Shown piece after piece: positions 1 through 33,514 of a DNA stretch of 33,514 nucleotides. The stretch spans positions 1 through 33,514 of the forward strand of contig JAJRVY010000032.1 of NCBI GenBank assembly GCA_024277065.1. The letters run 5' to 3'. The position numbers and the translations under genes are program-made. Position 1 is the stretch's first letter, and each line of letters starts with the position of its first letter. The notes under the pieces are model-generated. The model did no database searches, was not told the DNA's origin, and was given only the letters and a program-made list of their open reading frames with translations. The stretch is from Planctomycetota bacterium (GTDB taxonomy: Bacteria > Planctomycetota > JAJSAM01 > JAJVHW01).

Positions 1-51
1 CGGCGCCGGCGCCGGGAGTGGGGTCGGGAGCGGCGGGTGGCGCGTCTTCCG

Positions 52-1566
52 TCACCTGTCGGCAGCCTCTCCCCCGCGTTCGGCGAAGACGCTTGCGAGC
101 TCGGGGTGGAAGTGGCGCCCGGCGAGCTCACGGATCTTCTCGCACGCATCGGCAGCCGGCAGCGCCGGGCGCCACGACCGCGGTGACGTCAGCGCCGCGT
201 ACGCGTCGGTGACGCGGACGAGTGCGGCGAGGTACGGGATCTCGTTGCCGCGCCGTGCGTCGGGGTATCCCGAGCCGTCCCAGTTCTCGTGATGGTGGCG
301 CACGACCGGCTTGACGTGGCGCAGGCGGCCGACGGGACGCAGGAGCGTGTCCGCGACGTTGACGTGCCGACGCAGGATGCGCCACTCCGCGGCGTTCGGG
401 CGGCCGGGTTTCATGAGCACGTCGTCGGGGATCTCGACGCGGCCGAGATCGAGCACGCGCGCGGCGCAGTCCAAGAGCTCGAGGTCGCGTTCGGCGAGAC
501 CCACGGCGCGCCCCAGGTCGAGCGACAGGCGCCGCACGCGCTCGCTGTGGTGCGCGAACCACGGCGTGCGCCCCTCGGTGGCCGTGACGATGTCGGTGAG
601 CGAGTCGAGATACGCTTCCTCGGCGCGCTCCGCGGTGCGCAGGGCGCGGAACACGTCGCCGAGGGCCGAGGCGGCGACGCCGAGACGCCGCAGGTCTCCC
701 GTGCCGGGATCGGCGCTGCCCTCCGGTAAGGCGAGCACCAGCACGCCGGAGTCGATGGACGCCGGCGCGCGGGGCGCGAGGGGCGCGGCGGCGAGCGGGC
801 CGGCGTCCAGCCACGGCAGGAGCGGGCCGGCCAGGTCCGCGTCGAGCAGCGACGGCGAGCCGGATTCCGTCACGAACAGCAGCGCGGGACAGTCGATCTC
901 GGTGTCTGCCGACACCTGGGCCGGAGCGGTCACGCCATGGAGCTCGTACCCGCCGTCGCGGCCCTGCGGCACGACGAGGAGCGCGTGCGATGCGCCGAAC
1001 GCACCACGCAGGAGCTCGGCGCTGCGCGGCACGAGGTCTCGCGAGTGCAGATCCTCGGAGAGCAACCCGTGGAGGCGCTCGGTGAGGCTCATCTCGGAGA
1101 GGCGGCGGGCCAGCATCGGCGACTCGGCGTCGTCCGGGCGCCCGATGCCCGAACGCCGCGCTGCACCACTCGCGGCGGGCACGGCTGCGGCCGGCTCGCG
1201 CGCCGCCTCGAGGAGGCGCGCGGCCACGGCGCGGATCTCGGTCACGCTGAACGGCTTCGTGACGAAGTCGTCCACGCCCGAGCGCAGCGCGCCGACGACG
1301 TTGTCGATCGAGGCGTAGCCGGTGATGACGATCGTGCCCATGTGCGGTGCGTGGGCGCGGGCGCGGGCGATGAGCTCGAGTCCGCTCATCTCCGGCATCA
1401 TCAGGTCCGTGACGAGGAGATCCGGAGCGCGCCGCTGCACGGCGGCGAGGGCCGCCAGCGGTGCGTGGAAGGCCTGCACGTCGTAGCCCTCGCGGGCCAG
1501 GATGCGCTGGAGGAGCGAGCAGATCTGCTCCTCGTCATCGACCACGAAGACGGTGGGCTGGCTCAA
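52..1566 (-). CDS. Response regulator with C-terminal HD-GYP-like domain (one metal ligand missing)
   Basis: 504 aa. Residues 1-120 are a canonical receiver: acidic pair D10/D11, phosphoacceptor D54 in TDLMMPEMSG, T82 and K104 (TKPF). Residues about 165-310 look like a GAF-type sensor module (weak call). Residues about 335-495 are HD-GYP: HHSERV (H340), H401, H425-H426 in HHENWDGSGYP and D454. The family's HD pair reads L372-D373 (VLDLGRVEIP instead of HDIGK), so one expected metal ligand is lost, and the usual DAL motif reads AAL. HD-GYP proteins normally hydrolyse cyclic di-GMP; activity here is uncertain and a binding or effector role is possible. The start is TTG preceded by AAGGAG about 5 nt upstream. 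It lies downstream of a histidine-kinase-like gene on the same strand, its likely partner. The receiver and HD-GYP family call is firm; catalysis is not. Confidence 0.93.
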   Translation of the reverse strand: MSQPTVFVVDDEEQICSLLQRILAREGYDVQAFHAPLAALAAVQRRAPDLLVTDLMMPEMSGLELIARARAHAPHMGTIVITGYASIDNVVGALRSGVDDFVTKPFSVTEIRAVAARLLEAAREPAAAVPAASGAARRSGIGRPDDAESPMLARRLSEMSLTERLHGLLSEDLHSRDLVPRSAELLRGAFGASHALLVVPQGRDGGYELHGVTAPAQVSADTEIDCPALLFVTESGSPSLLDADLAGPLLPWLDAGPLAAAPLAPRAPASIDSGVLVLALPEGSADPGTGDLRRLGVAASALGDVFRALRTAERAEEAYLDSLTDIVTATEGRTPWFAHHSERVRRLSLDLGRAVGLAERDLELLDCAARVLDLGRVEIPDDVLMKPGRPNAAEWRILRRHVNVADTLLRPVGRLRHVKPVVRHHHENWDGSGYPDARRGNEIPYLAALVRVTDAYAALTSPRSWRPALPAADACEKIRELAGRHFHPELASVFAERGGEAADR

Positions 1567-1616
1567 CGCTGCTCCTTCGACGACTCGTTCGCGCGTCCGG
1601 TTGCGATTCGATCACG

Positions 1617-1691
1617 GGCATCCCAGTACGGGGCACTGCGGTACCCGGCACTGCGGTACCCGGCATCACAGTACCCGACGACACGGTTCCA
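1617..1691. repeat. 15-bp tandem repeat, about five units
   Basis: Five head-to-tail 15-bp units fill most of the gap between the two signalling genes. The units at 1632-1646 and 1647-1661 are identical (GGCACTGCGGTACCC). Those at 1617-1631 and 1662-1676 are close variants (GGCATCCCAGTACGG, GGCATCACAGTACCC). The unit at 1677-1691 is degenerate. Each good unit contains a GTAC core. The array lies just downstream of the kinase-like gene stop (1712) and ends about 50 bp before the TTG start of the HD-GYP gene, so it is in the transcribed spacer if the genes form an operon. Function unknown: regulatory repeat or simple slippage array. Confidence 0.85.
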
Positions 1692-1711
1692 GACGACGCC
1701 CGGCTGCGGCG

Positions 1712-2827
1712 TCACGCCGCGCCGCCCGCGGCCGGCAGGCGGACGATCACGATGATGCCATTGTCGTCGCCGGGGCGGACATCCGTCACGCCACCCTGGT
1801 TGCGGATCATGCCGGCGAACGCGGCCATCTCCAGCCACGTACCGGCCTGCACGGTGTCGGTGTCGGGATCGGGCAGGAAGAAGCGTGCGAGCTCGTCGTG
1901 GCCGAGCCGGGGACCCGCATCGTGGACGGCGATCTCGACCCACGCCCCGTCGCGCTCGGCCGTGACACGGACGCGGCCGCCCCGCGGCGTCTCGCGCACC
2001 GCGCGGTCGCGCACGATCTGCAACGCGGTGCGCAGGAGGTCGGGCGCGCCGCGCACGGTCATCGTGGATCCCTGCTCGGTCGTCTCGAGCTCGAAGCGCG
2101 GGGCGCCGCGGCGGCGCGAGGGCGCGAAGACGTCGGCGATGAGGGCCAGCACGTCCACGTCCACGGGCTCGACGCGGGCGCGCGCGCCGAACCGCGTGAG
2201 ATCCTCGACGACGTTGGCGATGCGCGTGAGGAGGCGACGCATCGCGGGGATGTCGATCTCGTCGCCGGCCTCCGTCGTAGCGAGCATGAGCTCGAGGATC
2301 TGCAGCGGATTGCGGATCGAGTGCGCGACGCCGACCGCGATCTGCTCCACCGGGTTGGCGCCGTCCGTGGTGCGCATCGCCGGAACGGGCGCTGTCTCCG
2401 CCCCTGCCGGCGGCGGCGCCGCGGGGCTGCCGCCGCGGCGCAGATGCTCGAAGCGCGCGAGAGCGCGCCCGGCGTGCGCCGCCAGCTCCGCGGGGTAGAA
2501 CGGCTCGGGCAGCGTGGCGTCGGCACCGAGCTCGAGTGCGCGGGCAGCCCGTTCGCGCAGGTTCGGCGGGAACACGACCAGGACCGTGGCGTCCGGCGCC
2601 GTCTCGCGCAGCAGGGCGACGATCTCGAGATCGCGGTCCTCGAGAGCGGTCGCGCCCAGCACGACGAGCGCCACGTCACCGTCCTGCGGCGCCAGCGCGC
2701 GGTACGCGGATTCGACGGGTCGCGCGTCCAGCCCCGCAGCGGTCACGACCTCGGCGACGTGACGCAGCATCCGCGGATCGTCGTGCAGGACGAGGGCGAG
2801 CGGCGCGGCGGACTGCGTCTCGTTCAA
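1712..2827 (-). CDS. Histidine-kinase-like protein with pseudo-receiver and degenerate ATPase domain
   Basis: 371 aa from a TTG start at 2827, chosen because GGGAGG lies just upstream; in-frame ATG 2848 and GTG 2893 are alternatives. Residues 1-125 have a receiver-like fold with D16/D17, but the phosphoacceptor position is G58 (VVLGATAL) and the conserved Lys is E108 (LPEPF), so it should not accept phosphate. A Pro/Ala linker follows. Residues 160-215 contain an H-box (VGVAHSIRNPLQIL, H169), with Ser where Glu or Asp is usual. Residues 260-365 resemble HATPase_c with D303 of the G1 box, but the N-box asparagines are missing (LQIVRDRAV) and the G2 box reads GTWLEM instead of GTGLGL. The protein may be a pseudokinase or scaffold. 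It is followed by the HD-GYP regulator on the same strand. Kinase ancestry is clear; enzymatic function is doubtful. Confidence 0.8.
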   Translation of the reverse strand: MNETQSAAPLALVLHDDPRMLRHVAEVVTAAGLDARPVESAYRALAPQDGDVALVVLGATALEDRDLEIVALLRETAPDATVLVVFPPNLRERAARALELGADATLPEPFYPAELAAHAGRALARFEHLRRGGSPAAPPPAGAETAPVPAMRTTDGANPVEQIAVGVAHSIRNPLQILELMLATTEAGDEIDIPAMRRLLTRIANVVEDLTRFGARARVEPVDVDVLALIADVFAPSRRRGAPRFELETTEQGSTMTVRGAPDLLRTALQIVRDRAVRETPRGGRVRVTAERDGAWVEIAVHDAGPRLGHDELARFFLPDPDTDTVQAGTWLEMAAFAGMIRNQGGVTDVRPGDDNGIIVIVRLPAAGGAA

Positions 2828-3055
2828 GCTCTCCCTCCCCGGGACCATGGCCGTGCGCAGGTGCGCGTGCGTGGCGCACCGCGAACGGCCCAAGGTGCCC
2901 TATCGTGCGCGTGCAACGTACGTGCCGCCACCGACGCCCGTCGCCGAGGCTCCGCGTGGCGCGGGCGCGGTCTCGCACGTCGATCTGGATGGACATCGCC
3001 CGGCGGCCATGGAGGCCCGGCGACGCAGGGCACGCGGCGGCGCGCCATCCGGGAT

Positions 3056-4429
3056 ATGCTGCCCGGCGTGAGAGACCTACGTGCTCTGCTCGCGCCCGTG
3101 TGTCCGGTCGCCGCCTCCGCAGAGGCGCTCCTGGCCGTCGCCGGCGACAAGAGCGGGCTCACCGGGCGTCCGTCGCTCGTGGCCCGGCCGCGGACCACCG
3201 CCGAGGTGGCGGCCGTCATCGCTGCGGCCAACGAGTACGGCTTCGTGATCGTGCCCCGCGGCGCGGGCACGGGACGCTGCGGCGGGGCCGTCGCCGAGCG
3301 CGGCGGCGTCGTGCTCGATCTCATGGGGCTCGACGCGATTCTCGAGATCGATCGTCGTGAGGCCATCGTGCGCGCGCAGCACGGCGTACTCCTCGGCGCT
3401 CTGCAGTCGGAGGTCGAAGCGGTCGGGCTGTGGTTTCCGCCGGACCCGGCGAGCGCGGCGGACTGCGCGGTCGGAGGCGCCGTCGCGACCTCGGCCGGAG
3501 GACTGCGCGGTGCGAAGTACGGCACGATGAAACACTACGTGCTGGGCCTCGAGGTGGTGCTGCCGACCGGCGCCGTCGTGCGCACCGGCGCCCGCACGCG
3601 CAAGTGCGTCACGGGCTACGACCTGACGTCGCTCATGGTGGGCAGCGAGGGCACGCTCGGCGTCGTCACCGAGGCCACGTTGCGTCTCCTGCCGCGGCCC
3701 GACTGCGCCGGCACGCTCGCTGCGTGGTTCGACGACGAGGACGCTCTCGCCCGCGGCGTCGCGGCGGCCCTGGACGTCCCCTGTGTGCCGGGCGCGTTGG
3801 AGTTCGTGGACCGCCGCGCGCTCGCGGCGGTGGCGGCGCACCGCGAGGACTTCGAACCGCGTGGCGCGGCGGGGCTCGTGCTGGTCGAGTGCGACGGCGC
3901 GGCGGCCGCCGTCGCGCACGAGCTCGCGACGTTCCGGGCGGCGCTCGAGGGCGCCGGCGCAGCGCACGTGGAGAGGGCGACGAGCGCCGCCGATCGGGAT
4001 CGGCTGTGGGCGGCGCGGCGGGGCATCAGTCCCGCCGTCAGCGCACGCTGGCCGCACCGGCTCTCGGAGGACGTCTGCGTGCCGCGCACGCAGTTCGTGC
4101 GGATGATCGGCGACCTGCACGGCATCGCCGCGGGGCACGGGCTGACGGCGCTGGGCTTCGGTCACGCCGGCGACGGCAACGTGCATGCCTCGATCCTCAT
4201 GGAGCGCGGCGATGCGGAGGAGCGCGCGCGCGCCGAGGCGGCCGTCGGCGACGTCTTCCGGCGCGCTCTCGAACTCGGCGGCACGCTCAGCGCGGAGCAC
4301 GGCATCGCCATCACCAAGCGCGCCTACCTGCCGCTCGAACTGGCGGCCGCGAACCGCGCGGCGCAGCTTGCGATCAAGCATGCCCTCGATCCCCGGGGCG
4401 TGCTCAACCCGGGCAAGATCTTCCCCTGA
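3056..4429 (+). CDS. FAD-linked oxidase, GlcD / D-lactate dehydrogenase type
   Basis: 457 aa from ATG 3056 (GTG 3068 is an alternative). The frame stays open far upstream, but that part is antisense to the neighbouring genes and has no family match. Residues about 36-175 are an FAD_binding_4 domain with PRGAGTGRCGG (67-77) and the VGGAVATSAGG and GSEGTLGVVTEATLR segments. Residues about 210-457 are the FAD-oxidase C-terminal domain with HAGDGNVH near 370, SAEHGIAITKR, and the typical ending LNPGKIFP. The family oxidises 2-hydroxy acids (glycolate, D-lactate) to 2-oxo acids and passes electrons to quinone or a GlcF-type Fe-S subunit. No GlcE or GlcF gene is in the window, so it may act alone or with a distant partner; substrate not determined. 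It is convergent with the aminotransferase, only 16 nt apart. Confidence 0.9.
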   Translation: MLPGVRDLRALLAPVCPVAASAEALLAVAGDKSGLTGRPSLVARPRTTAEVAAVIAAANEYGFVIVPRGAGTGRCGGAVAERGGVVLDLMGLDAILEIDRREAIVRAQHGVLLGALQSEVEAVGLWFPPDPASAADCAVGGAVATSAGGLRGAKYGTMKHYVLGLEVVLPTGAVVRTGARTRKCVTGYDLTSLMVGSEGTLGVVTEATLRLLPRPDCAGTLAAWFDDEDALARGVAAALDVPCVPGALEFVDRRALAAVAAHREDFEPRGAAGLVLVECDGAAAAVAHELATFRAALEGAGAAHVERATSAADRDRLWAARRGISPAVSARWPHRLSEDVCVPRTQFVRMIGDLHGIAAGHGLTALGFGHAGDGNVHASILMERGDAEERARAEAAVGDVFRRALELGGTLSAEHGIAITKRAYLPLELAAANRAAQLAIKHALDPRGVLNPGKIFP

Positions 4430-4445
4430 TCCCCCGATCCCCAGA

Positions 4446-5552
4446 TCAGCGCACGATCGCGGCCAGCCCGAGAGCGAGCGTCTCGAGCGCGCGCTGCAGG
4501 CGGGCCGGGGGGAGGCCGAAGCTGACGCGCAGGGCGTCGTCGGAGCCGAAGTGGGCGCCGGCGACGACCTGCACGTCGAGGTCCGTGCGCAGGCGGCGGG
4601 TGACGGCGAACGAGTCCCGCAGGCCCGCGACGTGCATGAGAGCGGTGATCCCGCCTGCCGGCGGCACCCAGTCCACTCCCGGCGTGGCCGCCATCCAGGC
4701 GTCCATGACGCGGCGCCCGCGGCGGGCGACCTCGCGGCCCCGTGCCAGCAGCGCGTCGGCCTGCGCGAGGGCGCGCAGCGCGACGTCGGCGACGGGCATG
4801 GGATCGACGCCGTGCGTGATCTCGACGATGCGATCGGCGCGCTCGATGACGTGCGGCGGTGCGGCGATCCAGCCCAGGCGGCCGCCGCCGACGCCGTAGC
4901 ACTTCGTCATCGACGACGTGCAGACGATGCGCTCGCCGGGTGCGTAGTCGCTGCCCACGGCGCCCGGCAGGTAGTCGCGGTAGACCTCGTCGAGCACGAT
5001 CCAGGCGTCGTGCTCGTGGGCGAGCTGACGCAGGGCGTCCAGCGCGTCCGGTGCGAGGCGCGCCCCGGACGGATTGTGGAGGTTCGTCAGGCACACGATG
5101 CGCGCGCCGGCGCGCAACGCCGCGGCGACACGCCCCGGATCGAGGGCGTAGTGCTCATCGCGTGTGCGCGCGAACGCCGTGACCTGCGCTCCGGCGAGGC
5201 GTGCGGCGCACTCGAATACTCCGTACGCCGGACGCTCGACGGCCACGACCGCAGCGCCGTCGCAGCGCTCGCGAAGCAGCGTGACCAGGGCGCTGACGGC
5301 GAGGAAGACGCCGCCGCTCGCCCCCAGGCTGGGCAGCAGGTGGTCCGCGGGCAGGCCCCAGCGCGCGGCGACGAGTTCTGCCCAGCGTGCGCGCACCTCG
5401 CCGGCCCGTGCCTGGCGCGTCTCCGGGGGAGGATCGCCGGGGGCGGTGAGAACTGCCTCGGGCACGCCGGACATGCAGAGCTCGTGCTCGGCGCTGCGCA
5501 TCTCGAACCGTGCGAAGCGAAGGTAGTCGAAGGCGTGGAAGGGCGTGGTCAT
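4446..5552 (-). CDS. PLP-dependent aminotransferase, class I/II
   Basis: 368 aa from ATG 5552; the frame stays open to 5636, but the usual family start fits the inner Met. No strong ribosome binding site is visible. Fold-type I aminotransferase signatures are present: LPSLGASGGVF (cofactor phosphate region), NLHNPSGARL (Asn-Pro-x-Gly motif), LDEVYRDY (Asp/Tyr contacting the pyridine ring), SSMTKCYGVGGGRLGW with the Schiff-base lysine at about K217, and RVSFGLP with the substrate-carboxylate Arg near the C-terminus. All catalytic residues look intact. The family transfers amino groups between amino acids and 2-oxo acids; the substrate cannot be read from sequence. It is convergent with the FAD oxidase and divergent from the SH3-domain protein gene, so it is probably monocistronic. 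Confidence 0.88.
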   Translation of the reverse strand: MTTPFHAFDYLRFARFEMRSAEHELCMSGVPEAVLTAPGDPPPETRQARAGEVRARWAELVAARWGLPADHLLPSLGASGGVFLAVSALVTLLRERCDGAAVVAVERPAYGVFECAARLAGAQVTAFARTRDEHYALDPGRVAAALRAGARIVCLTNLHNPSGARLAPDALDALRQLAHEHDAWIVLDEVYRDYLPGAVGSDYAPGERIVCTSSMTKCYGVGGGRLGWIAAPPHVIERADRIVEITHGVDPMPVADVALRALAQADALLARGREVARRGRRVMDAWMAATPGVDWVPPAGGITALMHVAGLRDSFAVTRRLRTDLDVQVVAGAHFGSDDALRVSFGLPPARLQRALETLALGLAAIVR

Positions 5553-5638
5553 GTGGCGATTGTGACCGCATGTGCGGTGCCCGCGAGGCGCATTCCGGGC
5601 GGCCCATGGCCGGGGGTGCCCGTTGCTATCATCCACGC

Positions 5639-6925
5639 ATGTCGCCGGGTTATCGCGCCATCGCCGGGCTCGGGCTCGCGCTCGCTGGACTCGTGCTCAT
5701 CGCACTGGGTGGCTTCGGCGTGCCCCGTGCGGCGGCAGCCGATGACGAGGGTGCGGCGGCAGCCGATGACGACGTTGCGCTGTCTGACGGCGCCGGTGAT
5801 GCTGTCGCCGGTGATGCCGCTGCCGGTGACGCTGCCGACGGGGTGGTGCGGGTGCTCGAGTTGACGGGCGACGACGTCTACCTGCGCTCGGGGCCGTCCA
5901 TCGACCACCACGACGTGGGGCGGCTGTCGCGCGGCGACCTCGTGCTGGAAGAGGCGCGCGACGGGGACTTCGTGCGCGTGCGCGTGCCCGGCGGCGTCGC
6001 GCTGTACGTGTTCGCGGCGCTCCTCGACTGGGATGGGGGGGCCCTGCGTTGCAAGGTGGCGGCCGACGACGTGCTCATGCGGGCGACGCCGACCACGGGG
6101 CACTACCCGCTCTACGACCAGAAGTTGCAGCGGGGCACGGAACTGGTCGTGATCGGCACGGAGGACACGTCCAGGGGCCGCTGGCTGCGCGTCGTCTCGC
6201 CGCCCGACGTGCATGTCTGGATCCATGCGCGTTACGTGCGCGTCGCCGACCCGCCGCCCGCGCCCGGCGTGCTCGCCGCGCGGGCACGCGCACGACTCGA
6301 TGTCCTCTCGGGTGGCCGGACGCGCGAGGAGCGCGAGCGGCTCGCCGCGGCGCGTCGCGCGGCGCTGGGCGAACGTCTCCGTGAGTTGACGGAGAAGGTC
6401 GATGGCGGCGCGGCGGACACTGGAACTCTCTCTGGGACACTCGCCGCCGCGCGGCGGCTGGCGCTGGACGCCGGCGACGCCGCCGAGCCCGCCCTGCGTG
6501 CCCGTGCCCTCGCGCTCGTCGAACGCATCACCGGGCTTCTCGAGGAGGCGCAGAAGGCCGCAGCGACGCGCGCTGCGGAGGCTGCAGCGAACACTGGGGC
6601 GCAGGCCGAGCGCGAGCGCGCAGCGGCGCAGCGCAGGCAGCAGGAACTCGAGGAACTGCGTCGCCACCGCGAGGCGCAGGCCGAGGCGGAGCGGCGACGG
6701 CGGGCCGCGTCCCGCGGCGCCCCGGCCGCCGCCGGCATCGTGCGTGTGCGCGCCGGGAAGGCGGTGCTGGAGAAGGACGGGGCCGTCGTCCTGGAACTGC
6801 GCTCGCGCAAGTTCCGGCTCGCCGACTACGTCGGGAAGCGCGTGCGCCTCTGGGGGCACAGGCAGGAGCGCGAGGACGCCCGCGACCGCCTCGAGGTCAC
6901 GTCGCTCGAGGTCCTCTCGAGGTAG
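5639..6925 (+). CDS. Secreted SH3-domain protein with long coiled coil
   Basis: 428 aa from ATG 5639; the open frame further upstream overlaps the aminotransferase gene and is not used. Residues 1-35 form a signal peptide or membrane anchor (hydrophobic stretch, then PRAAAA). Residues about 35-62 are a low-complexity acidic Ala/Asp/Gly linker built from short repeats (AAADD and GDAxA units). Two bacterial SH3-like domains follow, at about 65-120 (ELTGDDVYLRSGPS...) and about 124-190 (ADDVLMRATPT...VWIHARYV). Residues about 210-365 are highly charged Ala/Arg/Glu helix, probable coiled coil. The last 60 residues (VRVRAGKAVLEKDG...GKRVRLWGHRQ) look like a small separate beta domain. SH3b domains often bind peptidoglycan or proteins, so a periplasmic envelope role is likely. 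No enzymatic domain is seen. Confidence 0.85.
   Translation: MSPGYRAIAGLGLALAGLVLIALGGFGVPRAAAADDEGAAAADDDVALSDGAGDAVAGDAAAGDAADGVVRVLELTGDDVYLRSGPSIDHHDVGRLSRGDLVLEEARDGDFVRVRVPGGVALYVFAALLDWDGGALRCKVAADDVLMRATPTTGHYPLYDQKLQRGTELVVIGTEDTSRGRWLRVVSPPDVHVWIHARYVRVADPPPAPGVLAARARARLDVLSGGRTREERERLAAARRAALGERLRELTEKVDGGAADTGTLSGTLAAARRLALDAGDAAEPALRARALALVERITGLLEEAQKAAATRAAEAAANTGAQAERERAAAQRRQQELEELRRHREAQAEAERRRRAASRGAPAAAGIVRVRAGKAVLEKDGAVVLELRSRKFRLADYVGKRVRLWGHRQEREDARDRLEVTSLEVLSR
5758..5838 (+). repeat. In-frame short repeats in the SH3-protein linker
   Basis: Within the coding region after the signal peptide, consecutive 15-bp units of the form GGTGATGCCGCTGCC encode GDAVA-GDAAA-GDAAD. 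Just upstream, a 24-bp unit containing GCGGCAGCCGATGACGA occurs twice. The array keeps the reading frame and would lengthen or shorten the linker between the membrane anchor and the first SH3 domain by slippage. Confidence 0.7.
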
Positions 6926-6929
6926 CGCA

Positions 6930-7177
6930 CCTGAGACGGTGTTGACAAGAGGAACGCGGCGCCGGTCACGCGACTTGCGCGGATCTGAGCCTGGGATCGT
7001 CGCAGCGTCCAGCGGCGCAAGTAGCGCGCCGCAGTTCCGCTCGTCCGTGGAGCCCGCCGGACGGCGTTGCGCTCACTCGATGACTCGGACAGGGGAGTCA
7101 CGTTCACGACCGCGCCTTGCAGGCAGGCTCCACGAACAAGCCGACGCTCCCTTTCCTTTTGTCAACACCTTCTGAGT
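6930..7177. mobile_element. MITE-like segment bounded by imperfect terminal inverted repeats
   Basis: The left end 6930-6952 and the right end 7155-7177 are inverted copies: read inward both contain GGTGTTGACAA followed by RAGG, and 19 of 23 positions match. The segment lies between two convergent genes, starting 5 bp after the SH3-protein stop and ending 35 bp before the TPR-like gene stop. No convincing coding frame or transposase lies inside. The interior has smaller hairpins (CGTCCG 7042-7047 with CGGACG 7058-7063; TGACTC 7081-7086 with GAGTCA 7095-7100). I see no clear target-site duplication. Alternatives are a structured RNA or a convergent-gene terminator region. The inverted repeat is directly visible; mobility is inference. 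Confidence 0.5.
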
Positions 7178-7211
7178 GACGCTCGCGCGGCGACGCCCAT
7201 GAAGCCGTGCT

Positions 7212-8225
7212 CTACTCGCCTGCGACGCTCTCCTTGTTGAGCTGTCCGAGCGCCCGCATGATCTTCTGCAGCCGCCGCTCGACCTCGCGGGCGTCCGGGT
7301 CCATCTCGAGGGCCTCGTTGTAGGTGTCCCGGGCCTGCTTGAGGAGCAGCCGCGCCTCGTGGCGATGGCGGCCGCGCTCCGTGCCGTCCGGGCCCGCGAG
7401 GCGGAAGTGCTCGAGGCCGCTGACCTCGGCCTCCGCGGCGGCGCGCAGCTTCTCGCGCATCTGCGGCGTGAACGCACCGAACGGCACGCGCACCCGGGGC
7501 GCCCTGCCGACGCCGCCGATGCCGCTGGGTTCGTCGTCGGCCGGGGGCTGCCGCAGCGTGCCGTCGCCGAGCGACGTCGGCGTGCTCGGCGCCGGCAGCC
7601 CGGCGCCGAGTCCGCGGGCGATCATCGCCGCCCGCAGGGAGCGCTCCTTCGGGCCCGCGAGGGGGAGCGCAGCGCGCAGTCTCATCTCGACCGGACCGCC
7701 GCCGACGGCGAGGTCGAGCGCCGACGTGACGGCATCGCGCAGGTCGCTCTCGAGTCCCGCAGCGGCGGCGAACAGCGCGACGTCGAGCCACGCGCTCTCG
7801 GTGCCGGCACTCCGCGCGCGGGTCTCGAGCTCGATCAAGCGATCGCGCGCCGTGCGGCCTGCGTGGTCTGCTGCAGGCGGGGCGGTCGTCAGCGCCCAGG
7901 CGAGCACGGCGCGCCGGCCGCCCGACTCCGCGCGCTCGCGCTGCACGTCGGTCTGGGCGGCCACGCCGGCGGTTCCGTAGGCCGTCCACGCCGCGTCGAA
8001 GTCGCCTCGGTCGTAGGACTCGTCGCCGTTGCGGATCTGCTTCTCGGCCGCCGCCGCGCGATCGACGGCGCGTCCGGGACTCGTGGTCGTGGCCGTCTCG
8101 TGGGCCGCGATGCGCTCGAGCCCGAGCATGCGAAGCACGCCGTCGGCGCCGTCCGGGTGGACGTAGACGGCTGCCCCGAGCGCGAGGGCCACGGTGACCA
8201 CGACGAGAAGGCCGGTCTGCTTCAA
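7212..8225 (-). CDS. Membrane-anchored TPR-like protein of unknown function
   Basis: 337 aa from TTG 8225, preferred because GGAG lies about 10 nt upstream and it places the membrane helix at the N-terminus; GTG 8285 (357 aa) is the longer alternative. Residues about 4-21 are a single hydrophobic helix (GLLVVVTVALALGAAVYV), so the protein is probably anchored with its body in the periplasm. Residues about 65-95 (NGDESYDRGDFDAAWTAYG) and the C-terminal 45 residues (ARDTYNEALEMDPDAREVE) resemble tetratricopeptide helices. The region between is Ala/Arg-rich helix plus a disordered Pro/Ser/Gly stretch. No catalytic motif is visible. It lies 197 nt downstream of tgt on the same strand and converges on the SH3-protein gene. 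Reading as a real gene is well supported; function is unknown. Confidence 0.72.
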   Translation of the reverse strand: MKQTGLLVVVTVALALGAAVYVHPDGADGVLRMLGLERIAAHETATTTSPGRAVDRAAAAEKQIRNGDESYDRGDFDAAWTAYGTAGVAAQTDVQRERAESGGRRAVLAWALTTAPPAADHAGRTARDRLIELETRARSAGTESAWLDVALFAAAAGLESDLRDAVTSALDLAVGGGPVEMRLRAALPLAGPKERSLRAAMIARGLGAGLPAPSTPTSLGDGTLRQPPADDEPSGIGGVGRAPRVRVPFGAFTPQMREKLRAAAEAEVSGLEHFRLAGPDGTERGRHRHEARLLLKQARDTYNEALEMDPDAREVERRLQKIMRALGQLNKESVAGE

Positions 8226-8265
8226 CGTGAACTCACTCCGGTGAGGTACAGCGACGATGCGAGCC

Positions 8266-8281
8266 GGGGCGGCGCCGCCCC
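8266..8281. other. Perfect 16-bp GC palindrome
   Basis: GGGGCGGCGCCGCCCC is its own reverse complement. It lies between tgt and the TPR-like gene, 40 nt upstream of the preferred TTG start. It could be a protein-binding site or part of a transcript hairpin, or chance in such G+C-rich DNA. If the GTG start at 8285 were real, it would be coding. Confidence 0.4.
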
Positions 8282-8302
8282 ACACGTAGGCGTCGGATGC
8301 TC

Positions 8303-8324
8303 GCTCCGTTCACGTTAGCGGAGC
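8303..8324 (-). terminator. Possible hairpin downstream of tgt
   Basis: GCTCCG (8303-8308) pairs with CGGAGC (8319-8324) around a 10-nt loop, about 100 nt past the tgt stop. There is no U-tract, so termination is doubtful. Confidence 0.25.
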
Positions 8325-8421
8325 CGATGCACGAGAGTCGCGCAATCCGTGGCACCGAGCATCGTCGGAACCCGTGCATGCCGAGCGTCGATCCGGCTGT
8401 GGTGGGGGCGGCGACGCGCGC

Positions 8422-9537
8422 TCAGGGGGCGTCGTCCGCGAGTTCGGCGAGAACAGCGGCGCGGTGCGCCGCGAAGCGCCCTTCGCGGATCGCCCGGCGG
8501 GCGCTGCGCGCCAGATCGAGCATGAACGTCACGTTGTGGATCGCGAGCAGCGTCCAGACGAGCGGCTCGTCGATCTGCGACAGGTGGCGCAGGTAGCCGC
8601 GCGAGTGCGTGCGGCACGTCACGCAGCCGCATCGCTCGTCGAGTGGACGCGGGTCGCGCGCGTGCTCGAGGTTGCGCATGCGCAGCGTCCCGCGGCGTGT
8701 GTGCGCGTACTTGTGGCGCGCGTTGCGGGTCGGCAGCACGCAGTCCATCATGTCCACGCCGGTGGCCACCGCCGCCAGGAAGTCCTGCGGCGTGCCGACA
8801 CCCATGACGTAGCGCGGCCGCTCCGCGGGGAGCACCTCGTTCGTCGCCGCGAGCACCTGCCACGTGGTCTCCGAGGGCTCACCGACGCTGAAGCCTCCCG
8901 AGGCGTAGCCCGGCGCATCGAGTTCGACGAGCGCCTGCGCGCACTCGACACGCAGGTCCTCGTGGACACCGCCCTGCACGATGGGGAAGAGGGCCTGATC
9001 GTCGCGAGTCTGCGCGGCGACGGCGCGCCGCGCCCAGGCCACCGTCGTCGCGACGGCCTCTGCCACGGCGCCGCGCGTGGCGGGGTACTCGATGCAGTGG
9101 TCGAGGGGCATGATGATGTCGGCGCCGAGGGCCTCCTGCACGGCGACCGAACTCTCGGGAGTCAGACGCAGCCTGTCGCCGTCGATCTCGGACCGGAACG
9201 TGACGCCGTCCGCGTCCATCTCGCGCCGCGCGGCGAGCGACCAGACCTGGAAGCCGCCCGAGTCCGTCAGCAGGGGACCGTCCCAGCCCATGAACCGGTG
9301 CAGCCCGCCCAGGTCCCGGACGACGTCCGCGCCGGGGCGTTGCATGAGGTGGTAGGCGTTCGCGAGCACGATGCCCGCCCCGGCGTCGCAGAGGTCGCGC
9401 ACCGTCATGACCTTCATGGCGGCGCGCGTGCCGACCGGCATGAACAGCGGCGTCTCGCAGGCCCCGTGGAGGGTCTCGATCGTGCCCGCGCGCGCCGCGC
9501 CGTCGGTGGCGTCAAGACGGAACGAGAGGCCGTTCAT
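8422..9537 (-). CDS. tgt: Queuine tRNA-ribosyltransferase (tRNA-guanine transglycosylase)
   Basis: 371 aa, the usual bacterial Tgt length. The enzyme exchanges guanine 34 in GUN-anticodon tRNAs for the queuosine precursor preQ1. Visible motifs: LTDSGGFQVWSL with catalytic D92, FPIVQGGVHEDLR, YASGGFSVGEP, YVMGVGTPQDF, MMDCVLPTRNARH with nucleophile D265, and the zinc site C303-x-C305-xx-C308 with H334. All catalytic and zinc residues are intact, so the enzyme should be active. It is the third gene of a ruvB-spoIID-tgt run; the 42-nt gap after the SpoIID-like gene suggests co-transcription. No other queuosine gene (queA, queC-F) is in the window. Confidence 0.97.
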   Translation of the reverse strand: MNGLSFRLDATDGAARAGTIETLHGACETPLFMPVGTRAAMKVMTVRDLCDAGAGIVLANAYHLMQRPGADVVRDLGGLHRFMGWDGPLLTDSGGFQVWSLAARREMDADGVTFRSEIDGDRLRLTPESSVAVQEALGADIIMPLDHCIEYPATRGAVAEAVATTVAWARRAVAAQTRDDQALFPIVQGGVHEDLRVECAQALVELDAPGYASGGFSVGEPSETTWQVLAATNEVLPAERPRYVMGVGTPQDFLAAVATGVDMMDCVLPTRNARHKYAHTRRGTLRMRNLEHARDPRPLDERCGCVTCRTHSRGYLRHLSQIDEPLVWTLLAIHNVTFMLDLARSARRAIREGRFAAHRAAVLAELADDAP

Positions 9538-9579
9538 GACGGGTTGCCCCGGACGGGTGGTGCCGCGCGCATCACCGCG

Positions 9580-10797
9580 TCACCAGAGGTGGACGACCTG
9601 CACGCCGGGGTAGTAGGTGCGCAGGATGTCCTCGGCGAGCAGCGCCTGTTCGGCCAGCGTCTTGGCACCGATCTGGCACAGCCCGACGCCATGTCCCCAG
9701 CCGCGCCCGGCCACCCGCAGGGTGGCGGCGGCGCCGCGTCCGGCGACGGTCGCGGACGTGAGCAGGCAGGAGCGCAGCGCGGAGGGGCCGACGGCGATGC
9801 GGAACGGCGCCGCGGGCACCGTCCGGTCACGACCGCCGGCCGTGACACGGAACGCCGTCGCGCGTCCTGCCGTGTCGCGCTCCGCGATCGCGAACGCCTC
9901 GAGGGTGCCCGTGAGGCCCGCGGCGCGAACGATGTCGGCGCCCGCGAGGGACGCCGTCCAGCGGTAGTACCTGCTGGATGTGCACCACGTGCAGGTGACG
10001 CCCGAGAGCGCCACGCGCGGGGACACGCCGAAGACGGTGGAGGCCGCCGCGGTGTGGCCGCCGCACGTGCTGTGATACCAGGCGCGCAGCGGCTCGGCGC
10101 CGTCGAACAGCACGATCACGCGCGTGCTCTGCGCAGCGTCCGCGGCGACGGCGCGGTGCTCTCTCTTGGCGGGTGTGCCGTGGTACTCCTGGTCCACGCC
10201 GCCCGAGTCGGCGACCACGATCGGCGCCCCGATCGTCGCGGCGGGAACCGCGGAGAGGGCGTAGGTGCGGGCGAGGATGGCCTGCGTGCGCTGCGCTTCG
10301 CGTGGGAACGTGGCCGGGATCTCGCCGGGAACGACGCCGGCGACGTACGTCTCGAGGTCCATCACGACGTAGGGCCGGCGGCGGCCGTCCACGCTCTGCG
10401 CAATGCGCAACTCGCCGGGGTAGGCGCGGCTGCCGATGCGCAGGTCTCCGGGGGTCGCCGGACGCAGGACCGCGCCGGCCGCCGGCAACGAGCGTCCCGC
10501 CAGCGTCGGCGCGGCGCCCGACAGCGTCAGTTCGCCGTCCAGACCGCGTCCCGCCGCGAGCGAACGTCCGTCGAGACCCCGCAGTTGCCAGGCGCCGCCG
10601 ACGCGCACGGTGGCATGCCCCTCGCGGTCCACGGCGGTCAGCCGCACGCGCACCTCGGGGGGCGCCGCGCCGCGCTGCGCGCCCGGGACGGTCTGCGCAG
10701 GATCGCCCGTCGTGCGCACCGGACCACCGCCCGCGGAGCAGGCTCCGGCGGTCAGAGCGGCGACGAGAAGCGCGCGCAGCATGCTGCGGCGGCGCAT
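9580..10797 (-). CDS. SpoIID/LytB-domain lipoprotein
   Basis: 405 aa from ATG 10797; the frame extends upstream antisense or out of frame through ruvB and is not used. The start overlaps the ruvB stop by one base (TGATG), indicating translational coupling. Residues 1-20 form a lipoprotein-type signal (ALLVAALTAGAC, candidate lipid-modified Cys about residue 20). The SpoIID domain occupies roughly the C-terminal 260 residues: DLETYVAGVVPGEIP with the conserved Glu, AQRTQAILARTYAL, AWYHSTCGGHT, a further CTWC pair, and GWGHGVGLCQIGA. SpoIID proteins are peptidoglycan lytic transglycosylases acting on denuded glycan and bind zinc through Cys/His residues like those in HSTCGGH. Here, away from sporulation genes, a general cell-wall remodelling role is more likely. 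Confidence 0.9.
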   Translation of the reverse strand: MRRRSMLRALLVAALTAGACSAGGGPVRTTGDPAQTVPGAQRGAAPPEVRVRLTAVDREGHATVRVGGAWQLRGLDGRSLAAGRGLDGELTLSGAAPTLAGRSLPAAGAVLRPATPGDLRIGSRAYPGELRIAQSVDGRRRPYVVMDLETYVAGVVPGEIPATFPREAQRTQAILARTYALSAVPAATIGAPIVVADSGGVDQEYHGTPAKREHRAVAADAAQSTRVIVLFDGAEPLRAWYHSTCGGHTAAASTVFGVSPRVALSGVTCTWCTSSRYYRWTASLAGADIVRAAGLTGTLEAFAIAERDTAGRATAFRVTAGGRDRTVPAAPFRIAVGPSALRSCLLTSATVAGRGAAATLRVAGRGWGHGVGLCQIGAKTLAEQALLAEDILRTYYPGVQVVHLW

Positions 10798-11861
10798 CAG
10801 AAGAGCTGCCCCGCGCCGGGAGCCGGCGGCTCGGCGGCAACCGCCCAGCGCTCCCCGCGCTCGGTGAGACAGCGGCCGCGTGGCGTGCGCAGTATCCAGC
10901 CCTCTGTCATCAGGAACGGCTCGTAGACGTCCTCGACGGTCTCCTGCTCCTCGCCGAGGGCGACGGCCAGCCCCTTGACGCCGACGGGGCGCCCGGCGCG
11001 GTGCAGCGCCAGCAGCAGTAGCCGGTCGGTGTCGCCGAGGCCGTTGGCGTCGATGCCGAGGCGTTCGAGGGCCGTGGTCGCGACCTCGCGCGTGATGCGT
11101 CCGTCGGCGCGCACCTGCGCGAAGTCGCGCGCCCGCTTGACGAGTCGGTTGGCGACGCGCGGCGTGCCCCGCGCGCGGCGGGCGATCTCCTCGGACGCGT
11201 CGCGCTCGACCTCGACCTGCAGACGGACGGCGGAGCGCCGCACGATCTCGGCCAGGTCCTCGGTGCCGTAGATCTGGAGCTTCTCCAGGTGACCGAAGCG
11301 GCTGCGGAAGGCTGCGCCGAGCTGGCCTTCGCGCGTGGTGGCGCCGACGAGCGTGAACTGCGGCAGCGGCACCTTCACGCTGCGCGCGCTCGGGCCGGCG
11401 TCGATCACGATGTCGATCTCGAAGTCCTCCATCGCGGCATAGAGGTACTCCTCGACGACCCGTGAAAGGCGGTGGATCTCGTCGATGAAGAGCACGTCGC
11501 CGCGCTGCAGATTGGTCAGGATTCCGGCGAGGTCCGCGGGGCGGGCCAGCGCCGGCGCGCTGGTGGCACGGCACTCGGCGGCCATCTCCCGCGCGATGAT
11601 GTAGGCGAGTGACGTCTTGCCGAGACCCGGCAGCCCCGAGAACAGGACGTGGTCGAGGGGCTCGCCGCGGCCCTGGGCGGCCTGGATGAACACGCTCAGG
11701 TTGTCCACGAGGGCACGCTGTCCGACGAACTCGTCGAAGTTGCGCGGTCGCAGCGCGAGGTCGAGGCCGACGTCGGCTTCATCGCCGTCGGCGCGCAGGA
11801 AGGCTTCGGAGGTCACGGTGATGGCCGCGTCCGCAGGGGGGGCGGGTAGCGTACACGTCAC
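10797..11861 (-). CDS. ruvB: Holliday junction branch-migration ATPase RuvB
   Basis: 354 aa; the start is GTG at 11861 without a clear ribosome binding site, so the exact start is uncertain. RuvB is the hexameric motor that drives RuvA-bound Holliday junctions. Residues about 36-50 have LRPRNFDEFVGQ, typical of RuvB. Walker A is GLPGLGKTS (76-84; the second residue is usually Pro), Walker B is VLFIDEIHRL (D127, E128), sensor 1 is in LVGATTREGQL, and the arginine finger is in FRSRFG. The C-terminal winged helix is present (EPFLMTEGWILRTPRGR). The gene looks functional. Partners ruvA and ruvC are not in the window; instead ruvB is coupled to a cell-wall lipoprotein gene. It diverges from the DEAD-box helicase gene with a 120-nt intergenic region. 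Confidence 0.97.
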   Translation of the reverse strand: MTCTLPAPPADAAITVTSEAFLRADGDEADVGLDLALRPRNFDEFVGQRALVDNLSVFIQAAQGRGEPLDHVLFSGLPGLGKTSLAYIIAREMAAECRATSAPALARPADLAGILTNLQRGDVLFIDEIHRLSRVVEEYLYAAMEDFEIDIVIDAGPSARSVKVPLPQFTLVGATTREGQLGAAFRSRFGHLEKLQIYGTEDLAEIVRRSAVRLQVEVERDASEEIARRARGTPRVANRLVKRARDFAQVRADGRITREVATTALERLGIDANGLGDTDRLLLLALHRAGRPVGVKGLAVALGEEQETVEDVYEPFLMTEGWILRTPRGRCLTERGERWAVAAEPPAPGAGQLF

Positions 11862-11981
11862 GGCCGACGACCCGAAGAACCGGGCGTCGATGGCCGTCTG
11901 CTCCGATGATGATGCGTTTGCATCCGTGCGCGGGGCCGCCCAGCGCCGCGCGCGCCCCTCGTCCGCCTCCGGAGACCGCTC

Positions 11982-13721
11982 ATGACCGCCGAACCACCCC
12001 CCCCCGATGCCGCCGCGGGTTTCGCCGCACTCGGGCTGCGGCCGGAACTGATCCGCGCCGTCACCGAGCTGGGCTACGAGGAACCGACTTCGATCCAGCG
12101 TGAGGCGATCCCGATCCTGCTATCGGGCCGTGACCTCCTCGGGCTGGCGGCGACCGGCACGGGCAAGACCGCGGCGTTCGCGCTGCCGCTGCTCCAGGGA
12201 TTGCGTGACGCGCCCAGCTCGCCGCTGCCCGCCGCGCTCGTCCTCGTTCCGACCAGGGAGTTGGCGATCCAGGTCGCCGAGGCCGTCCATCGCTATGGCC
12301 GCGACCTCGGCGTGAGCGTGCTGCCGATCTACGGCGGCTCCTCGATGGGCCAGCAACTTCGTGCACTGCGCCGCGGCGTCGATGTCGTCGTGGCGACTCC
12401 CGGGCGCGCCCTGGACCATCTCGGCCGCGGCACGCTGCGGCTCGACGAGGTACGTCTGGCGGTTCTCGACGAGGCCGACGAGATGCTCGACATGGGGTTT
12501 GCGGAGGACCTCGACGCACTGCTCTCCGCCACGCCGCCGCAGCGCCAGATGGCGCTCTTCTCGGCGACCTTCCCGCGTCGCCTGCGCGACATCGCCGACC
12601 GCGCGCTGCGCGACCCCGTGCGGATCGAGGTGGGACGGGAGCAGGCCGCGCCGGGAGAGATGCCGCGCATCCGCCAGCTCGTGTTCGTCGTCAGGCGCCA
12701 CGACAAGCGGGCGGCGCTCTGCCGCGTGCTCGACATGGAGGCCCCGCAGACCGCGCTCGTGTTCTGCCGGACGCGCCTCGATGTCGAGGATCTCACCGAG
12801 GCGCTCGGCAGCCGTGGCTACGCTGCGGAGGCGCTGCACGGGGGGCTCACACAGTCCCACCGCGACCGCGCCATGCAACGTCTGCGCGCAGGAACTGCCG
12901 ACGTCATCGTGGCCACCGACGTGGCCGCGCGCGGCATCGACATCCAGCACCTGACGCACGTGGTCAACTACGACGCGCCGGCGGCGCCCGAGCAGTACAC
13001 GCACCGCATCGGGCGCACGGGACGGGCCGGCCGCGAGGGCACGGCCATCACCTTCCTCGAGCCCCGGGAGCGCCGCCTCGCGCACCGCATCGAACAGCTC
13101 ACGGGGCAGCCCATCGAGTCGGCGCAGGTGCCGTCGGCGGCTGCTCTGCGGGCGCGCCGTCTCGATGTGCTCCGCGAACAGGTGCGGGGCGCCGCGAGTG
13201 CCGAGGGACTCGAGCCGTTCCGCGCCATATGTGACTCCCTGAGCGAGGATCTGCCTCCACTCGACATCGCCGCCGCGGCGCTCAAGGCGCTCCACGCCGC
13301 GTCGTGGAACGACGATCTCGAAGAGATCCCCAGCTACGCGCTGACGCCTCCTCCGCGGGCTGCGCGCCGCGACGAGTCCCGCGCACCGCATGGCAGGGCC
13401 TCTCGCGGGGCGCGCGAGGGCGGTGGCACGGATGCCGGAGCCGGGCGCGGCGGGGACCGCGCCGACGCGCGCGACGGCGAGTGGACGCGGCTCTTCATCG
13501 GGCTGGGGCGGCGCGCGCGACTGCGCGCCGGCGACCTGCTCGGCGCGATCCTCAACGAGACCAACCTGTCGCGGGACGTCGTGGGACGGATCGAGATCGC
13601 CTTCAACGTCTCGTTCGTCGAGGTTCGTGCCGACGTCGCCGAGCAGGTGATCGCCGCGTTGCGCTCGACGAATCTGCGGGGGCACCGGGTGAACGTGCGC
13701 CTGGATCGCGGTCAGCGCTGA
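11982..13721 (+). CDS. DEAD-box ATP-dependent RNA helicase with DbpA-type RNA-binding domain
   Basis: 579 aa from ATG 11982, with GGAG about 7 nt upstream. The Q motif (F14, PTSIQ to Q39), motif I ATGTGKT (57-63), PTREL, TPGR, motif II DEAD (163-166), motif III SAT, VATDVAARGID and HRIGRTGRAGR are all intact. A Lys/Arg/Gly-rich disordered linker (about 455-500) precedes a C-terminal DbpA-like RNA-binding domain (about 505-575, TRLFIGLGRRARLRAGDLLGA). This order matches the CsdA/DeaD group, which unwinds RNA duplexes in ribosome assembly and at low temperature; some members use the C-terminal domain to bind 23S rRNA. No other gene is on the same transcript. The symbol deaD is plausible, but subgroup assignment is not certain. 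Confidence 0.95.
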   Translation: MTAEPPPPDAAAGFAALGLRPELIRAVTELGYEEPTSIQREAIPILLSGRDLLGLAATGTGKTAAFALPLLQGLRDAPSSPLPAALVLVPTRELAIQVAEAVHRYGRDLGVSVLPIYGGSSMGQQLRALRRGVDVVVATPGRALDHLGRGTLRLDEVRLAVLDEADEMLDMGFAEDLDALLSATPPQRQMALFSATFPRRLRDIADRALRDPVRIEVGREQAAPGEMPRIRQLVFVVRRHDKRAALCRVLDMEAPQTALVFCRTRLDVEDLTEALGSRGYAAEALHGGLTQSHRDRAMQRLRAGTADVIVATDVAARGIDIQHLTHVVNYDAPAAPEQYTHRIGRTGRAGREGTAITFLEPRERRLAHRIEQLTGQPIESAQVPSAAALRARRLDVLREQVRGAASAEGLEPFRAICDSLSEDLPPLDIAAAALKALHAASWNDDLEEIPSYALTPPPRAARRDESRAPHGRASRGAREGGGTDAGAGRGGDRADARDGEWTRLFIGLGRRARLRAGDLLGAILNETNLSRDVVGRIEIAFNVSFVEVRADVAEQVIAALRSTNLRGHRVNVRLDRGQR

Positions 13722-13723
13722 TC

Positions 13724-13744
13724 GGGCCGGCCCTGCCCCGGCCC
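13724..13744 (+). terminator. GC-only hairpin after the RNA helicase gene
   Basis: GGGCCGG (13724-13730) pairs with CCGGCCC (13738-13744) across a 7-nt loop, 2 nt after the helicase stop and ahead of the convergent metallopeptidase-like gene. No U-tract follows, so it is a weak terminator candidate. Confidence 0.3.
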
Positions 13745-13897
13745 ATCGTCGTGCATCCGACGTGAACGCCTCTCGCAGCCGGACGGATGCCTGCGGCGAG
13801 GCGGCGTCGCTGCGATGGGCGCTGCCGAGGTCGTGGCCGGCGGCGCACGAGAACCGGCCGCGCGCTGGGCGCAGCGCGTTGACCGGGACGCAGCCGG

Positions 13898-16033
13898 CTA
13901 CTTGCCGCCGGCGGCCATCCAGGCGTCGAACGCCTTCTGCAGGGCGTCGATGTGCGGGCCGAACACCTCGGGGAAGGCCTCATCGACCGAGAGCCCGTCG
14001 CGGATGGCTGCGAAGTACGCGCCGAGCAGGGGCTCGAACTCGTCGTCGTGCGTCGTGCGCAGCAACCGGACGAGGTCGTCGCTCACGGCGTAGTTCACGG
14101 AGGCGTTCGCGAGGAAGGTGGCGCGGTCCATGCGTAGGAGGTCGCGCAGCGGCGTGAGCCGGCTGCGGTACGCGCGCCACCCGTCTTCGTCGGCGCGCCG
14201 CTGCTCGCCGCGCGTCGCCCCGAAGTTCTCGGCCCAGCCCTCGTTGAACCAGAGCGGCGCATCCTCGACGAAGTTGTGCAGGTACTGGTGGAAGCCCTCG
14301 TGTCGCACCGTGTGGTCCAGGTCGGTGCGGTCGATGGGCACCCAGATGATCAGTTCGCGCAGGATCGGCAGGTAGACACCGGACGTCCACGACAGGTCCA
14401 TCGCGAGGTCGCCGGCGTAGTCCAGGTAGCCGTCGCGTCCGGCGAAGACGTAGACACGCGACTTCGGGGCGCCGGCGGGCGCGGCCCCGAAGTCCTTCGC
14501 GTAACGCTTGCGCGACAGCTCGAGGAGCGTCGCGATGTCGTAGCAGAGCTTCTTGCCGTGGTCGCTCATCACGACGTAGTGCTCGGTCTCGTACCGGAAG
14601 CGCTCGGTCCACTGCGGTCCGCGGCGCGCGCGGTGCACCCAGCTCCGCATCTCCTGCAGCACGGCGCCGTCGATGCCGTCGGCCGTCGCCTCGGCGAGTG
14701 TTCGGAACGCTGCGTCCACGTCCCCGTCGTAGAGGTATACGAGCGCGCGCCCGGCGTAGATGTGCGGGTACTGTGCCGCGCCCTCATCGGCGGCGGCGAA
14801 GTCCGCCAGGGCGCGCTCGCGGTCGTGCAGGCCGTGGTACGCCATGCCGCGGAACACGAGCGCCGGGCGGAACTCGGGTTCGAGCTCGAGCAGGCGCGAC
14901 ATGGCCCGCTCGGCCGAGCGGAAGCGGGAAGCCGTGAGGTCGGCGAGTCCGCGGAGCCAGAGCCCCGTGCGTTGCGGCAGGCGCTTCAGAGCGGCCACGG
15001 CGAGCAGGAACTCGGCGGGCTCCTCGTCGAGGAAGAAGTTGAGCGCACGGTTCAGTTCGCGGCGGCGCCCCAGCGGCACGTCGGAGGGCCACTGCGTCAG
15101 TGGCTCGTGCTGGAACTCCGCCGGGCCCCGCGCCAGCCAGGCGGGCAGCTCCTCGTCACGATCCCAGTTCTCCTCGGTCCACTTCGCGTAACTGCCGGCG
15201 AGCAGGTCGCCGGTGCGGCTGCGGAGCCAGTGCCGATCGACGCGGCCCTTCATCTCGATGTCGCGGGCATCGCCGAGAATGCCGATGTAGCCCGACTTGT
15301 ACTTGCCGTCGCGCATCTTCAGCAGCGACTTGCCGTCGCGCTTGACCGTGATCTGTCCGCTCTGGCGCGCGACCGTGATCGTGGTGACGAACGAATTCGT
15401 GCGCTTGGGCGTCTTCTGCACGAGGATCTTCTGCGCATTCGCGCCGTCCATCCGGATCAGCTTCGCGGGGGCGGTCTCGTAGCCCTCGATCGCCGAACCC
15501 GACGTGACGAGGTAGCCCCCGTCCTGCTCGACGTCGTAGCAGACGAGCGCGCCGAAGATGCGTTGCTGGTTGCCGCTGAACGTGAGCGTGTACGAGCCCG
15601 CAAAGCGCACGTCGTAGATGTGGAAGTCATCGACCGAGTCCCAGTACTCGCCGCTGGGACCGGCGAACTCGAGCGTGACCTTCCGGGAACGGCGGTCGAA
15701 GCGCTTCACGCCTGCGCCGAAGATGGCCTCGGCGTCCGGCAGGCCGTGCTCCTGACGGAACCCGCAGAGCCGCAGCGTCTCCTCGATCTCGTCGACGTAC
15801 CCGAACGCCGAGCGGTTGCCCTCGTGCTCCTTCAGGAGGTCGCGCATGGCCTTCTCGGCCGCGGCCCACTTCTCGTCCAGGAGCAGGGCGCGGCAGCGTT
15901 CGAGCCCGTCCTCGAGGGACGCGCCGGCCGCGTCGTCTCCGGCTGCGACCGTGCGCGGCGCGAGACCGGTCGCGCCCGCCGCCAAGACTCCGAGCAGGAC
16001 GACCGCCTGTGCGAGTCGTACGTCCATTCCCAT
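13898..16033 (-). CDS. Secreted HExxH (gluzincin-type) metallopeptidase-like protein, DUF1570 type
   Basis: 711 aa from ATG 16033 (ATG 16027 also possible). The frame runs on upstream to 16813, but that part is antisense to ubiE. Residues 1-31 are a signal peptide (AVVLLGVLAAGATGLAP...VAA). Residues about 100-300 contain beta-rich sequence resembling a jelly-roll or concanavalin-like domain (ITVKRDGKSLLKMRDGKYKSGYIGI). Residues about 330-450 look TPR-like (LELEPEFRPALVFRGMAYHG). The C-terminal part has VRHEGFHQYLHNF (H578-E-x-x-H582) and, 16 residues on, WFNEGWAENF (E598), the gluzincin zinc-site pattern, as in the DUF1570-like secreted proteins common in planctomycetes. It is probably a periplasmic or extracellular zinc protein; the substrate is unknown. 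It diverges from ubiE. Confidence 0.87.
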   Translation of the reverse strand: MGMDVRLAQAVVLLGVLAAGATGLAPRTVAAGDDAAGASLEDGLERCRALLLDEKWAAAEKAMRDLLKEHEGNRSAFGYVDEIEETLRLCGFRQEHGLPDAEAIFGAGVKRFDRRSRKVTLEFAGPSGEYWDSVDDFHIYDVRFAGSYTLTFSGNQQRIFGALVCYDVEQDGGYLVTSGSAIEGYETAPAKLIRMDGANAQKILVQKTPKRTNSFVTTITVARQSGQITVKRDGKSLLKMRDGKYKSGYIGILGDARDIEMKGRVDRHWLRSRTGDLLAGSYAKWTEENWDRDEELPAWLARGPAEFQHEPLTQWPSDVPLGRRRELNRALNFFLDEEPAEFLLAVAALKRLPQRTGLWLRGLADLTASRFRSAERAMSRLLELEPEFRPALVFRGMAYHGLHDRERALADFAAADEGAAQYPHIYAGRALVYLYDGDVDAAFRTLAEATADGIDGAVLQEMRSWVHRARRGPQWTERFRYETEHYVVMSDHGKKLCYDIATLLELSRKRYAKDFGAAPAGAPKSRVYVFAGRDGYLDYAGDLAMDLSWTSGVYLPILRELIIWVPIDRTDLDHTVRHEGFHQYLHNFVEDAPLWFNEGWAENFGATRGEQRRADEDGWRAYRSRLTPLRDLLRMDRATFLANASVNYAVSDDLVRLLRTTHDDEFEPLLGAYFAAIRDGLSVDEAFPEVFGPHIDALQKAFDAWMAAGGK

Positions 16034-16123
16034 GGCGCGCAGTGTAGCAGAACTCCGGTGCGCGGCGCCCGCGCCCCTCCCCAGAAGCGGCACCGGGGCG
16101 CGGGCTCGTGCATACTCCCGGGC

Positions 16124-16885
16124 ATGCAGCCGATGCAGGAGCCGGCCCGCATTCGCGGGATGTTCGCCGCGATCGCCGGTACCTACGACACGCTCAACCA
16201 CGTTCTCTCGCTCAACCAGGACAGGGGCTGGCGGAGATTCGCCGTCGAGATGGCGGGCGTGCGCGCCGGCGACACCGTGCTCGACGTCTGCTGCGGTACG
16301 GGCGATCTCGCGCTCGAGCTGTCGCGCAAGGTCGGGCCGGGCGGCCGCGCCGTCGGTACCGACTTCTGCGAGGCGATGGTCCGCCTGGGGCAGGGCAAGG
16401 CGGACGAGGCGCGCGATCCCGTGCGGCTGGGCGTCGCCGACACACTGCGGCTGCCGTTCGCGTCCGCGCGCTTCCGGGCGGTGACCGTGGGCTTCGGCAT
16501 CCGCAACGTGGCCGACCTGCGCGCCGGCATCCGCGAGATGGCGCGCGTCACCGCGCCGCGTGGCAAGGTCGCCATCCTCGAGTTCACGCAGCCGGCCAAC
16601 CCGCTCTTCCGCTTCGTCTACTACGTGTACTTCCTGATCCTGCTGCCGATCCTCGGCAACCTCGTGGCGGGCGGCAGGCGCAACGCCTACGGCTACCTGC
16701 CGCGCTCGGTGCTGGCCTTCCCGGACCGCGACGAGCTGGCGCGCATCATCACCGACTGCGGGCTGCTGGACGTGCGTGTGCACAGCCGCACGTTCGGCAT
16801 CGTGACCGTCCACGTCGGCACGCGCCCGGGGCAGTGGCCGCCGTCGTCAGCGGCGGCGGCGTCCGCGTCGCGGGGGGCGTCGTGA
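16124..16885 (+). CDS. ubiE: Demethylmenaquinone/ubiquinone C-methyltransferase (UbiE/MenG)
   Basis: 253 aa from ATG 16124 (ATG 16133 also possible). It transfers methyl from S-adenosylmethionine to the quinone ring, the last step of menaquinone synthesis. The N-terminal YDTLNHVLSLNQDRGWR is the UbiE family signature. SAM motif I is VLDVCCGTGDLAL (52-64), followed by VGTDFCEAMV, FRAVTVGFGIRNVADLRAGI and ILEFTQPANPLF, all characteristic. The last 20 residues are an Ala/Ser-rich tail not expected in the family. Its TGA stop overlaps the GTG start of ubiX (GTGA), so translation is coupled. With ubiX and a UbiA-like gene next door, it belongs to a quinone biosynthesis operon. Confidence 0.96.
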   Translation: MQPMQEPARIRGMFAAIAGTYDTLNHVLSLNQDRGWRRFAVEMAGVRAGDTVLDVCCGTGDLALELSRKVGPGGRAVGTDFCEAMVRLGQGKADEARDPVRLGVADTLRLPFASARFRAVTVGFGIRNVADLRAGIREMARVTAPRGKVAILEFTQPANPLFRFVYYVYFLILLPILGNLVAGGRRNAYGYLPRSVLAFPDRDELARIITDCGLLDVRVHSRTFGIVTVHVGTRPGQWPPSSAAAASASRGAS

Positions 16886-17496
16886 ACCACGTCGTCGTCG
16901 CGCTGTCCGGAGCGAGCGGCATCCGCTACGGCATACGGCTGCTGCGCGTCCTGCACGGGCTGGGCGTGCGCGTGACCGTGGCCGTGAGCAGCGGCGCCGC
17001 GCGCGTCGCCGCCATCGAGGAGGGGCTGGCACTGGACCCCGAGGCGCCCGATGCCGCCACGCTGCTCGGGCTCGCGCCGCACGCGGAGGTGCCGGACACC
17101 GTGCGCACGGTCGCGCTCTCCGACATCGCCGCCGGCATCTGCTCGGGTACGCACGCCGCCGACGGGATGATCGTCGTGCCCTGTTCGATGGGCATGCTCG
17201 GGCGCATCGCCGCCGGCATCTCCGCCACGGTGATCGAGCGCGCGGCCGACGTGATGCTCAAGGAGGGCCGGCCGCTCGTGCTCGTGCCGCGCGAGACGCC
17301 GCTGTCGCGCATCCACCTCGAGAACATGCTGCGGGTGCATGACGCGGGAGCCGCCATCGTGCCCGCCGCGCCGGGCTTCTACCACCAGCCGCGCACCATC
17401 GACGATCTCGTGGACCAGGTGGTCGTCAAGGCCCTCGACCGATTGGGCGTGCCGAGCGACCTGATCCGGCGCTGGAAGGTGCCGCGGGACTCGTGA
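16882..17496 (+). CDS. ubiX: Flavin prenyltransferase UbiX
   Basis: 204 aa from GTG 16882, preceded by GGGGGG and overlapping the ubiE stop by 4 nt. UbiX attaches a dimethylallyl group to FMN, making the prenyl-FMN cofactor needed by UbiD-type decarboxylases. Family motifs are all present: VVALSGASGIRYGIRLLR at the N-terminus (FMN phosphate site), VVPCSMGMLGRIAAGI (phosphate and isoprenoid binding), RAADVMLKEGRPLVLVPRETPLSRIHLENM, and PAAPGFYHQP. The gene sits between ubiE and a UbiA-like gene. The partner UbiD-type decarboxylase (MqnL in the futalosine pathway) is not in the window. In the futalosine route this UbiX-like step has been called MqnM. Confidence 0.96.
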   Translation: MNHVVVALSGASGIRYGIRLLRVLHGLGVRVTVAVSSGAARVAAIEEGLALDPEAPDAATLLGLAPHAEVPDTVRTVALSDIAAGICSGTHAADGMIVVPCSMGMLGRIAAGISATVIERAADVMLKEGRPLVLVPRETPLSRIHLENMLRVHDAGAAIVPAAPGFYHQPRTIDDLVDQVVVKALDRLGVPSDLIRRWKVPRDS

Positions 17497-18392
17497 GCGG
17501 CGCCGCGGTGCGGACTCCGTGGCGAGGACTCACGGCGATCCTCGGTGACATCCGTTTCGAGCAGACGCTCTTCTCACTGCCGTTCCTCGTGCTGTCGGCG
17601 CTGGTCGCGGCCGGGGGACTGCCGGACGCCCGCACGGCGCTCCTGATCCTGGTCGCGCTGGTGGGGGCGCGCTCCTCCGCCATGGCCTTCAACCGCTTCG
17701 CGGACGCCGCCTTCGATGCGCGCAACCCGCGCACCGCTGGGCGTGCCGTGCCGGCGGGGCGCGTCAGCCGCGCCGCGATGGGGGCCTTCGCCGTGGTGGC
17801 GACGCTCGTCTTCCTGGCCGCCGCCGCGGCGCTGGGCCCACTCTGCCTCGCGCTCTCGCCGGTGGCGCTGCTCTTCCTCGTCGGCTACTCCTGGACGAAG
17901 CGTTTCACCACGCTCTGCCATCTCGTGCTCGGGACCACGCTCGGGATCGCGCCCCTCGGCGCGTGGGCCGCCGTCCGCGGGACGTTCCTGGGAGACGGCA
18001 CGATGCCCGCGGCCACGCCGTGGCTACTGGCTCTCGCCGTGGCGCTGTGGGTCGGCGGGTTCGACGTCATCTACGCCTGTCCGGACAGCACGAAGGACCA
18101 CGCCGAGGGCCTGCACTCCATCCCGCGGGCGCTCGGGGAGCGGCGTGCGTTCCAGGTGAGCGCGGCCCTGCACGCCGGGGCCGTCGCGGCCTTCGCGGCC
18201 TTCGGGCACGCCGCCGGCCTGGGCGCGCCGTACTTCGGCGGTCTGGCGTGTGGCGCGCTGCTGCTCGTCGCGCAGCACCGGCTCGTGCGCCCCGGCCGCT
18301 ACGAGCGCATGGCGACGGCCTTCTTCCGTCTGAACGCGCTGTTCAGCGTCGTGCTGCTGGTGACCGGGGCGGCAGGGATCCTCACGCGCTGA
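17493..18392 (+). CDS. UbiA-family prenyltransferase (probable MqnP-type, menaquinone synthesis)
   Basis: 299 aa from GTG 17493, overlapping the ubiX stop by 4 nt. It is an integral membrane protein with about eight hydrophobic helices. Two Asp-rich motifs bind Mg-prenyl diphosphate: NRFADAAFDARNPRTAGRAV (N67, D71, D75) and YACPDSTKDHAEGLHSIP (about D197, D201). The second motif with GLHSIP is typical of the UbiA-like group often called putative 4-hydroxybenzoate polyprenyltransferase, which includes futalosine-pathway MqnP. The cluster ubiE-ubiX-ubiA-like therefore suggests prenylation of 1,4-dihydroxy-6-naphthoate, decarboxylation, then methylation. A ubiquinone-type function with 4-hydroxybenzoate as substrate is the alternative. 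The prenyltransferase call is firm; the substrate is inference. Confidence 0.9.
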   Translation: MSGAAVRTPWRGLTAILGDIRFEQTLFSLPFLVLSALVAAGGLPDARTALLILVALVGARSSAMAFNRFADAAFDARNPRTAGRAVPAGRVSRAAMGAFAVVATLVFLAAAAALGPLCLALSPVALLFLVGYSWTKRFTTLCHLVLGTTLGIAPLGAWAAVRGTFLGDGTMPAATPWLLALAVALWVGGFDVIYACPDSTKDHAEGLHSIPRALGERRAFQVSAALHAGAVAAFAAFGHAAGLGAPYFGGLACGALLLVAQHRLVRPGRYERMATAFFRLNALFSVVLLVTGAAGILTR

Positions 18393-18585
18393 GCCGCGCG
18401 CGCCCGTCCGCTGCCGTCGCCGCAACGGCTGACGTGTGGCGGCAGCGCGACGCTGCGCGAGTCGTCCCCGATCGTCCCGGGCGCGGGGTATCCTCGGCCC
18501 GACGGTGCGGCGGCCCACGCCGGCGTGAGCGGGGATCGCCCACGCCGGGTCGCTCCCGAGGTGCAGCTCTCACGGAGGTTCCTGG

Positions 18586-19170
18586 ATGTCGCTTGCGAAC
18601 TGGTTGGCCGACGGTGCGGATCCCACGCGGATGAGCCCCGAGGAGGTGCGCCGGCTCCAGAGCACACTCGGCGTGCGCGAGGCGCAGGCGATCGCGCGCC
18701 TCGAGGCGCTCGTCGAGGAGCAGGCGTCGCTCGTCTCGCGCGGCGCGGCGACGCCGTCGCCGGCGCTGCGGCGGGCTCTGGCGCGCCGCCACGGGCGCCT
18801 GAGCGAGGAGGTCCACGACACCGATCAGGAACTGGCCCGCCTCGGCAAGGAGCTCGCCGGACTGCGCGCCATTCGCGAGTTGCTGCGCGAGGGCGTGGCA
18901 CTCGCCGCACCGGGTGACTGCGCGCCGCTGCTGACGCTGCTCGGCGACGCCGCGGCTGCCGAGGAATCGTTCGCGGAGCAGCTCACCGAGGCGTTGCGCG
19001 CGGGCGTTGCTACGCGGCCGGCGGGAGCCGCGCGCCGTGCCGGGCCCGATCTCATGGAGATCTGGGACAAGATGGACCGCGGCGAGATCTCGTCGGCTCG
19101 CGAGGCCCTGCGCGGTGGGGGGCAGAGCGGCGCGCGCGGGGGCCGCAACGCCGGGCCGGAACAGGAATGA
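18586..19170 (+). CDS. Conserved-looking coiled-coil protein of unknown function
   Basis: 194 aa from ATG 18586, with a strong GGAGG 8 nt upstream. I do not recognise the family. Residues about 15-130 are almost entirely charged/Ala-rich helix with heptad-like spacing (EAQAIARLEALVEEQASLV and LSEEVHDTDQELARLGKELAGL), so a coiled coil is likely. There is no signal peptide, so it is probably cytoplasmic. The tail holds a short motif LMEIWDKMDRGEISSAREAL followed by a Gly/Arg-rich end. Its stop overlaps the start of holA (ATGA), so the two are translationally coupled and a role linked to replication is possible but not shown. A 193-nt gap separates it from the UbiA-like gene; it probably starts a new operon. 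Confidence 0.75.
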   Translation: MSLANWLADGADPTRMSPEEVRRLQSTLGVREAQAIARLEALVEEQASLVSRGAATPSPALRRALARRHGRLSEEVHDTDQELARLGKELAGLRAIRELLREGVALAAPGDCAPLLTLLGDAAAAEESFAEQLTEALRAGVATRPAGAARRAGPDLMEIWDKMDRGEISSAREALRGGGQSGARGGRNAGPEQE

Positions 19171-20267
19171 GCCGCACGGTCGCGCCCGACGCGATCGGTG
19201 CCGCGCTCCGTGCAGCGGCGGACGGCCGCGGGCGGAGGGGGGCAGGCGGCGTGCCGCCGGTCATCGCCGCCGTGGGGCCGGAGACGTTCCTGCGCGAACA
19301 GGTGCTGCGCGACGTGGCGCAGGCGTTGCTCGGCGACGCGAGCAGTCCCGATCTCCTCACGCTGCAGGGCGCCGTGACGTCCACCGACGCCGATCAGGAG
19401 ACGCTCTCGCGGTTCTTCGACGAGACGCGCACCGGCTCGCTCTTCGGCGGTCGCAAGGTCGTGGCGCTGCGCCACGCCGACGGGCTCGTCACGCGCTACA
19501 ATAAGGAGTTCACGAACTGGCTGGAGAACCCCGGCACGGCGGCCGTGGCCGTGATCCTCGCCGACGATCTGCCGCGCCCGGTCGCGACCGGTGTCGAGAA
19601 GCGCGGCATCCTGGTGCGCTGCGGGGGGCGGGGCACGCGTGGCGAGTCTCCGGCGCGCTTCGCCGTGCGCCGCGCCGCCGCGCGCGACAAGCGGCTGGGG
19701 CGGGCCGAGACCGACCTGCTCCTGGATCTCCTGGGGGGCGATCTCGCCGGCCTCGAGAGCGCCATCGAGATCCTCGCGCTGCACGCCGGCGAGCGCGAGG
19801 TGATCGCGCGCAGTGACATCGAGGCGCTGTTCCAGGGCGCGCGCGAGGGCTCCGTGTGGGCGTTCGGCGACAAGCTCGTCGCGGGGGACGTCGCCGGCGC
19901 GCTCGCCGAGGTGCAGCGTTGTTTCGGCGAAGGCATCCCCGAGTCGGCGCGCAGCCGCAAGCTGACGCGCAGCGAGAGTACGATTGCGGTACGGCTCGTG
20001 GCCGCCTTCACGACGGCCGTCTGCCGCGTACTCGAGGCGCGTGCGCAGCTCGATTCAGGGGTGCGGCGCGGCGACGTGAAGCTCGCCGGACGCGTTCCGT
20101 GGAGTGCGCAGAAGATGGCCGTGGGCGTCGCCGCCCGGCGGCGTCCGGGCGCCCTCGACGCCCTGGCGGTGTTCGCCGAGGAGACGGATCGCGGCCTCAA
20201 GTACGGCGGGCCGGCCGGACGCGCCGCGATCGCGCGGCTCGTGGCGGCGGTCGGTCGCATCCCGTGA
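19167..20267 (+). CDS. holA: DNA polymerase III delta subunit (HolA family)
   Basis: 366 aa from ATG 19167, overlapping the preceding stop by 4 nt. The delta subunit opens the beta sliding clamp in the clamp-loader complex. HolA signatures seen: the N-terminal GPETFLREQVLRDV (residues about 36-50), FFDETRTGSLFGGRKVVALR (the conserved pattern with the clamp-contacting region), then the domain II-type sequence LLDLLGGDLAGLESAIEILAL and the C-terminal helical domain (VWAFGDKLVAGDVAGALAEVQ). Sequence conservation in this family is low, so the match rests on pattern order and on context: mutL follows after 10 nt. Length is normal for the family. No disruption is seen. Confidence 0.87.
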   Translation: MSRTVAPDAIGAALRAAADGRGRRGAGGVPPVIAAVGPETFLREQVLRDVAQALLGDASSPDLLTLQGAVTSTDADQETLSRFFDETRTGSLFGGRKVVALRHADGLVTRYNKEFTNWLENPGTAAVAVILADDLPRPVATGVEKRGILVRCGGRGTRGESPARFAVRRAAARDKRLGRAETDLLLDLLGGDLAGLESAIEILALHAGEREVIARSDIEALFQGAREGSVWAFGDKLVAGDVAGALAEVQRCFGEGIPESARSRKLTRSESTIAVRLVAAFTTAVCRVLEARAQLDSGVRRGDVKLAGRVPWSAQKMAVGVAARRRPGALDALAVFAEETDRGLKYGGPAGRAAIARLVAAVGRIP

Positions 20268-20277
20268 GACGCGCAGG

Positions 20278-22095
20278 GTGACGGCTCGCATCCGGAAGCT
20301 CCCCGCGCAGGTCGTGGACCGCATCGCGGCCGGCGAGGTCGTCGAGCGGCCCGCGTCGGTCGTGAAGGAACTCGTCGAGAACTCCCTGGATGCCGGGGCG
20401 CAGCGCATCGACCTGGACGTGCGCGAGGGCGGGCGCGACCTGATCTCGATCCGCGACGACGGCATCGGCATGGGAGCGCAGGATCTCGCCCTGGCATTCG
20501 TGTCCCACGCGACGAGCAAGCTCGCCGAGGTCGGAGATCTCGAGCACATCGCCTCGTTCGGCTTCCGCGGCGAGGCCCTCGCGTCGATCGGCGCCGTGGC
20601 CGACTGCCGCATCGTCTCGCGCGAGCGCGGCGCCGCCGCGGGCCACGAGATCGAGAGTCGCGGGGGCACGGTGGGCGAGGTGACCGCGGCCGGCGCACCG
20701 CAAGGCACGCGCATCGAGGTGCGCAACCTGTTCCGCTACGTCCCCGCCCGCCGCAAGTTCCTGCGCACGGCCGGCACCGAGATGTCCCACGTCACGGCGA
20801 CGCTCCAGAAGCTCGCGCTCGCCAACCCGGACGTGGCCTTCTCGCTCCAGCGCGCGGGCCGCGCCGTGTTCCGTGTGTCCGCCGGCGAGGACCGGCGCGC
20901 GCGCATCGCGCGGTTCTTCGGGCGGCAGCTCTTCGCGCAGCTCCTGCCCCTCTGCGCTTCGAGCGGCGCGGCATCGGTCGAGGGGTTCGTGGCGCGACCG
21001 GAGGCGGCGCGCGCCACGGCTGCGCACCTGCACTTCTTCCTGAACGGTCGGCCGATCCGCGATCGGGCCCTGTCCCACGCCGCCCGCCACGCCTACGAGG
21101 GGCTCCTGACGCGCGGGCGCCACCCTGTCGTGTTCCTCTTCCTGGAGATCGACCCGTCGCTCGTCGATGTCAACGTCCACCCGGCCAAGTCCGAGGTGCG
21201 CTTCCAGGACGGCGAGGCCGTGCATCGTCTCGTGCGGGAGGCCGTGCGCGAGGCGCTGCTCGGTGACGAGCTGGCGCCGTCGATCGTCCCGGACGAGGCT
21301 CGCGGCGGCGCGGCCGGCGTGGACGGTGACGCCGCGAGCGACACCTACTCCGCGGGCGTCAAGGACGCGCTGTCGGAGTTCCTGCGCGGTCACGCGGAGC
21401 CGCCTCCGAACGAGTCGTTGTTTCGGCGCGGGGCAGGCGATGCAGGCGGCGCGGCATCCCGGATCGCGGCGGACGACGCCGCCGCGCGGCTGCCCGCCCC
21501 GGCCTCTGGCGCGCCGCCGCCGCGAGCCGTGGGACGCTTCCTGCAGGTGCGCGACACGTTCCTCGTGTTCGAGGTCGAGGACGGACTCGCGATCGTCGAT
21601 CAGCACGCGCTGCACGAGCGCATCCGGCTCGAGGAGATCAAGCGGCGCGTCGCCGAGGGCGGTCTCGAGGTCCAGCCGCTGCTCGTGCCGGCGCTCGTGG
21701 AGATGCCCGCGGCGGAGATCGAGGCGCTGCTCGCCGAGAGCGAGGCTCTGGAGCGTCTGGGAGTCCGTCTGGCGCGTTTCGGGGAGACGACGGTGGCCGT
21801 GCACGCCTTGCCCTCGATGCTCTCACGGCGGGATCCGGAGACGGTCGTGCGCGGGCTCGCCGAGCGCGTGCTGGCCGGCAAGGGGGCCGGATCGCGGCTG
21901 TCGCTCCTCGACGACCTCATGCACTCGATGGCCTGTCGTTCGGCGATCATGGCCGGGGACGTCGTCACCGAGGAGCAGGCGGCGGAACTGATGCGCCGCG
22001 CCGACCTGATCGACAACCCGCAGTCCTGCGCCCACGGACGTCCGACGTCGCTGCGCGTGTCGTTCAAGGAACTCCTGCGTCACTTCAAGCGCTGA
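20278..22095 (+). CDS. mutL: DNA mismatch repair protein MutL
   Basis: 605 aa from GTG 20278, chosen because the family begins at IRKLPAQVVDRIAAGEVVERP; the frame is open upstream inside holA. The N-terminal GHKL ATPase has LVENSLDAGA (E34/N35), DDGIGM (60-65), SHATSK (76-81) and SFGFRGEALASI. The transducer domain includes FFLNGRPIRDRAL and VDVNVHPAKSEVRF. A Pro/Ala-rich linker (about 350-410) precedes the C-terminal dimerisation domain. This contains DQHALHERIRLE, matching the endonuclease motif DQHA-x2-E-x4-E (D at about 441), plus ACRSAIMAGD and CAHGRPT (usually CPHGRP), so this is a nicking MutL as in bacteria without MutH. It lies 10 nt after holA and is probably co-transcribed with it. 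Confidence 0.97.
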   Translation: MTARIRKLPAQVVDRIAAGEVVERPASVVKELVENSLDAGAQRIDLDVREGGRDLISIRDDGIGMGAQDLALAFVSHATSKLAEVGDLEHIASFGFRGEALASIGAVADCRIVSRERGAAAGHEIESRGGTVGEVTAAGAPQGTRIEVRNLFRYVPARRKFLRTAGTEMSHVTATLQKLALANPDVAFSLQRAGRAVFRVSAGEDRRARIARFFGRQLFAQLLPLCASSGAASVEGFVARPEAARATAAHLHFFLNGRPIRDRALSHAARHAYEGLLTRGRHPVVFLFLEIDPSLVDVNVHPAKSEVRFQDGEAVHRLVREAVREALLGDELAPSIVPDEARGGAAGVDGDAASDTYSAGVKDALSEFLRGHAEPPPNESLFRRGAGDAGGAASRIAADDAAARLPAPASGAPPPRAVGRFLQVRDTFLVFEVEDGLAIVDQHALHERIRLEEIKRRVAEGGLEVQPLLVPALVEMPAAEIEALLAESEALERLGVRLARFGETTVAVHALPSMLSRRDPETVVRGLAERVLAGKGAGSRLSLLDDLMHSMACRSAIMAGDVVTEEQAAELMRRADLIDNPQSCAHGRPTSLRVSFKELLRHFKR

Positions 22096-22156
22096 CGGCG
22101 CGCCGCAGCGATCCGTCGCCGCGGGATCACTGGCGTGGTCGCCGCGCGCTCGTGCG

Positions 22157-23149
22157 TCAGTGGCCGAGCGTGCTGCGCGGCTTGAAGGCGCTCGTCTCAA
22201 CGGCGTTGAAGGTCACGTTGCGCACGAAGAAGTTCATGACCTTGTGCGGCGCGATGCCCGGGTACTCCTCGAGCACGCCCACCTCGCGCGGGAAGCGCAG
22301 ATCGGCGCCCTTCACGTAGAAGATGCTCGCCGGCAGGTCGTCCTGGTAGCGCAACTCGTAGTGCATCGTCGGCGCGCCGTTCGCGACGGGCTCGACGCGC
22401 ACGTGGTGGGGATCCTTGGTCGCCGTGTCGAGCCAGATCGTGAAGGTGAGGCCCGTGGTGCCGGGCGCCGGAGTCCGGTGCAGCGCGAGCCCCTCGTACG
22501 CTGCGTCGTCCACCATCGTCCAGACGCTGCCGTCGTTGCGCAGCTTGTGGAGCACCGCGACGTCCAGCAACGTCTCGGAGAGCCGGCGCTGCAGCAGCAC
22601 CTCTTCGCGATCGGCGTCGTGCGTGCCCTCCGTGAGGATCGTGATCTCCTTGCCGTCGGACAGCCAGAACACGCCGCGGGGCGGGTGCACTGCGCGCCAG
22701 ATCTTCTTGCCGTTGATCTCCCAGAACGTCCGCAGCGACGAGTCCTTGCCGGGATTGCGCATCCAGTCGATGGCCATGGAGTCGAACACCTCGTTGGCGC
22801 TGTTCCACGTTCCCGCTTCGTTCTGCGTCCAGCGCCACACCTTGATGGCGGCGAACTCGATCCGGAACGAGCGCAGCGCGCCGGTCGCGGCGAGGGCCTC
22901 TCCGCCCTGGCGCTCGGCGGCGGCGGCCAGCAGCGCCAGAGCCTCGGGGTCGCTCCGCGCGGCGTCATCGTCGGTGGCCTTCGGGGCCGGAGGGGGAGCT
23001 TGGGGAGCGTCGTCGCCCGCGCCCGGAGGCAGCGGAGTGGGAGCCGGGACCGGAGGCGGCGGAGAGTCCGTGTCCTGCGCGCGGGACAGGTGGCGTCCCC
23101 CGAGGATGACGAGCGCGGCCAGCATGGAGGTCGTGATCAGTCGTCGCAT
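22157..23149 (-). CDS. Secreted LolA-like protein of unknown function
   Basis: 330 aa from ATG 23149, with GAGGAGAGG immediately upstream; the longer frame to 23215 has no such site. Residues 1-24 are a signal peptide (TSMLAALVILGG, likely cleavage after SRA). Residues 28-60 are Pro/Ala/Asp-rich and disordered. The rest is beta-rich: RSFRIEFAAIKVWRW, ITILTEG, LTFTIWLDTATKDPHHVRVEP, TMHYELRYQDD, LRFPREVGVLEEYPG. The pattern of a Trp/Leu-Asp strand followed by residue-modification and FPxE segments recalls outer-membrane lipoprotein-sorting (LolA-like) folds, but no family signature is certain. It is downstream of miaA (93 nt gap), perhaps in its own transcription unit, and convergent with mutL. 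Confidence 0.7.
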   Translation of the reverse strand: MRRLITTSMLAALVILGGRHLSRAQDTDSPPPPVPAPTPLPPGAGDDAPQAPPPAPKATDDDAARSDPEALALLAAAAERQGGEALAATGALRSFRIEFAAIKVWRWTQNEAGTWNSANEVFDSMAIDWMRNPGKDSSLRTFWEINGKKIWRAVHPPRGVFWLSDGKEITILTEGTHDADREEVLLQRRLSETLLDVAVLHKLRNDGSVWTMVDDAAYEGLALHRTPAPGTTGLTFTIWLDTATKDPHHVRVEPVANGAPTMHYELRYQDDLPASIFYVKGADLRFPREVGVLEEYPGIAPHKVMNFFVRNVTFNAVETSAFKPRSTLGH

Positions 23150-23242
23150 GGCCTCTCCTCGGCTGCGGGGACTTCGTCGCGGATGGCGACTTCCGATTGT
23201 GCGGGCTCCTGTCACGGCATCGTCGCAAACGCGGGGCCGGGA

Positions 23243-24196
23243 TCAGATCGCCGGCGCGCCCAGCGCGGCGGCGACGCGCGCGCCGAGGGCTTGCGGGCTC
23301 TCGTCGGGCGCCACCTCCAGCCACGTGACCCCTGGAAAGCGCTTCCACCACGTAGTCTGGCGGCGGGCCAACCGCCACGTGTGGGCGCGGATCGACTCGC
23401 GCGCCGCGGCCAGCGCGCCGGGGTCGCCCGCGGTGCCGGCGCGAACGAGCGGCACGAGTTCCTTGACGCCGATCGCCTCCGCCGCCGTCGGGCCGAGATC
23501 GCCTGCGGCCACGCGCACGGCGATCTCGGTCACGAGGCCCTCGGCGATCATCCGCGCGACGCGGCGCTCGATACGGTCGCGCAGATCCTCGCGGCTGCGC
23601 CACAGCCCGACGGCGCGATACGGGACGCGGGGCTCGCCGTCCCATTCGCGCTGCACCTCGCTGATGGGGCGGCCGGTCTTCTCATGGACCTCGAGGGCGC
23701 GCAGGAGGCGCTTGACGTCGTTGGCGTGGATGCGCGCGGCGGCGACGGGATCGACGTGGCAGAGGCGCGCGTGCAAGGTGCCCGGCGCGGCCCTCTCCTC
23801 GGATCGCAGCCGGGCGCGCAGCTCGTCGTCGGCCGCAGGCCCTGCGAAGAGCCCGAAGAGCAGCGCCTTGAGGTAGAGCGCCGTGCCGCCGACGACGAGC
23901 GGCACGTGGCCGCGGGAGCGGACGCCGGCGATGGCCGTCTGCGCCATCTCGCTCCAGCGCGCGGCGTGCAGGCGTTCGCTCGGCGCCAGGCAACCGACGA
24001 GATGGTGGGGTACCCGTGCCGCGTGCTCGGCCGGCGGCGCCGCCGCGGCGATCGAGAGCCCGCGGTAGGGCTTGACGGAGTCGGCGACGATCAACTCGGC
24101 GCGGAGCAGCGGTGCGGCGTGGACGGCCGCGGACTCCTTGCCGCCGGCGGTCGGACCGAGCAGCACGAGGAGCGGTGTGGTCGAGGAGCCTTCCAT
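23243..24196 (-). CDS. miaA: tRNA dimethylallyltransferase MiaA with altered P-loop
   Basis: 317 aa from ATG 24196 (GTG 24208 is 4 codons upstream). MiaA adds dimethylallyl to A37 of tRNAs reading UNN codons. C-terminal signatures are intact: VGGTALYLKALLFGL, NDVKRLLRALEVHEKTG, RDRIERRVARMIAEGLVTE, and WRLARRQTTWWKRFPG. The N-terminus departs from the family: the P-loop reads GPTAGGKES, with Glu at the position of the Ser/Thr that coordinates Mg-ATP; spacing to the ADS motif equals that of E. coli MiaA, so this is a substitution, not an insertion. The next motif, normally DIGTAKP, reads SIAAAAP. The catalytic Asp of ADSVKPYRG is kept. Either the enzyme tolerates this or it has lost activity. 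No frameshift is seen. Confidence 0.9.
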   Translation of the reverse strand: MEGSSTTPLLVLLGPTAGGKESAAVHAAPLLRAELIVADSVKPYRGLSIAAAAPPAEHAARVPHHLVGCLAPSERLHAARWSEMAQTAIAGVRSRGHVPLVVGGTALYLKALLFGLFAGPAADDELRARLRSEERAAPGTLHARLCHVDPVAAARIHANDVKRLLRALEVHEKTGRPISEVQREWDGEPRVPYRAVGLWRSREDLRDRIERRVARMIAEGLVTEIAVRVAAGDLGPTAAEAIGVKELVPLVRAGTAGDPGALAAARESIRAHTWRLARRQTTWWKRFPGVTWLEVAPDESPQALGARVAAALGAPAI

Positions 24197-24251
24197 GACC
24201 TCCGGCACCGGTGTACGCGGCGCCCCTCAGGACGACGGAGAGGACGCGAAC

Positions 24252-24292
24252 GACGGAGAGGGCGCGGCCACGATGGCGGCGCCCTCTCCGTC
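24252..24292. terminator. Strong 14-bp stem hairpin upstream of miaA
   Basis: GACGGAGAGGGCGC (24252-24265) is perfectly complementary to GCGCCCTCTCCGTC (24279-24292), with a 13-nt loop. It lies about 100 nt past the stop of the small lipoprotein gene and 56 nt before the miaA start, so it is placed to terminate the former. No clear U-tract follows on the minus strand; a Rho-independent terminator without U-tract, an RNA-stabilising hairpin, or a bidirectional element are possible. The left arm is also part of a directly repeated ACGACGGAGAGG sequence (24232 and 24250). Confidence 0.55.
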
Positions 24293-24395
24293 TTCTGCTC
24301 CGCGCTGACCGCTCCGGCAGGACCTGCGTTGCAGGACGCGTGACTGCCGGGCGTCGCCGCGGAAGCGGTCTCTACGCGCGGTCAGCCGCGCGCTG

Positions 24396-24587
24396 CTAGC
24401 CGTCGAACGGGTTGTACTTGTCGTAGTCGAAGAAGTACTTGTTCGTCATGTCGCGCCAGCTCTCCATCGAATCACCGTAGTGATTGAGCTGGCGCACGTT
24501 CTCGTCCCAGTCGGTCAGCGAGAGACAGCCGCTCACGGAGACCGCCGCGACGACGAGCGTTCCCAACAGCACAAACCTGCGAACCAT
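24396..24587 (-). CDS. Small lipoprotein, 63 aa
   Basis: 63 aa from ATG 24587 with GGAGGGA about 6 nt upstream, a strong ribosome binding site. Residues 4-20 are hydrophobic and end in the lipobox SVSGC (Cys 21), so the mature protein is about 43 residues. The mature part is Asp/Tyr/Trp/Asn-rich (LTDWDENVRQLNHYGDSMES, then WRDMTNKYFFDYDKYNPF) with no known domain. A promoter-like pair lies about 115 nt upstream (24701-24729) and a strong hairpin follows downstream, so this is probably a monocistronic, independently expressed envelope lipoprotein. Function unknown; such short lipoproteins are easily missed by annotation. Confidence 0.8.
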   Translation of the reverse strand: MVRRFVLLGTLVVAAVSVSGCLSLTDWDENVRQLNHYGDSMESWRDMTNKYFFDYDKYNPFDG

Positions 24588-24700
24588 GGTCTTCCCTCCG
24601 TGCTACCCGACTCTCGGGTTCGTGTTCCCGCCCGATGCCCTCGTGCGCGAACTCGACGAGCCCGGACCCGGAAGCCCGAGAACGTAGTAACGACCGGCGG

Positions 24701-24729
24701 AAGTTAGGTTTCGGGATCGCGTGGGTCAA
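24701..24729 (-). promoter_or_regulatory. Sigma-70-type promoter candidate for the small lipoprotein gene
   Basis: On the minus strand TTGACC (24729-24724, five of six to TTGACA) and TAACTT (24706-24701) are separated by 17 nt, in a locally A/T-richer stretch. It would give a leader of about 110 nt before ATG 24587. It overlaps the end of the nadD transcript region. Confidence 0.5.
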
Positions 24730-24757
24730 CGGAAAAACCCTACCCCGTGCGGGTTTC
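24730..24757 (-). terminator. Possible terminator overlapping the end of nadD
   Basis: On the minus strand CGGAAACCC and GGGTTTTTCCG flank a 10-nt loop that contains the nadD stop codon (TAG, 24742-24740). Two extra T residues bulge from the stem. The T-run is in the stem, so this is a weak call. Confidence 0.3.
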
Positions 24758-25408
24758 CGATCCAGCCGCGCCGGCCCCGCCCGTGCTGTACAGATGACGC
24801 TGCGCGATGTAGTCGGCGACGGCGTGCGGCACCCAGCAGCGGATCGACTTCCCGGCAGCCGCGCGCTGTCGCACGAGGGTCGATGAAATGGCCTCCGTGG
24901 GGGTCGCCAGGACGTGCCCGCGAAGGCCGTCCACGACCTCGCTGCCGAAGGCTGCGCGCAGCCGTTGCCAGGGCGCCTCCGCCGCTCCGCGGCGGGGGGC
25001 GATCACGATTCGCACGAGGCGGACCAGATCCTCCGCCCTGTGCCACTGCGGCAGGATGTCGAGGGCGTCCTGGCCGAGGAGCAGCAGGATCTCCTCGCCG
25101 GCGCCCGGTCCGCTCAGAAGCCACTCGACGGTGTCGATGGTGTACGAGACGCCGCCCCGGCGGACCTCCACGTCGAGGACGTCCAGGAGCGGATGGCCAT
25201 CGACGGCGCGGCGCACCATCTCGAGGCGGTCGGCGGCCGACGCATGGGCGCCGTGGCGCTTGTGGGGCGGGTCCGCCGCCGGCACCAGGCTGACGATGTC
25301 CGCGCCGACGAGCTGCCCCGCCGCCTCGGCGACGAGGACGTGCGCCGTGTGGATCGGATCGAAGGTGCCGCCGTAGAGCAGTCGCCTGTACGGCCGCTCG
25401 TGGATCAC
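24740..25408 (-). CDS. nadD: Nicotinate-nucleotide adenylyltransferase NadD
   Basis: 222 aa from GTG 25408, which overlaps the cvpA-family stop by 4 nt (GTGA); the longer frame into the upstream gene is out of frame with it. NadD makes deamido-NAD from nicotinate mononucleotide and ATP. Motifs: YGGTFDPIHTAHV (residues about 12-24; the family has HxGH, here HTAH), VPAADPPHKRH, ADRLEMVRRAV, YTIDTVEWL, LLLGQDALDILPQWH, and the C-terminal ISSTLVRQRAAAGK. The Gly-to-Ala change in HxGH is the only departure and probably tolerated. Length is normal. It is translationally coupled to the CvpA-family gene. Confidence 0.95.
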   Translation of the reverse strand: MIHERPYRRLLYGGTFDPIHTAHVLVAEAAGQLVGADIVSLVPAADPPHKRHGAHASAADRLEMVRRAVDGHPLLDVLDVEVRRGGVSYTIDTVEWLLSGPGAGEEILLLLGQDALDILPQWHRAEDLVRLVRIVIAPRRGAAEAPWQRLRAAFGSEVVDGLRGHVLATPTEAISSTLVRQRAAAGKSIRCWVPHAVADYIAQRHLYSTGGAGAAGSETRTG

Positions 25409-25911
25409 GGGTGGCGCAGATCCTGGATGCGGTGGCCGAGGTGCGACGGGAAGAGCGGTGCGAGCCCGGCCTCGTAGACGGTCACGAGCGCCTTCCCGGC
25501 GCAACTCGGGGCGAGCTGCCCTTCGTAGGGCCGCGGTGAGCCCCACACGGTCAGGGATAAGAGGATCAGTCCGGCGGTGGCGCCCGCGAGTGCCCCTACG
25601 ACGCCCCCGAGCCAGCCGTCGTGCCGGAACCGCCAGCGCTTGGTCAACGGCTGGAGCAGCACGGCAAGTGCGATGAACGCTGCCGCACAGAGGCCGAACA
25701 CCACCGTGTGCGCCACCCACGGGGCGTCGCTCTGGGGCAGCACGACGATCTTGTGCAGGTACGGTTCCGCGAATGGCCGGAGCACGCCGGTCAGCGCCGC
25801 GGCGGCCAGCACCAGCGTCAGTTCCAGAGCCGCCCACGCAAGTCCGCAGCGCGCGCCGTCGAGAGCCGCGAGCGCGACGAGTGCGAGTACACCGAGATCG
25901 AACCAGGTCAC
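25405..25911 (-). CDS. CvpA-family membrane protein
   Basis: 168 aa from GTG 25911 (upstream frame extension to 26106 is Arg/Pro-rich and not family-like). The start VTWFDLGVLALVALAALDGARCG matches the CvpA/colicin V production family, which begins with a conserved WxDxxxxxxxxxxxxxGxxxG stretch. Four hydrophobic helices are visible (about 4-22, 25-45, 65-90, 100-125), with KRWRFRHDGWLGGVVGALAGA the typical central loop and helix. The family is associated with envelope maintenance and, in E. coli, with expression near purF; the molecular function is poorly known. It overlaps the nadD start by 4 nt, so the two genes form an operon. Confidence 0.8.
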   Translation of the reverse strand: MTWFDLGVLALVALAALDGARCGLAWAALELTLVLAAAALTGVLRPFAEPYLHKIVVLPQSDAPWVAHTVVFGLCAAAFIALAVLLQPLTKRWRFRHDGWLGGVVGALAGATAGLILLSLTVWGSPRPYEGQLAPSCAGKALVTVYEAGLAPLFPSHLGHRIQDLRHP

Positions 25912-26232
25912 GCGCGGGAGTCTACGCGGCAGGGCGGCGGGGGCGCCTGCTTCTCCCCGCGTCCGCGACCGTCGCCGGCGAGTTGCGGCGGGCAAGCTGC
26001 GGTGGGCGAGTTGCGGTGGGCTGCGGTGGGCTGCGGCGCTCATCTCGAGGCTGGAAGGCGGTTGGGGTCCGCGCAGGAATGAGTTCGGGATTCGGTCGGC
26101 TGCCACGACGCGGGGCGGCGTTGCCTCTCCTCCCCGACTCGGCTCCGCAATGAGTCGCGTCGTCGCGGCGCCTTGCCCCGCGCCGCCCTCGCTCGCCCCC
26201 GCTTGGTCAGTTCCGGTGTCGGAAGGCCCGGT
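25912..26232. other. Intergenic stretch between cvpA and the HEAT-repeat gene terminator
   Basis: No supportable gene. Its reading frames are Arg/Ala-rich and lack ribosome binding sites. It holds a run of repeats of TTGCGGYGGGC type (25980-26038) and presumably the cvpA-nadD promoter, which I cannot place with confidence. Confidence 0.6.
25980..26038. repeat. Short tandem G-rich repeat
   Basis: Imperfect units GAGTTGCGGCGGGC, AAGCTGCGGTGGGC, GAGTTGCGGTGGGC, then TGCGGTGGGC and TGCGGCGC follow each other directly. Unit length shifts from 14 to 10 bp. The G-runs are on the plus strand, the non-template side for the minus-strand cvpA operon downstream. Confidence 0.7.
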
Positions 26233-26272
26233 GACGAAGAAAAGGCCCCGGACGGTCTTCCGTCCGGGGCCT
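26233..26272 (-). terminator. Intrinsic terminator of the HEAT-repeat gene
   Basis: A perfect 13-bp stem, AGGCCCCGGACGG (26243-26255) with its complement at 26260-26272, has a 4-nt loop. On the minus strand it is followed by TTTTCTTCG, a good U-tract. It lies 30 nt after the HEAT-repeat gene stop. The best Rho-independent terminator in the window. Confidence 0.92.
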
Positions 26273-26301
26273 CGGGTACGTACGTGAGTCGCTGCGGGTG
26301 T

Positions 26302-28398
26302 CTACAGGATTGTCAGAAGCTCCGTCAGGGACGGGACCAGGCCGATCGCTCGGAAGTTGATGTCGCGGGCGACGCGCGAGAGCGTCGGAACGTCACGACG
26401 GTCGCCGATCTGGCCGAGGGCCACGGTGGCGAGGGCGCGCGTGATGTCCGGGTACTTCTTCTCCGTGTCGGCCGAAATCTCCAGCAGGGGCGCGATGGCC
26501 CGCTCGTCGCCGATCTGGCCGAGGGCCAGGGCGACGGAGCCGAGGATGAACTGGCTCTCCTCACCGGACTCGAGGATCTTGACGAGTTCGCCGATGACGG
26601 TCGCGTCGTTCATGAGCCCGGCGGCGATCGCGGTCTGCACGCGCAGGTCGCGATCCGTGTCGTCGGCCAGGGCCGCGCGGATGGCGTCCCGCGAGTTGGA
26701 GTCGCCGGTCATGCCGAGCGCCACGGCGGTGTAGCCGCGCAGGCGCTTGTCGGCACCGCGGTCCGAGAGCACGCCCACGAGTTCGGGGACGGCCAGCGGG
26801 TCACGCACGAGCCCGGAGGCGATGGCGTAGGCGCCGCGCGCCCGCGGGTCGCCCTTGGCGCCCTCGGCGAACTTCAGCCGCAGCGGCTTGCGGATGTCTT
26901 CCTCGCTGGAGGACATCGTGCGGCCGACGAGCCCCATGGCGAGCGCCGCGAAGGGCTGCGAGATGTTGGCCGGCTTGCCCTTGTCCAGGTGGTACTTCAG
27001 AGCCTTGACCGTGTCGGAGCGGACCTTCTCATCGACGCCGTCGGCGGCTGCCAGGCGCCCCAGTGCGATCATCGCGAAGTTCCGCTCCGATCCGTCTTGG
27101 CCGTTCTTCGCAACGCTCTTGAGAGTGCCGATGATCGCGTCCTGGACCTTGGTCTCGCACTGTGGCGCGATCTGCCCGAGCGCGATGGCGGCCGAGCGCC
27201 TGATGTTCTTCTCGGCCTTCTTCTTGCCCTTGCCCGTCAGCAGCGAGGTGATCTTGTCGATGACCGCGTTGGCGTCTTCGTCGGTGCCCGGGCGCCCGAT
27301 CTTGCCGAGGGCCTGCACCGCGAACGCGAGCTCGTAGTCCTTGAGGGCCTCGGCGCCCTTGCGATCGACCTTGCCGTTGTCCAGCATGAAGAGCAGGTCG
27401 GGCACGGCCTGCTCGTTCTCGAGAAGGCCGATGGCGACGAGTGACGCAGGCTTGATGTCCGGCTTGGACTCCTTGCCCTGCAGGATGTTCATCAGCGCTT
27501 CGTAGGTCTGGTCGAACTTGTCGTTCTCGGCGCCGAGGAGGCCGAGCGAGATCGCCGCGAACGGGCGCACGAACGACGCGTTGCGGTCCTTGTCGGAGAT
27601 GAGCTGGATCAGGAACTCACGGTTCTCGTCCGAGTCGTCCTGCAACAGGCCGAAGGCCAGTGCGGCCGACTCTTCGACCACGCGGTGGTACTTGCCGGAG
27701 CCCGTCTTCTGGTTCAGCGCCATGCGCTTGAGTGTCGGGACGATCGTCTTGTCGCCGATCTTCGCGAGCGCCAGCGCGGCGGCCGACTGGATGTCGAAGT
27801 TCAGGTCCTCCTCGTCGAGCATGGCCTGCAGCGCGGGAACGATGTCGTTCTGGATCGCCGCGTCGGTGGCCGACTTGATCTGGTTGGTCCTGCCCTTCTT
27901 GCGTCCGAAGACGTGCACGGCCGTGCCGGTGCCGGTCTGGGCCTTCTTGATGGCGCTCTTGAGCTGGAGGATGTCGTCCTTGTTGAAGTTCCACCAGAAC
28001 GTCCAGTCCTCGTAGCCCGGGCCCTTCTTGCGTGACGTCGGACGTCCCGCGCCGCCGGTCTTGGCGCCGCCGGTGCCACCGCCGCCGGTGCTGGGGCCGG
28101 TGCCGCCGCCACCCGTCGTCGGGCCGCCGCCGTCGCCGCCGCCGGTGCTGGGACCGCCGATGTCACCGCCGCCCGTGGTCGGGCCGCCGGTCTCGCCACC
28201 GGGGGTCGTGGGGCCGCCGCCCTCGGGCGGGGGCGGCGGGTCCGAGGGCTCGCGGCTGTCGGGCGGCACCTCGCCGGCCGGGCCGCGGTAGGCGCCGCCG
28301 TGAGCGAACGCGTCGCTGCCGAGGCCGGGGGCGGCCAGGAGCAGCGCGGCGCTCGCCATGATGGTCAGGGGCAGGTGCGTGGTCAGGTTCAAGCGCAT
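26302..28398 (-). CDS. Secreted HEAT/PBS-lyase-repeat protein with Gly/Thr-rich linker
   Basis: 698 aa from ATG 28398 with AAGGAGGA about 8 nt upstream. Residues 1-32 are a signal peptide (LPLTIMASAALLLAAPGLG...AFA). Residues about 40-120 are a low-complexity linker of GGPTTGGG / GGPSTGGG type units. From about residue 165 to the end there are many helical HEAT-like repeats of about 35-45 residues with the pattern ALALAKIGD, ALGKIGRPG, AIALGQIAP, ALGRLAA, ALGMTGD, ALALGQIGDERAIAPLL, VALGQIGDRRDVPTL. HEAT solenoids bind proteins; no catalytic domain is visible. It is probably periplasmic or surface-exposed. It lies between PrkA-type kinase gene and cvpA-nadD, all on one strand, but has its own terminator, so likely monocistronic or second after prkA. 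Confidence 0.9.
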   Translation of the reverse strand: MRLNLTTHLPLTIMASAALLLAAPGLGSDAFAHGGAYRGPAGEVPPDSREPSDPPPPPEGGGPTTPGGETGGPTTGGGDIGGPSTGGGDGGGPTTGGGGTGPSTGGGGTGGAKTGGAGRPTSRKKGPGYEDWTFWWNFNKDDILQLKSAIKKAQTGTGTAVHVFGRKKGRTNQIKSATDAAIQNDIVPALQAMLDEEDLNFDIQSAAALALAKIGDKTIVPTLKRMALNQKTGSGKYHRVVEESAALAFGLLQDDSDENREFLIQLISDKDRNASFVRPFAAISLGLLGAENDKFDQTYEALMNILQGKESKPDIKPASLVAIGLLENEQAVPDLLFMLDNGKVDRKGAEALKDYELAFAVQALGKIGRPGTDEDANAVIDKITSLLTGKGKKKAEKNIRRSAAIALGQIAPQCETKVQDAIIGTLKSVAKNGQDGSERNFAMIALGRLAAADGVDEKVRSDTVKALKYHLDKGKPANISQPFAALAMGLVGRTMSSSEEDIRKPLRLKFAEGAKGDPRARGAYAIASGLVRDPLAVPELVGVLSDRGADKRLRGYTAVALGMTGDSNSRDAIRAALADDTDRDLRVQTAIAAGLMNDATVIGELVKILESGEESQFILGSVALALGQIGDERAIAPLLEISADTEKKYPDITRALATVALGQIGDRRDVPTLSRVARDINFRAIGLVPSLTELLTIL
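28030..28230 (-). repeat. Coding repeat for the Gly/Thr/Pro linker of the HEAT-repeat protein
   Basis: Tandem GC-only units, read on the minus strand as GGxGGCCCGACCACGGG-like codons, encode GGPTTGGGDI, GGPSTGGGDG, GGPTTGGGGT and GPSTGGGGTG, each about 9-10 residues. It is an in-frame low-complexity array, likely prone to length change, and forms a flexible spacer between the signal peptide and the solenoid. Confidence 0.8.
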
Positions 28399-28406
28399 CG
28401 GCCGGT

Positions 28407-28446
28407 CCTCCTTCGCGGGGGCTCGCCTCCTTCGTGGGGGCTCGCC
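28407..28446. repeat. Two-copy 19-bp direct repeat upstream of the HEAT gene
   Basis: CTCCTTCGCGGGGGCTCGC is followed at once by CTCCTTCGTGGGGGCTCGC, one mismatch, immediately before the HEAT-gene start. The first copy contains the AAGGAG of the ribosome binding site (minus strand); the second copy duplicates that site 19 nt further upstream. Confidence 0.75.
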
Positions 28447-28676
28447 TCTCGTAACTCAGGTGATTCACGTATCCGTGTGGCAGCGTGGCAGCGTTGCAGC
28501 AGATCTCAAGGATCACCGCCACGTTCGGTGTGCCGCAATCGAGATGCCAGCGCGGCGGCGGCGTGTTCTCGGCGACACGGTTGCACAACTTCAAGGGTAG
28601 CAGGGAGTTGCGACGCACGGGAGGCAACGGCGGGCGAATCGCGCGCGCCCCGCGGTGTTACCGCTTCGCCACGCCG

Positions 28677-30926
28677 TTACGCGCTGCTCCCCTCGCTGAC
28701 CTCGTCGCGCAGGTGGTCGAGGGCGATCTGCACGGCGTCCTTGGCGCAGTGGGCGCAGTATCCTGGAGTCTCCGCCGTGAGGTTCTCCATCGTGCGCGCG
28801 GCGACCGCGCGATCGTCCGCCCCGAGATCGTCGAAGGACGCCGAGCCGTAGAGCAGGACGTGGCGCTGGACCTTCTCGACCAGGCCGCGGCGGTCTTCGA
28901 AGAAGTTGCGCCGCATGGCGCGATGGAGATCCGGGAAGAGTTTGCGGAAGTCGATCGGCTGCTCGTCGGGGTGGTCGAGTGCGTGGGCCCCGATGCGCGA
29001 GACGAGGTCGCTGCGGTAGGTGTCCACGTCGCCCGTGATCGGGAGCAGGCGCTCCACCGACTCCAGCAGACGCGCGTCGGCGGGCTCGCGCCGCCCCGTG
29101 TTGGGGTCGCGTACGAGGCTGCCCTGGATCTTCGCCACGACGTGCTGGAAGTACGTGTCGAAGCGGCGGTCGTACTCGCCCTCCGGCACGAGGGCCATGG
29201 CCTGCTGGACGTCGGCCAGTATCCACACGCCGAGCTCGTGTGTCGCGGCGCGCAGCAGCGCCGCGGCGTCGTGGTACGTGCCCTGGGCCTCGACCTGCAG
29301 GAAGCGATACAGCGAGGGGTCCGAGATCATGTCCCGCAGTTCGGCGAGCAGGGCCGAGGGCGACACGCACGCGGCGTCGTCGCGCACCGCCGCCTGCATC
29401 AGCGCGGCGCGCATCTCGCGCACGCTGGCACCGACGCGTCCCTCGTACCAGGTCGTGTGGCGGTACTCGTCGCGCAGCCGCGGCACCAGGCTGCGCAGCT
29501 CACGGGCGTTCGTGCCGTCGAGCCGGTCGGGCACCCGGCCCTCGGCGTAGAGCAGTGCCTTCTCGAGTGGCGTGAGCTCGTGCACGAGTCCGTGCACGTG
29601 CGGCGGGTAGTGCTCCTGCTGCGGCTGGTGCAGGCGCGTCAGCACCGCGAAGAGCGCGCAGGTCTCGGCGATGTGCGGTCCCACGTGCCGGCTGCGCGCC
29701 ATCTCGGCCGCGATCGAGCGATAGACGGCGACCTCCTTGCCCGTCTCGCGCAGGTAGGGCACGCGCACGAAGGCCATGCGGGCCTGGAACGAGGCGAACT
29801 CCGGGAGTTGCTTGAACGCCTCGAGGTGGCGCTCGTTGGCCGTCGCGAGGAACACCACGTCGAGGTCGAGCAGCAGGTTGCCGACGGTGACGAAGCCCTT
29901 CTCGGTCGTCTGCAACAGGTACTTCGAGAGCTCCAGGTTGCGCTTGAGGAAGTCGCTGAACTCGAGCACGCCGCGGTTGGCGTCGGCTAGGTCGCCGACG
30001 ACCTCGAACAGGGGGAGCGATTGCAGGTGCGCCGGCAGTCCGGCGAGACCGCCGTCGCCCGAGACCATCCGCAACTGTGCGTCGGCGGTGCCCTGTGGCT
30101 GCGTGACGACGGCGCCCGACCGGAAGCGTCGCGAGATGAAGATGCGCTCGACCTGCACGTGGCGCACGACGCGCCGCCAGTCGCCGTGGTAGGCCGACAG
30201 CAGGGCCTCGTAGATCTGCTTGCAGCGCGGACACAGGTTGCTGTCGAGGTAGTGCCGGAAGGACTCGCTGCGCCGCTGCGGGCGGCGTTCCAGCGCCGAC
30301 TCGAGCAGCGCCGGCCGCTCCGAGTCGGGCACGACGAACAACGGGTTGCAGCGCAGTTCGCAGACGATGCGCGCCGCGACGTGCTCGGGTTCGAGGAGGG
30401 CGTAGGAATCCGGCTCGTCGTCGGCGGCGCGGGCGCCGCCGAATCCCAGGCCGGTCCCCTCGGGCGCGGTCCTCGGGAAGATCCAGCGCAGCGCGTACAG
30501 CGCGCCGTCGGGCTGGTGGCTGTAGAGCTCGAGTCCCCACTGCAGCAGCTCGACGAGGCTCGACTTGCCGGAGCCGTTGGGACCGTGCAGGACGATCATG
30601 CGGTCGAGGCGCCCCTCACGGGCCGCCGCCGAGATCGTCTCGACGACGTCGCGCTGGGCCTCTTCCTGGCCGATCAGCGCGGCGACGCCGTCGGCGGGTG
30701 CGCCGTCGAAGAGCCGCCAGCGCGTGACCTCGCCGCCGATGCCCGGTACGGCGTACGAGCCGCCGTGCTCGATGACGTCGCGCATGTACTGCTCGGCGTT
30801 GCGCACGAGCAGGTACGGATCGGCGGAGAATTCGGCGAGGAGGTCGTCGAAGGTCAGCAGGCGGCGGTCACCCGCGAAGCGCTGCGCCACGCTTCGTGCG
30901 ATCCGATCCGAGGGCGAGGTCTCCAT
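28677..30926 (-). CDS. PrkA-type serine protein kinase (AAA+ with kinase-like C-terminal domain)
   Basis: 749 aa from ATG 30926, with no strong ribosome binding site. PrkA proteins carry an AAA+ ATPase domain and a C-terminal region proposed to have serine kinase activity. Walker A is GPNGSGKSS (115-123). Then follow LCPRCKQIYEALL (C232, C235), VRHVQVERIFISRRFRSGAV, NRGVLEFSDFLKRNLELSKYLLQTTEKG, LDVVFLATANERHLEAFK (Walker B / sensor), and VRVPYLRETGKEVAVY. Another CxxC pair is at the C-terminus (GYCAHCAKD). It is about 100 aa longer than E. coli YeaG (about 640 aa). The usual partners YeaH and SpoVR are absent here. It diverges from an unknown 388-aa gene. Confidence 0.87.
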   Translation of the reverse strand: METSPSDRIARSVAQRFAGDRRLLTFDDLLAEFSADPYLLVRNAEQYMRDVIEHGGSYAVPGIGGEVTRWRLFDGAPADGVAALIGQEEAQRDVVETISAAAREGRLDRMIVLHGPNGSGKSSLVELLQWGLELYSHQPDGALYALRWIFPRTAPEGTGLGFGGARAADDEPDSYALLEPEHVAARIVCELRCNPLFVVPDSERPALLESALERRPQRRSESFRHYLDSNLCPRCKQIYEALLSAYHGDWRRVVRHVQVERIFISRRFRSGAVVTQPQGTADAQLRMVSGDGGLAGLPAHLQSLPLFEVVGDLADANRGVLEFSDFLKRNLELSKYLLQTTEKGFVTVGNLLLDLDVVFLATANERHLEAFKQLPEFASFQARMAFVRVPYLRETGKEVAVYRSIAAEMARSRHVGPHIAETCALFAVLTRLHQPQQEHYPPHVHGLVHELTPLEKALLYAEGRVPDRLDGTNARELRSLVPRLRDEYRHTTWYEGRVGASVREMRAALMQAAVRDDAACVSPSALLAELRDMISDPSLYRFLQVEAQGTYHDAAALLRAATHELGVWILADVQQAMALVPEGEYDRRFDTYFQHVVAKIQGSLVRDPNTGRREPADARLLESVERLLPITGDVDTYRSDLVSRIGAHALDHPDEQPIDFRKLFPDLHRAMRRNFFEDRRGLVEKVQRHVLLYGSASFDDLGADDRAVAARTMENLTAETPGYCAHCAKDAVQIALDHLRDEVSEGSSA

Positions 30927-31015
30927 GCGCGCAGTCTACGCGCTGTGCCCTTCGAGACGGCCGTCAAGCCGCGCACGCACGGCGTCCGATGAGGAACCGA
31001 GGAGAGAGAGACCGC

Positions 31016-32182
31016 ATGTCTGACGTCACCGCAGAGCTGCACGAGCACCAGGCGCGATCGCGTTCCGACGCCCCGGCCGACTGGCCCGACGGGCTCGCCG
31101 CGTACTGGATCGAACAGGCGCAGGTGTTGAACGCGTCCTCGGACGACGACGAGCGTCCGGGGCGTGACTCGCTCGGCAACGCGGGCAGTGTCCGCAGTCG
31201 CAGCGAGGTGGGCAGGCTGTCCCTGCACTGGCCGCACGGCCGCGTCGTGCGCCACTTCGAGGAGTCCGGGCTGTCGATGCTCCGTGACACACGTGGCGAG
31301 TGCGAGCTGCACCGCTCCACGCCGCAGCAGCCGGTTGCGGACGTCGATCCCTTCCTGCTGGAGGACAGCGTCCGGGTGCTGGTCCGGGGCCGCGAGTTCC
31401 CGGGGCAGCAGCGGGCCGTGCTGGAGGCCAAGGCCGAGGCGCTCCAGCGCGAGATCGGCGACGCCTCGACATCGGACGAGCGCCGGGCCGACGCCGAGGC
31501 CATGCTGCGCTCCATGGAAGAAGGACTGCGCGCGACGATCGAGATGCGCGCGATCACGCGCCGCTTCCGTCCCGTCGTACACGTCGAACGCCCCTGCGAG
31601 ATCCTCGGGAACGTGGTCCCGATCTCGGCCGGCTGGCGTATGCTCTACCGCGTCACGTCGCTCGACCCCGAGAGCGGTGAACCCCTGCCGCGCGAGAGCG
31701 ACGACGAGGACGAAGGGCTGATGGTGTTCCACGTCGTGGCCGTCGGAGATGCCCAGGTGATGCTGCTCTACACGGGCGGCGTCCATGGCCTGCGCCACGT
31801 CACCGACCTGGACGCCAGTGACCTCCACGACGCGTGGTTCGTCAATCGTGAGCGGACGCGTACCGAGGCCACCGCGCCGTGGGTGAGTCGCGCCGTGTTC
31901 GCCGAACTACTGGAGACCGGCGCGTCGCACCTGGTGGTCCACCGCCGGCGCGATGCCGAGCCCGTCTCGCTCCGCAAGACCGGCGAGGACACCGTGAGGC
32001 TGCGCGTCGGTGAGGACGACGTCGATGTCCCGGTCGTCCACTGCGAGAGTGGCAAGGGCGACGAGCTGACGATCCTCGCCGATGCCGCGAGCCCCCTCGT
32101 GCTGCGCCTGCACGAGTCCGGCGCGGAACTGGTGCGGACGATCGAGGCCGTGCTGCCGCCGATCCCCGTCCGCGACGCGTAG
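31016..32182 (+). CDS. Unknown 388-aa protein divergent from the PrkA-type kinase
   Basis: 388 aa from ATG 31016, with GAGGAGAG upstream. I do not recognise a family. There is no signal peptide and no membrane helix, so it should be cytoplasmic. The sequence is Asp/Glu/Arg-rich. Residues about 120-165 form a charged helix (EAKAEALQREIGDASTSDER) and the C-terminal half is beta-rich (LMVFHVVAVGDAQVMLLYTGG, TVRLRVGEDDVDVPVVHCESG). It is head-to-head with the kinase gene (89 nt between starts), which suggests co-regulation, and converges on the pseudopilin genes. Codon use is like the neighbours. Gene reality is supported by the ribosome binding site and long frame; function unknown. Confidence 0.75.
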   Translation: MSDVTAELHEHQARSRSDAPADWPDGLAAYWIEQAQVLNASSDDDERPGRDSLGNAGSVRSRSEVGRLSLHWPHGRVVRHFEESGLSMLRDTRGECELHRSTPQQPVADVDPFLLEDSVRVLVRGREFPGQQRAVLEAKAEALQREIGDASTSDERRADAEAMLRSMEEGLRATIEMRAITRRFRPVVHVERPCEILGNVVPISAGWRMLYRVTSLDPESGEPLPRESDDEDEGLMVFHVVAVGDAQVMLLYTGGVHGLRHVTDLDASDLHDAWFVNRERTRTEATAPWVSRAVFAELLETGASHLVVHRRRDAEPVSLRKTGEDTVRLRVGEDDVDVPVVHCESGKGDELTILADAASPLVLRLHESGAELVRTIEAVLPPIPVRDA

Positions 32183-32200
32183 ACGCGCACCCGGAGCGTC

Positions 32201-32221
32201 CGCGGCGCAGGGGGCGCCGCG
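32201..32221. terminator. GC-rich hairpin between convergent genes
   Basis: CGCGGCGC (32201-32208) pairs with GCGCCGCG (32214-32221) across a 5-nt AGGGG loop, between the stop of the 388-aa gene and that of the pseudopilin. Its place suits a two-way terminator, though no U-tract is present. Confidence 0.4.
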
Positions 32222-32223
32222 TG

Positions 32224-32997
32224 TCAGCGTCCGCTGCCGGGGTTGTTGTTGCCCGGACCGCCGCTGCCGCCGGACGTGTCGGCGTCGAAGCGCTGCACGA
32301 ACGTCACGTAGCGCACGAACTCGAGCGGATCGACGTCGGCGATGGGGTCACCGCGGTCGTTCAGTTCGACGGGGGGCATGATCGACAGCGTGACGCGGCA
32401 GCCCCAGGGCAGCGACTTCTCGGTCTCGGCGTCCCAGTCGAGTTCCCCCTCCGCCTCGTCGGAGTCCGGCGAGCCGGGGTCCTCGGCGAAGAAGTCGATA
32501 CGGAACTGCGTCACCCGGTCGCAGAGCTTGTAGAACTTGCCGCCCTCGAGCGGCTTGTCATCGACGCCGAAGTCCTCGCGACGGTAGAGCGCGAAGAGCC
32601 CGTCCGCCGTCTCGCTGCGGCGCAGGCGATAGCCGACCTCGCAGATCGCCGAACGCACCCACTCGCGATCGACCTCGACCTTGCTCCGTGACGCCACCGC
32701 CGTGACGAAGTCCACCTTCGTGGTGTCGGCGCCGCCCATCGTGTCGCCCTCGGCCTTGAAGGCGTCGAAGTCCTCGTAGGGTTCGAGCAGGGCGTGGCGC
32801 AGGTCCTCGGCGATGAGGTCGAGGACCGGCGGTCCGATGGCGTAGGGCGCGGACGTGCGCTCGATGCGATCCCGGAAGTCGGCCGTCGCCCAGACGAGTC
32901 CGAAGAGCGATCCGAGGAAGATCAGCAGGAGTGTCGCGGCGAGCAGGACCTCCAGCACCGTCAGGCCGTCCGCCCGCCGCTGCACCCGCCTGCGCAT
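32224..32997 (-). CDS. Pseudopilin, GspJ-like (type II secretion-type)
   Basis: 257 aa from ATG 32997, which overlaps the upstream gene stop by one base (TGATG). The N-terminus is a prepilin: short basic leader RRRVQRRADG, cleavage site G-LTVLE (Glu at +5), and a hydrophobic helix LLAATLLLIFLGSLFGLVW. The long body with CDRVTQFRIDFF and CRVTLSIMPP is typical of the minor pseudopilin GspJ in type II secretion. The C-terminal end is Gly/Asn/Ser-rich. It follows a GspI-like gene, the normal gspI-gspJ order. In planctomycetes such pseudopilins may also belong to type IV pilus-like systems, so the symbol is not assigned. No gspK is next to it; the operon ends here. Confidence 0.8.
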   Translation of the reverse strand: MRRRVQRRADGLTVLEVLLAATLLLIFLGSLFGLVWATADFRDRIERTSAPYAIGPPVLDLIAEDLRHALLEPYEDFDAFKAEGDTMGGADTTKVDFVTAVASRSKVEVDREWVRSAICEVGYRLRRSETADGLFALYRREDFGVDDKPLEGGKFYKLCDRVTQFRIDFFAEDPGSPDSDEAEGELDWDAETEKSLPWGCRVTLSIMPPVELNDRGDPIADVDPLEFVRYVTFVQRFDADTSGGSGGPGNNNPGSGR

Positions 32998-33514
32998 CAG
33001 TTGCCGCCCGCGGGCTGACCGCCGCCGGGCGCCGTCGGGCCCTGGGGCACCCGCGGCAGGAACGTGACGATCGTGACCGAGTCGTCACTGCCTCCGGAAT
33101 CGCCGCCGCGCGGCGCGCGCACGGTCAACGTGAGCTCGCGCAGGAACTGCGTCTCGCCCTGCTGCTCCTGATCCTGCGTGTCGCCGGCCGCGCTGTCGTC
33201 TCTCTCGTCCGGTGCGCCGAACAGGTACTCCGCCGCTTCGTCGTTCGTCTCGCCGAAGATGACGACGTCGCGAATGAAGAGGCTCCACTGCCAGCCTTCC
33301 CACTGCTCGCCGTAGTCCCTGCCGAAGGTCTCGTTGTCGAAGATGTCGTCGAATTCGCGTTCGAAGATCGCGATCTCGCCGAGCTTGCGCTCTGCCAGCA
33401 CCCGCAGTTCCCGCGCCCGCACCGAGGCCAGCGCCTTGTCCGTCGAGTCGTCGAGGTTGACCAGCACCGTCGAGGCCATCAAGCCGAAGATGGCAATGGC
33501 CGCGAGCAGCTCGA
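32997..33514 (-). CDS. Pseudopilin, GspI-like (5' end cut by the window)
   Basis: The frame stays open to the window end, 172 codons before the stop. The visible N-terminal residues are ELLAAIAIFGLMASTVLVNL, which is the hydrophobic pilin helix starting at the conserved Glu (+5), so only the leader and first four mature residues are missing. The AIAIFGLMAS pattern matches GspI. The ATG at 33479 and TTG at 33482 lie inside this helix and are not true starts. The body is acidic (REFDDIFDNETFGRDYGE) with a Gly/Pro/Gln-rich end. The stop overlaps the start of the GspJ-like gene (TGATG). Probably secretes proteins as part of a type II-like pseudopilus. Confidence 0.8.
   Translation of the reverse strand, partial: ELLAAIAIFGLMASTVLVNLDDSTDKALASVRARELRVLAERKLGEIAIFEREFDDIFDNETFGRDYGEQWEGWQWSLFIRDVVIFGETNDEAAEYLFGAPDERDDSAAGDTQDQEQQGETQFLRELTLTVRAPRGGDSGGSDDSVTIVTFLPRVPQGPTAPGGGQPAGGN

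Follow-up and report, generated by a model that had tools for sequence, protein, structure and literature searches.

A Planctomycetota MiaA with Glu in place of the Walker-A Ser/Thr: a probable working tRNA A37 dimethylallyltransferase and one case of a recurrent variant marked by Lys45

Few residues of P-loop enzymes are as conserved as the Ser or Thr that follows the P-loop Lys, but the miaA gene in the window (the whole 33,514-nucleotide stretch analyzed, from a Planctomycetota draft assembly) encodes Glu at this place, which raises the question of whether its product still prenylates A37 of tRNA. In P-loop NTPases this Ser/Thr ligates Mg2+, as does Ser230 of MnmE (PMC6310460). Mutagenesis of E. 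coli MiaA assigned Lys23, Thr24, His67 and Arg217 to DMAPP binding, Lys56, Arg167, Arg170 and Lys280 to tRNA binding, and Thr19 and Tyr47 to stabilisation of the transition state, with Asp42 as the general base (PMC8234997). Thr24, which helps to bind DMAPP in canonical MiaA, would also ligate Mg2+ in this enzyme by analogy with other P-loop enzymes. E. coli numbering is used below except where residues of the window protein are named as such.

Read from the minus strand, the gene has an ATG start at 24196 and a stop codon at 23243-23245; the program-made ORF list opens it instead at a GTG at 24208. Its product, which reads ...LLGPTAGGKESAAV...ELIVADSVKPYRGLSIAAAAPP..., scored 217.8 bits against the TIGR00174 profile (cut-off 148.65) and 228.2 bits against PF01715 (cut-off 23.6). 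The latter was the single match in the whole assembly, so that no second miaA or other gene of the IPPT family was found with PF01715 in this 4.4 Mb, 362-contig draft of approximately 92% completeness. The closest named relative is a Planctomycetota MAG, OFTM316. Comparison of the window protein with tRNA enzymes gave 98-170 bits, against 46.5 bits with a plant adenylate enzyme. An AlphaFold model (pLDDT 96.2) contains the P-loop core and the tRNA-binding insertion domain, and its nearest solved folds are those of E. coli MiaA bound to tRNA-Phe (TM 0.78-0.83); tRNA enzymes occupied places 1 to 10 of the fold ranking and adenylate enzymes places 11 to 13. Neither the sequence nor the predicted fold thus points to an adenylate isopentenyltransferase of the Tzs or plant IPT kind.

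Two neighboring loci, both on the minus strand, were recorded in passing. The ORF finder gave a nicotinate-nucleotide adenylyltransferase (24740-25837) about 150 additional N-terminal residues, and its real start may be further downstream. At 26302-30926, a PrkA-type AAA protein (28677-30926) adjoins a HEAT-repeat protein (26302-28398).

Table 1. The miaA gene of the window and the residues discussed in the text (positions in the window).
Feature	Position	Strand	Basis or remark
miaA, 317 aa	23243..24196	minus	sole IPPT gene of the genome; TIGR00174 and PF01715
P-loop GPTAGGKE	24134..24157	minus	translation and codon reading
Glu21 (GAG) replacing E. coli Thr24	24134-24136	minus	codon reading
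Asp39, catalytic base, E. coli Asp42	24080..24082	minus	alignment; role from PMC8234997
Lys42, E. coli position 45	24071..24073	minus	present in all 54 sequences without the Walker-A Ser/Thr
SIAAAAP replacing DIGTAKP (E. coli 51-57)	24035..24055	minus	fixed in the family except for the first residue
Gly68 replacing conserved Asp71	23993..23995	minus	family-wide
Val244 replacing conserved Tyr251 (GYKE to GVKE)	23465..23467	minus	family-wide
Arg212, E. coli Arg217, diphosphate/leaving-group Arg, kept	23561..23563	minus	alignment

The first-pass annotation had described the two altered motifs correctly: the P-loop context is GPTAGGKES, the loop context is GLSIAAAAP, and the P-loop Glu (21) and the catalytic Asp (39) are 18 residues apart, a spacing equal to that of positions 24 and 42 in E. 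coli. The canonical Walker-A pattern GxxxxGK[ST] is not matched, Glu following the Lys. The protein is identical to E. coli MiaA at Thr19, Lys23, Asp42, Tyr47, His67, Arg167, Arg170 and Arg217. Seven of the ten residues implicated by mutagenesis in E. coli are identical and an eighth is changed conservatively (K280R), leaving Thr24 and Lys56 as the only losses. E. coli MiaA (TIGR00174; PDB 2zm5, 3foz) therefore shares with the window protein its fold, domain order, GPTAxGK, Thr19/Asp42/Arg217 and Arg167/Arg170, but differs by Thr24 to Glu, Leu45 to Lys, D51/G53/T54/K56 to S/A/A/A, D71 to G and Y251 to V. The change at position 45 (Lys42 of the window protein), the most important of these features, those at Asp71 and Tyr251, and the occurrence of the Glu beyond this one protein were not among the points made earlier.

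Three further genomes of the same family carry miaA, with products 71, 65 and 70% identical to the window protein, and in all three the Glu is likewise encoded by GAG and IAAAAP recurs. No miaA was found in a fourth relative, whose genome is 76% complete (G003). The order shares the Glu at position 24, as far as its members were read (G005-G008), and the residue is scattered elsewhere in the phylum. A wrong P-loop codon, through faulty sequencing or assembly, could be suspected in a 362-contig draft, and the miaB gene of the same genome does contain an isolated in-frame TAG; the presence of Glu at the same codon in the three other family members and in the order makes an error extremely improbable, and this explanation was rejected. 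Members of the family are 60-72% identical in amino acids and 44-52% identical at third codon positions. The altered loop belongs to the best conserved stretches of the family (columns 37-58 are 82% invariant, against 50% overall), and all four members have replacements at D51 (Glu in two of them), G53, T54, K56, D71 and Y251. Of the two readings proposed in the first-pass annotation, decay or repurposing as a tRNA-binding protein finds no support in this fixation of the substitutions; a second miaA, which was to favor repurposing, was not found in the genome. The other reading, a functional enzyme whose metal or substrate binding is altered, gains indirect support from the single copy, the 7/10 retained residues and the fixation in the family. 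Conservation of the residues across a clade with demonstrated i6A37 had been named as contrary evidence, and the conservation across the clade, which is one half of it, is present.

The extent of the change was examined in an alignment of 152 MiaA rows from 71 families, made up of 150 Planctomycetota sequences, a divergent paralogue and E. coli MiaA. Thr occupies position 24 in 47 rows and Ser in 51; the other 54 have Gly (21), Glu (14), Asn (7), Asp (5), His (3), Lys (3) or Ala (1), and the loss of the Walker-A Ser/Thr is spread over 37 of the 71 families. The divergent paralogue is a second IPPT gene of a member of the same order (L039; G008 contig C17:55716-56432), reading GPTATGKT...DSRQVYLGMDLASGKD, which occurs alongside a normal miaA. 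Lys at position 45, in a DSxK motif that can be read without doubt in alignment, was found in all 54 loss sequences, in 16 of the 51 with Ser24 and in none of the 47 with Thr24; viewed from the other side, Ser/Thr was lost in 54 of 70 Lys45 sequences and in 0 of 82 without Lys. Outside the phylum, a small panel (15 genera from plasmid-collection records, and E. coli) showed Ser/Thr24 in all members and Lys45 in none. A profile scan of viral contigs revealed no viral copies, and no report of a MiaA variant of this P-loop/Lys45 type was found in a literature search, which covered few subscription papers.

When all residues in all columns were scanned, Lys45 ranked first (p 4e-27; next best column 5e-7), a lead of twenty orders of magnitude in raw p-values that ignore relatedness. 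With one row per family the association remained (36/0 vs 12/24, p 3e-10). A likelihood test of correlated evolution gave LR 63.8 (p 5e-13) for 151 rows and LR 40.3 (p 4e-8) for one row per family, compared with LR 8.9-26.2 on the larger tree for six control columns drawn from the best-ranked ones. Where Lys is present, Ser/Thr is lost at a fitted rate of 1.8-2.6 per unit length; where it is absent, the fit runs to the lower bound of the rate. Parsimony on trees built without columns 24 and 45 needs 17-22 changes of the Ser/Thr-loss state and 15 of Lys45; these counts are rough because many inner branches of the gene tree are weak (51 of 148). A test of independent pairs was underpowered, few informative ones being available on branches with good support. 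In families f13 and f52 members that bear Ser already carry Lys45, which is consistent with Lys45 having arisen before the Ser/Thr was lost, and Lys45 is not strictly a replacement, as its co-occurrence with Ser24 indicates.

That the loss recurs only alongside Lys45 suggests a compensated site that still works rather than decay, and on this evidence the window MiaA appears to be a member of a recurrent Planctomycetota variant, neither decaying nor a lone oddity. The gene probably encodes a working tRNA A37 dimethylallyltransferase with a rebuilt diphosphate/metal site (probability approximately 70%), an activity predicted here from the sequence comparisons and the model.

In the model, the residue at position 45 directly follows the second strand, three places beyond the catalytic Asp, and a long basic side chain there could plausibly reach the diphosphate. 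In the proposed mechanism, the ammonium group of Lys45 would extend into the diphosphate/metal site and supply the charge or contact otherwise given by Thr24 (with Mg2+), whether it takes the place of the metal or holds the diphosphate beside one ligated elsewhere. Position 24 would then be free to vary, and Glu, Gly, Asn, Asp, His, Lys or Ala could have appeared there on repeated occasions. A salt bridge between Glu24 and Lys45 is unlikely to be the reason for the Lys, which is found just as well with Gly, Asn, His, Lys or Ala; with position 24 so little restricted, a pairing of Glu with Lys in particular is not the issue. His67 is kept in 34 of 54 loss sequences and 9 of 16 with Ser24 and Lys45, against 78 of 80 others, Lys45 enzymes often having Tyr here, and this greater freedom fits a rebuilt diphosphate site. 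The stronger form of the proposal, that the lysine replaces the pair of Mg2+ and Walker-A Ser/Thr and that metal-independent tRNA prenylation has evolved repeatedly in Planctomycetota, is put forward tentatively.

It is considerably less likely that Lys45 has an unrelated role, for example in contacting the tRNA backbone or in packing the loop, and merely tolerates the loss of Ser/Thr, while another group or a water shell keeps Mg2+ in an ordinary active enzyme. The 16 sequences with Lys45 and Ser24 are in keeping with such a role, as are the differences at His67 and at position 280 in Lys45 enzymes, which indicate that the surroundings have changed too, and a neutral permissive change would require no new chemistry. 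The strict dependence of Ser/Thr loss on Lys, and a signal at position 45 far above that of any other column, argue instead for a direct link with position 24.

A housekeeping enzyme that has lost its Walker-A Ser/Thr many times, always with one lysine, amounts to a natural mutagenesis series, which bears on the handling of diphosphate and metal by a P-loop prenyltransferase. It also makes the P-loop motif alone a poor ground for calling such proteins dead enzymes. In some ABBA-fold prenyltransferases basic side chains do the work of Mg2+, and MiaA would join them if the lysine does replace the metal.

The loss of DIGTAKP is a second, separate change, limited in the present sample to the family of the window. 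As a general partner of P-loop loss it was rejected, Lys56 being retained in 49 of the 54 loss sequences. The other Planctomycetota MiaAs with GK[E/G/N/D/H/K/A] and DSxK resemble the window protein in combining Walker-A Ser/Thr loss with Lys45, but nearly all of them keep the GTxK loop, the AAAA loop being found in this family alone. In this family the DIGTAK loop has changed together with Asp71 and Tyr251. Most of these replacements are found in other phyla, alone or in combination, and each thus seems tolerable. Alphaproteobacterial MiaAs (Sinorhizobium, Sphingomonas) likewise have D51 and G53 replaced, K56 changed, D71 to G and Y251 to V, but differ from the window protein in their canonical Ser24 and Gln45, in keeping Thr54, and in that K56 becomes Arg. 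T54 is changed to A in Xanthomonas, and K56 to A in Parabacteroides and Vescimonas. The combination of the loop changes with Glu24 and Lys45 was seen in the family of the window alone.

The Glu24 and the AAAA loop together might mean that this family has lost catalysis and keeps MiaA as a tRNA-binding protein. Two residues defined by mutagenesis are gone (Thr24 for DMAPP, Lys56 for tRNA), six otherwise conserved positions are changed in this family alone in the 152-row sample, and the miaB gene of the source genome is interrupted. However, the family is invariant at Asp42, Thr19, Arg217 and Lys23, for which a protein that only binds tRNA would have no use, while Lys56, a tRNA-binding residue, is the one missing; the change of Lys56 to Ala recurs in Parabacteroides and Vescimonas, the genome lacks a second miaA, and miaB is intact in the other four family genomes. 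Loss of catalysis is accordingly considered improbable, and an active, rebuilt enzyme is preferred.

MiaB matches above the family cut-off were detected in 55 of the 59 genomes of the relatives set. The single MiaB-family gene of the source genome (L161:594-1988; G000 contig C42:30393-31787) has an in-frame TAG (VGFPGETAA*FAATRS) at a codon that is Glu in the four family relatives, and is either an assembly error or a pseudogene. Downstream use of i6A in the source organism is therefore uncertain.

Candidate substrates for the predicted enzyme are present in the genome. Nine tRNAs with A36 were found (Phe, Leu-CAA, Leu-UAA, Ser-CGA, Ser-UGA, Tyr, Cys, Trp and Sec), and all nine also have A37 and A38, completing the A36-A37-A38 motif recognized by MiaA. 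The tRNA-Sec gene in this set (L205; G000 contig C230) suggests that selenocysteine may be used in the source organism.
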